Of a DNA stretch of 64,000 nt, positions 1-64,000 are shown in pieces. Where the stretch lies: contig JAQTUE010000006.1 in the NCBI GenBank assembly GCA_028710415.1, positions 124,001 through 188,000 of the forward strand, read 5' to 3'. A program made the translations under genes and the position numbers. The notes below the pieces were generated by a model, which was not told the origin of the DNA, ran no database searches, and was given only the letters and a program-made list of their open reading frames with translations. Origin of the DNA: Paludibacter sp. Its GTDB lineage: Bacteria > Bacteroidota > Bacteroidia > Bacteroidales > Paludibacteraceae. Numbering within the stretch: the stretch's first letter is position 1; every line of letters starts with the position of its first letter.

Positions 1-873
1 GTACGTATCAATGAGCTTTCAGGCAAGGACCTGAAAAGTGTAAAACTCACTTTCCCAACAATCATAGCCGATGCCTATGAAGTAAACGGCCAGGAAAAGA
101 AGATAGGAAAGGTTGACATGAATAACAGCACGCTCACCTTCGATCTGAGCCATTATACCATCCGGAGTTTTGCAGTTAAACTGAAACCGTCAGTCTATCC
201 TTCTGAAATGTTGGCTCAGGTACCAGTTGATCTTCCTTTTAATGTTGATGTCATCAGTACCGATGAAAACAGGGATGATGGTAACTTTAATAACGACCAG
301 TCCTATCCATCAGAATTGCTTCCTGATGCGATTGAAAGTGAAGGTATTCATTTTGCAATGACACATAAGTCTGAGAGTGAAAACAATGCTGTTGCCTGTA
401 GCGGGCAAACAATCAATCTTCCACAGGGGAATTATACAAAGCTGTATCTGTTGGCTGCAGCAAACGAGGATACCAAGGCTGATTTCAGTGTTGATGGGAA
501 ATCTACATCACTCCTGATTCAACAATGGACAGGCAAGGTAGGCCAATTCTACAACCGAATCTTAAGCCGTGATAACAACTCGGTAGTTGAAATGCAAAAA
601 CCCTATTCAAAGAGCAGTAATATTGCCTGGTATGCTTCGCACGTGCATAGTAGCTATCCATCCAAAAACGAGGCATATCAGTATGGCTACCTCTATAAAT
701 ATGAGATTACTATCCCGGCAGGTGCCAAAACACTTACTTTGCCCGATAATAAGAAAATCAAATTACTCGGTCTAACAGCTGCCAGAAATAATTCCGATAA
801 TGTGACTCCCCTGCAACCCTTGTATGATGATTTCAAGGGGAACCCGGAATTTAAGCTGAGAACTGAAAAGTAA
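1..873 (+). CDS. C-terminal part of a GH38-like alpha-mannosidase (5' end outside window)
   Basis: The reading frame is open from base 1 and ends at TAA 871-873, so only about 290 C-terminal residues are seen. The first M in frame (base 118) is internal. The part starts with a beta-sandwich segment (FDLSHYTIRSFAVKL) of the kind that closes GH38 alpha-mannosidases. A second all-beta domain follows, with DLPFNVDVIS, GQTINLPQGNYTKLYLLAA and QWTGKVGQFYNR, which I associate with the C-terminal extension of Bacteroides GH38 enzymes. The catalytic domain is not in the window, so the family call rests on recall of this tail. The likely role is hydrolysis of alpha-mannosides from glycans. It converges on galM and shares a terminator with it. 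Confidence 0.6.
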   Translation, partial: VRINELSGKDLKSVKLTFPTIIADAYEVNGQEKKIGKVDMNNSTLTFDLSHYTIRSFAVKLKPSVYPSEMLAQVPVDLPFNVDVISTDENRDDGNFNNDQSYPSELLPDAIESEGIHFAMTHKSESENNAVACSGQTINLPQGNYTKLYLLAAANEDTKADFSVDGKSTSLLIQQWTGKVGQFYNRILSRDNNSVVEMQKPYSKSSNIAWYASHVHSSYPSKNEAYQYGYLYKYEITIPAGAKTLTLPDNKKIKLLGLTAARNNSDNVTPLQPLYDDFKGNPEFKLRTEK

Positions 874-899
874 AACCGAAGGTTGTACTTGATTTATAT

Positions 900-934
900 A
901 AAAAGGCAGAAGTTTTAAAACTTCTGCCTTTTTT
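900..934. terminator. Bidirectional intrinsic terminator
   Basis: A perfect 24-nt palindrome (905-928, arms GGCAGAAGTTTT) is preceded by an A-run and followed by a T-run. It therefore works as a rho-independent terminator on both strands. It sits 27 bases after the mannosidase stop and 37 bases after the galM stop, so it serves both convergent genes. Confidence 0.9.
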
Positions 935-970
935 AATGGTAAATGGTACATGACCAAATTGTAAATTCCT

Positions 971-2011
971 TTATTCCGCACTGAATTTATATACGCACCA
1001 TTCGTCGTATTTTCCTTCCGGACGAAGCACGGGACTAGGGAAATGTGCAATGTTCGGGGAATTCGGGAAACCCTGTGTTTCCAGGCAAATAGCATCCTGA
1101 CGGTCGTATTTTTTGCCTTCCTTGCCGGTCACGTTATCAATCCAGTTTCCTGAATAAACCTGCAATCCGGGTTGCGTGGTCATTACTTCCATCTTTCGTC
1201 CGCTGACAGGCTCATAAACAATTCCTGCCAGGGCAAGTTCACCAGCCTGGTGTTTGCGGATACACCAGTTGTTATCCAATCCCCAGCCTGGTACAAATGC
1301 TGGATCGTCAACACGTTCTTCAACTGTTGTCAGGGTACGGAAATCGAATGGAGTTCCTTCCACAGGACGTATTTCACCGGTTAAAGCGAATGATTCATCC
1401 AACACGGTATAGAAATCGGCATTCACCTGTAACTGGTGGTCGCGGATAGTTCCGTTGCCGGCACCTTTCAGGTTAAAGTACGAATGGTTGGTTAACCCAA
1501 TAATGGTGGTTTTATCCGTTGTGGCTTCGTAATGGATTTTTAACTCGTTTTCATCGGATAAAAAGTAAGTGGCAGTAATTGTCAGGTTGCCCGGATATCC
1601 TTCTTCCCCATCCGGTGAGAAAAGTGTCAACACCATTTCCTGTTGGGTCACCGATTTTACAGTCCATACTTTTTCATTGTAGCCATGAATCCCCCCGTGC
1701 AGGGAGTTGGTTCCATTGTTCACCGGAAGCTGGTATTTCTCTCCGTCGAGTGTGAACTTGCCATCCTTGATACGGTTGGCAAAACGTCCGCAAATCGCCC
1801 CAAAATAGATTTCTTTTTCCATCACCTCTTCCAGGGTGTCGAAAGCAAGCACCACATCATCAAATTTGCCATTCTTATCAGCAACCATCAGGCGCAGTAT
1901 CTTGGCCCCGTAATTGGTAATGTCCACCGACATGCCTTTCTTGTTGAAAAGCGTGTACAACGACACCGGTTTACCATCCAGTTCTATCTGTAATTCTTTT
2001 ACTGTCTTCAT
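971..2011 (-). CDS. galM: Aldose 1-epimerase (galactose mutarotase)
   Basis: This 346-aa protein has the usual GalM length and lacks a signal peptide, so it should be cytoplasmic. It interconverts alpha and beta anomers of galactose or glucose ahead of the Leloir pathway. Family motifs are present: NSLHGGIHGYNEKVW with the first catalytic-site His, TNHSYFNLKG with the second, GLDNNWCIRK, and ICLETQGFPNSPN carrying the catalytic-base Glu. It lies downstream of galK on the same strand, separated by about 205 bases of short-repeat DNA, and probably belongs to the same unit. The start MKTVKELQIELDGKP fits the beginning of the mutarotase fold. In the context of the beta-glucan locus it could also help feed glucose anomers, but that is inference. 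Confidence 0.95.
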   Translation of the reverse strand: MKTVKELQIELDGKPVSLYTLFNKKGMSVDITNYGAKILRLMVADKNGKFDDVVLAFDTLEEVMEKEIYFGAICGRFANRIKDGKFTLDGEKYQLPVNNGTNSLHGGIHGYNEKVWTVKSVTQQEMVLTLFSPDGEEGYPGNLTITATYFLSDENELKIHYEATTDKTTIIGLTNHSYFNLKGAGNGTIRDHQLQVNADFYTVLDESFALTGEIRPVEGTPFDFRTLTTVEERVDDPAFVPGWGLDNNWCIRKHQAGELALAGIVYEPVSGRKMEVMTTQPGLQVYSGNWIDNVTGKEGKKYDRQDAICLETQGFPNSPNIAHFPSPVLRPEGKYDEWCVYKFSAE

Positions 2012-2018
2012 CTTTGTT

Positions 2019-2214
2019 TAGTTAATTGGTTGATTAAGTTGATTGGTTAATTAGTTAATTGGTTGATTAAGTTGGATTAAGTTCATTAAGTTGTTTCAGT
2101 TATAGGTTGAATAAATCATGGATTACTTACATTCAAACTTGTCAAATAAAGTAACCGCTATCAACCAATTAACTAATTAACTAATTAACCAATTAACCAA
2201 TCAACCAATACCTA
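2019..2214. repeat. Inverted arrays of 8-bp TTRATTRG units between galK and galM
   Basis: The galK-galM gap holds two arrays of 8-bp units. The left array has units such as TTGATTGG and TTAATTAG (about 2019-2093). The right array has the complementary CAACCAAT and TAACTAAT (about 2161-2213). Together they can fold into a long A/T-rich hairpin with a loop of about 65 nt. The same 8-bp unit forms a pure tandem array at 10408-10503. No ORF of substance lies here. The function is unknown. Confidence 0.8.
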
Positions 2215-2216
2215 AA

Positions 2217-3377
2217 TTAGCTCAATTTACAAGCTCCGTTGCCAATCTCGGCAATATAAAACTCAGGCTTGATACCTATTTTTGCTTCATAGGCTTTACC
2301 TACTTTGTCAATAAAAGTATCGATTGCTTCGTCTTTTACCAGGGATACGGTACAACCACCAAAGCCACCACCGGTCATACGTGAACCGATAACGCCTTCA
2401 ATTTTCCAGGCTTCTTCAGCCATAGTGTCCAGTTCAGGGCCGGTAACTTCGTAATCGTCGCGCAGGGAAACGTGCGATGCATTCATCAGTTTGCCGAATT
2501 TTACCAGGTCACCTGCTTTCAATGCTTTTACAGCATCTGCTGTACGTTGTACTTCACCAACCACGTGGCGGGCGCGTTTGTGGGCAGTAACATCGGTAAT
2601 AGCCGTTTCAATTGATTTGAATTCAGCCTCTGTCAGTTCAGCCAGGTATTTCAGCGGACGAACTTTGTTCAGTTGTTCTACAGCAAGTTTGCATTCCGCT
2701 ACCCGTTGGTTGTAAGCACCTGAGTCCAGTTTGTGCGGGCTGTGAGTATTTGAAATAAGGATTTTTACGCCTTCCAGTTTTACCGGAACCAGTTCGAAAT
2801 CCAGTGTGTCGCAATTTAAATGGATGGCATGGTCTTTGGCACCATTCGCCGAAGCAAACTGGTCCATGATACCGCAGTTTACAAATGCGAATTCATGTTC
2901 CGCTTTCTGTCCAATCTGAGCCAATACCGTACGGTTGAAGTTGGTTCCCAGTTGGTCGTTCAGTGCATAAGCTGTAACTACTTCCAGGGCAGCTGATGAA
3001 GAAAGTCCTGCTCCGTTTGGAACATTGCCCCAGATTAAAATATCATATCCTTCTTTTATTTCAATGCCACGTTTGATAAATTGAGCAAAAACACCCAGTG
3101 GATAATTCACCCAGGTCTTATCCAGTGGAGTAGTGAGTTGGTCTAAGCCAAGTTCTGTTACTTCCGGTTGATTCAATGAACGAAACCTCACTGTCTTGCC
3201 TCCGTTTTTACGAAGCAACAAATAAGTTCCGAAACTAAGGGCGCAAGGAAAAACCGAACCGCCATTATAGTCGGTATGTTCTCCGATAAGGTTTACACGT
3301 CCTGGTGCAAAATACACTGCATCAGCTTCTTGGTTGTAAGCTGTCAGAAAAGCAGATTTTAATTCTGTTGGGGTCAT
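2217..3377 (-). CDS. galK: Galactokinase
   Basis: This 386-aa cytoplasmic GHMP-family kinase makes galactose-1-phosphate from galactose and ATP. All three signatures are intact: the galactokinase motif GRVNLIGEHTDYNGGSVFP near residue 26, the ATP-binding GHMP motif GNVPNGAGLSSSAALE near residue 120, and the C-terminal MTGGGFGGCTVSLV near residue 335. NCGIMDQFASANG carries the catalytic Asp region. The start MTPTELKSAFL is normal for the family. galM follows downstream on the same strand. No good TAnnTTTG box is evident upstream. A one-mismatch version (minus-strand TTAATTTG) lies about 35 bases before the start. Confidence 0.96.
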   Translation of the reverse strand: MTPTELKSAFLTAYNQEADAVYFAPGRVNLIGEHTDYNGGSVFPCALSFGTYLLLRKNGGKTVRFRSLNQPEVTELGLDQLTTPLDKTWVNYPLGVFAQFIKRGIEIKEGYDILIWGNVPNGAGLSSSAALEVVTAYALNDQLGTNFNRTVLAQIGQKAEHEFAFVNCGIMDQFASANGAKDHAIHLNCDTLDFELVPVKLEGVKILISNTHSPHKLDSGAYNQRVAECKLAVEQLNKVRPLKYLAELTEAEFKSIETAITDVTAHKRARHVVGEVQRTADAVKALKAGDLVKFGKLMNASHVSLRDDYEVTGPELDTMAEEAWKIEGVIGSRMTGGGFGGCTVSLVKDEAIDTFIDKVGKAYEAKIGIKPEFYIAEIGNGACKLS

Positions 3378-3764
3378 AAAAATATTTTATTAGTTGAGTA
3401 TAAGCCTACAAATTAACCTAAAAAAACCTGATTTTTCCCGATTTTTTTCATGTTTTACAGCAGGTGCCCTGAAATATAACAGGATTTAAGATTTATACAG
3501 ATTGTTGTACCACCTGCAAGGTCCGAATAACTCGCTGAAACAGGTAAAATTCGGTATGCTATTTCGTTTTGGTATCCGATGGCATTTATTTGTTGTTCAT
3601 TAATAGTTTGTCCATGTAAACCATGTATAGAAGTAATAGAGGCAATTAAATGTCTGAATTTAAATTATTTGTTCTTTTCTTCTGAACCTCAAAACGACTA
3701 ATTCCAGCGGGTATGTGTGACTGTCCGGAATTGTATTTCGATTTTCCGTTAGGATAGAAAACGG

Positions 3765-4073
3765 CATTAAGTTGAGGCTCTTTTTCTAATTCAAATCGAT
3801 TGAATTCAGTTTGTACTTGTTTTAGGTTGAGAGAGGGTTCATTGAGGGTTCATTGAGGGTTGGTTGAGGGTTGGTTGAGGTAAACCTCATTGAACCCTCT
3901 CTCAACCCCCTCTGAACGCTCTTGAAAATGTCTTTGAACAAAGAATGAATGGAGTTGAAATTCAAAATGAATTCAAATGGGTTGAATTGCAAAAAATGGA
4001 ACAAAATCATGGGTGTTTGGGAATCAAGTTCAAAATGGGCTTCAATGCTACCCAACGTACATCAATCGATGGT
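3765..4073. repeat. Long intergenic repeat with 11-bp-periodic hairpin, copy 1
   Basis: The core is four tandem 11-bp units at 3833-3876 (GAGGGTTCATT twice, then GAGGGTTGGTT twice). It continues into GAGG-TAAA-CCTC at 3877-3888 and then the complementary ATTGAACCCTCTCTCAACC, so the block folds on itself. The flank TTCAAATCGATTGAATTC (about 3790-3807) is also a dyad. A diverged full-length copy lies at about 54008-54326 with five units instead of four, and a G/C-rich relative at 29839-29971. Confidence 0.85.
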
Positions 4074-4328
4074 GATTGAATTAAAGATCTGATCTTTACA
4101 GTTTTAAAAAAGTGCGATATTCATTTATTCGCCCTGTTTAATCGAATTTACGACGAATAAAAATGATGCATTTGGATAAGCCATAGTCGATGCATGGACG
4201 ATCATAGAATGAATCAGGTTGAAAGATTAAATGGTTGATTGGTTGATTTGTTTTGCATGGTGGGCCATTAGAGAACCTGAAAACTCTTCAATCTATGCGC
4301 AATGGATTAATCATGAACTACATAAAAA

Positions 4329-4365
4329 ATACAAGGGACACAAAATACGTTTGTGTCCCTTGTAT
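4329..4365 (-). terminator. Perfect 16-bp hairpin, possible terminator of the upstream regulator gene
   Basis: ATACAAGGGACACAAA (4329-4344) and its exact complement (4350-4365) are separated by 5 bases. Read on the minus strand the stem is followed by a run of T, which suits a terminator for the regulator gene ending at 4769. It lies 400 bases past that stop with a MITE in between, so the MITE may have separated gene and terminator. Confidence 0.6.
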
Positions 4366-4414
4366 AAAAACTTTCAAAACAAATCCAGAAGTATGCCTGG
4401 CAGTATTTTACTTA

Positions 4415-4651
4415 TAAAAGTGGTTCTACAGGGTTTGTTGTGAAACCGATAAAAACAACTAAATAGTTCACCACAAAAGTTACAAAAGAACGCAAAAGCA
4501 CAAATTCTTTTAAAAATTCAGAACTCGTTTAATAGCAATCCTTTTGTGTTCTTCTACTTAATGATTTCAAATATTAAACTTTTGTGGTTGCTTTTGTCAC
4601 TTTTGTAGTTTAAAATATTTCTTCACTGGAATACCATTAGAACCATAAAAG
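4415..4651. mobile_element. MITE-like element, copy 1 (225 bp plus 6-bp target duplications)
   Basis: The element spans 4421-4645 and begins TGGTTCTA and ends TAGAACCA, exact 8-bp terminal inverted repeats. It is flanked on both sides by TAAAAG (4415-4420 and 4646-4651), a 6-bp target-site duplication. The interior is A/T-rich, carries subterminal CACAAAAG-type inverted segments and encodes nothing. A second 225-bp copy at 53304-53528 has different flanking duplications, which supports transposition. No transposase for it is in the window. Confidence 0.85.
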
Positions 4652-4768
4652 TAAGTATACATGCAGGGGAAGCCTATGGGTTTCTATTTACCGGCAAAGG
4701 TATTCAGTTTCTGTTTTAGTCCTTTGGTTCATGTTGTAATTTAACTACATTGGTTGATTTATAAATAT

Positions 4769-7663
4769 TTAAAAATTCTGCAGGTATTCAGACAGATTGA
4801 TATCCCGGTCGAGTTCCATTTTTTTGCGCAGGCGGTAGCGGCTCATTTCGACACTGCGGAACGACATGTTGAGCAGCGGTGCAATGTCTTTGGAGGACAG
4901 GTCCATTTTCAGGTAGGCGCATAACTTTTTGTCGCTGATAGTCAGGTTTGGATACCGCTCGCTGAGGCGCATCAGGTAGTTTTCGTACACCAGGTCAAAA
5001 TTCTCGGCAAAGCGTTTCCAGTTGTTATCGTGTTCGATGTTGTGCTTAATTTCGTCCTGCATCTTAGTTATTTCTTTCAGGATGGATTTGGGTTCGGAAC
5101 GATCGGTAATTTCGGTGGCCACCTTTGTCAGGTTTTGCGAAATGTCGAGCAGGATTTCATTCTTACGGATCAAATTCATCGTTGAACTCGCTAATTCCTG
5201 TGACTTATGGCGCAGGTCATAGTTCAAGCGCTGGTTCTTTAATTCAATGATTTCCTTCCTTTTTTCTTTAGCATCTTCCTCGAAACGCTTCTCCTGTTCT
5301 TTCAGTTCCAGTTCCTTCTGTGCTTCCATTTCGCGTGCCCCTTTTTCGGAGTGGGTCTTAATAAAGACAAAGAGCATGTAAATAAGGAAACAGAACAATA
5401 TAAAATAAACGACATTGGCCACCTTGCTTTCATACCAGGGTGGCAGGATGGTAAATTCGTAGGAGGTCTCCACCGGTTTGGCTTCCAGCAGGCTTTTGGC
5501 CCTGACCCTGAAAGTGTACGTTCCCTTTTTAAGTTTTGTATATTCCTTCGAATTACCCGGAGTATAGGCCGACCATTTGGAATCGTATTTGTCGAGCAGA
5601 TAGCTGTAGGTCACCGCTGCTTCGTTCCGGTATTCGGGAGCGACGTATTCGAACCGGACAGAATTATGCATGTGGTCAAATTCCGGTACCTGATTGTTAC
5701 CTGCAGATGGCTGGTATCCACTCACCACAGAGTCACGTTCGTTGGTCAGGTAGACATTGCGGATAGACACTTTAAAGATACTTTTCGCCTTGTTTGATTT
5801 CGATACGTCAATCCATGAGAAACCATCCTCGGTACTGATAATGATGTTGTTATCGTTTATAAAATTAAAATGTTCGAAACCGCTGATCAATTTATTCTTT
5901 AAAGTTGAAAATGACAAGGTATCCAGTTTGTAGGTATTGTTTTTCTGTTTAAAGGCTCCTCCGATATATGAAAAGGAAGAACACCACAGGTCGCCTTTTG
6001 GTGATTCTGTCAATCTGATGGAGTGCGAAGGAACTCCAAATATTTTCTGAAGTTCAAGTGACCTGTCGATGTGTTTGGTAACATCATTATAAGTAAAAAA
6101 TCCGCTTTGAGTGGAGAAAACAATTTTGTTATTTAACCGATACAGGGTATTATCCCGATTTGTAGGAAAAATCAAAGGCAGGTTGAACTGTTCTACTTTG
6201 GAAACACTGTCCAGCCGGGCATTGAGAGTCAGCCTGGATATCCCCTTGATCCAGTGGTTAAACCAGATGCATCCATCGTTGTCTTCCTCGAACATGCCAC
6301 CGGTATCAGTGAACCCTTTGAGGAAATTGGAGAGTTTCCATTTGCCACCTGCTTTTTTCAGGATAAAGAAACCCTGGTAGGAGCACCCCAGGATACAGCC
6401 GGGTGAATGGTGCAATTCGCGGAATCCCCAGGTGCCGAGAATTCCCGGTATTTGTTCCACTTTATTGTCTACAACCATAAATGCCCCGTGGTCGGTACCG
6501 CAGAAAATGGTATTATCGATTTGTGTCAGGCTCCATACCTGCCCCTGCATTTTAGGCAGCAGTTTTACGGGCAGCGGGTTTGGGGAACTGGGAATCGGGT
6601 ACGTTGTGGTATACAATCCCTGGTTGGTGCCCAGATACAATATGTTTTTGCGGATGAAGGAGCTATAGCCCGCGCCAAAAGTCTGGCTGTTCCCAAAAAG
6701 GTCGTACACCGGCGAATTAATGAGGACGTAATCAATCCCTTTGTCCAACCCGAGCCAGAGGTTGTGCTGATGGTCAAAGGCAATGCTTAAGATCGTATTG
6801 TTTTGCATGCCTGAGAAAGTATTCGAAAAAAGGTTTGTGTTCGAAACCAGGTCCTTGACTACCAGTCCATCCCGTACAGTTCCCAATGCAAGCTTTGACC
6901 CTTCGATGGTGGCACAAAACACCTGGTTTTCTGAAAGGAACGCATCGATATCGGTTTTAAAAGGGTCAACCCGTTCGCCATTAAAAACAAATAAGCCATA
7001 AAAATCAGTTACAAACAATATCCTGGTTTTCTCGAAAGGCAAAATGGCGCATATCTTCTTGTTTCGAAGCACATCGGCATTCGGGAACTTCATAAACATA
7101 TTCCCGTTCAAAAACGAAGGGCCTTCCTGAAAGTTGGATATAATCAACGAATTATTGACATCGGCTGAGCAATCGATTTTATTCCTGAATGAAAAGCGGG
7201 TCATTTTGTTTTTCCTCAAACTAAAGATCTCTTTATCACCCTGAAAATAAAAAGTATTATCGATTTTATGGATGTTCCATATCTCGGTAAAGTTTTTGTC
7301 GGCAGGCTTAATTTTGTCAATCAAGGTATTGTATTTCAGTATGCCGGAAGCATTGCGGGCATAGTAGCCAAATTCATTAAAAGCGCCGGCGTAGATACGG
7401 TCGGATTGTTCGTCGTAGTACAAGGAGCGGACATTTGTATAATTCTTTATGGGATAGGTGGTCCATCGATTCCCATCGAACTCCAGCAGGCCTTTGTTAT
7501 TGGCAAAATACATCCAATCGTTGTTGTGTTGGATAATATGCCAGTTTTGGGTACCGGCCATAGAAACCTTGCGGTTGAAGTTACGAATGGATGGTTGGAT
7601 GGCAAAAATAGTCCCCTGAAAAACGAGCATTAAAAGGATAAAACATCGGTAGGAATTTCTCAT
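4769..7663 (-). CDS. Membrane sensor-regulator: propeller, Y_Y_Y domain, LuxR-type HTH
   Basis: The 964-aa protein starts with a signal peptide (MRNSYRCFILLMLVFQGTIF). A periplasmic two-component-propeller region of about 600 residues follows, with repeated [N/G]-hydrophobic-W-hydrophobic-G blades such as NLWLGLDKGIDYV. A Y_Y_Y domain (about 670-740, ending KGTYTFRVRAKS) precedes one membrane helix (about 748-770). After it come a charged coiled coil (about 775-830) and a C-terminal helix-turn-helix (about 904-964, DLSSKDIAPLLNMSFRSVEMSR). It lacks the histidine-kinase and receiver domains of classical hybrid systems, so a periplasmic ligand would be coupled directly to a membrane-tethered DNA-binding domain. 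It is divergent from unit A, and a paralogue of almost equal length lies at 56483-59371. It probably senses glucan oligomers and activates the locus. The ligand is inferred. Confidence 0.88.
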   Translation of the reverse strand: MRNSYRCFILLMLVFQGTIFAIQPSIRNFNRKVSMAGTQNWHIIQHNNDWMYFANNKGLLEFDGNRWTTYPIKNYTNVRSLYYDEQSDRIYAGAFNEFGYYARNASGILKYNTLIDKIKPADKNFTEIWNIHKIDNTFYFQGDKEIFSLRKNKMTRFSFRNKIDCSADVNNSLIISNFQEGPSFLNGNMFMKFPNADVLRNKKICAILPFEKTRILFVTDFYGLFVFNGERVDPFKTDIDAFLSENQVFCATIEGSKLALGTVRDGLVVKDLVSNTNLFSNTFSGMQNNTILSIAFDHQHNLWLGLDKGIDYVLINSPVYDLFGNSQTFGAGYSSFIRKNILYLGTNQGLYTTTYPIPSSPNPLPVKLLPKMQGQVWSLTQIDNTIFCGTDHGAFMVVDNKVEQIPGILGTWGFRELHHSPGCILGCSYQGFFILKKAGGKWKLSNFLKGFTDTGGMFEEDNDGCIWFNHWIKGISRLTLNARLDSVSKVEQFNLPLIFPTNRDNTLYRLNNKIVFSTQSGFFTYNDVTKHIDRSLELQKIFGVPSHSIRLTESPKGDLWCSSFSYIGGAFKQKNNTYKLDTLSFSTLKNKLISGFEHFNFINDNNIIISTEDGFSWIDVSKSNKAKSIFKVSIRNVYLTNERDSVVSGYQPSAGNNQVPEFDHMHNSVRFEYVAPEYRNEAAVTYSYLLDKYDSKWSAYTPGNSKEYTKLKKGTYTFRVRAKSLLEAKPVETSYEFTILPPWYESKVANVVYFILFCFLIYMLFVFIKTHSEKGAREMEAQKELELKEQEKRFEEDAKEKRKEIIELKNQRLNYDLRHKSQELASSTMNLIRKNEILLDISQNLTKVATEITDRSEPKSILKEITKMQDEIKHNIEHDNNWKRFAENFDLVYENYLMRLSERYPNLTISDKKLCAYLKMDLSSKDIAPLLNMSFRSVEMSRYRLRKKMELDRDINLSEYLQNF

Positions 7664-7771
7664 AGATGATAAAGGGATTGTAAAATAAATTAATAAACCG
7701 GGTATTGCAGTTTTTTGTTGAATTCAGTTCAATTTTAGTCGTTTTTTTTTGGTTATAAAGTATGTTGATAT

Positions 7772-7919
7772 ATGTTATACAACATAAAAAACTATAAATT
7801 GCAAAAATTCAGCATTTTACAGCTATTGATGTAGTGGAAATGTTGTGGTCGGAATTGCCCTGAGTAGAGTTTTTGTGAGGAGAAAAATTAGGGCTGAGTG
7901 AAGAATATAAATAAATTTG
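7772..7919 (+). promoter_or_regulatory. Promoter module A: dyad, TGC block, TTTTTGTGAGG, -7 box
   Basis: It drives unit A (GH3 at 8035). Elements are the dyad ATGTT-N4-AACAT (7772-7785), TGCAAAAATTCAGCAT (7800-7815), TTTTTGTGAGG (7870-7880) and a Bacteroidota -7 box TAAATTTG (7912-7919). The dyad end to the -7 start is 127 nt, identical in modules B (30574-30721) and C (59457-59604). TTTTTGTGAGG lies about 31 nt before the -7 box, where an activator would touch polymerase. It sits in the divergent gap beside regulator 1. That the regulator binds here is inference. Confidence 0.8.
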
Positions 7920-8034
7920 CATTATCCAATTTTAAACTCCTGATGATAAATTTAGCATAGAGAAGATTTGTTGAGATTGAAAGCATAATTGGGTCAAAGC
8001 ACCGGAATCATATAATTTTAAATAAAGGTATAGT

Positions 8035-10263
8035 ATGTTACGAAAAAAGTTGTTTTTATTCCTGTTCACTGCGGTATTTTTCAGTTGTGCCCAAAGTAAA
8101 GATCCTGTTGAGAAAAAGATCGATGAATTATTGTCCCGGATGACCTTGCAGGAAAAAATCGGACAGATGAACCAGTTAACTGGAACCGGATTGTCAGGGG
8201 ATATGATCAGTCAGATCAAGTCAGGGAAAGTAGGTTCCATCCTGAATGAGCTGGATATAAAAACAACCAACGAACTTCAACGCGTGGCGGTGAAAGAAAG
8301 CCGGTTGGGAATACCTGTGGTTTTTGCCCGTGATGTGATCCATGGTTTCAAGACTATTTTCCCGATACCATTGGGGCAGGCTGCTACCTGGAACCCACAG
8401 CTGGTAGAATCGGGCGCACGGGTGGCTGCCCTGGAAGCTACTGCTGCGGGGATTCGATGGACATTTGCACCTATGATTGACATAGCCCGTGACCCACGCT
8501 GGGGACGGATTGCAGAATCGTGCGGGGAGGACCCTTACCTGACGTCCCAAATGGGAGTTGCCATGATAAAAGGATTCCAGGGTGAGAAATTATCCGATCC
8601 TACATCCATGGCTGCCTGTGCCAAACACTTTGCCGGATACGGAGCCACCGAATCGGGGAAAGATTATAATACTACCTGGATTCCGGAGGTGCAATTGCGG
8701 GATGTTTATTTGCCGCCTTTCAAAGCAGCCGTGGATGCCGGGGTATCCAGTTTTATGTGTTCGTTTAATGATATCAACGGAGTACCGTCATCGGGGAATG
8801 AATTCCTGAACCGGCAGGTACTTCGCAAGGAGTGGAATTATTCCGGATTGCTGGTGAGCGACTGGGCTTCGATCGAGCAAATGATAAAACACGGGGTCTG
8901 TACCGATTTATCAGCCGCGACCCAAAAAGCGATTAAAGCCGGCGTTGACATGGACATGATGAGCTATGCCTACATTAACCATGCCGAAGCACTTGTAAAA
9001 TCAGGATCATTAGCCGAAAAACAAATTGATGAAGCGGTACGGAATATACTCCGCATGAAGTTTCGGCTGGGGTTGTTTGAAAACCCATATATAGAGGAGC
9101 CAACCGAAATGCCTTATTATTCGGTGGATGCCCTGTTGAAGGCAAAACAAACTGCCATCGAGAGCACGATATTATTGAAAAATGAAAATAACCTGTTACC
9201 GCTGACGGATGCTGTGAAATCGGTGGCAGTATTGGGTCCTTTGTCGGATGCACCTGCTGATCAGCTTGGAACCTGGTGTTTTGATGCCGAATCCAGCCAC
9301 AGTGTTACTCCGTTGGCAGCCATAAAAACCATGTTAGGTTCATCAGCACAAGTGATTGCCGAGAAAGGATTGACCTATAGCCGCGATATGAATGCGGAAG
9401 GCATTGCCAGGGCAGTTGATGCAGCCAAAAAAGCGGAAGTAATATTACTTTTCGTAGGTGAAGAAGCTGTACTCTCCGGAGAAGCACATTGCCGCGCGGA
9501 TATTTGCCTTCCCGGTGCACAACCTGAACTTATCACCGCATTAAAAAAAACAGGGAAACCAATTGTAATGGTAGTCATGGCAGGCCGTCCGTTGACAATA
9601 GGGAAACAACTTGAGGAAGCAAATGCCGTATTGTACGCTTTTCACGGAGGTACCATGGCTGGTCCCGCACTGGCTGACCTGATATTCGGAAAAGCAGTGC
9701 CATCGGGAAAACTTCCGGTTACCTTGCCCCGCATGGCCGGACAAATACCAATTTATTATTCACATAAAATGACAGGCCGTCCGGCAGAAAATATAGTCAC
9801 CATCAATAATATACCGGTAGGAGCAGGCCAGACCTCGTTGGGGAATACCAGCTATCATTTGGATGCCGGAGACAGCCCGCTCTTTCCGTTTGGATTTGGA
9901 CTATCGTATACCACATTCAAATACTCGGATGTAAAAGTATCAAAAAACATATTGTCGCTTGGCCAGACTATCAATGTATCCTGTACGATTACCAATACCG
10001 GGAAGTACGATGGAGCTGAAGTGGCACAACTTTATACCCGTGATGTAGTGGGTTCGCTGGCACGCCCGGTGAGGGAATTGAAGGGATTCCAGAAAATCAA
10101 CCTGAAAGCAGGGGAAGCAGCAACCGTTAATTTCACCCTGACACCTGACCAGCTTTCATTCTGGAATGCTGATATGGTAAAACTGACTGAGCCGGGAGAT
10201 TTCCAGGTGTGGATATCAGCGGATAGCCAGTGCGGGAAGCCGGGAACGTTTAAGTTTATTTAG
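8035..10263 (+). CDS. GH3 beta-glucosidase, BglX-like lipoprotein
   Basis: This 742-aa GH3 exo-hydrolase removes terminal glucose from beta-glucan oligosaccharides. The start MLRKKLFLFLFTAVFFSCAQS gives a lipoprotein signal with the lipobox Cys at about residue 18, so it is membrane-anchored, probably facing the periplasm. The N-terminal barrel has KHFAGYGATESGKDYNTT and the nucleophile Asp276 in LLVSDWAS. The alpha/beta sandwich follows (LLKNENNLLPL), then the FnIII-like C-terminus with FGFGLSYTTF. It has no T9SS tail, unlike most of its neighbours, which fits final processing of imported oligomers. It is the first gene of unit A and has the shared promoter module. A 300-base repeat-filled gap separates it from the next gene. 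The exact linkage (beta-1,3, 1,4 or 1,6) cannot be read. Confidence 0.93.
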   Translation: MLRKKLFLFLFTAVFFSCAQSKDPVEKKIDELLSRMTLQEKIGQMNQLTGTGLSGDMISQIKSGKVGSILNELDIKTTNELQRVAVKESRLGIPVVFARDVIHGFKTIFPIPLGQAATWNPQLVESGARVAALEATAAGIRWTFAPMIDIARDPRWGRIAESCGEDPYLTSQMGVAMIKGFQGEKLSDPTSMAACAKHFAGYGATESGKDYNTTWIPEVQLRDVYLPPFKAAVDAGVSSFMCSFNDINGVPSSGNEFLNRQVLRKEWNYSGLLVSDWASIEQMIKHGVCTDLSAATQKAIKAGVDMDMMSYAYINHAEALVKSGSLAEKQIDEAVRNILRMKFRLGLFENPYIEEPTEMPYYSVDALLKAKQTAIESTILLKNENNLLPLTDAVKSVAVLGPLSDAPADQLGTWCFDAESSHSVTPLAAIKTMLGSSAQVIAEKGLTYSRDMNAEGIARAVDAAKKAEVILLFVGEEAVLSGEAHCRADICLPGAQPELITALKKTGKPIVMVVMAGRPLTIGKQLEEANAVLYAFHGGTMAGPALADLIFGKAVPSGKLPVTLPRMAGQIPIYYSHKMTGRPAENIVTINNIPVGAGQTSLGNTSYHLDAGDSPLFPFGFGLSYTTFKYSDVKVSKNILSLGQTINVSCTITNTGKYDGAEVAQLYTRDVVGSLARPVRELKGFQKINLKAGEAATVNFTLTPDQLSFWNADMVKLTEPGDFQVWISADSQCGKPGTFKFI

Positions 10264-10503
10264 GAGCGAGGAGTGAGGAGTGAGGAATGAAAGTTTGAGG
10301 TTTGAGGTTTGAAGTTTGAAAGGTTGGGGAGTGTTCCGTGTTCTGCGTTCCGCGTTCCGCGTTTGGGGATAGAAGCATTCAGCAATTGGTATATCATTCA
10401 ACTAAATCAACCAATCAACCAATCAACCAATCAACCAATCAACCAATTAACCAATCAACCAATTAACCAATTAACTAATCAACCAATTAACTAATCAACT
10501 AAT
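10264..10503. repeat. Mosaic of 7-bp and 8-bp microsatellites
   Basis: Four different short arrays lie in a row. They are GAGGAGT-type 7-mers (10268-10288), GTTTGAG/GTTTGAA 7-mers (10293-10320), GTTCCGC-type 7-mers (10333-10367), and twelve uninterrupted 8-mers of the YAACYAAT type (10408-10503). The last uses the same unit as the inverted arrays between galK and galM. Together they fill most of the gap between the lipoprotein GH3 and the next gene. No spacers are present, so this is not a CRISPR array. Confidence 0.85.
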
Positions 10504-10563
10504 TTACCAATAAATACCCTTAATAAATAATATAAATCATTTACATTTAAAAACTTACAATTT

Positions 10564-12822
10564 ATGAAAACATCAACTCTAAAAAAAATGGCGGTACTGC
10601 TGTTATGTATCCCTTTGTTCTCCATGAGTGTCATGGCAACATTAACACACGGATCAGTAAAAGGTACAGGCCTGAGATTGTATTCACAATACAATGCAGG
10701 AACAATTAATCTTACAACAGACAAAGGCGTTTCCTTTGATTTTAAAGTAGTCACTATTGGAGCCAAGACATGGGGCTGGACGAACGTAACCGGTGCAACC
10801 ATTGGCGGTGCTACTTGGGCTTCACAACTTCGTTATTGGGGTGGTGCAACTTTTGGCAACAAAACCGAGAATAATATGTTGAACAGGGTTGCCACTACGC
10901 AGCAAACTTATGGAACTGCAACAACAAACATTCCTTCGCCATTACAATTATCATTTTATCAGAACCTTACTCCCGGTGGAGACTGTGAAAGCCCACGTAT
11001 CACCTATGATGTTACAGCTAAAAACAGTGCAGTAGCAGGAGATGTCACTGTACCTGTAATTTCATCTTGTACCAGTTCGGCTATAACGGAAACAACTGCA
11101 ACCTTGAATATCACGGGTAGCGATGACCAGAGTGATTTGTTCTATTATATTTCAGGAAACGGTATTTCGGAAGTTTCATTTCTTCCAACTATTACACTTA
11201 ACGGATTAACGCCTACTACGGCTTATAATATCACGGTAACTCCTATTGATTTCAGTGGAAATGAAGGAACCCCTTCAATTGTACAGTTCACCACAGGAGG
11301 TTTAGTGCAGATAACTTCGGGAATCGCCCAGGATATTAAGTTTGTGTTGAAGAGCACTGCCAGTACCCTGGAGTATTATTATCAATACACCGATCCTACC
11401 AAAAGATTTAATGGTGCAACCCTTGGAATTACTCCTGCAGGTGGAAATGCTTTTGATGTGTCACCTACCATCAGTCCGGACAGCACGTATTGCTATGGTA
11501 CCACCAACGATGCGAATATTAATGGTAAAATCATAGCATTGAACTTTAAATACTTTACGTATAAATTACCAATAAATTATAATGAATGGGTAGTGGCCAA
11601 TTCAACCATTACATCGGGTACTTTAAGCGGTACAGCCATCAAGCATCAAATGGGCGGAGGTGTATCAGCTACAGAAACAGAAGCTATTGCTCCTGTATTA
11701 ACCAGTGCCACCTTAAAGGATGCTACCTCAAGTTACATAAAACTGAATATTAACGGAAGTGATAACAGTGGAAATTTATATTACACCATTAGCGGTGCCA
11801 AATCAACAGTGAATGCCTTCAGAACAGGTGATTATTTCCTTACTGCCATTGATCCGGGTAAAGTGTATACCCTGACCATTAAGCCTTACGATTTATCGGG
11901 AAATACAGCTGGCGCACAAACCCTGACTGTAAAAACCATGAATGCCCGTAGTAATATAAAAGACAGTACCAATACAAATTACAATACGCTTGTTTTACCA
12001 ACTGCTCCGAATGGCGAATTAACTACCATCATTAAACAATCGGGTAATACCCTTACCCTGGGATGTACCACAAAATCGTTACTTCTTCCTACAGGTAACC
12101 AAAACAGAGTGTTTAATACGCCAACAGTAGTCATTAACGGTACTACTTACCCATTGACACTTGATGCCAACAACACCACTGCTACTGTTACTTTCACTGA
12201 TATGATTGGCTCTACTCCATTTACAATAGGTACTTTAATGACAGTCAAGTGGTCTGTATTCTGGGGTTTAACAGGTGGTGGAAACTTCTTCACGGGTGTC
12301 TTTAATTATGTAGTTGGAGACAGTGGTCAAGCTGATGTAACCGGCCCTTCAACCCCTGTATTGTCCTTGAATGGCAGTTTACTTACCTGGCCAGCTTGTA
12401 CTGACGACCTGAGTGGTGTGAAAAGTTATGTTGTAACTGAAGCAGGGCAATCGCCTGTAACTATCTTTGATCTGGGCGGTACTTCATTCAGTTATACTAT
12501 GGTTGACCCATTATTGAATGGTGTAACCGTAAAAGCAGTCGATTTTACAGGGAATACTACTTCCAAAACAAAAGATATTGGAACTGCTGTAAAACAAATT
12601 GCAACGAATGCTGCAGTTGTCTATCCAAATCCTGCTACCGACCGGATCAATATCACCGGTGATGCAGCCAACGTAGCCATTTACTCGTTACAGGGACAAC
12701 TTGTCCGTTCGGTAATGAATGTAAATACTGTAGATGTATCGGCAATTGCCAAAGGCCTTTACTTTGTGAAAGTTACCGACAAGTCGGGAAATCAGAATTC
12801 ATCAAAAATAGAAATTCGATAA
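10564..12822 (+). CDS. Secreted T9SS protein of unknown function, twin 1
   Basis: I do not recognise a family. The 752-aa protein has a signal peptide ending MSVMA. Its N-terminal domain has LTHGSVKGTG and ATWASQLRYWGG. Two FnIII-like segments (ETTATLNITGSDDQSDLFYYI and INGSDNSGNLYYTISGAK) alternate with two all-beta segments (TLEYYYQYTDPTKR and FNTPTVVINGTTYPL). A T9SS sorting domain begins at VVYPNPATDRINI and ends SKIEIR. A paralogue of the same length with the same domain order lies at 17147-19405, one gene away. No catalytic motif is seen. Position inside the glucan locus, secretion and aromatic-rich beta domains suggest a surface glycan-binding protein. That is inference only. Confidence 0.8.
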   Translation: MKTSTLKKMAVLLLCIPLFSMSVMATLTHGSVKGTGLRLYSQYNAGTINLTTDKGVSFDFKVVTIGAKTWGWTNVTGATIGGATWASQLRYWGGATFGNKTENNMLNRVATTQQTYGTATTNIPSPLQLSFYQNLTPGGDCESPRITYDVTAKNSAVAGDVTVPVISSCTSSAITETTATLNITGSDDQSDLFYYISGNGISEVSFLPTITLNGLTPTTAYNITVTPIDFSGNEGTPSIVQFTTGGLVQITSGIAQDIKFVLKSTASTLEYYYQYTDPTKRFNGATLGITPAGGNAFDVSPTISPDSTYCYGTTNDANINGKIIALNFKYFTYKLPINYNEWVVANSTITSGTLSGTAIKHQMGGGVSATETEAIAPVLTSATLKDATSSYIKLNINGSDNSGNLYYTISGAKSTVNAFRTGDYFLTAIDPGKVYTLTIKPYDLSGNTAGAQTLTVKTMNARSNIKDSTNTNYNTLVLPTAPNGELTTIIKQSGNTLTLGCTTKSLLLPTGNQNRVFNTPTVVINGTTYPLTLDANNTTATVTFTDMIGSTPFTIGTLMTVKWSVFWGLTGGGNFFTGVFNYVVGDSGQADVTGPSTPVLSLNGSLLTWPACTDDLSGVKSYVVTEAGQSPVTIFDLGGTSFSYTMVDPLLNGVTVKAVDFTGNTTSKTKDIGTAVKQIATNAAVVYPNPATDRINITGDAANVAIYSLQGQLVRSVMNVNTVDVSAIAKGLYFVKVTDKSGNQNSSKIEIR

Positions 12823-12831
12823 ATCACCTTT

Positions 12832-12864
12832 AAGGAAGGAGGTAATGAACTTACCTTCTTCCTT
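12832..12864 (+). terminator. Intercistronic hairpin
   Basis: AAGGAAGGAGGTAA and TTACCTTCTTCCTT form a 14-bp stem (one wobble pair) with a 5-nt loop, 9 bases after the stop. No T-run follows, so it is more likely a stabiliser or weak attenuator within unit A than a full terminator. Confidence 0.65.
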
Positions 12865-12971
12865 ATTTGCATAATTAGTCATTTTTGGAACTTCAATATT
12901 TAGTAATTATCATTTAAAGCATGAATCGTTCATGCTTGAGGTTTATAAAAAAGCCGGTAAAAATCATTCAA

Positions 12972-15900
12972 ATGAAATCGACCCTACTCTCTAAGCTGTA
13001 TTTATTCCTTGGAATTATTCTTTTCTCATGCGTTCAGGTTCATGCCCAATCACTATTGGATCAAAGAATCAATGAATTGGTGGATGCCATGACCACACAG
13101 GAAAAGATTAATCAACTTATCAATAGTAGCTTTGGGGGGACCCCTACGAATACCCGCCTGGGGATACCCGGATTTGCCATGGACGATGGTCCCCACGGAG
13201 TACGCTTTGCTGCTGACCGTAACGGACGATCGGCTACTGCCTTCCCGACAGGTGTTGCCATGGCATCCACCTGGGATCAGGAGATTGCAACCAAGGTAGG
13301 GGAAGCCATGGGTATTGAGTTCTGGTCTTTCAACAGGAATGAACAGTTAGGGCCCTGTATTGATATTTGTCGTGATCCACGTGGCGGACGTACTGCCGAG
13401 AGTGGCGGTGAAGATTCATACCTGGCAGGACATATTGGGAAATCAGTTGCCATAGGGATACAACGAAGCCCGATTGTGGCTACCGTGAAGCATTATATGG
13501 GTGAAAGCAAGCAATCGAACCGCCATAACATGAATGTGATTGCAACCGATCGTTGGTTAATGGATTTCTCAGGATATAATTTCCGTACCGTAGTCCAGGA
13601 AGCCGGAGTGTTGAGCGTGATGGGAGCCTATAACAAGATCAACGACGATAAAGCCTGTGAAAGTACCCTGATGCAAACTACGATATTAAAGGAACGATGG
13701 GGGTATCCTTTTTATGTGGTATCCGACTGGGATGCAATCTGGGATTCCCAGAAAGCACTGAAAGCAGGAACCGATATCTGTATGGGTTCAAATAAATATG
13801 CCACAGATCTGCCCGGGATGGCAGCCAGTGGAGCGGTTACGACGGCTGACCTGGATAAGGCAGTTAAACGAGTTTTACGTACAAAGATATTAAATGGCAT
13901 GATGGATTATTTCCCGGTAGGAAATGCTACTACTGCCAAAACTGCTGCAATTAATGCCACCAATAAGTTGGCAGCCCAGAAATCGATCATTCTCCTTAAA
14001 AACGGGAACAAAGCAGACGGCACCGCCATTCTTCCGTTGACTAAAACAGGCATTAAAATAGCGTTGATTGGGCCAAATGCAGCTGCTTCAAATCTAAACT
14101 GTTATGGTAGCAGTGAAACATTCCCTCCTTATGCTATCAGCGTAAAGGCAGGTTTGGAAGCCAAGATCGGAGCAACAAATGTATCGTATTCACTCGGTTG
14201 TGATGTGAACTCTGATTCAAGGACAGGATTTGCTGCAGCCCTGACTCTGGCAGCAACTGCTGATGTTGTTGTCTTTGCAGGAGGATTGGATGCTACCCAG
14301 GAAGGTGAAGGCTACAATACCGGTAATGACCGGAAAAGCGGCTCAATATCTTTGCCCGGCCAGCAACAATTATTGATACAGCAACTGGCAGCTGTAAACC
14401 CGAATATCGTCGTAGTGATACAAAGTGGTGGTGTTTGCGGATTGAATTATTGCTTGCCGAACATTAAAGGATTGGTTTATTCTTTTTATGCCGCCCAGGA
14501 AGCAGGTACAGCCATTGCAGATGTACTGTTCGGGGATTACAACCCGGCAGGCCGCATGCCGATGACCATGCCTAAGCAGGATTCAGACTTGCCATCGTGG
14601 GTTGAGGATAACTTCCGTAAATTTACCGATAACCTGGATGGAGGATACCGGTGGTTTGATGAAAAAAATATTACTCCTGAATTTGCATTTGGGTTTGGGT
14701 TAAGCTATACGACTTTTTCATACAGCAATTTATCGGTGTCTGCTGCAACTACTGCCGGACAGCCCATATCGGTTTCGGTTGATATTACCAATACAGGAAG
14801 CATTGCAGGAGAAGAGGTTGCCCAATTGTATATCAGTTCACCATCCACAGCTGAAGTGTGGATGCCAAAGAAACAACTTCGTGGATTTAACCGTGTAGCA
14901 TTAGGCGCAGGTGAAAAGAAAACAGTGACCTTCCAGTTAAAGGCAGAAGATTTTTATTATTGGAATGGCACAACCTACCAGGCACAAGCCGGTGATTTCA
15001 CCCTGAGGGTAGGAGGGTCGTCGGATAACCTGCCACTCACCAAAGCTATCACGTTAGCCGATGGGGAAACTAAACCCGATTTGAAAATAACCCAGGTATA
15101 TACCATGCCCCGTTATCCATTGCAGGGGCAAAAGGTGAGCTTTTATGCCCTGGTAAAGAATCAGGGAAATGCAGCAAATGCCTCTGCTTCCCCTTACAAA
15201 ATAGATTATAAAATCAACGGAGTGAAAGTTGCCGTTTCGGACAATGTCACGACTGTCATTGCTCCCGGCCAGGTACAACTGATTGCATCAACAGGAGTCT
15301 GGACAAGTGATCAAACAGGCAAAACAACACTGTCAGGAGAACTTACTTTCAACCAGGGTAGTTCGCAGGAATGGGATGCCACCAACAATACATTTACCCG
15401 TGCCTTTGAAGTATTCGATCCGTCCTTAGATCCTAAAATATCCAATCTGGCCTATAAAAAACCAGTTACCACCTCTTCGATAAGCGGTACTAATATTGCT
15501 GCATCAATGGTGGATGGTGATTTAACTTCCCGCTGGGAATCAGGAAAGACGGATAACGAATCTGCCACCATCGATTTACTGGCTATTGCTGAACTTCAGA
15601 AAATTACCATCTACTGGGAAAGTGCCTATGCTAAATCGTATAAGATCGAAAGCTCAATGGATGGCATCTCCTGGAATTTGTTGAATAATGTTACAGCAGG
15701 AGTTGGTGGCACAGAATCGTACACTATTAATTCTGTACATGGGCGTTATGTAAGAATTACCTGTCTTCAGAGAGTTCCTATCAACAGCATTTACTATGGA
15801 TTTTCGATATTTGAAGTTGTAGTCAATGGAAATATATTACAGGAAATACCTGATGTCCAGATTGCCCCGGTTGAATCACAACTTTACCTGCCCTATGCCA

Positions 15901-17060
15901 AGACAGTCCTGAATGGAACTTTATCAGGAGGTGTACTTGTAAAAGCAAAATTAGCCTATCAATGGAGCCTGGTTTCCGGACCTACTGATGCTGTTATTGT
16001 TGACCCAACTTCTGCATTGACATTGGTTAAATTTAAAACAGCAGGAACCTATGTATTTAAACTTACAGGCACCAATGCAACAGGATCTAATTCTACACAA
16101 GTCAGTATGAATGTCCTGAATGCAGGAACAAGTTCAGACCTGGCATTTATGAAACCTACGACCTGTTCGGGAGTCGAAACCAGTGCTACCAATGCCGATC
16201 TGGCCGTAGATGGTATTTCTACAACCCGTTGGTCGTCTGCATTCCTGGATAACCAGTGGTGGCAGGTTGACCTTCAGCATCAGGTTTTGCCGGGTACTGT
16301 CAACATTGTCTGGGAGGCTGCTTATGCCAAACAATTCAATGTTCAGATTTCAGCCGATAATGTAACCTGGTTTCCTCTTTATACAAATACTGCCTTTACA
16401 GGAGGTATCAGTACCATTCCAAACAGCAGTTCCCTCTCCGGAAGATATTTGAAAGTGAATTGCGTACAACGGGCAACTGCCTACGGTTCTTCTTTTTATT
16501 CTTTCAATGTTGGTGGATCATTTATTACCGGTACGAATCATGTTCCAGTCAGTATTGCCGGGAATACATCGATGACTTCGGGCGATATTATCTTAAATGG
16601 AAATTCAAGTACGGATGCCGATACTGATCCGTTGGTTTATAAATGGGAACAACTTGCGGGGCCTTCCACGGCTAACATGCTTACACCAACTACTCCGATG
16701 ACTCAAGTGACAGGGTTAAAACAAGGCGATTACTATTTTAAACTCACTGTTGATGATGGAAAGGATGTTGATTTTGACGTGGTAAAGATAGTAAGTGATC
16801 CAAATACTAAATTGACAGTTGTTGCAGATAAGGAGATCATCATTTATCCAAATCCAATCCATGATTCTTTCTATATTCAAAATAGTAGTATTCAAAAAAT
16901 TGATGGCGTTCAGGTATTCAATTTGAATGGAAAACTACTGAAATCAATCACGGTAAATTCAACAAAAGTATCCCTGAGTGATGTTCCACAAGGTAATTAT
17001 TGCATTCGTTTTATATCCAAGGGAAAAATCTGTAAAGTAGTTCAAATAATCAAAGAGTAA
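12972..17060 (+). CDS. Multidomain GH3 glycosidase with CARDB, two CBM32-like and PKD-like domains, T9SS
   Basis: The frame is open from an ATG at 12921, but the signal peptide MKSTLLSKLYLFLGIILFSC begins at 12972, so I use that start (1362 aa). The GH3 barrel follows, with a KHYMGESKQSNRH segment and nucleophile Asp252 in VVSDWDAIWD. Then come the alpha/beta sandwich, an FnIII-like domain, a CARDB-like domain (about 700-815), an F5/8-type C (CBM32-like) domain (about 826-955), an Ig/PKD-like domain (960-1052), a second CBM32-like domain (1056-1185), a PKD domain (1189-1275) and a T9SS tail (IIIYPNP at about 1288). GH3 enzymes release sugars from non-reducing ends. This one is exported to the surface with carbohydrate-binding modules. 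It lies between the twin 752-aa genes. Confidence 0.92.
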   Translation: MKSTLLSKLYLFLGIILFSCVQVHAQSLLDQRINELVDAMTTQEKINQLINSSFGGTPTNTRLGIPGFAMDDGPHGVRFAADRNGRSATAFPTGVAMASTWDQEIATKVGEAMGIEFWSFNRNEQLGPCIDICRDPRGGRTAESGGEDSYLAGHIGKSVAIGIQRSPIVATVKHYMGESKQSNRHNMNVIATDRWLMDFSGYNFRTVVQEAGVLSVMGAYNKINDDKACESTLMQTTILKERWGYPFYVVSDWDAIWDSQKALKAGTDICMGSNKYATDLPGMAASGAVTTADLDKAVKRVLRTKILNGMMDYFPVGNATTAKTAAINATNKLAAQKSIILLKNGNKADGTAILPLTKTGIKIALIGPNAAASNLNCYGSSETFPPYAISVKAGLEAKIGATNVSYSLGCDVNSDSRTGFAAALTLAATADVVVFAGGLDATQEGEGYNTGNDRKSGSISLPGQQQLLIQQLAAVNPNIVVVIQSGGVCGLNYCLPNIKGLVYSFYAAQEAGTAIADVLFGDYNPAGRMPMTMPKQDSDLPSWVEDNFRKFTDNLDGGYRWFDEKNITPEFAFGFGLSYTTFSYSNLSVSAATTAGQPISVSVDITNTGSIAGEEVAQLYISSPSTAEVWMPKKQLRGFNRVALGAGEKKTVTFQLKAEDFYYWNGTTYQAQAGDFTLRVGGSSDNLPLTKAITLADGETKPDLKITQVYTMPRYPLQGQKVSFYALVKNQGNAANASASPYKIDYKINGVKVAVSDNVTTVIAPGQVQLIASTGVWTSDQTGKTTLSGELTFNQGSSQEWDATNNTFTRAFEVFDPSLDPKISNLAYKKPVTTSSISGTNIAASMVDGDLTSRWESGKTDNESATIDLLAIAELQKITIYWESAYAKSYKIESSMDGISWNLLNNVTAGVGGTESYTINSVHGRYVRITCLQRVPINSIYYGFSIFEVVVNGNILQEIPDVQIAPVESQLYLPYAKTVLNGTLSGGVLVKAKLAYQWSLVSGPTDAVIVDPTSALTLVKFKTAGTYVFKLTGTNATGSNSTQVSMNVLNAGTSSDLAFMKPTTCSGVETSATNADLAVDGISTTRWSSAFLDNQWWQVDLQHQVLPGTVNIVWEAAYAKQFNVQISADNVTWFPLYTNTAFTGGISTIPNSSSLSGRYLKVNCVQRATAYGSSFYSFNVGGSFITGTNHVPVSIAGNTSMTSGDIILNGNSSTDADTDPLVYKWEQLAGPSTANMLTPTTPMTQVTGLKQGDYYFKLTVDDGKDVDFDVVKIVSDPNTKLTVVADKEIIIYPNPIHDSFYIQNSSIQKIDGVQVFNLNGKLLKSITVNSTKVSLSDVPQGNYCIRFISKGKICKVVQIIKE

Positions 17061-17146
17061 TCGTTTAAGTAACCTTTCAAAGTTTTATAAAGAATTTTCA
17101 ATACCTTAAAATAAATGCTTTATCTAATTTTTAAAAATTACAAATT

Positions 17147-19405
17147 ATGAAAACTTCTACTGTAAAAAAGTCGGGCATCATGCTCTGCATGGCTCTTTTC
17201 GCTGTTGCTGTTTCAGCATCTGTAACACATGGATCCATCAAGGGTACCGCTACCCCAATGTATGCACAGGGAACTACCGGTGGTAATTTAGCTTCGCTAA
17301 ATGCTGCAGCAACCCTCGATTACAAAGTTGTGACAAAAGGTTCTAAAACCTGGGCTTATTTGAAATTCAACGGAACTTCCGGTATTAATTCCGGAGCTAC
17401 CTGGCAAACCCAATTACGTTACTGGACTTCTGCCAATGGCAAAACGGAGAATAACATGACTGGCTTTGTCAGTTCCGCCTCAAAGGTTATTTGGGGAACA
17501 ACCACAAAAACAATTCCCAATCCGTTGAAGATTAGTTTTTTCCAGGACCTGGCTACCGGTGGTTTTAGTGAAACTGCCCTGATCCCTTATGACATTGCTC
17601 TGAAAAACAGTCCGGTTACAGGTGATGTGACTCCTCCAACTGTTACCTCCTGTGATGCAGCAGCAACAGAAACTACTGCTGCTTTGACTTTGTCAGGAAC
17701 CGACGACAGTGGTGATTTGTATTATTATGTGGCTGATGCGGCCCATGGTGTTGAAGAATTTGTTCTTGGCACCAATTATACTGTTACAGGTTTGTCTGCC
17801 TCTACCACCTATAACCTGACAATTACACCCATTGACTTCAACGGAAACGAAGGAACCCCAATCCAAAAAACTTTTACAACTGGTGGTTTGGTGCAGGTAA
17901 CCTATGGCGTTGCCAAAGATATTAAATTCAGGTTTAAAAGTTCCACAACCCAGTTTGAGTATTATTACGAACCAGTTGACCCAACAAAGAAATTGAGGGA
18001 TGCCTTTATTAAAATTACTCCATCCGGTGGTACCGAATTTGAAATTAAACCAACATTAAGTCCCGATAGTACCTATGCATACGGTATATCGACTGATGCT
18101 AATATTGCCAGTAAGATTCTGACGCTCAATTGCGGATATTGGATAGCCCCCGGGCTTCCGGATTATTCCGATTATGTAGTTACAAATACAGCGGTTACGG
18201 CAGGTGATTTAACCGGAACTGCCATTAAACACATGATGGGTGGGGCAATCCAACCCTCACAGGCAGAAACAACCGCTCCTGCATTAACCGGAGTATCCCT
18301 GTTGGATGTAAATTCAGGGTATGCAAAACTGAACATTAACGGCAGCGATAACAGCGGGGCTGTTTATTACGCTATTACGGGTGGAAAACAAGATGTGAAT
18401 ACTTTCCGTACAGGGAATTATTACCTGACCAGCATTGACCCCGGGAAAGTTTATACGTTAAACATCCAGGCTAAAGATTTTTCAGGGAATGTTTCAACGG
18501 CTATCCAGCAAAAAGTGAAGACTATGAACGCCCGTACCAACCTGTTGGATGGTACCCTAATGAAATACAACAGTACAATTATCAGTTCTACAGGTGCAGT
18601 TAATGAACTGGCATCAAACATTCAGGTTGTAGGAAATGCCATTACATTGGGTTGTAATACAACCCAGACAGGTTTGACAGGAACTGCTTTAAACAGGAAA
18701 TTCTTTAATGCCGCAGTAAGAATCAATGGAACCTCCTATCCATTAACCCTGGCAACTCCCGATTCTACATCAGCTCAGGTAACATTTACAAATCTTATCG
18801 GAACACTTCCAATTGCTACCGGAACATCATTTACGATTCAGTTCTCTGTATTCTGGACTAAAGGTGCCGGAAACTTTGTTACCGGTATATTTGCCTTTAC
18901 AATTGGCGATAACGGACAAGTTGATGTTGAAGGTCCAACTACGCCGCAGTTGCATTTAAACGGTAATAACCTGACCTGGCCAGCCTGCACCGATGCTTTG
19001 AGTGGAGTTAAATGGTACATTATTGCAGAAACAGGACAGCCGATAGCTAAGATCTTTGATTTTGGCGAAACAAATTTTAGTTACACCATGGCAAATCCAA
19101 CCAATACTGTAACGGTTACTGCAGTTGATTTTATTGGCAACGCTACACCGACACAAAACATTATCAGTGCAAACAAGGAGCTACAATTGACCCATATGGC
19201 TCTGTATCCGAATCCGGCTACAGATAAAGTTTATATTTCGGGTGATGTAGCCCGGGTTGCTTTCTATTCACTACAGGGGCAACTGATACTCTCCAAACAA
19301 AACGCCAATGTGGTAGACATCTCTACTTTAAATAAAGGTTCTTACATCGTTCGGTTAACTGATAAGACCGGAAGTCAGAACTCATTAAAATTAGAAATAC
19401 GTTAA
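17147..19405 (+). CDS. Secreted T9SS protein of unknown function, twin 2
   Basis: This 752-aa paralogue of the protein at 10564 has the same signal peptide opening (MKTSTVKKSGIM), VTHGSIKGT, ATWQTQLRYW, KTENNM, FnIII-like TTAALTLSGTDDSGDLYYYV and INGSDNSGAVYYAITGGK. Its VFWTKGAGNF segment parallels VFWGLTGGGNF in twin 1, and the T9SS tail (ALYPNPATDKVYISGDVA) is nearly the same. The loops differ clearly, so the duplication is not recent. Both leaders read AAAA(C/A)TTACAA(T/A)TT directly before ATG, showing that the upstream region was copied as well. The function is unknown. A pair of glucan-binding proteins with different fine specificity is a reasonable guess. Confidence 0.8.
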   Translation: MKTSTVKKSGIMLCMALFAVAVSASVTHGSIKGTATPMYAQGTTGGNLASLNAAATLDYKVVTKGSKTWAYLKFNGTSGINSGATWQTQLRYWTSANGKTENNMTGFVSSASKVIWGTTTKTIPNPLKISFFQDLATGGFSETALIPYDIALKNSPVTGDVTPPTVTSCDAAATETTAALTLSGTDDSGDLYYYVADAAHGVEEFVLGTNYTVTGLSASTTYNLTITPIDFNGNEGTPIQKTFTTGGLVQVTYGVAKDIKFRFKSSTTQFEYYYEPVDPTKKLRDAFIKITPSGGTEFEIKPTLSPDSTYAYGISTDANIASKILTLNCGYWIAPGLPDYSDYVVTNTAVTAGDLTGTAIKHMMGGAIQPSQAETTAPALTGVSLLDVNSGYAKLNINGSDNSGAVYYAITGGKQDVNTFRTGNYYLTSIDPGKVYTLNIQAKDFSGNVSTAIQQKVKTMNARTNLLDGTLMKYNSTIISSTGAVNELASNIQVVGNAITLGCNTTQTGLTGTALNRKFFNAAVRINGTSYPLTLATPDSTSAQVTFTNLIGTLPIATGTSFTIQFSVFWTKGAGNFVTGIFAFTIGDNGQVDVEGPTTPQLHLNGNNLTWPACTDALSGVKWYIIAETGQPIAKIFDFGETNFSYTMANPTNTVTVTAVDFIGNATPTQNIISANKELQLTHMALYPNPATDKVYISGDVARVAFYSLQGQLILSKQNANVVDISTLNKGSYIVRLTDKTGSQNSLKLEIR

Positions 19406-19415
19406 CCTCTTTACA

Positions 19416-19455
19416 AAATGGAAGAGAATAACTATCAGTTTATTCTCTTCCATTT
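19416..19455 (+). terminator. Intercistronic hairpin
   Basis: AAATGGAAGAGAATAA (19416-19431) pairs perfectly over 16 bp with 19440-19455, leaving an 8-nt loop, 10 bases after the stop. The following bases are A/T-rich without a clean T-run. Confidence 0.7.
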
Positions 19456-19514
19456 ATTTCACTGACGAAGTTTATAGTTATGTCCATTCAAGGTTTTTAT
19501 TCCAATTTATTAGT

Positions 19515-22500
19515 ATGATGATCAAAAAAAGCATTATTTTATTCTGTAGTTTCTATTTTGCAGTCAGTTTATTTGCCCAACAACCCATTCAGGTTGGTGC
19601 CGGAAGTTATGCCGAATATCCGCCCGATAGTGTTGCAAATGAAGATGGTTATTTTGCAAAGAAATACAGTTGGTTCAGAGATAACTGGAATAATTTATAC
19701 ATTCATGAGAATGCACGGCATAAACCGCTGCCAACTAATAAGTGGTGGACAAATTATGTGTTTTCGCAATATGGTGGTGAAGCATGGGCTTACCCTCAGG
19801 CTGTTTCAGCCGATAATGAAGGCATCAATATCAAGATTCCGAATGGCTTTCAGGGTGCCGGTATGGTGACTACTCCTTTCCTGGAAGTAAAAGGAGCTTC
19901 CCAGCTGCAGGTCAATGATGAAGCTATTGTATTTGCTGATTTTGAAAGTACTGCCTATCCGACTGGATGGACTGTTGCGTCAAGTCCAGCATTCCCGGGT
20001 CCGGTTGCATTGTCTGAAATTACCCAAAGTCCGACACCCAATGGCTTTGCTGGTACCCGATTTGTAAACTCATTTAAAGGGGATGCGGCAAAACTTTCGC
20101 TTACATCCACTTCATTTGTCATCAGTAAAAATTATATCCGACTGCGTGTTGGTGGCGGAAATTATATCAACGATACCTATGTCGGGTTATATATCAACGG
20201 AGTCCGTGTACTGGCAGAAACTGGTCAGAATAGCGGAACTCTAACCCAGCGAACCTGGGATGTAACCTCCTATATCGGTCAAACCGCAGAAATTCATATC
20301 GTGGATAATTCAACCGGTGGGTGGGGATTTATCATGTGTGATGATATCGTTTTTTCAAACAGTACCTTTGCCGGAACCGGATATCCTACTGACTTTGTAC
20401 CTAAGAGTTCGAATGTGTATGACTGGACTGATCTTGGCTTTACATTCAGGAGTGAAGATCTCAACGGCAGGTATATGAATGTTACGTTGGTGCATGGAGT
20501 ACCCTTTACCTGGATCGATTTAAATAACCTGGTTCCTATCCTGAAACCGGGTGTTGCTTCAACCGTTTATGATCTTTCAGGAAATCAGGTTGTAACTTTC
20601 CCGGCACTTCTGGATGCCTGTACCATGGAATTTGGTGGAAGGGTTTATGGTATTCACCTTCCAACAGGCAGTAAACTCTACAAATCAAAAGGTGAGGACT
20701 ACCAGGTTGAAATCCCGGCAGCGGGTCCACAATACCTGGTCGTATCCGCCCTGCCATCCCGGACTTTCCTTACAACCTATGATACCTATGCCCGAAATAA
20801 GCCGGTGAATACGACCTATAGTTGGGATTATCAGATTGCTGCAGGGAATATATCAACTACTTTTAAACTGGATACAAAGAATCTTCAGACTTCTGCTACC
20901 GGAGGCCCTTCCATGATGAGTTTCCTTCCTCATCATTACAGGAATACGACTCCGAACTTTTCATTTGTGGGTGGAGCCGATTATCAGGTGATTGTCGGGA
21001 AGCTTCATACTGCCATTGGGAATGACTTTACCGTGAATTATAAATTTGGCGGTATGCCTCCTTATCTTCCCGAACCTCTGAACATGACTGACCTGCAAAA
21101 AACAAGGCTAAACACCATGTTGACCACCAGGGCTGCCGCTTCCGGTGGTTATAACGGAAATACCTATGCAAAGGGATTGGGTGAAGAATCCAATATGATG
21201 CTTATGGCCAAGGCAGAGAACAATCCGGGCTTTACAACCCTGAAGGCTAATTTAAAAACAGAGTTGATCGACTGGCTGACTTATGATCCTGCAGAAGCAA
21301 ATAAAAAACAATACTTCTTTGCCAACTATCCGAATTATGGGGCTATCATTGGCTTCCCTCCGGGATATGGTTCCCAGGGATTTAATGACCTTCATTTCCA
21401 TTATGGTTATTTTGCCATGGGAGCTGCCCGGTTGATGATGGTTGATGAAGATTTTAAAAAGAATTATTCAGGCATGGTGAAACTGGTCACCAAATCATTT
21501 GCTAACTGGAAACATTATCCAGAAGGCGGTGAATATTTGCCTTTCCTGCGCACCTTTGATCCTTATTTAGGACATTCATTTGCAGGTGGAACCGGTGATG
21601 GGGGTGGCAATAACCAGGAATCAACCTCGGAAGCTGTTCATTCGTGGTTTGGCATTTATCTGTTGGGCGTTCAGTTGACTGATAGTGAAATCACCAATTT
21701 AGGTGCTATGGGTTACTTGTTGGAAACAACTGCAGCACGTGAATACTGGATGAACATGTATGATGATAATTTCCCATCAACCTACACAAAGAAATATGCA
21801 GGCATAGTACGGACCGATAACCTGGGTTGGGGAACCTATTTTAGCGGTGATCCGGGCTGGATATTAGGAATTCAGGCAGTACCCTGCGATTTCTTTTACC
21901 AATACCTGGGACAGGATTCCACGAAAATGAATTCTATCTGGCAATCCATGGTCGCTGACCGCACAACCAATCTTTATGATCCTGATGGAACCGGTCCGTT
22001 GACATCTATCCCTTTTTCACCAACGACCGATAAATTCCAGAATATAGTGAATATGGGTTCTTACCTGGGTGGTTACCATGTCAATCTGCTGAATTCCTTT
22101 GACCCTGCCTATACTTCTAAAATTGTGGATTCGCTCTATATAAAGGGTGGTGATTGGGCTTCGGATGTAAACTCAACGACCAACTATTATATGTCAAATG
22201 CAATACTTACGTATGGTACTCCGGCTGAAGGATATCATACCAGCATTGCCTCGGGGGCGGTATATAAAAATAAAAAGGGTGAATTGACCTACCTGCTTTA
22301 CAATCCAACCACTGCAGATGTCAATGTCGATATTTACAAAGATGGGGTCGTGATCGAAACCATTAAAGTAGGTGCCGGTAAATACTATAATTCAAGGATT
22401 GTGGGTGGGCAGAAACCATCGGTGAGCATTACTTCCCTGAAAGCAAACGACAAACTGGCATTGAACTCCGAGGTGAAAATACTGGCATCTGCCAGTGATA

Positions 22501-23996
22501 AGGATGGTACCGTCCAGTCTGTGAAGTTTTATCTGGGAGCTGATTCGATTGGCATAGCCTATGTGGAGCCGTTTCAGATTACTTTCAAACCTACAGTCTC
22601 CGGCATAAAAGACCTGAAAGCTGTTGCTACCGATAATGACGGCAATAAGAGTGATCCATTCATTGTTTCAGTCGAGGTTCTCGCCGTGGCACAAACTCCT
22701 TATAATGCGAATCCATGGAATGTACCTTCCGATAAGATTCTGGCTGTCCAGTTTGATAATGGGGGTCCTGAGATTGCCTGCCATGACAATGAACTGGCCA
22801 TCCAGGGTGGGAATAATCTGCGTGCTTCAACCGGTGTGGAAACTGAAAACAGCAATGGAACTGATGGAAACATCGGGTATACGAATGCCGGTGAGTGGTA
22901 TGAATACACGATGAACGTTCAATCTGCCGGGGTGTATTCATTTACCACCCATTTATCCTCGGCAGGTGGTGGAATCATGCATGTGGAGATTGATGGAGTT
23001 GATAAAACAGGACCGGTATTGATCAATAAAACAGGATCATGGGGTACTTATAAAGATTCATTGGTTGCCAACATCCCTTTATTAGTGGGTACCCATGTCA
23101 TGAGGATTGCCATTGACAAAGCCGGAATGAACCTGAGTTCGTATAAGTTTGCTTTGACAGCCGGTAATTTACCTCCTGCTGCGAATGCAGGGACTGACCA
23201 GGTAGTTTTATGGCCTGTGAATACGGCTGTTTTAAGTGGTTTGGGACAGGCATTTGGGACTTCAACCATTACGAAATATGACTGGAAGCAGGTGGATTCA
23301 AATCCTGCAGTGACGATTTCAAATCCAGCAATTGCTACTCCTGCAATTTCAAATTTAGTGCTTGGAACCTATGTCTTTGAGTTGACAGTAACCGACAATA
23401 CCGGTCTAAAGGCAACCGACAGGGTTGTAGTGTTGGTGAAGCCGGGTAATTTTGCCCCGATTGCCAATCCGGGAAGCAGCCGGACCATTGCATCAACTGT
23501 TCATGATATTGTTCTGGATGGCAGTGCTTCCAATGATCCTGATGGGTCAATTGTGAAGTATGAATGGAAGCAAATTGATACGAACAATATACTATCAGTA
23601 TCACAGGCGAATCAACTGGACGCGACAGCCAGGGTAAGTGGACTGGAACCAAACAAATTGTATATCTTCCAGCTCACAGTAACCGATAACCAGGGTGTAA
23701 GTGCTTCCGAAAATGTACGGGTTGTTGTCGACGGTACCACTGCACTATCGCAATTGCAGGATCAACAGGTTGCCGTTTATCCGAATCCTTTTACCAACCG
23801 ATTGGTGGTATTGGCTGATAAGGATGCAGGATTTAAAAAACTGACTATTCATTCGCTTACCGGAAGTCTGGTCTTGAGTAAAGACATTACCAATCAGACG
23901 GTACTCAATTTAAACACTTCTGAAATTCATTCAGGAGTTTATATTCTGACATTGATTTCCGATCAACAGGTTGTTTCCCGTAAAATAATAAAATAA
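19515..23996 (+). CDS. GH81 endo-1,3-beta-glucanase with inserted beta domain, CBM6-like and PKD domains, T9SS
   Basis: The 1493-aa enzyme should cut internal beta-1,3-glucan bonds outside the cell. GH81 hallmarks are NKWWTNYVFSQYG (about residue 75), GFNDLHFHYGYFAMGAARL (general-acid candidate Asp625) and GGGNNQESTSEAVHSWFG (Glu702 and Glu706, the conserved acidic pair). A jelly-roll-like domain of about 150 residues (about 135-286, RLRVGGGNYINDTYVGLYI and GWGFIMCDDIVFS) interrupts the N-terminal beta-sandwich. After the catalytic part come a bacterial Ig domain (about 967-1058), a CBM6-like domain (1058-1215, NAGEWYEYTMNV), two PKD domains (1218-1405) and a T9SS tail (VAVYPNPFTNRLVVL). Signal peptide: MMIKKSIILFCSFYFAVSLFA. 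It is the clearest substrate marker in the locus. Confidence 0.96.
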   Translation: MMIKKSIILFCSFYFAVSLFAQQPIQVGAGSYAEYPPDSVANEDGYFAKKYSWFRDNWNNLYIHENARHKPLPTNKWWTNYVFSQYGGEAWAYPQAVSADNEGINIKIPNGFQGAGMVTTPFLEVKGASQLQVNDEAIVFADFESTAYPTGWTVASSPAFPGPVALSEITQSPTPNGFAGTRFVNSFKGDAAKLSLTSTSFVISKNYIRLRVGGGNYINDTYVGLYINGVRVLAETGQNSGTLTQRTWDVTSYIGQTAEIHIVDNSTGGWGFIMCDDIVFSNSTFAGTGYPTDFVPKSSNVYDWTDLGFTFRSEDLNGRYMNVTLVHGVPFTWIDLNNLVPILKPGVASTVYDLSGNQVVTFPALLDACTMEFGGRVYGIHLPTGSKLYKSKGEDYQVEIPAAGPQYLVVSALPSRTFLTTYDTYARNKPVNTTYSWDYQIAAGNISTTFKLDTKNLQTSATGGPSMMSFLPHHYRNTTPNFSFVGGADYQVIVGKLHTAIGNDFTVNYKFGGMPPYLPEPLNMTDLQKTRLNTMLTTRAAASGGYNGNTYAKGLGEESNMMLMAKAENNPGFTTLKANLKTELIDWLTYDPAEANKKQYFFANYPNYGAIIGFPPGYGSQGFNDLHFHYGYFAMGAARLMMVDEDFKKNYSGMVKLVTKSFANWKHYPEGGEYLPFLRTFDPYLGHSFAGGTGDGGGNNQESTSEAVHSWFGIYLLGVQLTDSEITNLGAMGYLLETTAAREYWMNMYDDNFPSTYTKKYAGIVRTDNLGWGTYFSGDPGWILGIQAVPCDFFYQYLGQDSTKMNSIWQSMVADRTTNLYDPDGTGPLTSIPFSPTTDKFQNIVNMGSYLGGYHVNLLNSFDPAYTSKIVDSLYIKGGDWASDVNSTTNYYMSNAILTYGTPAEGYHTSIASGAVYKNKKGELTYLLYNPTTADVNVDIYKDGVVIETIKVGAGKYYNSRIVGGQKPSVSITSLKANDKLALNSEVKILASASDKDGTVQSVKFYLGADSIGIAYVEPFQITFKPTVSGIKDLKAVATDNDGNKSDPFIVSVEVLAVAQTPYNANPWNVPSDKILAVQFDNGGPEIACHDNELAIQGGNNLRASTGVETENSNGTDGNIGYTNAGEWYEYTMNVQSAGVYSFTTHLSSAGGGIMHVEIDGVDKTGPVLINKTGSWGTYKDSLVANIPLLVGTHVMRIAIDKAGMNLSSYKFALTAGNLPPAANAGTDQVVLWPVNTAVLSGLGQAFGTSTITKYDWKQVDSNPAVTISNPAIATPAISNLVLGTYVFELTVTDNTGLKATDRVVVLVKPGNFAPIANPGSSRTIASTVHDIVLDGSASNDPDGSIVKYEWKQIDTNNILSVSQANQLDATARVSGLEPNKLYIFQLTVTDNQGVSASENVRVVVDGTTALSQLQDQQVAVYPNPFTNRLVVLADKDAGFKKLTIHSLTGSLVLSKDITNQTVLNLNTSEIHSGVYILTLISDQQVVSRKIIK

Positions 23997-24012
23997 ATCG
24001 TCACGAATGATT

Positions 24013-24047
24013 ATTAGAAATCCATGGTAAATGATTGGATTTCTAAT
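24013..24047 (+). terminator. Intercistronic hairpin
   Basis: ATTAGAAATCC and GGATTTCTAAT form an 11-bp perfect stem with a 13-nt loop, in the 72-base gap between the GH81 and GH3 genes. Confidence 0.6.
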
Positions 24048-24068
24048 TTCTTATAATCCTATATAATC

Positions 24069-27000
24069 ATGAAAAAATTGTTGTTATTTTTTATAGTGTT
24101 TTTACAGGTTCAGTTGAATTATGGACAGGTATCCGCCTATGCTTCAACCGAAAATGGTGGTAATAAAGCTGCAAATGCCATTGATGCGAGTTTGACTACC
24201 CGTTGGGAAAGTGTTCAGGGATCGGATGACCAATGGTTTGCTGTCGATTTAGGAAAGCAACTTTTTGTTTATTCGGTGAATATCAACTGGGAAGCTGCTT
24301 ATGGAAAGATATACAAGATTCAGATTTCTGATGATAAAACCTTTGCAAATTATACCGAAATTGCTTCAATTACAGATAGTAATGGCAAACTGGATACTGT
24401 TTTAACAGATAATACTGTAAAAGGCCGTTATGTGCGACTACTTGGAATTAAACGTGCCACAGGTTACGGATATTCAATTTTTGATTTTAAGGTGTCAGGT
24501 ACAGAAGTCTTAAATAAAGTTTCTGTAACGTTGGATGTACCTTATGTGCAGTATATGAAATTAAAAGTAACCCCTACCGATCTGAATGCAAATTCTGAAA
24601 TAATAGTTCAAAACACAACGCAGCAAATCGGTTTGAGCTTTAATGAATTTACTCCCGTATCATTGGATTTAATGGAATTCAGAGGCGATTTTTATTTCGA
24701 CTTATGGGCATATAAAAAAGGATCGACTACTGAAAAAATAACAGGAATACCCTTTTCTGCAACTGCCTATGATGGTATGGTAGTCCACGTGCTGTTGACA
24801 CCAAAACCTTCTGTTCCTCAATTCCCTGTTGCTGATACCGGGCTTGATCAGATTATTTATTTACCACAAAACAGTATTATTATTGATGGCTCAAAAAGTC
24901 AGGATCCCGATGGTACTATTATGACTTACAAATGGATTCAGAAAAGCGGTCCAACTACTGCCACTTTAACAGATGCAAATACTTCTAAACTCACAGCTGG
25001 CAATTTATCTATCGGGTCCTATAATTTCTCACTGACTGTGACGGACAATGATGGCATGACCGGTACGGATGAAGTTGTAGTAACGGTGAGTGCTCCCGAT
25101 CAGGTTGATTTTCAATTGACTAATCCGGTCGATAAATCTATGGTAACAACTACACGCAAACCAACTTTAACTTGGGATGCCTGTCCGGGAGCTACAAATT
25201 ACGAAATTTATTTAAATATTACCCGAAGTGATTATGAATGGTATGCCTCCGGCAACTTGCTGGACAGGTATACTAAAGTGGGAGTAACGGCAACAAACTC
25301 TTTTACGGTTCCAATTGATTTAGTGGACCGATGGACTTACAAATGGTATGTGGTAGCCACAACTTCAGGAGGTAACAAGTATTCCAATAAAACTCACTTC
25401 GGACTCTATATTCCTGCCCTGGAATCTCAAAATGACGGAATAAATATAGTAAATGGCTGTCGCGATATGAATAAGAATGGTACTATTGAACCGTTCGAAG
25501 ACTGGCATTTAACTCCTGAACAACGGCTGGATGATATTATGAGTCGTTTGACTGAAGAAGAAAAATTCTGTCAGCTTTTCTATGGTGCCGAAGGGAGTGA
25601 TGTGGCTTCCCCAATGGCTGGATTCTCATTTTCTTACGGTGTTGAAAATGGTATGAGGGATACCCAGTATGCTTGTGCAAAAACCCGCATGGGAATACCC
25701 ACAGCCTTTGCAGGTGATAAAGCGAATGGCTGGAAGACTCCTTTCCCATCCCAGATTGGTCTGGCTGCCATGAGGGATATGAATCTGGTTTATCAGTGTG
25801 GAAACATGCAGCGTATTGAGCAAAAATCAGTAGGATTTACCGGATTATTATGCCCGTTGGCCGAAGTAAATACAAAAGTACTTTATCCCCGCATCCAGGA
25901 AGGTTCCGGTGAGAATGCAGATGATGCTGCAGCTATTATCAGGGCAATCGTATGTGGAATGCAGGGTGGTCCGGAAATAAATCCTCATTCGTTGATGACA
26001 ACGGTGAAACACTGGGCTAGTCAGGGTGCCGGAGGTGAAAGTGTATTACAATATGATGCTGTAACAATTAAATATCACATGAAACCGTGGATTGCTGCTG
26101 TGGAAGCAAATGCCTGTTCTGCCATGCCGGGTTACAATGCCTGCAAATATCTTGATCCTGATAATGGAGCAAATACAAGTAAGAAAGGAATTGATTATCT
26201 GCGAAATACTATCCAATGGAAAGGTTTTGTTGTTACTGATTGGCTTGCTGCGAATACAGCCCAATCAATTGCCAGTTTGGGTGCCGGTGTAGATGTAATG
26301 GGAGGTTCGCCATCCACACCCACCGATCGTGCAGCATTGATTGCATCCATTGGAATTGATCGGATCAATGAATCATGCAGAAGAATTATGGACGTGAAAA
26401 TCCGGTTGGGTATGTTTGAAAACCCATACGCTGATCCAACCTGTACGTATGTAAAAGCAGATAATCATGCCCTTGCAGTGAAAACCGCTAAGAAATGTAT
26501 AACTTTATTAAAGAACAATGGAGTTCTGCCTTTGAAACTGGCTTCAGGAAGTGAAGTTGTTGTTGCCGGTCCCCGGGCTATATGGGCTGGACAAAATTAT
26601 GATCCGAATGTGATCTGGCAATCCATTTATTATGATGATCCTTTGGTCAAAAACCATTTTCAGGCAATGACAGAACGCGGTGCAAAAGATGGTCTGACTG
26701 TTACCCAGGGTGCAGGTACAAATCCAACAGTAGCTGTAGTGGTTATTGGCGAACAAAGTTATACCCATGGTACTGAATGGGCAGATAAAAACCCGAATAT
26801 CCCTGCTGATCAGTTAAGCATCATCCAGGGTTTTCATGACAGGGGCATAAAAGTAATTACGGTTATTAATTCTCCCCGTCCCTATGTATTGACCGATTTG
26901 CTCGATATATCAGATGCTATTATGTTGATTTATCGGGGTGGTACCGGGATTGGAGAAGCGACTGCCGGATTAATTTTTGGTGATTACCTGCCTACGGGAC

Positions 27001-27767
27001 GTACACCGTTTCAGTTGCCACGATCGTTGGCTCAGCTTGGAGCCGATGATACAAATAACATGGTTGAGAAATGGGATTTGCCCTATGATATTGGAGCTAC
27101 TGCTACTGAACGTGCTTTAATCAGAGGCTATATTGACCGGGGTGAAGCAGTTCCTCCTGTTTATGGAGACCCACTGTTCCAGTATGGTTATGGTCTTCAG
27201 GATTTTGGAACTGCTGATGCTACTCCATCATCAGATTTTGACCTGACAGCTCCGGCTAATAATGCTAAAATAGATGCCGGTAATGTGGCGTTTAGCTGGC
27301 AACCCAGCAATGATGCTGAATCGGGTATAAAGTATTATGAACTGTATATTGATAATGTCAAAAAAGTAGAGACCAATAATACAACTTATTCCTATCCATT
27401 ATTCGACTTAGGATCTCATACCTGGTTTGTTAAAGCTATTAATGGCAGCGGTTTGTCAAAAGCATCGGCTACTTCCTTTAACTTTAATTCAACTTATACT
27501 GCCATTACCGTTCCTATGGCAAATGAAGTCTCAACTGATATTCAGGTATATCCGAATCCGTTTAATGATAAGATTAAAATCTCGATGAAAAATAATAAAG
27601 GGATGAATCAGTTTAAAATTATTGATATGACAGGTAAAATCTGTATCTCTAAAACCTTAGTGGGTCAATCAATGGAAATTGATCTTTCAACCTATAGTTC
27701 CGGTTTGTATTATATAGTGGTAGATGGAAGTAATGGGCATAATTCCTGTAAATTACTCAAGAAATGA
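24069..27767 (+). CDS. Divergent GH3 glycosidase with N-terminal CBM32-like, PKD and FnIII-like domains, T9SS
   Basis: In this 1232-aa protein the accessory domains come first: an F5/8-type C domain (about 20-160, ASLTTRWESVQGSDDQWFAVD), a beta segment, a PKD domain (about 249-343) and an FnIII-like domain (about 346-457). The GH3 region starts near 470. It has TVKHWASQG where classical GH3 enzymes have KHF, and the nucleophile Asp724 in FVVTDWLAAN. It ends with FQYGYGLQDFGTADA, a further Fn-like domain and a T9SS tail (IQVYPNPFNDKIKIS). A strictly conserved sandwich acid/base could not be placed. It is probably a surface exo-glucosidase of a separate GH3 subgroup. Its TGA overlaps the ATG of the next small ORF. 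Confidence 0.87.
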   Translation: MKKLLLFFIVFLQVQLNYGQVSAYASTENGGNKAANAIDASLTTRWESVQGSDDQWFAVDLGKQLFVYSVNINWEAAYGKIYKIQISDDKTFANYTEIASITDSNGKLDTVLTDNTVKGRYVRLLGIKRATGYGYSIFDFKVSGTEVLNKVSVTLDVPYVQYMKLKVTPTDLNANSEIIVQNTTQQIGLSFNEFTPVSLDLMEFRGDFYFDLWAYKKGSTTEKITGIPFSATAYDGMVVHVLLTPKPSVPQFPVADTGLDQIIYLPQNSIIIDGSKSQDPDGTIMTYKWIQKSGPTTATLTDANTSKLTAGNLSIGSYNFSLTVTDNDGMTGTDEVVVTVSAPDQVDFQLTNPVDKSMVTTTRKPTLTWDACPGATNYEIYLNITRSDYEWYASGNLLDRYTKVGVTATNSFTVPIDLVDRWTYKWYVVATTSGGNKYSNKTHFGLYIPALESQNDGINIVNGCRDMNKNGTIEPFEDWHLTPEQRLDDIMSRLTEEEKFCQLFYGAEGSDVASPMAGFSFSYGVENGMRDTQYACAKTRMGIPTAFAGDKANGWKTPFPSQIGLAAMRDMNLVYQCGNMQRIEQKSVGFTGLLCPLAEVNTKVLYPRIQEGSGENADDAAAIIRAIVCGMQGGPEINPHSLMTTVKHWASQGAGGESVLQYDAVTIKYHMKPWIAAVEANACSAMPGYNACKYLDPDNGANTSKKGIDYLRNTIQWKGFVVTDWLAANTAQSIASLGAGVDVMGGSPSTPTDRAALIASIGIDRINESCRRIMDVKIRLGMFENPYADPTCTYVKADNHALAVKTAKKCITLLKNNGVLPLKLASGSEVVVAGPRAIWAGQNYDPNVIWQSIYYDDPLVKNHFQAMTERGAKDGLTVTQGAGTNPTVAVVVIGEQSYTHGTEWADKNPNIPADQLSIIQGFHDRGIKVITVINSPRPYVLTDLLDISDAIMLIYRGGTGIGEATAGLIFGDYLPTGRTPFQLPRSLAQLGADDTNNMVEKWDLPYDIGATATERALIRGYIDRGEAVPPVYGDPLFQYGYGLQDFGTADATPSSDFDLTAPANNAKIDAGNVAFSWQPSNDAESGIKYYELYIDNVKKVETNNTTYSYPLFDLGSHTWFVKAINGSGLSKASATSFNFNSTYTAITVPMANEVSTDIQVYPNPFNDKIKISMKNNKGMNQFKIIDMTGKICISKTLVGQSMEIDLSTYSSGLYYIVVDGSNGHNSCKLLKK

Positions 27768-27877
27768 ACAACGTAAATACTAGTGATATGGAAAAGAAAG
27801 AACTTGAATTTAAAGATATACTGTTTTTATCCGTTCTGATCATTCCCTTTGTGATACTTATGTTAGTTGCAAATTAA
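27764..27877 (+). CDS. 37-aa single-pass membrane microprotein, translationally coupled
   Basis: The ORF begins with an ATGA overlap on the GH3 stop and ends 4 bases before the next gene's likely start, so it fits tightly in the operon. The sequence opens MNNVNTSDMEKKELEFKD and ends with a hydrophobic helix ILFLSVLIIPFVILMLVAN. An alternative start is Met9 (27788). No signal cleavage site is visible. The N-terminus would be cytoplasmic or charged-face anchored. I do not recognise the family. The pattern loosely resembles NapE-like mini-proteins, but it is too short to assign. Overlap and spacing are the main evidence that it is real. Confidence 0.6.
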   Translation: MNNVNTSDMEKKELEFKDILFLSVLIIPFVILMLVAN

Positions 27878-27881
27878 ATTC

Positions 27882-29564
27882 ATGAAAACAATTCAAAACC
27901 ATGCTGTTGTTATCTTGCTGGGTATGTTGGTTTTCCTGAGTTCAAATGCAGTTGCAACTGTTGTTCTCCGCGATTCAGTAATTAGTTGGCAGCATCATCG
28001 CTATACTACTAATGCAGACTATAGCATGAAAACCATGGCTACTGCCGATAATGACATTGTCAGCGTGCAGTTTGCGGGGAAAGTAATTGAGAATGACTTG
28101 TTCCGGATCGTATTAGTGCCTGAATTCGGAGGGAGGGTACTTTCGTATTTCTATAAGCCAACTGTCCATGAATATCTCTATCAGAGTCCCTGCGGAACGC
28201 CGTACGGGATAAGCCAGAGTAACTTTTATTATAACTGGCTGATGGTATACGGGGGGATATTCCCGACATTCCCGGAACCGGAGCATGGCAAGACATGGTT
28301 GAAACCCTGGCAGTATACGGTTGTCAAGAGTACGGCGGATACAGTCATCGTTCGCATGTCGCTCACTGATAATACCGAATACACCGGACGTCCCGGTCAG
28401 TTCAACAACGGCATTACCGGCATCACCTGCGATGTGGAAGTGGGGGTGTATACCGGGCAAGCAGGCTTTTCGTTCAATGTGAAACTGACCAATCCGACAG
28501 CACAATCTAAAAAATACGAATACTGGACTTGTACCACTTTGACACCGGGATCGGTCCCCGGGAATACTTTTTCGCCTGTCAATTCGGAAATGGTGGTGCC
28601 AATGACTACATACGAAGCAGCCTGGAGTACCAATAACTGGATAGGGAAATACACCGGTACCTTTGATTTCTCCAAAATAAACATGCTCGATGAGTGGCCT
28701 GAAATGGGAATTGCCTACGCTACCACCCGGACGGATAATTACTGGGGAGTGATCAACCATGTAAATGAAGAGGGTTTTTTCCGCATTGCCGACCGCACAG
28801 TTACCAAAGGCCTCAAGCTCTGGACCTGGGGCAGGGATGCTGTGAATGCCAATAAGCTGAGCATTTCCAACGGTGGAAAGGACGATTATATTGAGTTATG
28901 GGGTGGTGTGGTCATGCATTTTTTTGATGATGCTACCTTCAATGCTTCCAGTCAGCTCTCCTGGCCGGAGTATTTTTATCCGACTGTCGGGTTGCCGGGT
29001 ATTACAGCTATGAACAACCAGGGCGGGACATTTATAGACCTCGATTCGAATACGGGTACCGGAATTTATAATTTGAAACTGAATTATTTCCTGACGCAGC
29101 CGGACAAAAATTATACGGTCGACTTCTATTCGAACCAGAATAATTCAACTCCATTGTTTACGGAGAACATTATATCCGATCGCAGGGGCAACCTGATTCA
29201 AAAACCGATTCAGCCGGGAGCTTTTATCAATGGGATCAATAACCTGAAGGCAATCCTGAAAAATGAGAATGGTGAAATTGTATTGACTGCCCAGAAGCAA
29301 TTCAGCCTGTCGAATACCGCGGTGTCGTCACCGGGAGACGATAATTTTTTGGTTCAAATCCTGAATCGTACCCCTCATCAACTGGAATTCAGTGTTGAAA
29401 ATGGCCTGTCAGGGGAAGCCAGTCTTTTTAGCATGGAAGGTAAGTTGGTTTATGCAGGAAGTTTTGTAAATGGCACAAAAGTTGATGTTGCAACTTCGGG
29501 AATATATATAGTGAAAATGAAACTGGAGAACAGCATCATAACAAGAAAGATTGGTTTATATTAA
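27882..29564 (+). CDS. Secreted DUF5107-like protein with T9SS tail
   Basis: The open frame reaches back to 27867, but the signal peptide (MKTIQNHAVVILLGMLVFLS) starts at Met6, 27882, just after the small ORF. That gives 560 aa. The segment ENDLFRIVLVPEFGGRVLSYFYKPTVHEYLY matches the start of DUF5107 domains, which have a galactose-mutarotase-like fold. WTCTTLTPG and ELWGGVVMHFFDDATF follow within it. A degenerate T9SS tail closes the protein (SMEGKLVYAGSF to SGIYIVKMKLENSIITRKIGLY). The biochemical role of DUF5107 is not settled; carbohydrate binding or processing is plausible. It is the last gene of unit A. Confidence 0.75.
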   Translation: MKTIQNHAVVILLGMLVFLSSNAVATVVLRDSVISWQHHRYTTNADYSMKTMATADNDIVSVQFAGKVIENDLFRIVLVPEFGGRVLSYFYKPTVHEYLYQSPCGTPYGISQSNFYYNWLMVYGGIFPTFPEPEHGKTWLKPWQYTVVKSTADTVIVRMSLTDNTEYTGRPGQFNNGITGITCDVEVGVYTGQAGFSFNVKLTNPTAQSKKYEYWTCTTLTPGSVPGNTFSPVNSEMVVPMTTYEAAWSTNNWIGKYTGTFDFSKINMLDEWPEMGIAYATTRTDNYWGVINHVNEEGFFRIADRTVTKGLKLWTWGRDAVNANKLSISNGGKDDYIELWGGVVMHFFDDATFNASSQLSWPEYFYPTVGLPGITAMNNQGGTFIDLDSNTGTGIYNLKLNYFLTQPDKNYTVDFYSNQNNSTPLFTENIISDRRGNLIQKPIQPGAFINGINNLKAILKNENGEIVLTAQKQFSLSNTAVSSPGDDNFLVQILNRTPHQLEFSVENGLSGEASLFSMEGKLVYAGSFVNGTKVDVATSGIYIVKMKLENSIITRKIGLY

Positions 29565-29646
29565 TATTTATTTGGTTGTCTCGTCATGCTATGACGAAGG
29601 GTATTAAGTTTTTAAGGTTGAATTTTTTGTGTTAGTTAGTTGGTTA

Positions 29647-29695
29647 AAATGGTTCTTTGTGTGGTTCATTCCACACTCAGAACCATTTGTTTTTT
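29647..29695 (+). terminator. Strong intrinsic terminator ending unit A
   Basis: AAATGGTTCT and AGAACCATTT pair (10 bp), enclosing GTGTGG/CCACAC (6 bp) around a 6-nt loop. TTTTTT follows at 29690-29695. It lies 83 bases after the stop of the DUF5107-like gene. Confidence 0.88.
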
Positions 29696-30573
29696 AGGCA
29701 TTAATTTTATTTTGATACAACTTAAGTCGTAAGCTATAACTTAAAACAGAACACTTTAGCCTATGGTTTCAATAAACTAATTAACTAAATTAGCTGTTCA
29801 ACTTAATCAGAAAACTTAGTCTCCATTTGTTCTTGGTTGCGAGGGGGTTGCGAGGGGGTTGGCTGGGGGTTGGCTGGGGGTTCCGAGGGCCCTGGCCCTC
29901 GAAACCCCCTCGAAAGGCCCTCGAAACCCCCTCGAAAGGCCCTCGATACCCCCTTGATACCCCCTCGAAAGTAAGACTTTACAAAGACCGGATCAAGAGC
30001 TGTGTCAATCCAACAGCCTGAAAAGTGATTTCGGAATTTCATCCGGAATTCAGGGCGAAATGATATTCCTGCTTTGTTCGAAATGCATCATACAGATCCT
30101 TACAAGTAGTTTCTTTAGAAAATTTAATTGTTGCGGTTAAAATACAAAGCGTTTTTTCAAAGAAATGTGCATGTTTATGCATTAAATTCATTTTAATTTA
30201 TATATTTGAACTTTTATCAGGTTCATTATGCTGAGAATATGGAGTTAAAATAGAACGTTAAGTATCAAAAAGCGAAAGTTTAAATCCCAACGAAGAATCA
30301 ATTTGGTTTTCAATATCCTTACCGATTTAATTTAGGAAAAGGTCCGGTTGCGGGGAATTGCTTCAGGAATAAATTCTGCCGGATTGAATAATGGTTCCTA
30401 TAAGCAATTCTTCAAAGAAAAATTACCGGAAGCGCTACTAAATCAAATTAACTTACCGGATGGAAAAAACAATTGAACGCATCGTTCGAACAGCATTCTT
30501 GTTTTAGTAAAGGATAATTCGAGTTCAAATCAGAAAAAGGGTGTATTTTTCATTGTGAAATACAAGTAAAAAC
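29696..30573. other. Non-coding gap between units A and B
   Basis: It holds the G/C-rich 11-bp-periodic hairpin (29839-29971), an orphan -7-like box TATATTTG (30201-30208), and a 47-codon open stretch without a start (30336-30476) that might be a gene remnant but matches nothing I know. No functional gene is supported here. Promoter module B follows directly. Confidence 0.7.
29839..29971. repeat. Long hairpin of 11-bp repeats, G/C-rich variant (copy 3)
   Basis: The left arm has four 11-bp units (GCGAGGGGGTT twice, GGCTGGGGGTT twice; 29839-29882). The centre is CGAGGGCCCTGGCCCTCG. The right arm runs in exact 11-bp steps from 29897 to 29971 (units such as CCTCGAAACCC, CCTCGAAAGGC, CCTCGATACCC). 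The flank ATTTGTTCTTGGTTG resembles ATTTGTTTTAGGTTG of the copies at 3.8 and 54.1 kb, so it is a diverged member of that family. G/C content is far above that of its surroundings. Confidence 0.85.
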
Positions 30574-30721
30574 ATGTTGTAGAACATATAATTATTTAAC
30601 ATGCACGAATACAGATAGATATGTCGATTCATGTAGTAGCTGAATGAAAGAAAATGAGTTGAACTGTGAGTTTTTGTGAGGTGAAAATTGATGTTCTATC
30701 ATTTTATTTCGTCTATATTTG
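30574..30721 (+). promoter_or_regulatory. Promoter module B: dyad, TGC block, TTTTTGTGAGG, -7 box
   Basis: It drives unit B. Elements are the dyad ATGTT-GTAG-AACAT (30574-30587), TGCACGAATACAGATA (30602-30617), TTTTTGTGAGG (30671-30681) and the -7 box TATATTTG (30714-30721), 54 nt before the ATG at 30775. Spacing from dyad end to -7 box start is 127 nt as in modules A and C. No regulator gene is adjacent here, so any factor must act in trans. Confidence 0.8.
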
Positions 30722-30774
30722 CAATACAATTTTCAACAAACATACAACATTATTAATTTTTAAAATTTAAAGAC

Positions 30775-31698
30775 ATGAAAAGATTTACAAAAAAAGCAAT
30801 GATGCTGGTAGTGGCCATGCTAATTTTAGGGAGTGTTTTTGTACAGGCTGAAAAACGGTACGTATTTGCATTAGGTGGATTTCCTAAAACCAACGGAGTC
30901 GCAGATCCAGGTTGGAATGCAAACTGGGTAGATTTCAGATTAGACGATTTGAACAGGATATTGTATATCTGGGCATCAGGTGAAACAATCGCGGGAACTC
31001 CGGCTGTTGGTGTTGGAGCATTGGGTCAAACAGGTTACCAGGCGTTTAATGTGGCTGCACCGGCAGGATGGTGGGGCTGCGGATATTATGTAGGTCCGGA
31101 TAGCGGAAATGCAACAGCCAGTATGGATATGACTGATGTTACTACAGCAGGGGTATTTCACTTTGCAATTCGTACCACTTGCGCAACTGATATTACTATC
31201 AACCTTTATGGAAGTACAGTTGATCCTTCCGATCCATTTATTACTGCCATTACGAATGGTAAGTTTATTATCAACACAACCAATTTACCGGTTTCTAAAC
31301 GCGATGGAACACAATGGGTAGAATTTAATGTACCTATGACTCAATTAATGGGACCTTCGGTAGTTGCAACGAATAACTTACGTTACTTAGGCCCAGTAAA
31401 GAAATGTAATTACCTGACTTTTGCAGGTGGAAATGACAAGGGCAGCTTTATTGCATGGGATAATGTTTACGTTTCAACCGGAGCAACAGCCGTTGAATCT
31501 GTAAAAGCAGACAAACTTGATATTTCGATGGTAGGAAACCAACTCAAGGTTTCGGATAACACAAATACAGTGAATATATTTTCAGTAAGCGGAGCCCGGG
31601 TATTAAGCAGCAAACTGAACGATATTGATATCTCCGGTCTTAAATCAGGCGTCTATGTAGTGAAAGCAGGAAACCGGGTTTCTAAATTCAACAAATAA
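30775..31698 (+). CDS. Secreted single-domain glycan-binding-like protein, T9SS
   Basis: This 307-aa protein has a signal peptide ending VFVQA, one all-beta domain (about 20-240) and a short T9SS tail (NIFSVSGARVLSSKLND to SGVYVVKAGNRVSKFNK). The domain has WVDFRLDDLNRILYIWASGE, GWWGCGYYVG, FHFAIRTTC and GTQWVEFNVPM. These line up with the three tandem domains of the protein at 60835 (for example YLDLRPN, WFGVGFVN, ILHFVLKTT, GQWHVVEIPM). I do not know an established family name. It is the first gene of unit B, next to SusC/SusD, a usual place for a surface glycan-binding protein, so that role is inferred. No catalytic signature is seen. Confidence 0.78.
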   Translation: MKRFTKKAMMLVVAMLILGSVFVQAEKRYVFALGGFPKTNGVADPGWNANWVDFRLDDLNRILYIWASGETIAGTPAVGVGALGQTGYQAFNVAAPAGWWGCGYYVGPDSGNATASMDMTDVTTAGVFHFAIRTTCATDITINLYGSTVDPSDPFITAITNGKFIINTTNLPVSKRDGTQWVEFNVPMTQLMGPSVVATNNLRYLGPVKKCNYLTFAGGNDKGSFIAWDNVYVSTGATAVESVKADKLDISMVGNQLKVSDNTNTVNIFSVSGARVLSSKLNDIDISGLKSGVYVVKAGNRVSKFNK

Positions 31699-31719
31699 TT
31701 CATTTCAACCTTTCAATTT

Positions 31720-31759
31720 AAATTTGGTTGCTTAACAACAGACTTAAGCAACCAAATTT
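31720..31759 (+). terminator. Intercistronic hairpin before susC
   Basis: AAATTTGGTTGCTTAA (31720-31735) pairs perfectly over 16 bp with 31744-31759 around an 8-nt loop. There is no T-run. It lies between the promoter-proximal binding-protein gene and susC and could set the higher level of the first gene relative to the transporter. Confidence 0.7.
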
Positions 31760-31883
31760 CACCTATCACCTATCACCTTTTTATTAAATCAGGGTTCCCT
31801 GAATGCCGGGAGGGGGTTGACTTTTCACATGAATTTCCAAATCATAAATCTCATTAATTTCACCAGCTTAAATTTAATTATTT

Positions 31884-34800
31884 ATGAAAAAAGAACTAAT
31901 CTCTCTTTTCATTTTCATCGTAATCAGTCTGACTGCTTTTGCACAAGAGTACAAAGTAAGCGGAACGATCATTTCCGACGATGATAAAATGCCAATTATT
32001 GGAGCGAATGTTGTCGTTAAAGGAACAAGCAAAGGTACTATCACAGATTCGAACGGACAGTTCACAATTGAGGTACAAAAAAACAAGAGCCTTTTATTTT
32101 CATATATAGGCTATCTAAATGAAGAACAAAAAATCACTAATAATATTTCAAATCTTAAGATAACCCTCAAAACAAATTCCGTTGTTCTTGACGAAGTAGT
32201 TGCTGTGGGGTATGGTACAGTTAAGAAAAGTGACCTGACCGGGGCTGTAGCATCGGTTTCAGGAGAACAGTTACGGAAACTTCCTGCAGCCAGTATTGAT
32301 AAAGCCTTGCAGGGATTGACTCCGGGTGTAACCGTGGTAGCCAATAGTGGCCAACCGGGATCGGATATGGTTATTCGTATCCGTGGTATTGGTACAACAA
32401 ATGATGCATCCCCTTTATTTGTGGTGGATGGTGTTATGGTGGGGAATATAAATTTTTTATCGCCAAACGATATTAAATCAGTTGAAGTATTGAAAGATGC
32501 ATCTTCATCGGCTATTTACGGAGCGCGAGGTGCGAATGGTGTGATATTGGTAACAACCAACCAGGGAAACAGAAGCGGAAAAATGACCTTGTCGGTGGAT
32601 GCTTATTATGGAGTACAAAACCGTGCCAAGAAATTAAGCTTAATGAATTCCGACCAATTATCAAAATTCTGGGGTTATACTGGTACCTCTTCAAAAGATT
32701 TCAACGATTGGGTATTTACTAACTTTTCGAAAGCCAAGCCTTATATCCCTACCGGATTAGATTTCTCAAATGTTAATACTGACTGGCAAGACGTCGTATT
32801 TACCGGTAATGCTCCGATACAAAATTATCACGTAGCTGCAAACGGTGGAACTGAAAAAACTTCTTACTCTATCAGTGCCGGCTATTTTGATCAAAGCGGT
32901 ATCATTATGACCTCTTATTTTAAAAGGTTTACATTTCGGGTAAATTCTTCAGCCCAAGTAAACGATTGGCTTAAAGTGGGTGAAAATATGTCACTCATGA
33001 CATCCGACTCCCGTGGAGGAAATCCGAACAGTGACCAATCTTCATTGCTTAACAGTGCCATTCGGTTTGCCCCTTGGGATAGGCCTTATTATCCGGCAGG
33101 TGTAGCATTAGGTTCGGATATTGTTGATCCGTACTGGGTAGCTGCTTCTACAATTACGAACTACGTTAACCCGATAAGTATGACTGTTTTCGATCACCCA
33201 TCAAATCAGTTTGACCGTCTGGTTGGTGATGCTTATCTGGAAATAAAACCATTTAAAGATTTAGTTTATAAAGCTGATTTTGGGATTGATCTTTCATATG
33301 GCAGAAACCGGGAATTTAAAGAAGCTTATAAAGTTTCGCCAACTGATTTCTTTCAACCCACCAATTTTATCACTGAAGGTTTTCAACGCTATCAGACCTG
33401 GTCGGTAGAACAAACATTGACATATAGCAAAGTAATAGGAAAGCATAATTTCTCAGCCATGGTTGGATCATCCGTGTCGGAATATATGTTTAATTCATTG
33501 GGAGGATCAAAGGTTGGTATCGCGTATCCTACTCCAGATAACTGGTACATATCAATGGCAACTGGTGACCCTACTAAGACAACTTTAGGAGATGGTGTCG
33601 GACGTGACCGCTTAGCTTCTTTTTTAGGTCGTGTGAACTATTCCTATAATAACAGGTATTTATTTACCGCCAATTTCCGTGCCGATGGTTCTACTAAATT
33701 TCCTGTAAACAATCTTTGGGGATATTTCCCATCATTTTCTTTAGGATGGAAAGCCAGTGAAGAAGAGTTTTTCGCACCTTTACGTTCAACAATCGACATT
33801 TTAAAAGTAAGGGCAGGATGGGGACAAATTGGAAATGAAAAAATTAATGGCAATAACTTTTTCCCAAAAGTTACCCAAGGTATTGAGTTTGTTACGTATG
33901 CATTCGGTACCGGTGATCAACAACTGGCAAATGGAGGCACAATGACTTCATTACCAACCAAGAATTTAAAATGGGAAACCACAGAACAATCCAATATAGG
34001 GATCGATTTTGGTATGTGTCGAAATCGTCTTACCGGTAGCATGGATTATTATATCAAAGACACCAAAGACATGCTTTTAAGTGTTGTATTACCCGAGCAT
34101 CTTGGAATAGAATTTCCTTCACCTGCCAATGTAGGGCAGGTAAGAAACAGCGGATTTGAATTGCTATTAAACTGGAGGGATAAAATAACCAAGAACTTAA
34201 ATTTCTCAGTTGGAGGGAATCTGGCAACTGTAAAAAATAAATTCACCAAAATGGGTGCCAGTTCACCGTTGGTGTATGAAAACTTTAATGGAGAAACTTT
34301 AACCCGCTCTATAGAAGGGTATCCATTGTATTCTTTCTATGGCTATACTTCCGACGGAATATATCAAAACCAATCGGAAATAGATAATAATGTAGTCAGG
34401 GATGCCAGTGGAAAAGTCGGTTTATACCAATATGGAGCTGATGGAAAACCTTTTCATGATGCCAATGGGAATCTGGTTGCAGATCCTAATGGGAAACAAG
34501 TTCAGATTACCATTCCCGGTATAATGGCCCCTGGTGATATCCGTTATAAAGATTTAAATGGCGATGGATTAATAACTGACAAAGATAAAAAGATATTAGG
34601 AAGTTCATTCCCTACTTTTACTTACGGGTTCAATGCATCACTTGATTATAAAGGATTTGATATTTCTTTATTTTTCCAGGGAGTTTCAGGAAATATGATT
34701 TACAATTGTAACCGGGTAATCCTGGAAGGACAAGTTGCCAAGGCAACCAATTTAAGCACAGCTATGGCTGATTCATGGAGTGTAACCAATCCTTCGACTA

Positions 34801-35087
34801 CAATGCCTCGTCCTTTTGGCAATACAGCAAATTATTGGGCATCTGATCGTTTTTTGGAAGATGGAAGCTACCTGCGATTGAAGAATGCACAAATTGGCTA
34901 TAATTTACCAAAAAAAATCCTTGCACCTGCAAAAATTGAATCATGCAGACTTTATGTTTCTGGGACTAATTTGTTGACCTTTACCAAATACACAGGGTAT
35001 GATCCGGAAGCAAGTTATTCGGGTGTGGACAGAGGGAATTATCCTCAGGCAGTAACTATTTTGTTTGGTGTTAAAATGGACTTATAA
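31884..35087 (+). CDS. SusC-like TonB-dependent outer-membrane transporter
   Basis: The 1067-aa protein has a signal peptide (MKKELISLFIFIVISLTAFA), an N-terminal carboxypeptidase-regulatory-like domain (YKVSGTIISDDDKMPIIGANV, GQFTI), a TonB-box-like stretch (DEVVAVGYGTVKKSDLTGAV) and the plug (LQGLTPGVTV, IRIRGIGTTNDASPLFVVDG, ASSSAIYGARGANGVILVTT). The rest is a 22-strand-type barrel ending TILFGVKMDL. It imports glycan oligosaccharides across the outer membrane using TonB-derived energy, in complex with the SusD-like protein encoded 64 bases downstream. The substrate is inferred from neighbouring GH81, GH128 and GH16 enzymes. Confidence 0.96.
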   Translation: MKKELISLFIFIVISLTAFAQEYKVSGTIISDDDKMPIIGANVVVKGTSKGTITDSNGQFTIEVQKNKSLLFSYIGYLNEEQKITNNISNLKITLKTNSVVLDEVVAVGYGTVKKSDLTGAVASVSGEQLRKLPAASIDKALQGLTPGVTVVANSGQPGSDMVIRIRGIGTTNDASPLFVVDGVMVGNINFLSPNDIKSVEVLKDASSSAIYGARGANGVILVTTNQGNRSGKMTLSVDAYYGVQNRAKKLSLMNSDQLSKFWGYTGTSSKDFNDWVFTNFSKAKPYIPTGLDFSNVNTDWQDVVFTGNAPIQNYHVAANGGTEKTSYSISAGYFDQSGIIMTSYFKRFTFRVNSSAQVNDWLKVGENMSLMTSDSRGGNPNSDQSSLLNSAIRFAPWDRPYYPAGVALGSDIVDPYWVAASTITNYVNPISMTVFDHPSNQFDRLVGDAYLEIKPFKDLVYKADFGIDLSYGRNREFKEAYKVSPTDFFQPTNFITEGFQRYQTWSVEQTLTYSKVIGKHNFSAMVGSSVSEYMFNSLGGSKVGIAYPTPDNWYISMATGDPTKTTLGDGVGRDRLASFLGRVNYSYNNRYLFTANFRADGSTKFPVNNLWGYFPSFSLGWKASEEEFFAPLRSTIDILKVRAGWGQIGNEKINGNNFFPKVTQGIEFVTYAFGTGDQQLANGGTMTSLPTKNLKWETTEQSNIGIDFGMCRNRLTGSMDYYIKDTKDMLLSVVLPEHLGIEFPSPANVGQVRNSGFELLLNWRDKITKNLNFSVGGNLATVKNKFTKMGASSPLVYENFNGETLTRSIEGYPLYSFYGYTSDGIYQNQSEIDNNVVRDASGKVGLYQYGADGKPFHDANGNLVADPNGKQVQITIPGIMAPGDIRYKDLNGDGLITDKDKKILGSSFPTFTYGFNASLDYKGFDISLFFQGVSGNMIYNCNRVILEGQVAKATNLSTAMADSWSVTNPSTTMPRPFGNTANYWASDRFLEDGSYLRLKNAQIGYNLPKKILAPAKIESCRLYVSGTNLLTFTKYTGYDPEASYSGVDRGNYPQAVTILFGVKMDL

Positions 35088-35151
35088 AGAGTTTACAATT
35101 GCCAATTTGAGATTGACGATTTAAATGAAGAACAAATTAAAAATCAAATCA

Positions 35152-36852
35152 ATGAAAACAAAAATATATTTAATACTGGCACTTGTTACTACTGTAATGC
35201 TAAGCAGTTGTAATGATTATTTAACTCCAACGCCACTCGCGATAGTAAAGTTAAGCGATTATTTTACAAGTGACACAGCGGCTATAGCTGCGGTCAATGC
35301 AGCCTATGTACCGTTACAATGGCAATATGGCAGTAATGGGCTTACTTACGGAAACGAATGGTTTATAGGAGATGTAGTATCGGACGATGCCCTTAAAGGG
35401 GGAGGGGGAACCGTAGGCTCGGATATGAATACCGTTTATTTAATGGAAAATTTCCAGGGCAGCGCAAACAATAATTACCTGGAAACACTTTACACCATAA
35501 ATTACCAAGGGATTTTCCGCACCAATTTTGCAATGGAAAATATCAATGGTATGCAAGCGGGAACAATTACTCAGGCTATAAAAGACCGGTTAATTGGTGA
35601 ATCCAAATTCTTACGTGCTTATTATCATTTTAGGTTAATGCGTTTATTCGGTGGAATTATAAAGGGAGATCGCACTTTTACTCAGAGTGATGCCTTAATG
35701 GCTCGTTCATCAAAGGAAGAAATCGACAAATTTATCCGTCAGGACCTGGAAGATGCCATAAAATTACTTCCATTAAAAAGTGAATATGCCAGTACGGAAT
35801 TAGGACGCGCAACGAAAGGATCAGCCCAGGCCATGTTGATGCGGGTTATTCTTTTCGATATTAATGAATCATTTGCCAATAAGACAGCTGATTATGCTCA
35901 TGTGATTTCTTTGGGGGACAGTATTATTGCTTCTAACCAATACCAGTTAAAGGTAAAGTATCAGGATTTTTTCAAGACATTCTACAATATCCCGGCTGTT
36001 GTTGCCAAATTTGTCGAAGAAAATGGTCCGGAATCAGTTTTTGAAGTTCAATATATTTCGGAATCCACATCCGATTGGGGAGGTTCAGCAGGAGGATTGG
36101 GAATGACCCGTGGAAATTTTGACCCATTAGTAACCCGCTCGAGGGGAGGTGGTTTAGCCGGAGTCCTGTCAGCATCAAGTCAAACGGGTTATGGTTTCAA
36201 CCGGCCAACCCAGGATTTGTATGATGAATTCGAACCTGGTGATAACAGGCGTGATGAGGCAATTTTACCATACGATTCAACGGATGTATATGGAACAGAA
36301 GCTGAACATTTTTACAACGATGGGTATCATGCCCGTAAAGCGACCCTGGGATTTTGGGTAGCTTACAAAGGAAAACAAATATTTATCAATCCTACATTTT
36401 ATGCCATGCGTTCACCAAGCAATACATTCATAATTCGATATTCCGATGTATTATTAATGTATGGTGAAGCGAAATGTGAAAGCAATGATGTCAATGGGGG
36501 TGCAGCTGCTTTGAATTTAGTCAGGCAGCGTGCCAAAAATTCATCAACAAATCCTCTTGATCCAACTATTTTACCACTTTTCCCTTATGGGGGTTATACC
36601 AATGATCAAACAGGTTTACGTGCTGCAATCCGTCATGAACGTCGTGTTGAATTCGCTATGGAAGGACAACGTTGGTTTGACCTGGTACGCTGGCGTACAG
36701 CCGAACAGGTTATGAATGCGTATCGTCAAAAATATATCACTAAAGAAGGAAAGGATATGAGTGCATTTGACCCAAATAAGCACTATTTATTCCCAATTCC
36801 TGAAACACAGTTGAACGCGAATCCACTATTAAAACAAAATCCGGGATATTGA
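35152..36852 (+). CDS. SusD-like glycan-binding lipoprotein
   Basis: The frame opens at 35125, but the lipoprotein signal MKTKIYLILALVTTVMLSSC starts at Met10, 35152, giving 566 aa. The lipobox LSSC followed by NDYL is typical of SusD proteins. RagB/SusD features include FLRAYYHFRLMRLFGG, RATKGSAQAMLMRV, DVLLMYGEAKCESND, AALNLVRQRA, RHERRVEFAMEGQRWFDLVRW and the C-terminal HYLFPIPETQLNANPLLKQNPGY. It caps the SusC barrel on the cell surface and captures the oligosaccharide. Confidence 0.96.
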   Translation: MKTKIYLILALVTTVMLSSCNDYLTPTPLAIVKLSDYFTSDTAAIAAVNAAYVPLQWQYGSNGLTYGNEWFIGDVVSDDALKGGGGTVGSDMNTVYLMENFQGSANNNYLETLYTINYQGIFRTNFAMENINGMQAGTITQAIKDRLIGESKFLRAYYHFRLMRLFGGIIKGDRTFTQSDALMARSSKEEIDKFIRQDLEDAIKLLPLKSEYASTELGRATKGSAQAMLMRVILFDINESFANKTADYAHVISLGDSIIASNQYQLKVKYQDFFKTFYNIPAVVAKFVEENGPESVFEVQYISESTSDWGGSAGGLGMTRGNFDPLVTRSRGGGLAGVLSASSQTGYGFNRPTQDLYDEFEPGDNRRDEAILPYDSTDVYGTEAEHFYNDGYHARKATLGFWVAYKGKQIFINPTFYAMRSPSNTFIIRYSDVLLMYGEAKCESNDVNGGAAALNLVRQRAKNSSTNPLDPTILPLFPYGGYTNDQTGLRAAIRHERRVEFAMEGQRWFDLVRWRTAEQVMNAYRQKYITKEGKDMSAFDPNKHYLFPIPETQLNANPLLKQNPGY

Positions 36853-36866
36853 TCATTAGTCTCATA

Positions 36867-36893
36867 CCGGGCTTAGTAAAATGCTAAGCCCGG
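36867..36893 (+). terminator. G/C-rich hairpin after susD
   Basis: CCGGGCTTAG and CTAAGCCCGG form a perfect 10-bp stem with a 7-nt loop. The flanks AGTCT and AGACT can extend it. No T-run follows, so transcription may partly continue into the GH16 gene. The gap to that gene is 158 bases. Confidence 0.65.
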
Positions 36894-37010
36894 AGCAGAC
36901 TGAGAATGGAGTGAAAATGAAATGAACTTTAAAAGTTGGGGCGTAATTTCAAGTAAAAAAATATAAACGAACCCTACTTTAAGTAAAAGAAAAAAGTAAA
37001 AAAACGAGCA

Positions 37011-38075
37011 ATGAAAATCTACCGAATTATAATACTATTTTTTCTGATCACAGTCATATCAGGTTTAGCAAAAGCACAACCGAACTGGCAAATGGTTTGG
37101 TCGGATGAATTTAATGGAACAACATTAGATAATACTATTTGGGCTCCAACCAATGCCGGAACCGGATTTGGGAATAAGGAGCTGCAATACTACAGTAGTC
37201 GTCCTGAAAACCTGAAAGTAGAAAATGGTAATTTGGTGATTACGAGTCTTTCTGAAAAATACACGGTAGGCACAACTTCCTGGAATTATACTTCGGCAAA
37301 GGTAAGCACTCAGAACCTGAAGAGTTTTTTGTATGGTAAGATTGAAGCACGTATTAAGTTACCGGGTGCCGGTAATGGTACATGGCCTGCTTTTTGGACA
37401 CTTGGATATGGTGGCTGGCCAGCGTGCGGTGAACTTGATATTTGTGAATTTCAGGGTTCACAGCCCAATCAGTATCAAAGTAACATACACACAAAAGATT
37501 ATAACGGGACGAATGGTACAAATTTTCATAATATACAACCATATACTAACATTTCGGACAGTTTTCATATCTGGAGTATTGAATGGACTCCAACAACTGC
37601 AACGGCTGCCGGTAAAATAAAGTTTTTCTTTGATGGCGTGCAATATTGGACATTCAGTTCTCTTTCAGTTATCTCGGCCGATTATCCGTTCACTACACCG
37701 ATTTATGTAATTCTTAATCTTGCTATCGGCGGTACGATGGGTGGTACAGTTGACAATGCTATTTTCCCAAAGCAAATGCTGGTAGATTATGTACGTTATT
37801 ACCAGGATGCAACAACAGGTATTGAAGAAGTTTCTTCAAGCGAGAAACCGAATATGAAAACAGTGTTTAATGATAATATCAAAATAGATTTTCCTTCTGT
37901 ATTTTCAGGAAAAAAGTTAATAACCCTGATTGATATTAATGGTAAAATTATGGTGAATAAATCAACCGATGATTCGAGTTTTGAACTAAATGGTAGTTTG
38001 CTGAATAAAGGAATGTATCTGGTGAAAATAGAAACAGAAGGTAAGGTATTTACCCAGAAAGTTATAAAAAACTAA
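37011..38075 (+). CDS. GH16 beta-glucanase (laminarinase-like), T9SS
   Basis: This 354-aa enzyme has a signal peptide (ending AKAQ), a GH16 jelly-roll domain (about 25-265) and a T9SS tail (ending KGMYLVKIETEGKVFTQKVIKN). The catalytic motif ELDICE gives nucleophile Glu141, assisting Asp143 and acid/base Glu146. It has WSDEFNGTTLDNTIW at the start and WPAFWTLGYGGWPACGE before the catalytic strand. GH16 enzymes of this type cut beta-1,3 or mixed beta-1,3/1,4 glucans. It is followed after 8 bases by the GH128 gene, so the two are surely co-translated. Confidence 0.95.
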   Translation: MKIYRIIILFFLITVISGLAKAQPNWQMVWSDEFNGTTLDNTIWAPTNAGTGFGNKELQYYSSRPENLKVENGNLVITSLSEKYTVGTTSWNYTSAKVSTQNLKSFLYGKIEARIKLPGAGNGTWPAFWTLGYGGWPACGELDICEFQGSQPNQYQSNIHTKDYNGTNGTNFHNIQPYTNISDSFHIWSIEWTPTTATAAGKIKFFFDGVQYWTFSSLSVISADYPFTTPIYVILNLAIGGTMGGTVDNAIFPKQMLVDYVRYYQDATTGIEEVSSSEKPNMKTVFNDNIKIDFPSVFSGKKLITLIDINGKIMVNKSTDDSSFELNGSLLNKGMYLVKIETEGKVFTQKVIKN

Positions 38076-38083
38076 ACGTTGAA

Positions 38084-39583
38084 ATGAAGGACAAAATAAT
38101 TATAATAAGTTGTTTGTTATGCATGGTAAGTACTGCAATATCAGTATCCGGTCAGCAAACCAAAAGTTTTAAACGAGGACTTGCCTATAATATTCCTTAT
38201 GCTGAAGATTTACCCACCCTGAGTAAAGGAATCTCATGGGATTATAACTGGGGTTTTACTCCGGGATATCAGATTGCAAGTGTATTTGATCCTTATATTG
38301 ATTATATTCCAATGAGTTGGAGTGGGGTAGATACTGTACAGTTAAAAACATTTTATTCCACCCATCCGAATATCAAATACATCCTGGGATTTAATGAGCC
38401 GAATTTTAAACAACAAGCGAATCTGACACCAACGCAGGCAGCCTCAAAATGGAAGCTTATTGAACGGATAGCCAGTTTGTATGACCTGAAAATTGTCGGT
38501 CCGGCATTGAATTATGCCCCTGCAACAGGAGCTGTTTCGGAAAACGGGGTTACCTATACCGATCCGATCAAATATATGGACGATTTTATTAAAGCATGTC
38601 CAACCTGTAAATTCGATTATATTGGCGTACATAATTATATGAATTCCGAACTGGCTGTGGAAGGGAATATTGCCCTTTATAAAAAATACAACAAACCTAT
38701 CTGGTTAACTGAGTTTTGCGAGTATGACGGCACACAAACCCTTACACCCGATACCCAGAAAGATTATATGGTTGAACTCCTGAATTACCTGGAGAATGAC
38801 CCGGATATTTATCGCTATTCCTGGTTTATTGGACGAAATGGAGGAGGTGATACAGCTTTCCCATACAACTCCTTGTTGACCAATAATGACAGAGGTGTTT
38901 TAACCGAGTTGGGTGATATTTATATTCATATGTCTTCGTTCGATAAGAGTTTTTATTTTGGCGTAACAGATAAGATTGAAGCTGAAAAGTTTTCAAATTC
39001 CCATAGTGCAAGTTTAAGAAGAACGGATGTAACATCCGGGAATTTATACCTGAATAATTTTTATTTTAAAGACTGGGCTACGTACCAAATAAATTTACCG
39101 GAAGCAAAAGAGTATACCATTACTTTCAGGATTGCCTGTATTGATGGAACTACATTGCAAATACTGGATAGTAATGGAAATCTATTAAAGAGTCAGGATA
39201 TGCCAACAACAGGAGGATTAACTACCTGGGGATACAGGACAATGACTGTTTTATTACCTGCCGGTCAACAAACAATCCAGTTGAAAAGTATGGGTGAAGG
39301 TTGCAACCTCGACTGGTTTACTTTTGTAAGTGTCGACACTGCTGTTCGGGATATGGAATCGTCCGTGATCATTAATTTATATCCGAATCCAATGGGTGAT
39401 ATTTTAAATATAGACACCCAGGAAGGTACCAACGATATTAAGATAGTTGACACTTTGGGGAAAGTGGTATTTCAGGGAACGAATGAGAAACAGGTCAATA
39501 CACGTAATTTCAGCAAGGGCATTTATGTGGTTCAACTTACTTTTAATGATGGTAAGAAGCTATCCCGAAAGATGATGAAATAG
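38084..39583 (+). CDS. GH128 endo-beta-1,3-glucanase with CBM6-like domain, T9SS
   Basis: In this 499-aa protein the (beta/alpha)8 domain (about 25-280) starts KRGLAYNIP and has SWDYNWGFTPGY, ILGFNEPNF with acid/base Glu105, YIGVHNY and WLTEFCEYDG with nucleophile Glu210, all typical of GH128. A CBM6-like domain follows (about 290-415, EAEKFSNSHSASLRRTDV and CNLDWFTF), then a T9SS tail (INLYPNPMGDILNID). It cleaves internal beta-1,3-glucosidic bonds, complementing GH81 and GH16. The signal peptide ends near VSGQ. Confidence 0.94.
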   Translation: MKDKIIIISCLLCMVSTAISVSGQQTKSFKRGLAYNIPYAEDLPTLSKGISWDYNWGFTPGYQIASVFDPYIDYIPMSWSGVDTVQLKTFYSTHPNIKYILGFNEPNFKQQANLTPTQAASKWKLIERIASLYDLKIVGPALNYAPATGAVSENGVTYTDPIKYMDDFIKACPTCKFDYIGVHNYMNSELAVEGNIALYKKYNKPIWLTEFCEYDGTQTLTPDTQKDYMVELLNYLENDPDIYRYSWFIGRNGGGDTAFPYNSLLTNNDRGVLTELGDIYIHMSSFDKSFYFGVTDKIEAEKFSNSHSASLRRTDVTSGNLYLNNFYFKDWATYQINLPEAKEYTITFRIACIDGTTLQILDSNGNLLKSQDMPTTGGLTTWGYRTMTVLLPAGQQTIQLKSMGEGCNLDWFTFVSVDTAVRDMESSVIINLYPNPMGDILNIDTQEGTNDIKIVDTLGKVVFQGTNEKQVNTRNFSKGIYVVQLTFNDGKKLSRKMMK

Positions 39584-39738
39584 GAGGTAGTTAATAGTAA
39601 GTAGTAGGTAGTAAAAAAAGAAGGTAGTTAAAAGACGGAAATATCAAAGCAATCACTATCATTTTGAAATACATAAGTTTTTAATCATTACTACCTGAGA
39701 GTAATCACAAAAGTAAATAGAAACATACAATTTAGAAT

Positions 39739-42579
39739 ATGAAATTAATCACACTAAAAGGATGGCTGCTCTTATTGGGTTTTGCCATAACAATTAACCT
39801 GATAGCAAAAGAAAGTACCAATTTAAATACAGGTTGGAAATTTACAACCAACACTGTATTAAGTCCGGAACAGGTTGCATATGATGATGCTGCCTGGAAT
39901 ACTGTCAGCGTACCCCATACCTGGAATGCCCAGGATGGCCAGGATGGAGGAAATAATTATTACCGCGGGATAGGTTGGTATCGGAAACATATAGTCGTAC
40001 CAACGGACTTTGCAGGGAAAATTGTCTATCTGAAAATAGGAGCAGCAAACACATCAGCTTCCGTGTACGTCAACGGCCAGCTTATAGGAGCCCATACGGG
40101 AGGCTATTCAGCTTTTATTTTTGATGTGACGAATACTGTAATGCCTGGACAAGATAACCTGATTGCTGTGAAAGTAGATAATTCAGCAACCATTATTTGT
40201 CCACCTCTGTCAGCAGACTTTACTTTCTTTGGAGGTATTACCCGGGATGTTGAATTTGTAACTGCCAATCCGGTGCATATCAATCCAAACGAGTATATTT
40301 CGAATACGCTCACCATGGAGGGGACTAATGTTGCTCAACCCGGAATCATCATCAAACAAAGCAATGTATCCGAAACTTCTGCCAGCCTGAGTATCCTGAC
40401 AAAACTACGTAATTCAGGTGCCTCTTCCGCGAATGCAACTGTCGAAGTTTTATTGAAAGATGCTTCTGGTGCAATTGTTCAGACTCTTACCGATAACAAA
40501 ATACTCAATGCAAATGATACATTGACTTCAACTGTTTCAACTTCAGTAACAAATCCTCATTTGTGGAATGGAGTGATGGATCCGTATTTATATAAGGTGG
40601 TAGTGTCTGTAAAAGTAAATGGTGTTACAACTGACAGTTCAGTTCAACCTCTGGGATTGAGATATTTCAGTGTAGATCCTAATAATGGGTTCTTTTTAAA
40701 CGGTAAATCCTATCCCTTGAGAGGAATTTGTATGCATGAAGAAAAGAAAGACAAAGGTCATGCCGTATCGGATGCAGATCGTCGTGAAGCCATTGACCTG
40801 CTGAAAGAAACAGGAATGAATTATTTCAGGCTATCGCATTATCAACACGGTGATTTCACTTACAATTACCTGGACTCGCTGGGTATCATCTGTTGGGCAG
40901 AGATTCCTGATGTAAACAGTGTTGGAGCTACTGTGGAAGATAACAAGATTTACCGGAAAAATGCTGCCTCCATGATGTATGAGCTGCTTCGCCAGCAATA
41001 TAACCACCCAAGTGTTGTATTTTGGGGATTGTCGAATGAGATTGAATATCAGGCAGGGGTTGATCCTGTTGGAACAGTGACCCAATTGAATATGATTGTA
41101 AAATCTGAGGATAATTACAGGTTGACCACCCTGGCAGCCATGTATTCTGAAAAACCTTCAAACTGGATACCGGATGTCTATTCAAATAACCGCTATGATG
41201 GATGGTATTATGGTGGCATTCCGGACTTTGGAACAACAATGGATGGCCTTCATACGAAGTATCCTACTAAAAAAATAGGTGCCAGTGAATATGGGGTAGG
41301 AGCAAACGTAACCCAACATGAACTCCCAGCCCAGTTGCATGCTAGTGGGCAATTTCATCCAGAAGAATACCAGAATTTGTTTCATGAACAATACATTGCC
41401 ATGATCAATGCCCGTCCGTATCTGTGGAGTACTTCGGTATGGGCAGGATTCGACTTCTCCTCTGATGGACGAAATGAAGGAGCACAGCCGGGTATTAATG
41501 ATAAGGGCCTGATTACCTTTGACCGGTCAGTAAAAAAGGATGCTTTCTATTTGTATAAAGCCAACTGGAATACAAAAGATCTTTTTGTATATATCTCCAG
41601 CCGCAGGTTTAAAGACCGTACCAGTACTACAAATCAGGTAAAAGTATATTCAAATTGCCCATCTGTTTCCCTTAAGCTAAACGGAACTTCACTTGGCTCA
41701 AAAACAACAACGGATCATATTTTCCTTTGGGACAACGTAGTGATGTTACTTGGAACGAATCAGGTTATTGCAACCAGCACAAACAATGGGGTTGAGAAAA
41801 ATGATACCGTAGTCTGGAATTGTACCAATACAACCCCGGCACCCACTTATCCTGATGTACCTGCCGGACAGATACAGATTAATTTTCAAAAAACAAGTAC
41901 AACAGCAACACCGGCTGGTTACCTGAAAGATGATGGTTCTATCTATGGAGACCGCGGCAATGGATACAGCTATGGCTGGAATGTAAGCCTGACAGCAAAT
42001 AACCGCGAACGCATGGTGGCTACCGATAAGCGATTTGATACCTTTATGCAAATGCAAACCACCGCGAATTCATCGTGGTCGATTGCATTGCCTAATCAAT
42101 GGTATAAAGTATCCATTGCTACCGGCGATCCGAATTATACCGACAGCTACAATAAGATTGAAGCCAATGGAGTAACGATTGTTGATTATGTTCCAACCAC
42201 AGCCAATAAATTTGGTGCAGGAACTGCGTACACCCATGTTACAGCAGGAACACTCCTGGTAAAGCCGGCTACAGGTGCTACCAATGCCAAAATAGACTTT
42301 ATACATATTACTCCGGTATCGGATGCAGAAGCAACAGCAGTTGATCCCGTTTTAAAAAAAAAGATGACGGCATTCATTCAAAACGGGGTGCTAAACATTG
42401 AAAACCAACTTTCAGAGAGCCAAATGGTAGAAATGTATAATACATCTGGTCAACTTCTGATTTCAAAGAGCAATTTGCCTTCAATAGCCAAAATACCGGT
42501 TGAAAACTACCCGGCCGGTATCTATTTATTGCAAATCAGATCAACCAATCAAACCAGTCAAATAAAAGTAATAAAATAG
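39739..42579 (+). CDS. GH2 beta-glycosidase with C-terminal binding-like domain, T9SS
   Basis: The 946-aa protein has a GH2 sugar-binding domain (about 25-195, WNTVSVPHTWNAQDGQDGG and GWYRKHIVVP), an Ig-like domain (to about 320) and a TIM barrel with FRLSHYQHGDF. Acid/base is Glu434 in WGLSNEIEY and nucleophile Glu517 in GASEYGVG. A beta domain at about 710-865 (INFQKTSTTATPAGYL, SWSIALPNQWYKVSIATGD) resembles a binding module of polysaccharide lyases. A T9SS tail ends the protein. GH2 covers beta-galactosidase, beta-glucuronidase, beta-mannosidase and others; the specificity cannot be read. The 155-base leader contains repeated GGTAGT motifs (about 39588-39630) of unknown meaning. Confidence 0.92.
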   Translation: MKLITLKGWLLLLGFAITINLIAKESTNLNTGWKFTTNTVLSPEQVAYDDAAWNTVSVPHTWNAQDGQDGGNNYYRGIGWYRKHIVVPTDFAGKIVYLKIGAANTSASVYVNGQLIGAHTGGYSAFIFDVTNTVMPGQDNLIAVKVDNSATIICPPLSADFTFFGGITRDVEFVTANPVHINPNEYISNTLTMEGTNVAQPGIIIKQSNVSETSASLSILTKLRNSGASSANATVEVLLKDASGAIVQTLTDNKILNANDTLTSTVSTSVTNPHLWNGVMDPYLYKVVVSVKVNGVTTDSSVQPLGLRYFSVDPNNGFFLNGKSYPLRGICMHEEKKDKGHAVSDADRREAIDLLKETGMNYFRLSHYQHGDFTYNYLDSLGIICWAEIPDVNSVGATVEDNKIYRKNAASMMYELLRQQYNHPSVVFWGLSNEIEYQAGVDPVGTVTQLNMIVKSEDNYRLTTLAAMYSEKPSNWIPDVYSNNRYDGWYYGGIPDFGTTMDGLHTKYPTKKIGASEYGVGANVTQHELPAQLHASGQFHPEEYQNLFHEQYIAMINARPYLWSTSVWAGFDFSSDGRNEGAQPGINDKGLITFDRSVKKDAFYLYKANWNTKDLFVYISSRRFKDRTSTTNQVKVYSNCPSVSLKLNGTSLGSKTTTDHIFLWDNVVMLLGTNQVIATSTNNGVEKNDTVVWNCTNTTPAPTYPDVPAGQIQINFQKTSTTATPAGYLKDDGSIYGDRGNGYSYGWNVSLTANNRERMVATDKRFDTFMQMQTTANSSWSIALPNQWYKVSIATGDPNYTDSYNKIEANGVTIVDYVPTTANKFGAGTAYTHVTAGTLLVKPATGATNAKIDFIHITPVSDAEATAVDPVLKKKMTAFIQNGVLNIENQLSESQMVEMYNTSGQLLISKSNLPSIAKIPVENYPAGIYLLQIRSTNQTSQIKVIK

Positions 42580-42705
42580 AATAGCCTATGAATAAAAACT
42601 CACTATTTGAATCTTTTTGCTAAAGTTATTGTACAGAATAGAAATTCGCAATTTCAATACATTCTTATAATCTGTTACAAATTATTCATTAAAATCCATT
42701 AATCT

Positions 42706-45441
42706 ATGAACACAAAAAATCTACACAAAAAATTAGTTGCGGTATTCATTTGCCTGGCAATGGTATTTGCAACGAAAGCGCAGACTACAGCGCTAACACT
42801 TTCAGACTTACAAACGCAATTTGCTGCAGCAGTAGCAAGTGGAGTGCCTTCAACCATTAATATCGGAGCTGCAATTGCAGTAACTGCCGATTTATCCTTG
42901 GTTTCTACAGGTGATACGATTACTATTAACATGGTTCCTTTCGGAATTTCAGTAACAGCAGGAACATTCACTATTGGTAATAAAGTCAAGATTACTTCTG
43001 CTTTTGCATCAGCAGGCGCTATTCAGGCAGCTTCGGGTGGTACCGTGGTCATAAATGCCGGCAGTAACATTGTATCATCAACCGGAAATACAGTTCAGGC
43101 TTTAACTGGAGGAACTGTTACTGTAAATGGCGGAAAGATTAATACTACAGCTACTGCACCAATAGTTGCAGCAGGTGGAAGTGTAACTGTAAATGGAGGT
43201 ACGATCCTTACCAATAATTATCCCGCTATTGCTGCAGGTATGGCTATTAATACATTACCAACAGGTGGTTCAGTAACTATTAACGGTGGTTATATTGCTA
43301 CAAGTGCCACAGGTATTGCAAGAGGTATTGTAATTGATTATAATGGTATCTGTACTGTGAATGGTGGTGAAGTTCGTTCCGATATGGGCGGCGGACGCGG
43401 TATCAGTATCAACAATACGAATGCCGGAGGTAAATTATATGTGAATGGTGGAACTATTTCTGCGCTTGGTGCAACTGGTCGTGCTATTCAGTTGGATAAT
43501 CTTAATTCAACACTTTGGGTTACCGGCGGAACCATTACGGGTGGACTTGAAGGTATTATGGTTCAAAAAAATGGTGTTGCTGTACTTGTAGGTAATCCTA
43601 CTATTACCGGAACAATCGGAACTAATACAACAACCTCAAAATTGTATGATGCCCGCGGTTTGAGCACTCCTGTTGCCACTCCGGGACAAGGCTATTATGC
43701 AACTTCACAAAATGTGACTGTAACCGGCGGTACCGGAACTATTTATAAATATGTAAATACAACAGCACTTGCTTCAGCAACAACAGTAACATCTTCATTG
43801 GTTTACACAACCGATGGAACTGACCCTGTAGTAGCAAGCACTGCTGTTTCGGCTCCTATAACTATGCCCATTCCTTCCGTTTTAAAAGTTGCTGCTTTAA
43901 TTGAGGGTGCGACAGTTAGTCCTAATGTAGCATTCAATTACTGGACCATTGGTACACCTATGACTGCTGCTCCAAATCCTCCGGCTTATGCTGCACCAAA
44001 AGTAACTTCAATTTTTAGTGAAGCTTATCCGAATGTTGCCGGTACAGATTTCAATCCGGGTTGGGGACAAAGCGGATCGAATACTATTGTACAGGTAGCA
44101 GGAAATAACACTATAAAAATGGCTAATTTGAATTATCAGGGAATACAATTCGGAAGTCCTGTCAATGCATTGCCAATGTCCCATTTGCATCTGGATGTAT
44201 TTACTTCGAATGAAACATCTTTACAGGTATTTTGCATCAGTGCTTCAACCGGAGAAAAGTTCTTCCAGTTGACTCCCCTGAATTTAAACGCCTGGAACAG
44301 TTATGATATTCCATTGACTGCATTTACCAGCCAGGGATTAGGTGTATCCGATCTGATTCAGTTCAAATTCGTTGGTTCGGGAGGCAAAACTTCTTATTTA
44401 GACAACTTGTATTTCTATAACAGCGATCCAACACCCGATACCCAAGCCCCAACAGCTTTCACTGCTACCAAAGGCCTTGTTGCTTCCGATGCCGTGACGT
44501 TGTTATTGAATGGTACTGATAATTCAGGTGCTGTAAATTATGAGATTACTTATGGAACTACCACCTTAAAAACAAGTGGAATCTCCGGAGTTCAAAAATC
44601 ATATCAGGTAACTTCATTGACAGGTTCTACCGATTACAGTTTCTCTGTAGTTTGTAAAGATGCAACAGGTAATGTGGCTGCTAACAGTCCGATTGTTGTT
44701 ACAGCTACTACACTGACCGCCTTGCCGGGAGCACCCGTACCTACCATGGATGCTGCGAAGGTTATCTCCATTTTTAGCAATACGTATACCAGTGCTGCTC
44801 CGGCTGCCAATTATAATCCTAATTGGGGACAGGCTACGGTTCAATCCATGGTTCAATTGAGTGGTAATGATGCTGTCAAATATGCTAATTTAAACTACCA
44901 GGGTATTGATTTAATGACTACAATAAATGTAAGTTCCATGAATAAATTGCACGTAGATGTGTATCCAATCGATGAAACATCATTGCAGATTACTCCAATC
45001 AGTGCAGGCCCGAAAGAGAAATTAATTACTCTTTCTCCATTGAATTTGAATACCTGGAATAGCTTTGATCTGATTCTTTCTTCATTTACAGGAGTGGATA
45101 TGACTACAGTTTTCCAATTTAAGTTTGTAGGTGCAGGAGGTAAAATATCGTATATCGATAATTTGTATTTCTTCAATGATGTCAACAATGGACTTGCAAA
45201 AGTTGAAACTGCAGGTATCAAATGTTATCCAAGCCAGGTATCGGATAGAATGACTGTTTCTGCAGAATCTGAAATCAGTCTGGTAAATGTTCGTAACCTG
45301 TTGGGACAATCTGTTAAATCGGTGGTGGTGAATGGTCATGAAAATACCATTGACTTAAGTGCAGTTTCTGCCGGTAATTATTTTGTAACAGTTAAACTGG
45401 CAAACGGCCAGTCAGCAACACAGAAAATAGTAAAATTATAA
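42706..45441 (+). CDS. Secreted beta-helix-like protein with two WGQ-type jelly-roll domains, T9SS
   Basis: The 911-aa protein has no catalytic signature I recognise. After a signal peptide (ending TKAQ) come repeats of GGTVTVNGG/GGSVTINGGY type that look like a parallel beta-helix (about 60-310). A chitobiase C-terminal-like domain follows (about 330-425, SSLVYTTDGTDP). A domain of about 150 residues occurs twice (about 425-572 and 676-824), with KVTSIFSEAYPNVAGTDFNPGWGQ, NLNYQGIQF, LNLNAWNSYDIPL and QFKFVGSGGKTSYLDNLYFY, split by an FnIII domain. A T9SS tail ends it. The same WGQ-type domain is at the end of the window. It is probably a surface adhesin or glycan-binding protein. Confidence 0.78.
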   Translation: MNTKNLHKKLVAVFICLAMVFATKAQTTALTLSDLQTQFAAAVASGVPSTINIGAAIAVTADLSLVSTGDTITINMVPFGISVTAGTFTIGNKVKITSAFASAGAIQAASGGTVVINAGSNIVSSTGNTVQALTGGTVTVNGGKINTTATAPIVAAGGSVTVNGGTILTNNYPAIAAGMAINTLPTGGSVTINGGYIATSATGIARGIVIDYNGICTVNGGEVRSDMGGGRGISINNTNAGGKLYVNGGTISALGATGRAIQLDNLNSTLWVTGGTITGGLEGIMVQKNGVAVLVGNPTITGTIGTNTTTSKLYDARGLSTPVATPGQGYYATSQNVTVTGGTGTIYKYVNTTALASATTVTSSLVYTTDGTDPVVASTAVSAPITMPIPSVLKVAALIEGATVSPNVAFNYWTIGTPMTAAPNPPAYAAPKVTSIFSEAYPNVAGTDFNPGWGQSGSNTIVQVAGNNTIKMANLNYQGIQFGSPVNALPMSHLHLDVFTSNETSLQVFCISASTGEKFFQLTPLNLNAWNSYDIPLTAFTSQGLGVSDLIQFKFVGSGGKTSYLDNLYFYNSDPTPDTQAPTAFTATKGLVASDAVTLLLNGTDNSGAVNYEITYGTTTLKTSGISGVQKSYQVTSLTGSTDYSFSVVCKDATGNVAANSPIVVTATTLTALPGAPVPTMDAAKVISIFSNTYTSAAPAANYNPNWGQATVQSMVQLSGNDAVKYANLNYQGIDLMTTINVSSMNKLHVDVYPIDETSLQITPISAGPKEKLITLSPLNLNTWNSFDLILSSFTGVDMTTVFQFKFVGAGGKISYIDNLYFFNDVNNGLAKVETAGIKCYPSQVSDRMTVSAESEISLVNVRNLLGQSVKSVVVNGHENTIDLSAVSAGNYFVTVKLANGQSATQKIVKL

Positions 45442-45450
45442 TCCTTTCCG

Positions 45451-45476
45451 GTCCGCAGGAAGTGATTCCTGCGGAC
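45451..45476 (+). terminator. Intercistronic hairpin
   Basis: GTCCGCAGGAA and TTCCTGCGGAC pair perfectly over 11 bp with a GTGA loop, 9 bases after the stop. There is no T-run, so it is a possible stabiliser or attenuator. Confidence 0.65.
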
Positions 45477-45536
45477 TAATTTACTTCACCTTTCAAATCA
45501 ACAACCCAAAAAACACACACATTAATATCTGATTCC

Positions 45537-47999
45537 ATGAAAAAAACAAACTATTTTAAGCTTTTTGCTCTTGCACTCATTTGTTGCCTGGGTACTACAA
45601 TTTCTGCACAAACTCAAGTTGGGGATTCATTGTCTTTTGCAACTGCATTGGCTGATTTACAAAGTCCGACAGGTAGTACACTAGGTACTGGTGGAGTGAT
45701 CCAATTGACTGCATCATTGACCTTGCGTCCCTGGAAACAAACTTATTTACTGGCATCTACTCCAACAGCACCGATTGAAATTAATACCCAACAATTTTCA
45801 ATTACAGTAAGTGGAACTGGTGTAACTGCTGATAGTACCATTTTAAAGGTCGGTGACAATATGAACATTCATGGAACTTCAACCGTATTAACTAATTTCA
45901 ACAGAGGCATTATTCGTATTTCCGGAGGTCAGATTAGTTCTACAACTACAGTCTCAGGAACAACAACAGTTTCCGGAGTTGCGGGTTGGGTATTTATGTC
46001 AGGTGGAACTGTTAGCATAAATGCGACAGGAGTTGTAAATGCGTATGCGCTTGGAGTATTAAATAATTTTTCATTGGTTTTACGTGGTGGAACTATTTCT
46101 GCAGTGGGTGATAATACGCGTGCGCTCAGTCTTACAGATAATGTCACCCCAACCCCCATAATTGGAGCAACTATTATAGCTAGTGGCATTGGCGCTTATG
46201 CCATTCAATCATTAGGAGTAAACTCTTTGACGATTGGGGATAATATGACTATAACTACATCTGGGGGTTCTGATGCCGCTTTAGTAGGTGGTGGGGCAAC
46301 TTCTAGAATTGTAATTCCTTCTGCTGCTTCAAATGTGGCAATATCGTCTACTATGCCGTATAAATTAGATAATGCAGCTTCAGCTGTAATTGATATGCGA
46401 GGACTTTCTTTGGTTGCAAGTCCAGTTTCAGGTTCGAGTTTAACTTATCCAGGAAATAATGTTACAATTTCCGTAATCGGTAATGCATCTGCTGCTACTG
46501 CAGGTATTTATTACAGTTATGTTGTGAATCCAACCATTTCAAGTCCGAACATTGCTTCAGGTGGATCAGTAGCTGCCTCTTCAGCATCAACTATTATTAA
46601 TGCGGCAATTGGGAAAAATGGTTTTATTGACACTAATATTCTGACAGCAAATTACACTGTGTCAGGTTTGCCAAGTGGCTTGCCAATAAACGTTAGCACT
46701 TTTGCTGATTTACAAGCTGCTTATACAACTTCACTTTCGGCATCTGATACAACACGTATAAAATTATTATCTGCAATAACTGTAAACGCAGCTTTCACAA
46801 TGACCCCAGATGCTGCACATCCAATTGTAATTGATGCAAACGGATTTCAAATAAATATCGGGGTTGCAGCCTCTACACATACAACAACTTTTGGCGGAAG
46901 TTTAATAATTAAAAGTTATGCAGCACCAGCAAACGGATTATTTAGAATATACGGTGCAACGAATACAAATTTTACCGGTGGTACATATATTATGAATGCA
47001 AGCAAACCGATTATTGATCTTGAAACAGGAAGTAGTATCAGTGATACGGGAACTCAAATAAACCTGTCAAATGCTACCTTTATAGTTAATGGAACAACGA
47101 ATGCTTCAAGCATTATTAAAACAGTTACTTCTAACGGTTACTTATTCTCAGCTACAAATTGTACTTTTACTGTGAATCCTAAAGCAGTAGCATTTAGTTT
47201 TAATGGAACCAAAAATATAAATATAAATAATTGTACATTAAATATGCTAGGGACAGATGCAACAAGCCAGCCATTTTATCAGGCTCCATCAAGTGCAGTT
47301 GCTGGTTATTCTTCAACTTTAACTATAAATGGATTGCAACTGAATATGAATGCTGCTACCGGGAATGTTTTTACCTGGAGCGGTAGTAAAGCCATTAATA
47401 CAGTCATAAAAGATTTAACCCTGAATGGATCAGGTGTTATTGCAAAACCAACAGGTGCAACAGGTACTGCTAAATTCTATGATTTCCGTGCCTTTACACC
47501 AACTGTAAGCGTAGCCTCAGGTTATTACACAAGTGATCAAAGTGTTGCATTAACTTTGCCAGCAACTGCTGTATTACCTGTAGACGCCGGTGTTGCAACT
47601 TTTGTTTATACTTTAGACGGAACAGATCCGTCAACCACCAGTTTAACAGCTACTCCTGTTTCTGTCACCATACCTGCCACCATTAAAATGGCTGCTAAGA
47701 GTGCTGATGGTTTGTTTTTAGGAAAAATATACTCGTTTGCCTATACTTTCCCTGTTACAGGAGTAGCTTCAGTAGACAGTAATAATGGTATTTCTATTTC
47801 CCCAACTGTAGTGGAAAATACTGTAACAGTAAACCAGAAAGCAAAACAAATCGTTGTCTTGGATTTAGCCGGCAAGTTGATGTTGCAAAAGTCAAATACA
47901 GCACAATTTGATATGTCTGCTCTCAGGTCAGGTGTTTATCTGGTTAAAGTTAGTGCAACAGATGCTACAACTAATACTTTCAAAGTAGTTAAGCTATAG
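45537..47999 (+). CDS. Secreted beta-helix-like protein of unknown function, T9SS
   Basis: The 820-aa protein has a signal peptide (ending TISAQ), followed by two beta-helix-like stretches. The first is rich in ISGGQISSTTTVSG-type turns (about 30-270). The second has INVSTFADLQAAYTTSLSASD and NFTGGTYIMNASKPIIDL (about 385-640). A chitobiase C-terminal-like domain follows (about 660-745, ATFVYTLDGTDPSTTSL) and then a T9SS tail (ISPTVVENTVTVNQK to SGVYLVKVSATDATTNTFKVVKL). It shares layout with its upstream neighbour but lacks the WGQ-type domains. No lyase or hydrolase active-site motif is visible. A surface binding or adhesion role is inferred. Confidence 0.75.
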   Translation: MKKTNYFKLFALALICCLGTTISAQTQVGDSLSFATALADLQSPTGSTLGTGGVIQLTASLTLRPWKQTYLLASTPTAPIEINTQQFSITVSGTGVTADSTILKVGDNMNIHGTSTVLTNFNRGIIRISGGQISSTTTVSGTTTVSGVAGWVFMSGGTVSINATGVVNAYALGVLNNFSLVLRGGTISAVGDNTRALSLTDNVTPTPIIGATIIASGIGAYAIQSLGVNSLTIGDNMTITTSGGSDAALVGGGATSRIVIPSAASNVAISSTMPYKLDNAASAVIDMRGLSLVASPVSGSSLTYPGNNVTISVIGNASAATAGIYYSYVVNPTISSPNIASGGSVAASSASTIINAAIGKNGFIDTNILTANYTVSGLPSGLPINVSTFADLQAAYTTSLSASDTTRIKLLSAITVNAAFTMTPDAAHPIVIDANGFQINIGVAASTHTTTFGGSLIIKSYAAPANGLFRIYGATNTNFTGGTYIMNASKPIIDLETGSSISDTGTQINLSNATFIVNGTTNASSIIKTVTSNGYLFSATNCTFTVNPKAVAFSFNGTKNININNCTLNMLGTDATSQPFYQAPSSAVAGYSSTLTINGLQLNMNAATGNVFTWSGSKAINTVIKDLTLNGSGVIAKPTGATGTAKFYDFRAFTPTVSVASGYYTSDQSVALTLPATAVLPVDAGVATFVYTLDGTDPSTTSLTATPVSVTIPATIKMAAKSADGLFLGKIYSFAYTFPVTGVASVDSNNGISISPTVVENTVTVNQKAKQIVVLDLAGKLMLQKSNTAQFDMSALRSGVYLVKVSATDATTNTFKVVKL

Positions 48000-48011
48000 G
48001 ATTTTCATTTC

Positions 48012-48042
48012 TCAGGAGATTGTAGTTTTTGCAGTCTCCTGA
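48012..48042 (+). terminator. Intercistronic hairpin
   Basis: TCAGGAGATTG and CAGTCTCCTGA form an 11-bp stem (one wobble) with a 9-nt loop containing TTTTT, 12 bases after the stop. Confidence 0.6.
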
Positions 48043-48111
48043 TTAAATAGACCTTAAGTTTTTTCATTCGTGCAAATATTATCTTTTTTATAAATTTCAA
48101 TTATCAATTCA

Positions 48112-49326
48112 ATGAATTACTTTAAAACAATTGTCATCTGCTCATTCATCTTCTTCTCTTTTCAAGGTGCATTTTCCCAGTCTTTACCCTACAATGCTCC
48201 TGCCAACAATTCGGGAAGTGCCAACACGGCCGCTTATAAGCTGGTGTGGCAGGATAATTTTGATGGTACTACTCTCAATGAATTTGATAACTGGGTGATA
48301 GAAGTGAATGGTGATGGAGGGGGTAACGCTGAACTGCAGTACTACCGTCGTGAAAACATTTCTGTTGGTACTGAGCCTGTCAGTGGTGCCAATTGTCTGA
48401 TCATTACTGCAAAAAAAGAAAGCTATGGTGGTAAAACATGTACTTCAGGCCGTCTGAAGACTTTCAGCAAGATGTCGTTCAAGCATGGCAGGATTGATGC
48501 CCGTATCAAACTGCCTAAAACCGCTAATGGATTATGGCCTGCATTCTGGATGATGGGCTATAATTACCCAACGGTAGGATGGCCTAAATGCGGTGAAATT
48601 GATATCATGGAAATGGGTAACACCAACGGTATAAACAGAGGCACCCAGGATAAGTATTACAGTACCTGGTACCATTGGGGTGAAAGCTGGAATGGAGGTT
48701 CTTATCCGAACTGGGGTCATGATGCCACTGCTACAAACAGTATTCAGGACGATTTCCATTTATTCACCCTGATATGGAACACTGACTATTTAGAAACATA
48801 TCTTGACCTGGATATAAATCCTTCGGCTGCTCCCCTGGCTCATATGGCTATCAACGGGGCAGATGTTGCAGGCAATGCAGCCCATTATTTCCACAAGCAG
48901 TTTTATACTATTTTCAACCTGGCAATTGGTGGTAATTTTACCGGAGTTCATGATATCAACAACGTAACGGCTTTAAATGCTGCCAATAATTACACGGCAA
49001 AAATGTATGTTGATTATGTCCGCGTATACCAACAGGGTACGGCTGATGAAACCTATACAGGTCCGGCTCTTGTTGGTACCAATGTGAAAGATGTGAAAGC
49101 AAACGATCAATACAGTATCTATCCAAACCCTGCCAACGATCATATCACTATCGTGGCTAATAACCAGCCAACCCGTGTTACCATCATGAATCTGTCGGGT
49201 CAGGAAGTGATGAGCGTTACGAATGCTACTTCCATTGATACTTCATCCTTGCCGGCAGGAAACTATTTAGTAAAAATAGTTGACAACAATGGTAAGGTTG
49301 AAACTCATCAAATGACTAAAAAATAA
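48112..49326 (+). CDS. GH16 beta-glucanase, T9SS
   Basis: This 404-aa enzyme has a signal peptide (ending GAFSQ), a GH16 domain (about 40-310) and a T9SS tail (YSIYPNPANDHITIV). The active-site strand EIDIME carries nucleophile Glu162, Asp164 and acid/base Glu167. It is closer to the GH16 at 59724 than to the one at 37011: both have QYY+RENISVG, GRLKTF/GRLSTK, LPKTANGLWPAFWM and KYYSTWYHWGE/KYFNGACHWGE. It probably cuts beta-1,3- or mixed-linkage glucan at the surface. Confidence 0.95.
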   Translation: MNYFKTIVICSFIFFSFQGAFSQSLPYNAPANNSGSANTAAYKLVWQDNFDGTTLNEFDNWVIEVNGDGGGNAELQYYRRENISVGTEPVSGANCLIITAKKESYGGKTCTSGRLKTFSKMSFKHGRIDARIKLPKTANGLWPAFWMMGYNYPTVGWPKCGEIDIMEMGNTNGINRGTQDKYYSTWYHWGESWNGGSYPNWGHDATATNSIQDDFHLFTLIWNTDYLETYLDLDINPSAAPLAHMAINGADVAGNAAHYFHKQFYTIFNLAIGGNFTGVHDINNVTALNAANNYTAKMYVDYVRVYQQGTADETYTGPALVGTNVKDVKANDQYSIYPNPANDHITIVANNQPTRVTIMNLSGQEVMSVTNATSIDTSSLPAGNYLVKIVDNNGKVETHQMTKK

Positions 49327-49375
49327 GCATTAGCACCTCTAATTTAGTTAAATCAGTACTTACCGGCTCTTAAAT

Positions 49376-49411
49376 CCCTAAAGTGAACTCCCTTCACTTT
49401 AGGGTATTTTT
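49376..49411 (+). terminator. Intrinsic terminator-like hairpin inside unit B
   Basis: CCCTAAAGTGAA and TTCACTTTAGGG pair perfectly (12 bp, 5-nt loop) and are followed by TATTTTT. This is the only internal hairpin of unit B with a T-run, so the last gene (GH2, 49442) may be expressed by read-through. Confidence 0.78.
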
Positions 49412-49441
49412 AAACACTATCAATTCACACCCTTTTTAAGT

Positions 49442-52400
49442 ATGAAGTCAACTCTCCTGCTTTTTATCGTGGCATGTTGCATGGCGCTTTCCCTTTCTGC
49501 AAACGGAACCTATACACCTCCCCAGAATAACCGCATTAAATACAACCTGAATTACGACTGGAAATTCAATAAAGCTGATGTGGCGAACTCACAACTGGTG
49601 ATATTTAATGATGCTTCGTGGAAAACAGTCAGCTTGCCTCATACCTACAACGATTACGATTTCTTTAATACCTGGATTACCGGAAGTGGTCATTATGGCT
49701 GGGCGGGTAAAACCTGGTACCGCAAACACTTTAAACTGGACAGCTCGCTGGCAGGACGCAATGTTTTTGTTGAATTTGAAGGCATACGCCAGGCCGGTGA
49801 GATCTATATCAACGGGACCTGGGTTGGACGTCATGAAGATGGTATTACACCCGGTGGATTCGATATTTCAGCTTATGTGAATTTTGGATCAACCGAAAAT
49901 ATTCTGGCAGTGAAAGTAGATAATACACTTGGATATAAGGAAGTGGCAACAGGGATCTCCTTTACCTGGAATACACCTCCTTTTGATCCGAATTTCGGTG
50001 GGATAGTGAGCAATGTAAACCTGCATGTGATGGATAAGATTTATCAGACTCTGCCATTATATAATAATCTGGGAACAACAGGTACTTACGTGTATCCTAC
50101 GAATATCAATATAGGGGCCCGATCAGCCGATATCACCGTGGAAGCACAGGTGATAAACAGCAATACCGATACTATAACTGTAGATTATGTGGTGGCAATT
50201 GTTGACCGGGATGGTTATCTGGTTGCTTCCGATACAGTACCTGCCAATTCATTTAAAGCAGGAGAAACTAAAACCCTGTCAACAAAGCTTCCTCTTACGA
50301 ACGTAAAATTCTGGTCGCCGGGTTATCCCAATTTATATAAAGTCTATTCCCAGCTGGTGAGTCAGGGACATGTGCTTGATGTGTGCCAGACGCCCCTGGG
50401 TGTAAGGAAAGTTGATTTTAATGTGGCCGAAGGCCTGACCATCAACGGAAACTTTTTATACCTCAAGGGGTATGCACCAAGAACCACGATGGAATGGGTA
50501 TCTTTAGGTGTTGCCCCGAATTGGATGGCTGAATATGATTTCAGCCTGATGAAACAAACAAACGGTAATTTTATCCGACCAATGCATTGTGGTCCCCGGA
50601 AAAGGGATGTTGAGGCTGCTGATAAATTTGGAACTATCTATGCTTGTCCGGCAGGGGATGGCGAATCGGATGCTACCGGCCGCCAGTGGGATCAACGTGT
50701 GGAAGTGATGCGGGCACTGACGATTTTCTACCGGAATAACCCTTCCATTGTGTTTTTTGAAGGTGGTAACCAACATATTATTCCGGCGCACATGCAGGAG
50801 ATGCAGAATATCCGCAAGACCTGGGATCCTTACGGAGGCCGTTTCAGTGGTACCCGTTCTACGGATTCAGACCTGGCAGCCTACGAAGAATATGGTTCTA
50901 CCATGGATGGCCCGGGAACATCTGCTACCATTCCCATTTGGGATGCTGAATATGCCCGGGGTGAAAGTCCGCGCAGGGTGTGGGATAAGTATTCCCCTCC
51001 CAGTTTTGGATATAAAAATATAGCTGATACTTCGAATACGATTGTCGAATTCCCTGTTGATAATTTCCTGTATAACAGTTGTGAGGATTTGGCGCTAAAT
51101 AACGTGAAAAAGTATAACGACCGGTGGTCTAAACGCGGTGGACTGGGTTTAAGTTCTGTCATGTGTGGTGGTGCCAAGATTATCTTTGCTGATGGGGTGA
51201 GTCACGGTCGGATGAATAAAACAGAAGTATGCCGCGTAAGTGGGGTTATGGATGCAGCACGACTTCCCAAGGAATCGTTTTATGCCATGAAAGCGGCACA
51301 AAGTGATACTACCGACCTTGAATTGCTCGGACACTGGACATACCCTGCCGGAACCATTAAGCCTGTTTATGTCGTTTCCAACATGGAAAATGTCAGTCTG
51401 GCTACTTACGATACCTCCGGAAAACTGATTAAAGACTATGGCATGGGAGTACGATCAAACCAGTTTGAATTTACCTTTGCCAATGTTGCCTGGATGCCCG
51501 GTAAAATAGTGGCTACAGGATATGATGGCGGTGTAGCAAAGAAATCCAGGCAAATTGTTTCAGCCGGTGCACCTTCTAAATTGAAGTTGACTCCACTTTT
51601 GGGACCAACAGGATTTATTGCTGATGGGAATGACGTGGCCATGTTCGATGTGGAAGTAGTGGATGCAAATGGTATCAGGGTTCCTACCCAGGATGGAAAG
51701 GTAAGCTTTACCTATTCGGGCGAAGGTTTTTACCTCGGAGGTTACAACAGTGGCATCCAGAATAGCGTTTATCAGGACACCCTGCATACCGAATGTGGCA
51801 TTAACCGTGTATTTGTCCGGGCAACCCGCAACTCAGGAAGTTTTACATTGAATGCTACTGCTGCCGGATTAACATCTGCAACTTCTACCATTAATTCGCA
51901 GCCGTTCAACTTGATTGATGGACTGACTGCCCAGCGTCCACAGGGATATCTGGTCAATGCAACCGATCCTCCAATCGTAGCTGCTTTCCATTTTGACGAT
52001 ATTGTAAATGCGGAAGTGAACACAGAGATTACATCCGCTTTAACCACGCTTTCGGGAGTAACAACCCCACAGACCATACAAATTGCAGCTACCGGATATA
52101 CAGCCACGTATTCCATCAATGGAGGTACCTTTACTTCTGCTAATGGTATAGTGAATAATGGTGATCAGATCAGGGTAAAACTCACTTCGGATAGTCAGTA
52201 CCTGACTACCCGTTCGGCAACAGTAACCATTGGTACGACAAAAGACATTTTCAGCATCACCACCAAAAAGGCTCCGGTGGTCAGGATATTACCCAATCTG
52301 GCTTTAAACAAACCGGTTACATCCTCTACTTTCCAGGCAGGCAATGAAGTTACCCATGTGAACGATGGCAGTGTTACTTCCCGCTGGGCAGGTGCTTCAG

Positions 52401-53266
52401 CTGTTTATCCACAGTCGTTTGTGGTCGACTTGATGGCACCCTATAAGATCGACAGTACGGAATTTATGCCGTATGCGAGCCGTGATTATAAATTCATGCT
52501 GGAAGGATCGCTGAACGGATCCGATTTTTTTACTTTGTCCGATCAAACCAATAACAAGCTCAGTGCATTGACAGTTCCTACAAAATTTGCAGCACAAACT
52601 GCCCGTTTTGTTCGTATGACCATTCCGGGTGCAGCTACTTATACAGGTGGATGGACATCCATCTATGAATTCAGGGTGTACGAAGCTCCAAAGGATACTG
52701 TTCCAAATCAGTTTCATATAATTCCTCAGACGAATGCTGATTTGTTTTCGTCGGGCGTATCAGCACCATTCATAGTAACAGGGATCGATGGTCCTGCAAC
52801 AATTTCTATTTCAAACAATACTGAAATAGCCGGTTTTTCTGTGAACAAAGGTCTTTTTTCTCCTGATCCTTCGACAGTGAATGCCAACGATACCATACGA
52901 GTGATGCTGGGCACCGGCTCCCAGTATAACAATACCTATTCAGTGAAAGTCACCATTGGAGGAATCTCCGATAACTTCAACATCACCACGGTTAGTCTGC
53001 TGAGTAATATTGAAAAATTATCCGGACAGGGTGTCCTGAGCTTTTACCCCAACCCATCAACCGGCATGGTAAAAATTACCGGCATACAGGAAGGTGGTCT
53101 GCTGGAAGTTTACAATGTGGCAGGGCAACAGGTAAAGAATGAGAATGTGGATAACCTGTCAAATTACAATCTTAACCTGTCACATTTTGAGCCGGGGATG
53201 TATCTGGTAAAATTCAGTACCCGAACCTGGGCTTATCACGGGCAAATTATCCTGAGGACAAAATAA
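49442..53266 (+). CDS. Large GH2-family protein lacking the usual acid/base Glu, with CBM32-like domain, T9SS
   Basis: The 1274-aa protein has a GH2 sugar-binding domain (about 35-205, TWYRKHFKLD, EIYINGTWVGRHEDG), an Ig-like domain and a TIM barrel from about 330. The nucleophile candidate is Glu503 in IWDAEYARGE. At the acid/base position the sequence reads FFEGGNQH (Gln444) instead of the family's N-E. Beyond it lie a DUF4982-like stretch, an invasin/Ig-like domain (about 725-850), an F5/8-type C domain (about 952-1080, NLALNKPVTSS, VTSRWAGAS) and a T9SS tail (LSFYPNPSTGMVKI). Either another residue serves as acid or the activity is altered. Glu440, four residues upstream, is a candidate. 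It is the last gene of unit B. Confidence 0.86.
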   Translation: MKSTLLLFIVACCMALSLSANGTYTPPQNNRIKYNLNYDWKFNKADVANSQLVIFNDASWKTVSLPHTYNDYDFFNTWITGSGHYGWAGKTWYRKHFKLDSSLAGRNVFVEFEGIRQAGEIYINGTWVGRHEDGITPGGFDISAYVNFGSTENILAVKVDNTLGYKEVATGISFTWNTPPFDPNFGGIVSNVNLHVMDKIYQTLPLYNNLGTTGTYVYPTNINIGARSADITVEAQVINSNTDTITVDYVVAIVDRDGYLVASDTVPANSFKAGETKTLSTKLPLTNVKFWSPGYPNLYKVYSQLVSQGHVLDVCQTPLGVRKVDFNVAEGLTINGNFLYLKGYAPRTTMEWVSLGVAPNWMAEYDFSLMKQTNGNFIRPMHCGPRKRDVEAADKFGTIYACPAGDGESDATGRQWDQRVEVMRALTIFYRNNPSIVFFEGGNQHIIPAHMQEMQNIRKTWDPYGGRFSGTRSTDSDLAAYEEYGSTMDGPGTSATIPIWDAEYARGESPRRVWDKYSPPSFGYKNIADTSNTIVEFPVDNFLYNSCEDLALNNVKKYNDRWSKRGGLGLSSVMCGGAKIIFADGVSHGRMNKTEVCRVSGVMDAARLPKESFYAMKAAQSDTTDLELLGHWTYPAGTIKPVYVVSNMENVSLATYDTSGKLIKDYGMGVRSNQFEFTFANVAWMPGKIVATGYDGGVAKKSRQIVSAGAPSKLKLTPLLGPTGFIADGNDVAMFDVEVVDANGIRVPTQDGKVSFTYSGEGFYLGGYNSGIQNSVYQDTLHTECGINRVFVRATRNSGSFTLNATAAGLTSATSTINSQPFNLIDGLTAQRPQGYLVNATDPPIVAAFHFDDIVNAEVNTEITSALTTLSGVTTPQTIQIAATGYTATYSINGGTFTSANGIVNNGDQIRVKLTSDSQYLTTRSATVTIGTTKDIFSITTKKAPVVRILPNLALNKPVTSSTFQAGNEVTHVNDGSVTSRWAGASAVYPQSFVVDLMAPYKIDSTEFMPYASRDYKFMLEGSLNGSDFFTLSDQTNNKLSALTVPTKFAAQTARFVRMTIPGAATYTGGWTSIYEFRVYEAPKDTVPNQFHIIPQTNADLFSSGVSAPFIVTGIDGPATISISNNTEIAGFSVNKGLFSPDPSTVNANDTIRVMLGTGSQYNNTYSVKVTIGGISDNFNITTVSLLSNIEKLSGQGVLSFYPNPSTGMVKITGIQEGGLLEVYNVAGQQVKNENVDNLSNYNLNLSHFEPGMYLVKFSTRTWAYHGQIILRTK

Positions 53267-53297
53267 ATGGTATTTTGTAAAACAGGTATTGTAATAA

Positions 53298-53534
53298 ACA
53301 AAATGGTTCTACTGAGTTTGTTGTGGAACCAATAAAAACAACTAAATAGTTCACCACAAAAGTTACAAAAGAACACAAAAGCACAAATTCTTTTAAAAAT
53401 TCAGAAACCGCTTAAAAGCAATCCTTTTGTGTTCTTCTTCATAATGATATCAAATATTAAACTTTTGTGGTTGCTTTTGTCACTTTTGTGGTTTAATATA
53501 TTTCTTCACAGGAAAACCAATAGAACCAACAAAA
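53298..53534. mobile_element. MITE-like element, copy 2 (225 bp plus 6-bp target duplications)
   Basis: Element 53304-53528 has the same 225-bp length and 8-bp TIRs (TGGTTCTA/TAGAACCA) as copy 1 at 4421-4645, with high identity throughout. It is flanked by ACAAAA on both sides (53298-53303 and 53529-53534), unlike TAAAAG at copy 1. It sits 31 bases after the last gene of unit B and could affect its 3' end. Confidence 0.85.
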
Positions 53535-54007
53535 TGACAGTACACTGATAGCCTATTTCGAAATGCAGTATATTGCATTCCGCTTACCTGCTTGATTATA
53601 CCTGCTGAAAGCCGGTCGGCGGGTGTACAGGCTAATATAGAAATAAAACCGGTTCGATTTAATTTCCCAAACAATTAATTAGCAGTAACTGTGCAACCCG
53701 ACACCGTTATTGCTTTTTTTTAATATAAATATCCGCGTTTTTCCTGAAAGCTATTTATCCTTCACAGCAAATCTACCCGAGGTCATTAATCTATTAAAAT
53801 GTCGCATCCTAAATGATTCAAATCAGGTGTGACAATTCAATCCATCTGGTGTATTTATTTAAATTACATATGGTTAATACAACAATTAGGTACCACATTT
53901 TAAATGATCCGCTTGCTACTTTCAAATACTAAAACAACTCATTCCTGCCGGTTTTTCCAACTGACAGAAATTTCAATCTTTTTTTCCGGAAGTAAGGAAA
54001 ATAGCAA

Positions 54008-54326
54008 GAAATTGAAGCCTTTTTTCGAATTCAAATCTTTTGAATTCAGTTTGTATTTGTTTTAGGTTGAGAGAGGGTTCATTGAGGGTTGGTTGAGGGT
54101 TCATTGAGGGTTCATTGAGGGTTCATTGAGGTAAACCTCATTGAACCCTCTCTCAACCCCCTCTGAACCCTCTTTAAAATGTCTTTGAACAGAGAATGAG
54201 TGGAATTGTAATTCAAAATAAATAAAAGAGGGTTGAATTGCCAAAAAAGAAACAAAATCAGGAATTTTTGGGATTTTTATTCCGGAACTGATTCAATGCC
54301 ACCCCACATCCATCAGCCGGTGGAAA
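54008..54326. repeat. Long intergenic repeat with 11-bp-periodic hairpin, copy 2
   Basis: The flanks are the same as copy 1 at 3765-4073 (GAATTCAAATCTTTTGAATTC-like dyad, then TTTAGGTTGAGAGAGGG). Here the array has five 11-bp units (54073-54127: GAGGGTTCATT, GAGGGTTGGTT, then GAGGGTTCATT three times) against four in copy 1. It is followed by GAGGTAAACCTC and the complementary arm. The unit count differs, so the array behaves like a VNTR. Confidence 0.85.
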
Positions 54327-54439
54327 CAGAAGAAGCGGTTGGTAATTTTGAACTAATGATTAACGTACGATAAGTACAATTTGATTGTTAAGTAAAACTA
54401 TAAGTAATTCAAAATATTTAATAATCCATTTTGAGTTTT

Positions 54440-54548
54440 GACCCCCTAACCCCCAAAGGGGGCATTAAGACGCAGTATTTGAATTGTTGATAATACTAAA
54501 TCACTCCTGAAGATGCTCTCTTACGCCCCCTTTGGGGGTCGGGGGGTC
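54440..54548. repeat. C/G-run inverted repeat
   Basis: GACCCCCTAACCCCC continuing into AAAGGGGGC (54440-54463) is mirrored by GCCCCCTTTGGGGG then TCGGGGGGTC (54525-54548), separated by 61 bases. Each arm is also a small hairpin by itself. I associate such C5/G5 elements with intergenic spaces of many Bacteroidota genomes. Confidence 0.7.
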
Positions 54549-54713
54549 AGGAATTAAATAGTTGCAATAATAGTCAGCTTGTATATTTAACAAACATATC
54601 AATATTTATTACTGATTACTTATCTTATAAATATTTAAATTAAAAAAAATCAAAAGTTCAGATTCTCCCCCTATTACGAAGATAAATCCACATCCACAAC
54701 TGTCATGAGTCAG

Positions 54714-54721
54714 TATATTTG
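54714..54721 (+). promoter_or_regulatory. -7 box of the PL9-like gene
   Basis: TATATTTG followed by C lies 63 bases before the ATG. The dyad, TGC block and TTTTTGTGAGG of modules A-C are absent upstream, so this gene seems to be outside the shared regulon. Confidence 0.65.
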
Positions 54722-54784
54722 CACCATGAATACCCGGGAAGATACTCCGGGAGCAAAAAAATTCTTACATAACAGTCTATTCAC

Positions 54785-56344
54785 ATGAATCACATTTCTA
54801 CTAAAACATTCTTTACCGGCCTGTTTGCAGTGTTGACAAGCCTTGCTGCGGCAACTACCTATTATGTTTCACCAACAGGGACATCCTCTGGAACCGGGAG
54901 CATAGTCAGCCCGTATGATTTCTCAACCGGTATCGGGAAAGCACTTACTGCAGGCGATTCATTGATTGTACGTGGAGGTACTTACAATTTTACAGCCCTG
55001 CAAAGCATTTCAAAGTCAGGTTCGGCTGTGAAATACCTCCAGATAGTAGCTTACCAAAATGAAACACCCATCCTTGATTTTCGCAGGGAGCCGTATAACA
55101 GCAGCAACCAGGGGGTGAAACTATCAGGGAACTATGTTCATTTTAAGGGGATCATCATTCAGGGAGCCGGTGATAATGGCTTGCAGGTAACCGGAAGCAA
55201 CAATATTATTGAACGTTGTACTACGCGTTGGAACAGTGATGCAGGTACCCAGATGAAAGGAGGAAGTGATAATTTAATCCTGAATTGCGACTCGTACGAG
55301 AACTTTGATTATGAATCGGGTGGAATAGCGACTCCTGATTTTGGAGGGAACGCAGATGGTTTTGCTGACAAACAATATACCAACACAGGCATCAACACTT
55401 ACAAAGGTTGCCGCTCCTGGCGGAACGGGGATGATGGCTGGGACAGTTATGAAAAAATAGGAAACACGGTGTACGACAGTTGCTGGTGTTTCTCCATGTC
55501 GCCTGCTACCTTTGATATGACCGATAATATCCGTTTTAAGACCGATAGTGCTTCATGGTTCTATCAGTTTAAAAATACCTCGGGACGTTATGTGATGAAG
55601 AATTACGGCAACGGGAACGGATTTAAGCTGGGTGGAAATTATACAGCCAACAATGCAACCCTGCATAACTGTATTTCGGTAAACAATCCGGTGAAAGGAT
55701 TCGACCAGAATAACAATAACGGGATCATGACTATATACAATTGCACGAGCTATACCAACGGAACCAATTACGGATTCTCAAACAGCACTTACGGGACCTT
55801 GATTATCAAAAACTGTGCCTCGCTGAGCAGCAAGGGTTCGAACAGTTTCAATTCCAAGTCGGTGAACCAGGCATTCAACAGCTGGAATACAGGTTTTACG
55901 TGCGTGGCAGCCGATTTTACAAGCCTGGACTATACACAGATGCTCAATGACCGAAAGGCGGATGGTTCTTTGCCTGAAATAAGCCTGTTGCATTTAACAC
56001 CAACGAGCGGATTGATAGACAAAGGAACAAATGTAGGATTTGCTTTTTATGGTACGGCCCCGGACCTGGGTGCCTACGAGTATAACCCCAACCCCTCGGC
56101 CACACCCATCGTAAAAGTGTCGGATGTGTCAGTAGGATATTCGGCAGCAAACAAACAGCTTACTTTTCATGGTAAGGTTGCATTCGTTGAAATTTACCAG
56201 TTGAATGGGAGCAAGGTCTATTCGCAGCGTATAGCTGAAGGTGCAACCAGTATTCCTGCAAACCAACTTTCAAAGGGAATTTGCCTGGTGCGGGTGCTGT
56301 CACGAGATGGGGAAACTTCAACACAAAAGATAGTGATTCAATAA
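54785..56344 (+). CDS. PL9-like polysaccharide lyase (parallel beta-helix), T9SS
   Basis: The 519-aa protein has a signal peptide (ending LAAAT) followed by TYYVSPTGTSSGTGSIVSPY and a right-handed beta-helix. It has NADGFADKQ and SWRNGDDGWDSYE, the calcium-binding Asp clusters of PL9, and GNGNGFKLGG with the catalytic-base Lys281. A T9SS tail ends it (TSIPANQLSKGICLVRVLSRDGETSTQKIVIQ). PL9 enzymes cleave uronic-acid polymers, mainly pectate, by beta-elimination. It does not fit a pure beta-glucan locus and has its own promoter, so it may act on an accompanying plant-wall polymer. It converges on regulator 2. Confidence 0.88.
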   Translation: MNHISTKTFFTGLFAVLTSLAAATTYYVSPTGTSSGTGSIVSPYDFSTGIGKALTAGDSLIVRGGTYNFTALQSISKSGSAVKYLQIVAYQNETPILDFRREPYNSSNQGVKLSGNYVHFKGIIIQGAGDNGLQVTGSNNIIERCTTRWNSDAGTQMKGGSDNLILNCDSYENFDYESGGIATPDFGGNADGFADKQYTNTGINTYKGCRSWRNGDDGWDSYEKIGNTVYDSCWCFSMSPATFDMTDNIRFKTDSASWFYQFKNTSGRYVMKNYGNGNGFKLGGNYTANNATLHNCISVNNPVKGFDQNNNNGIMTIYNCTSYTNGTNYGFSNSTYGTLIIKNCASLSSKGSNSFNSKSVNQAFNSWNTGFTCVAADFTSLDYTQMLNDRKADGSLPEISLLHLTPTSGLIDKGTNVGFAFYGTAPDLGAYEYNPNPSATPIVKVSDVSVGYSAANKQLTFHGKVAFVEIYQLNGSKVYSQRIAEGATSIPANQLSKGICLVRVLSRDGETSTQKIVIQ

Positions 56345-56420
56345 ACTCCTTTAAATCATATTGATCAGAATCTAAGACTGATAATTAAAAGAGTAGCTGC
56401 CATAATCAAAAGAAATACAT

Positions 56421-56473
56421 AAACCACAAAAGCCACAGAAGATAGGATAAATCTTTTGTGGCTTTTGTGGTTT
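56421..56473. terminator. Bidirectional terminator between lyase and regulator 2
   Basis: Arms 56421-56443 (AAACCACAAAAGCCACAGAA then GAT) and 56451-56473 pair over 23 bp with one wobble and a 7-nt loop, between convergent genes. The arm resembles the CACAAAAG subterminal segments of the MITE, a possible common origin. Confidence 0.8.
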
Positions 56474-56482
56474 GTATACAAT

Positions 56483-59371
56483 TTAAAAGCGTTGGAGGAA
56501 CTCACCCAGGTTCACCTCCCTGTCAAGGTCCATCTTCTTGCGCAGGCGATAACGGCTCATCTCTACGCTTCTGACGGACATGTTCAGCAGCGGGGCAATA
56601 TCCTTGGACGAAAGGTCCATTTTAAGGTATGCACAGAGCTTTTTATCGCTGGTGTTTAATTCGGGATACATATCACCCAACCGTTTCAGGTAGTTTTCGT
56701 ACACCAGGTCAAAGTTCTCTTCGAATCGTTTCCAGTTATTGTCGTTTTCAATGTTCTGCTTGATGGTGCGTTCCATCTTGTTCAGCCTTGATAACAACGT
56801 ACCGGAATCGTGGCTGGCTTTAATATCATCTGATACCTTTGTGATATTGTCCATGATATCAAGCAGGATTTCATTCTTACGGATCAGATTCATCGTTGAA
56901 CTCGCCAATTCCTGTGATTTATGCCGAAGCTCATATTGCAGTTGCTGGTTCTTTAGTTCTTTTATTTCCCTCTTCTTTTCAGATGTTTCTGCTTCGAAAT
57001 GTTTCTTTTGCTCTTTCAGTTCTATTTCCTTCTGACGTTCCATATCCAATGCCCCTTTTTTGGACCGTTGGTTGATAAACAGTACTATCCAGACTAAAAG
57101 ACCTAAAAATAAGAGAATGTAAATGAATATGGCCAGTTGCGATTCATACCAGGCAGGCAAAATAGTGAATGAATAGGCGGTTATGGCCTCCTTTGATTCC
57201 AGTGTGTTATGTGCCCTGACTTTAAATACATAGTGGCCCTTTGGCAGGTGGGTGTATTCCTTTATGTTGTCAGAGCTGTACTTCGACCAGGTGTCATCAT
57301 AATTTTCGAGCATATAACTATATTGTACCATCCCTTCATTGCGATACTCAGGGGCAACAAACTCGAACCGGATAGAGTTCTGTTTGTGGCTGTAGGCGTC
57401 GGAGAAATTAATCTTTTCGATGATGCCATTATTTGCACCCGATGCAACCCTGTTGCTTGTAATCACCACGTTGTGAAGATGGACTTTAAAGGTACTCTTT
57501 GTAACCGGCATCTTACGGGTGTCTATCCAGCTGAAGCCGTCTTCCGTATTCAGGATCAGATTGTCCTTGTCGATGAAATTGAAGTGCTCGAACCCAATGA
57601 TCAGTTTGGGCTGAAGTATCCGGTAGGTCAACGAATCCATCTGATACTTATTGCCTGCCATCTTCTTAGCCAGTCCTACAAATTTACCGGAGACACACCA
57701 TACGTCGCCATTCTTGCCTTCGTGCAACCGCATATAACTTGGCGGGGCATTAAACAGCTTGTTCCATTTGTCGTATGGATCCATTCTGTTGGATTTTTTA
57801 TTATACCGGTAGAAGCCTTTTTCAGAAGAGAAAATAATTTCATTTCCTATTTTAAATAATGTATTGTTCCGGTTGCTGGGGAATCCCTTATTCGTGTCGT
57901 AGGTATCAACGTGTGTTATACTATCCATCGAGCTATTAAAGTGCAACCTGAATAACCCTTTCTGCCAATGGCTAAACCAGAGATTTCCATCAAGGTCTTC
58001 TTCGAACATAGGGCTGGACTCATTAAACATTCCCTTGATGAAATGGGAGAATTTCCAATTATTACCAATCTTCTTCAGGATAAATAATCCCTGGTAAGAA
58101 CAACCCAGGATCAGTTCGGGATGATGCTGCAGGCGTTTAAACGACCAGGTTCCGGTTAACTCAGGGATTCGCTCTGTGCGAGTGGGATAAATGATAAATG
58201 CACCCTGGTCATCACCACAGAAGAGGGTGTTGTCAATTTCATTCAACGACCAGATTTGACCCTCCATGCCTTTCATTAAATTTAACTGGACAGGAAGCGA
58301 ACTATTCGGCAGGGGGTAGGTCGTTGAATAAAGTCCCTGGTTGGTACCGAAATACAAAAGGTTATTCTTTAACAGGGAAGTATACCCGGCGCCATAGAGG
58401 TTGTTGGTGCCAAACATATTTAAAACAGGGCTGTTGAGCATCACATAATCAATTCCCTTGTCAAGTCCCAGCCACAGATTCTGTTGGTTGTCGAATGCGG
58501 CACTCAGGACAGTATTGTTTTGAAGCCCTGAATAGGTATTGACATAAATAACCTTTCCATCGATTAAATCCTGTACCACGATACCATTTTGCACTGTTCC
58601 AAAAACCAGTTTCTTACCGTTGGTGGTAGCACAAAAGACCTGGTTCTTCATTAAGAACCCGTCAATCCCGGTATTGTAAGGGACAATGGAAACACCATCG
58701 AACAGATACGTGCCATTAAAACTGGTAACAAACAGGATCTTATTGTCTTTAAAAGGCAGGATAGAACAAACTTTTTTACCAACAAGCAACTCAGAACCTG
58801 AAATGCGCACGAATAAACGGCCATTGAGCATGAATACCCCTTTCTGGGAGCTGGCTACAAACAATACATTATGTACGTAGGCAGCGATATCTATTTTATC
58901 ATTGAACGCATAACCGGTGACGGTATCTCCATCATACTGATAGACTGCCCTGCTGGCCTGAAAGTATATTTTCTTGTCCCCCTGGATGATATTATAGAGT
59001 TCGTTTGAATTGATAGAATTCTTCTTAAGTTTATTCATCAGGGAATGGTATTCCAGTTGGCCGTTCTCTAAAGCCTTATAATACCCGAATTCATTGAAGG
59101 TGGAGGCATAAATGCGTCCATCCTTAGTATACAGGATCGAGCGGACATTCGTGCCGTTCTTAATCGGGAAGGTGGACCATTTTTTACCATCAAACTCCAA
59201 CAGTCCAAAGTTATTGGCAAAATACATGGTATTCGATGCATCCTGGGCTATATCCCAGTTTTGAGTCCCGGCATTATAACCGGAACGGGTAAAATTACGA
59301 ACCAAAGGCTGGTTGGAAAAGGCGGAGATTGCCATATTTAAAAATAGCACAAGAATAAAACTCTTTTTCAT
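56483..59371 (-). CDS. Membrane sensor-regulator, paralogue of regulator 1
   Basis: The 962-aa protein has the same architecture as the protein at 4769-7663: signal peptide (MKKSFILVLFLNMAISAFS), periplasmic propeller with NLWLGLDKGIDYVMLNSPV, Y_Y_Y domain (KGHYVFKVRAHNT), membrane helix (FIYILLFLGLLVWIVLFI), coiled coil and LuxR-type HTH (DLSSKDIAPLLNMSVRSVEMSR). The cytoplasmic half is almost identical between the two, while the propellers differ. That suggests the same DNA sites but different or shifted ligands. It is divergent from unit C, and its own -7 box lies inside module C, so autoregulation is likely. There are no kinase or receiver domains. Confidence 0.88.
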   Translation of the reverse strand: MKKSFILVLFLNMAISAFSNQPLVRNFTRSGYNAGTQNWDIAQDASNTMYFANNFGLLEFDGKKWSTFPIKNGTNVRSILYTKDGRIYASTFNEFGYYKALENGQLEYHSLMNKLKKNSINSNELYNIIQGDKKIYFQASRAVYQYDGDTVTGYAFNDKIDIAAYVHNVLFVASSQKGVFMLNGRLFVRISGSELLVGKKVCSILPFKDNKILFVTSFNGTYLFDGVSIVPYNTGIDGFLMKNQVFCATTNGKKLVFGTVQNGIVVQDLIDGKVIYVNTYSGLQNNTVLSAAFDNQQNLWLGLDKGIDYVMLNSPVLNMFGTNNLYGAGYTSLLKNNLLYFGTNQGLYSTTYPLPNSSLPVQLNLMKGMEGQIWSLNEIDNTLFCGDDQGAFIIYPTRTERIPELTGTWSFKRLQHHPELILGCSYQGLFILKKIGNNWKFSHFIKGMFNESSPMFEEDLDGNLWFSHWQKGLFRLHFNSSMDSITHVDTYDTNKGFPSNRNNTLFKIGNEIIFSSEKGFYRYNKKSNRMDPYDKWNKLFNAPPSYMRLHEGKNGDVWCVSGKFVGLAKKMAGNKYQMDSLTYRILQPKLIIGFEHFNFIDKDNLILNTEDGFSWIDTRKMPVTKSTFKVHLHNVVITSNRVASGANNGIIEKINFSDAYSHKQNSIRFEFVAPEYRNEGMVQYSYMLENYDDTWSKYSSDNIKEYTHLPKGHYVFKVRAHNTLESKEAITAYSFTILPAWYESQLAIFIYILLFLGLLVWIVLFINQRSKKGALDMERQKEIELKEQKKHFEAETSEKKREIKELKNQQLQYELRHKSQELASSTMNLIRKNEILLDIMDNITKVSDDIKASHDSGTLLSRLNKMERTIKQNIENDNNWKRFEENFDLVYENYLKRLGDMYPELNTSDKKLCAYLKMDLSSKDIAPLLNMSVRSVEMSRYRLRKKMDLDREVNLGEFLQRF

Positions 59372-59456
59372 ACTTAAAAATTTGATATGGTCACTTAATA
59401 ATTCAAATTAAATTCAATGTTAACACAATTTATTCAGTTGAAATTACAGTTGAAAT

Positions 59457-59604
59457 ATGTTTAAAAACACATTATTTTACAAGATGCTGAAATACAAATA
59501 TATAAAATTTATTTTGTCGTAACTTTGAGTAGTGCAATGAGACGTCAATTGTATTTTTGTGAGGTAAAATATTCTATATTAAAATTAAAATTCAACTAAA
59601 TTTG
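59457..59604 (+). promoter_or_regulatory. Promoter module C: dyad, TGC block, TTTTTGTGAGG, -7 box
   Basis: It drives unit C. Elements are the dyad ATGTT-TAAA-AACAC (59457-59470, one mismatch), TGCTGAAATACAAATA (59485-59500), TTTTTGTGAGG (59554-59564) and the -7 box TAAATTTG (59597-59604), 119 nt before the ATG at 59724. Dyad end to -7 start is 127 nt, identical to modules A and B. Confidence 0.8.
59495..59502 (-). promoter_or_regulatory. -7 box of regulator 2
   Basis: TATATTTG on the minus strand lies 123 bases upstream of the regulator's ATG (59371). It overlaps the TGC block of module C (59485-59500), so a protein bound there for unit C would also cover the regulator's promoter. Confidence 0.6.
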
Positions 59605-59723
59605 TCATGTCCAATCTAACTGAAAAAAGGCAATTGAAAAAATACAAGTCAAATAATAATCATCAAAGTAAAAAAGATTACGTGTAACGAAGTTTTACGA
59701 TTCACAGTTCAAAAAGAAAGTAT

Positions 59724-60689
59724 ATGAGAAAGAGATACCGGATTTTAAATTTAAGTTTCCTGTTGATGTTGATCGTTGCCGGATCAACGGCTCAAATTAA
59801 CAACACATCTGCACGTTCACAGGAAAAGGGGGATGATTACCATTTAGTATGGCAAGATACTTTTGATGGACCGAAACTGGATGAAGCCAACCATTGGAAC
59901 ATAGTAGTAAACGGGAAAGGAGGAGGGAACCGCGAACTTCAGTATTATAAGCGTGAAAATATATCAGTTGGCAAGGAGCCTGCAAGTGGTGAAAATTGCC
60001 TGATTATTACTGCCAGAAAAGAGAACTACTTCCTGAAAAATTATACCTCCGGAAGACTCTCAACCAAGGATAAAGTTAGTTTCAAATATGGAAAGATAGA
60101 AGCCAGAATGAAATTACCCAAGACAGCGAACGGTTTATGGCCGGCATTCTGGATGCTGGGCAGTGATTATCCGAAAGCGGTATGGCCAAAATGTGGTGAG
60201 ATAGACATTATGGAGATGGGAAATAGAAATGGAATCATCCAGGGAATCCAGGATAAGTATTTTAATGGGGCATGCCATTGGGGTGAACGGTTCAATCATG
60301 GTAAATATCCCAATTATGCAAAAGCAAAAACAAGTCCCTATTGCCTGCAGGATGGTTTTCATTTATATACCTTAATATGGGATGAAAATGCCCTTAAAAT
60401 GTATGTGGACTTAGATAAATATCCAACCAATGAGCCGTATTTCGAAATGCCTATCAATGGTAAGAATGAACCGAACAATTCAGCACACTATTTTCACAAA
60501 CAATTCTTTATTGTATTTAACCTGGCAGTGGGAGGGAATTTCCCCGGGATAAGGCATTCAAAAGATATTACAGCACTGAAGGATGGAGAAGCAAAAATGT
60601 ATGTTGATTATGTGCGGGTATACCAGAAAGGGAATACAGCAGAACAATTTAACGGTCCAAAATTGTTGGGTGATAACGGAATGAATTAA
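59724..60689 (+). CDS. GH16 beta-glucanase without T9SS tail
   Basis: In this 321-aa enzyme a signal peptide (ending AGSTAQ) precedes a GH16 domain that fills the rest. The active site EIDIME gives Glu159, Asp161 and Glu164. It is close to the GH16 at 48112 (QYYKRENISVG, LPKTANGLWPAFWML) but lacks the sorting domain, ending EQFNGPKLLGDNGMN. It should stay in the periplasm unless anchored otherwise, and may trim imported oligomers. No lipobox Cys is visible. It is the first gene of unit C, with the shared promoter module. Confidence 0.94.
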   Translation: MRKRYRILNLSFLLMLIVAGSTAQINNTSARSQEKGDDYHLVWQDTFDGPKLDEANHWNIVVNGKGGGNRELQYYKRENISVGKEPASGENCLIITARKENYFLKNYTSGRLSTKDKVSFKYGKIEARMKLPKTANGLWPAFWMLGSDYPKAVWPKCGEIDIMEMGNRNGIIQGIQDKYFNGACHWGERFNHGKYPNYAKAKTSPYCLQDGFHLYTLIWDENALKMYVDLDKYPTNEPYFEMPINGKNEPNNSAHYFHKQFFIVFNLAVGGNFPGIRHSKDITALKDGEAKMYVDYVRVYQKGNTAEQFNGPKLLGDNGMN

Positions 60690-60834
60690 AATTGCTGATT
60701 GGAACTAATCAGTCACACAATCTAAGAAATAAAAAAATAAATAGCCTGAACATTAAACCGATTATTAAGAAAACAATTAAGTTTTCAACTTCCGGAGTTT
60801 CAACAGGAAGTAAATAAACACTTATTTAAAAATT

Positions 60835-62817
60835 ATGAAATTAAGAAACTTACTTGTTTTAGTTGCCAGTATTGTTTACTCAATACAGATCAGTGCAAAT
60901 ACCCTTCCAAAATATGTGATTGTTGCTGCGGAGCATTCCAATATTGAAAATAATCCAAATTACCTTGATCTACGTCCCAATGATGTGGACCGGCATATGT
61001 ACTTGTGGGAAAATATGGCTTCAGGAACAACAGAAACCGATACACCTTTCGAAGGCGCTTCGTATTCAAAATTCGTAGTGAAAGGCGGTTGGTTTGGAGT
61101 AGGATTTGTAAATGACCAGCCAATTGATTTTTCCACCTTTGCACAAAATGATTTCATTCTTCATTTTGTACTTAAAACCACTGCCAATTGCCCCTTGTTT
61201 GTAAAACTTGAATCAGGAGGATATCCCGGTTCAGCTAAAATAGATTTAAAAGGGAGGTATGATGTCCCCCGCGATGGCCAATGGCACGTGGTGGAAATAC
61301 CCATGGCCGCTTTCTTTGCACAGGGATTAACCTGGAATGGTAATATGTCCGGCAAAAACTTCTTTACACTGATCAGCGAACAATCAACTCCCGGACAAGT
61401 CATTTCACTGGATTATGTTTACTTCTTTGCCGGAGTTCGCGATGATGGCACAGTTTACAAGGAAACCACAGGTGATGTCAGTCCTGCAAATCCCACCTGG
61501 TATGTGGTAGCCTCCGAACATACCGACATTGCAAACAAACCTGAATATGTTGATTTACGCCCTAACGGTTCGGACGTAAACATGTATGTCTGGGAAAATA
61601 CAGCTGTAGCAGCTGCTGCAACAGGGGCACCCTTTGAAGGCGCCCAATATGCAAACCTGACAGTTACAGCACCGGCAGGATGGTTTGGTTTTGGATTCAC
61701 AAACAGTGTTGCAAGAGATTTCTCGCCTTTTGCCAAACAAAAATACACACTTCACTTTGCGGTAAAGACCACTTCGATGATGCCTTTATTTATAAAACTG
61801 GAAGGATTGAATGGAACAACTGCTGTTGGTTATCTGACAGGCAAATACGATTTTTCAAGGGATGGTAAATGGCACGAGATACAAATACCAATGTCTGCCT
61901 TTTTCAGCCAGGGATTGGACTGGAATGGCAACATGTCAGGGAAAGTCTATTTCAGCCTGGTATCAGAGAAATCAGATAAAAATGTAGAATTGGGATTTGA
62001 TGCTGTCTGGTTCCGTGCAGGAGATCCTGTTTCGACCGATCCCGTTGTAGTACCGGTTGATCCTTCCACCTTACCTGATTTTGTACTGGTAGCCACCGAA
62101 CATACCAACATTGAAAATGATCCCAAATACCTGGATCTGCGTCCAAACGGAACAGATATAAATCTGAATGTATGGGAAAATACAGCCACCGGTATTGCAC
62201 AGGAAGGGCTGGCTTACGAGGGAGCCCAATACAGCAACTTAAAAATTAACTCAGCATGGTTTGGATTTGGTTTTATTAATACTGTGAACAGGGATTTCAC
62301 CTGTTTCAAATACAAAAATTTCATTCTTCATTTTGCACTGAAATCAACGTCTAATATGCCATTGTTTGTAAAACTGGAAGGACGTGGAGAAGCAACTGTA
62401 AATCTGACCGGCAACTATGGATTTGCACGTGATGGACAATGGCATAAAATTGAAATACCGATGAGTGAATTCTTTAACCAGGGATTGGTATGGGATGGAC
62501 CGATGGCAAATAAAAATTATTTTACCCTTGTTTCGCAGACTGCAGAGACAAATGCCACCATTGGGTTCGATTATGTCTATTTTTATGCAGATAAAAGCAG
62601 TGCCATCAGCACAGTAAATCAGGAGAAATTACAAATACTCCAAAATGCAACATCCATCCATATCGCAAATGCAAACAACCGGGAAATTACCATCTATTCG
62701 ATCCATGGCAAAGTACTCTATCGCGGAACTTCGGATATTATCAGCACTGTGAATTATCCAAAAGGAATCTATCTGATAAAAGCAGGTTCAATCTGTACCA
62801 AATTTATTCTCAATTAA
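60835..62817 (+). CDS. Secreted protein with three tandem glycan-binding-like domains, T9SS
   Basis: The 660-aa protein has a signal peptide (ending ISAN), then three repeats of about 190 residues starting near 27, 222 and 415. Each has V(A/V)(A/S/T)EH(S/T)(N/D)I, YLDLRPN, (V/L)WEN, WFG(V/F)GF, LHF(V/A)(L/V)K(T/S)T, PLF(V/I)KLE, DG(Q/K)WH..EIPM and a C-terminal FDYVYF-like strand. The fold looks like an all-beta galactose-binding-type module. The same module occurs once in the protein at 30775. A T9SS tail ends it (SIHGKVLYRG to KAGSICTKFILN). No catalytic motif is seen. A multivalent surface glucan-binding protein is the best inference. Confidence 0.8.
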   Translation: MKLRNLLVLVASIVYSIQISANTLPKYVIVAAEHSNIENNPNYLDLRPNDVDRHMYLWENMASGTTETDTPFEGASYSKFVVKGGWFGVGFVNDQPIDFSTFAQNDFILHFVLKTTANCPLFVKLESGGYPGSAKIDLKGRYDVPRDGQWHVVEIPMAAFFAQGLTWNGNMSGKNFFTLISEQSTPGQVISLDYVYFFAGVRDDGTVYKETTGDVSPANPTWYVVASEHTDIANKPEYVDLRPNGSDVNMYVWENTAVAAAATGAPFEGAQYANLTVTAPAGWFGFGFTNSVARDFSPFAKQKYTLHFAVKTTSMMPLFIKLEGLNGTTAVGYLTGKYDFSRDGKWHEIQIPMSAFFSQGLDWNGNMSGKVYFSLVSEKSDKNVELGFDAVWFRAGDPVSTDPVVVPVDPSTLPDFVLVATEHTNIENDPKYLDLRPNGTDINLNVWENTATGIAQEGLAYEGAQYSNLKINSAWFGFGFINTVNRDFTCFKYKNFILHFALKSTSNMPLFVKLEGRGEATVNLTGNYGFARDGQWHKIEIPMSEFFNQGLVWDGPMANKNYFTLVSQTAETNATIGFDYVYFYADKSSAISTVNQEKLQILQNATSIHIANANNREITIYSIHGKVLYRGTSDIISTVNYPKGIYLIKAGSICTKFILN

Positions 62818-62853
62818 TATCAACCTTTATTAAACAATTTAAAAATTATCAAC

Positions 62854-64000
62854 ATGAAAAAAATTACAAGATTAATTCTCCTGATAGTCGCAATTGTGGC
62901 TTGGGGAAGTGTGGCTAACGCCCAAAACACAGAATGTGCGGGGACATCTACAGTGTCAACACAAGCAGATCTTTTTACGAACGGTTATAATTATACCTTT
63001 ACGACAACAGGGACGGATGTAACCATTACCTTTGAATTATTAGACACAAAAGTAGGATTGGTTGCTTATTTATGGAATCAAACTTCCGGATTTGCTGAAC
63101 TCCCAATGACAGCAACCACAGGTCAAAAATTTACAAAAACCCTTACAGGATTAACGTTAGGATCAGTCATTAATGTGGCCTGTAAATTTGCTTACGCAGG
63201 TGGCCAGGGGATGGCAGTAACTTCATCATTCAACTATACAGTTGGCAACTCATGCGTAGTAGGGCCTCCTGATACTGAGATTCCTGCTGCATTTACAGCT
63301 ACGAAAGGTGCAGTGACAGCAAACTCTGTTGAGTTGTTATTAAACGGAACCGATAATTCAGGTGCTGTAACCTACACCATTGCCTACGGAACAACCACCC
63401 TGACGACCAGTTCGAACTCAGGGATTCAGAAATCGTATATCGTTACAGGTTTAACACCTTCAACAGCGTATTCATTCTCGGTATCCGCCAAGGATGCCTC
63501 AAACAACCAGGCAGCCAACAATCCGATTGTAATACCTGCAACTACTTCAGCCTTACCTGCACCGACTGTAGCAGCGCCAACCCCTCCTGCTTATTCGGCA
63601 CCTAAGGTAATTTCAATATTCAGTGATGCCTATACGCCAATACCTGGAACTATTAATCTTAATCCTGGTTGGGGGCAAGCTACACAAATGACAACTGTAC
63701 AGGTGGCTGGTAACAGTACAATTAAATATGCAAACCTGAATTATCAGGGAACTGATTTTGGTAGCGATGTTAATGTGGTGCCAATGGCCTATTTACATGT
63801 AGATGTTTGGTCGGCTGATGAAACTTCATTACAATTCTTCCTGATCAATCATGCTCCGCAATCAGAAAAGTCAGTACCTTTAATCCCACTGAATTTAAAT
63901 GCCTGGAACAGTTATGATATCCCACTAACTTCTTTTACAAGTCAGGGATTGCTTTTGACAAATATCTATCAGTTCAAAGTTGTAGGATCGGGTGGTAAAA
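62854..64000 (+). CDS. Secreted multidomain protein with WGQ-type domain, 3' end outside window
   Basis: The open frame starts MKKITRLILLIVAIVAWGSV (signal peptide ending ANA) and runs off the window after 382 codons. An N-terminal all-beta domain (about 24-140, TQADLFTNGYNYTFTTTGTD) is followed by an FnIII domain (145-232, LLLNGTDNSGAVTYTIAYG). A WGQ-type domain begins at about 240 (KVISIFSDAYTP, LNPGWGQA, NLNYQGTDFGSD, LNLNAWNSYDIPLTSF). The last two parts are strikingly like 42706-45441. In other Bacteroidota these domains accompany GH16 laminarinases, so a catalytic domain may lie beyond the window. Confidence 0.82.
   Translation, partial: MKKITRLILLIVAIVAWGSVANAQNTECAGTSTVSTQADLFTNGYNYTFTTTGTDVTITFELLDTKVGLVAYLWNQTSGFAELPMTATTGQKFTKTLTGLTLGSVINVACKFAYAGGQGMAVTSSFNYTVGNSCVVGPPDTEIPAAFTATKGAVTANSVELLLNGTDNSGAVTYTIAYGTTTLTTSSNSGIQKSYIVTGLTPSTAYSFSVSAKDASNNQAANNPIVIPATTSALPAPTVAAPTPPAYSAPKVISIFSDAYTPIPGTINLNPGWGQATQMTTVQVAGNSTIKYANLNYQGTDFGSDVNVVPMAYLHVDVWSADETSLQFFLINHAPQSEKSVPLIPLNLNAWNSYDIPLTSFTSQGLLLTNIYQFKVVGSGGK

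Follow-up and report, generated by a model that had tools for sequence, protein, structure and literature searches.

A predicted composite promoter joining a Crp-type palindrome to the operator of SusR-like regulators at beta-1,3-glucan-type genes of Paludibacter

Three promoters in the 64-kb stretch of Paludibacter sp. DNA analysed here (the window) share a series of sequence blocks in near-fixed register, and the series recurs beside close homologues of two regulators encoded in the window. We interpret it as a composite promoter that combines the operator of SusR-like beta-1,3-glucan regulators with a Crp carbon-status site in fixed phase, a reading to which the sequence comparisons below lead us to assign a probability of about 0.8.

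Layout of the three promoters and their genes

The window encodes GH3, GH81, GH16, GH2, and Glyco_hydro_cc proteins together with SusC/SusD and two SusR-like regulators, and it looks like a beta-1,3-glucan (laminarin-type) utilization region. The source genome record carries 6.3% contamination. Sites A and C are in the divergent spaces adjoining the two regulators, and site B is upstream of SusCD genes. The gap of ~1 kb upstream of site B holds a low-complexity, repetitive ORF-like stretch (window 29827-30042). The features are as follows.

4769 to 7663, minus strand: SusR-like regulator 1, 964 amino acids, divergent from site A, with Reg_prop and Y_Y_Y domains
7772 to 7785 (flanks 7771-7786), no strand: site A, palindrome of the Crp/BT4338 type, TATGTTATACAACATA, 0 mismatches to TATGTTnTAnAACATA
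7800 to 7811, plus strand: site A, distal block of the SusR part (TGCnnRAATWCA; family consensus TTGAtnAnCA)
7830 to 7848, plus strand: site A, middle blocks TGTAGT ... TGTTGTGG
7867 to 7880, plus strand: site A, proximal block GAGTTTTTGTGAGG, whose 11-mer occurs 3 times in the window
7912 to 7919, plus strand: site A, -7 box of the Bacteroidota type, TAAATTTG
8035 to 10263, plus strand: first gene of unit A, GH3 (later genes include GH81 and GH3 proteins)
30574 to 30587, no strand: site B, palindrome of the Crp/BT4338 type, CATGTTGTAGAACATA, 1 mismatch, in the flank only
30602 to 30613, plus strand: site B, distal block of the SusR part
30632 to 30637, plus strand: site B, TGTAGT
30668 to 30681, plus strand: site B, proximal block GAGTTTTTGTGAGG
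30714 to 30721, plus strand: site B, -7 box TATATTTG
30775 to 36852, plus strand: first genes of unit B, a 307-amino-acid protein (sub-threshold Por-tail match), a SusC-type TonB receptor, and SusD
56483 to 59371, minus strand: SusR-like regulator 2, 962 amino acids, divergent from site C
59457 to 59470, no strand: site C, degenerate dyad of the Crp type, ATGTTTAAAAACAC, 2 mismatches, weak
59485 to 59496, plus strand: site C, distal block of the SusR part
59515 to 59520, plus strand: site C, TGTCGT
59554 to 59564, plus strand: site C, proximal block TTTTTGTGAGG
59597 to 59604, plus strand: site C, -7 box TAAATTTG
59724 to 60689, plus strand: first gene of unit C, GH16

The dyads (ATGTT-N4-AACAY) start at 7772, 30574, and 59457, all on the plus strand. 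Counted from the dyad start, TGCnnRAATWCA lies at +28, TGTMGT at +58, and TAnnTTTG at +140 in all three promoters, and the 11-mer TTTTTGTGAGG lies at +98 in A and at +97 in B and C. This confirms the common block order given in a preliminary description of this DNA, as well as the constant offsets claimed there, apart from the one-base move of the 11-mer in A; the distance of 127 from dyad end to -7 start that it reported for all three is correct as a coordinate difference, with 126 bases in between. The last block matches TAnnTTTG exactly at A, B, and C, and this is the Bacteroidota sigma-ABfr -7 promoter consensus in the accessible part of PMC7366714. An RNA leader element was rejected because the blocks are upstream of the -7 box.

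An ungapped alignment of A, B, and C has 49 identical columns out of 149, a value that no triple reached among 200,000 drawn at random from the window's intergenic DNA (mean 13.0, standard deviation 3.8, maximum 45). Block-shuffled copies of 935 kb of relatives' loci contained no match to a model trained on A, B, and C, and on these two controls a chance origin of the module was rejected. Within the 64 kb, TTTTTGTGAGG occurs three times, solely at A, B, and C (first-order Markov expectation, 0.043 per strand), and so does TGCnnRAATWCA, while the dyad pattern has one extra match, inside regulator 1 (6084, minus strand). TGTMGT (55 matches) and TAnnTTTG (81 matches, both strands) are each common in the window, so their evidential weight comes solely from position. 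In the whole 6.28-Mb genome, TTTTGTGAGG followed by TAnnTTTG at promoter distance is found three times, always in the window, and the reversed control once.

The regulators and the module in other genomes

Regulators 1 and 2 are 53% identical, with 315/647 identities in the sensor part and 55/69 in the helix-turn-helix (HTH) region. Regulator 1 has a transmembrane-like segment near residue 750 and a C-terminal LuxR/NarL-like HTH. Pfam GerE scores below its cut-off in both proteins (16.6 and 16.9 bits versus 23.5). AlphaFold models the C-terminal 185 residues as a long helix plus an HTH with the NarL-type four-helix fold (pLDDT 83.8, pTM 0.52), and Foldseek matched this structure to the DosR, LiaR, VraR, and NarL domains (TMt 0.70-0.78, probability 0.99-1.0, E 0.1-0.6), none at an E value of ≤0.001. 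By its modelled fold, the C terminus looks like a LuxR/NarL-type HTH. Assignment to the hybrid two-component systems (HTCS) was rejected, as kinase, receiver, and AraC Pfam domains are absent from both regulators.

The recognition-helix letters RSVEMSRYRLRKK are identical in the two paralogues, which suggests that both probably read the same operator. The corresponding letters are RS[VI]E in 14 of 14 rows with a strong module; the distant rows (n = 20) comprise 18 with RG[VI]E, one with RSVE (G033, without a module), and one with KGVE (C43). RSVE is also found in two close homologues without a module (G075 and G140). C43, a third SusR-sized regulator, had no module in the 12 kb examined, where a contig end cuts its upstream side.

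Regulator 1 was searched in 150 genomes of the family, stretches around 40 matches were fetched, and 24 modules (regulator-adjacent ones plus sites from a DNA pattern) were aligned. The same layout occurs beside close regulator homologues in several genera; among these relatives, G094 and G105 belong to the genus of the window genome and G031 to its family. The conserved islands of the alignment are TTGAAAT joined to the dyad, TTGAtnAnCA, TGTaG, TGTTGA, TTGAGTTTTTGTGWGG, and TAnnTTTGC. The second block of the preliminary description is present as TGCnnRAATWCA in A, B, and C, and TTGAtnAnCA is the better consensus over the 24 modules. That description lacks two elements: TTGAAAT, which immediately precedes the dyad, and TGTTGA, at ~29 bases upstream of the 11-mer. 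The 11-mer itself often has TTGAG in front of it. Centre to centre, TTGAtnAnCA and TTTTTGTGWGG are ~67 bp apart, and TTGAAAT and TGTTGA ~78 bp. A simple search for internal direct repeats in A, B, and C gave weak scores, and repeat similarity was also weak in a comparison over 18 of the 24 modules. TGTTGA-like words at about -107, -29, -7, and +1 to +4 from the 11-mer averaged 3.3-5.0 matches out of 7 (reverse complement, at most 3.4; another control word, overlapping the 11-mer, 5.4); in these figures, as in the spacings of the same comparison, L089 is misanchored and the middle-block positions are unsure in B, C, and some others. We regard a TGTTGA-like half-site array as a lead.

The spaced motif that the preliminary description proposed to build from A, B, and C did find the module in relatives: it returned 34 rows at an E value of ≤1 and 27 at ≤0.01, counts in which some DNA appears in two loci and which come from loci largely chosen for regulators or pattern matches. 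The 11-mer and -7 box alone were poorly specific across the 150 genomes (14 matches versus 5 for the reversed control), and two of the 14 (L132 and L138) look like chance.

The 24-module model gave 23 matches at an E value of <1e-8 in the 150 family genomes, spread over 12 genomes including the window's own. Such a strong module is present in 12 of 14 family genomes with a regulator of at least 48% identity (own genome included) and in 0 of 136 others (Fisher P = 5e-16), a test with some circularity, as these genomes supplied 18 of the 24 training modules. No module was found in the DNA examined (L079 and L091) around the regulators of G075 (62%) and G140 (truncated, 57%). At the loose cut-off of E ≤ 0.01, the model matches in 58 of the 150 genomes. 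The order-level test is one in which the foreign genomes contributed no training sequence. Among the matches listed for the 393 genomes of this sample, foreign regulators of at least 47% identity occur only in G179 (52%), G170 (49%), and G344 (47%), and directly upstream of all three lies a module match (1e-11, 3e-12, and 5e-7, respectively). Otherwise, E ≤ 1e-5 was reached solely in the window's own genome and in two others: G018, where the match is 141 bases away from the 3' end of a regulator with 34% identity, and G517, where it precedes a 36% regulator by 540 bases. The matches in these two begin at model position 29-30, past the dyad; this search used fast filters with few candidates scored per genome, so that weak matches may be hidden. 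A scan of GTDB species with a DNA-only pattern returned 14 matches, 13 of them on contigs with a SusR-like gene: 10 loci contain a whole or partial one (35-83% identity), and 3 are on the same contigs as others. The remaining match, in a Woesebacteria genome, looks like chance. The association with Y_Y_Y/LuxR-type regulators claimed previously is borne out by modules beside close homologues in both the family and the order samples.

The model also found a fourth site in the window's own genome (C104:238620-238787, E 5.5e-17). Its 11-mer lies ~167 bases before the gene of a 704-amino-acid protein that matches structures 4pew (3e-117) and 4tyv (5e-116), both titled only "Putative secreted protein" in the structure listing. 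We take these to be a GH55 exo-beta-1,3-glucanase and hence call the 704-amino-acid protein GH55-type. The first large downstream genes, tested at 10 of 23 sites, encode two GH3 proteins, one GH30 protein, two SusC proteins, one MFS sugar transporter, the GH55-type protein of site 4, two proteins with sub-cut-off Por-tail matches (one also with an fn3 domain), and one protein without a family. These genes and the fourth site support the earlier claim that the blocks define a set of beta-glucan-type promoters.

The distance from the dyad to the 11-mer is usually 96-98 bp, also in other genera and families (the dyad of L190 was placed from the model alignment; a simple scan misplaced L190 and L159). 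When the gap was freed over 69-99 bases (31 lengths), 10 of the 14 GTDB matches fell on two adjacent lengths, which bears out the conserved spacing; of the rest, one took the next length (Bacteroidaceae), two were 8-9 bp shorter, and one was elsewhere. From the 11-mer to the -7 box, the distance is 42-43 in most modules and 44 in G170. In L126 and L127 (Prevotellaceae and Muribaculaceae), which are nearly identical, a GTGAGGTTTTTGTGAGG tandem has a Crp palindrome 89 bp upstream of it and adjoins a 35% SusR-like gene; 89 bp is close to one helical turn below 96-98 bp. The bases between blocks, which the preliminary description held to have drifted, have done so in part (identity of 0.44 versus 0.61 in blocks), and the drift is incomplete relative to the 0.32 expected from composition (19 of the 24 modules; five near-duplicates left out). 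With 0.44 above 0.32, the modules may owe some of their constant spacing to common descent; a spacing that is kept in several families and between paralogous promoters speaks for constraint.

The outer dyad as a probable Crp/BT4338 (Cur)-type site

In Bacteroides, the Crp/BT4338 palindrome, wwwTATGTTnTAnAACATAwww in the part of PMC3878776 available to us, has ATGTT-N4-AACAY at its centre; site A has no mismatch to TATGTTnTAnAACATA, B one, in the flank, and C two. At fusA2, removal of the palindrome abolished BT4338 binding (PMC6989115, in the accessible text). On sequence grounds, the outer dyad is probably a Crp/BT4338 (Cur)-type site. The window's own genome encodes four Crp-family proteins above cut-off and contains 24 places, including A and B, that match the palindrome with ≤1 mismatch, versus 1 for the reversed control. 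Two of these places are flanked by genes encoding NrtR/AraR-type domains and have FGGY kinase and class II aldolase (Aldolase_II) genes in the vicinity, a setting like that of the arabinose genes on which the Bacteroides motif was identified (PMC3878776, same part). At least one exact palindrome is present in 104 of the 150 family genomes, and the reversed control in 11. Exact palindromes track one widespread Crp-family protein, being found in 100 of 127 genomes with it and in 4 of 23 without it (Fisher P = 3e-8, uncorrected for kinship and genome size; 3 of the 23 were assigned by absence from the list).

The dyad is separable from the remainder of the module. Five other palindrome regions of the window's own genome had no TTTTTGTGWGG (best, 3 mismatches), so the dyad by itself is no marker of the module. 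Conversely, the dyad is degenerate in the L087 and L179 modules, in which the rest is kept, and among eight weak matches beside 34-37% regulators, five start at model position 29-33, past the dyad, and three span the dyad columns (L102 twice and L106).

Several palindromes elsewhere in the window's own genome are arranged in groups. Three near-identical ones on contig C30 (L037:7011, 7416, and 7824) are ~405-408 bp apart, suggesting a repeat array, and two identical ones on C35 (L040:5078 and 5849) are 771 bp apart by two small similar-looking ORFs (118 and 128 amino acids). On C2 (L036), three palindromes precede consecutive genes for chondroitinase-B-like/fn3-domain proteins, which may mark another polysaccharide region, one that has Crp-type sites and lacks the SusR block. 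At L045:984-1018, a palindrome-like sequence (2 mismatches) lies just after an TAAATTTG box near the start of a Crp-family gene, a candidate reader of the palindrome for which autoregulation is possible.

Proposed mechanism, alternatives, and significance

In the mechanism that we propose, the segment from TTGAtnAnCA to TTTTTGTGWGG would be the operator of the adjoining SusR-like regulators. We picture the SusR-like protein as a one-component regulator whose membrane-spanning segment links a propeller/Y_Y_Y sensor in the periplasm to a LuxR/NarL-like HTH in the cytoplasm. Glucan oligosaccharides would switch it to bind the long operator, which ends ~45 bp before the predicted start, and it would then recruit RNA polymerase at TAnnTTTG. 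A Crp-type protein (BT4338/Cur type), active when easy carbon is scarce, would bind the dyad. From there, ~150 bp upstream of the predicted start and beyond usual direct contact, it may assist by standing in constant helical phase with the SusR-like protein, and the two inputs would form a two-input gate. A stronger version, to which we give somewhat less than even odds, is a composite enhancer in which Crp/Cur sits off RNA polymerase in one helical register across Bacteroidales families, locked to a half-site array of the membrane-anchored SusR-like protein. Starvation and glucan signals would be co-read at the promoter, and Crp/Cur would control these polysaccharide loci directly.

The preliminary description took the module for the footprint of one activator multimer, and the whole 149 bp, dyad included, could indeed be one large operator of a SusR-like multimer, given that all blocks of A, B, and C are in near-fixed register, that the 96-98 bp from dyad to 11-mer extends to other genera and families, and that the TTGAAAT abutting the dyad resembles the downstream TGTTGA. 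We consider this unlikely, because many copies of the palindrome stand in other parts of the genome unaccompanied by the other blocks, some by arabinose-type genes, and because it equals the published Crp/BT4338 consensus and is degenerate where the rest is kept (L087, L179, and five of eight weak matches). It is also quite unlikely that the dyad serves the divergent regulator gene, with its fixed place relative to the glucan operon a by-product. A and C do lie in divergent intergenic regions, in which the dyad starts 109 and 86 bases, respectively, away from the start codon of the regulator gene, but the dyad keeps its place at B, site 4, G094-C97, G031b, and G092b, five sites with no divergent ORF of at least 200 amino acids directly upstream (none, or one 1.9 kb off for B).

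Copying offers another account of the spacing, in which the modules are recent promoter duplicates that moved with operon duplication. The regulators are paralogous (53%), the region has repeated gene types, and the inter-block identity among relatives exceeds composition, all as copying would have it. Against it, the ungapped A/B/C alignment has no high identity outside the blocks, modules adjoin 47-52% regulators in other families, and an A-like and a B-like promoter share one contig in other species (L121/L124 and L122/L123). A is 0.73 and 0.72 identical to L121 and L122, and B 0.72 to L123, versus a module-pair median of 0.52, so that the divergence of the paralogous promoters probably predates that of these species, with the register kept since. 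Pure duplication is rejected by this pairing in other species, and we hold recent copying to be very unlikely as the source of the spacing.

The statement in the preliminary description that no consensus like this one had been described was too strong, as both the dyad consensus and two-site SusR-like motifs appear in the available part of PMC3878776. The latter (SusR BT3705, SusR2, SusR3 BT3309, and SusR4 of Bacteroides) are predicted to be direct repeats spaced 67 or 77 bp from centre to centre. In regulator type and layout, the features compared, the module resembles them through its long split operator, and its distances of ~67 and ~78 bp would fit theirs, with weak repeat similarity; it differs in having more than two conserved blocks, an attached Crp site, and beta-1,3-glucan-type genes. 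With the beta-1,6-glucan locus of B. thetaiotaomicron and the beta-1,3-glucan loci of gut Bacteroidota, as far as the accessible parts of PMC5481569 and PMC7157763 describe them, the region has in common a sensor-regulator, SusCD, and GH16/GH30/GH3 enzymes. The former source names the SusR-type BT3309 at the beta-1,6-glucan locus of B. thetaiotaomicron, and a figure legend on 1,3-glucan loci in the latter lists a SusR-like sensor-regulator. For the Bacteroides 1,3-glucan loci, those portions of PMC7157763 describe HTCS control, without promoter architecture, whereas the regulators here are SusR-like. SusR has no occurrence in the accessible text of PMC12596196, and a literature search, with supplements and most subscription journals outside its reach, returned no description of the composite promoter. 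The component parts are of known kinds; the rigid composite looks like a new variation on them.

With the Crp/BT4338 (Cur) system of Bacteroides the dyad shares the consensus, the many genomic sites, some by arabinose-type genes, and the encoded Crp-family proteins. Here, promoters of polysaccharide loci incorporate the palindrome, mostly at 96-98 bp from the specific block; in contrast, the accessible parts of PMC6989115 report no BT4338 ChIP signal at polysaccharide utilization genes of B. thetaiotaomicron. For BT4338-dependent polysaccharide genes without such a signal, that source suggests that BT4338 acts indirectly, that signals were missing, or that the epitope tag had an effect; in later work, how it acts on one polysaccharide utilization locus is described as unknown (PMC11501099, in the portion available). 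Direct versus indirect action of BT4338/Cur on polysaccharide loci is left open in these two sources, and DNA recognition by SusR-like regulators is called poorly studied in the same part of PMC3878776. The module offers a sharp operator consensus tied to a recognition helix and a means of finding beta-1,3-glucan-type genes scattered over the genome, such as the GH55-type gene on another contig. It appears to define a promoter family with direct Crp input built in at a fixed distance, which suggests a direct Crp/Cur route to polysaccharide loci in other Bacteroidales.
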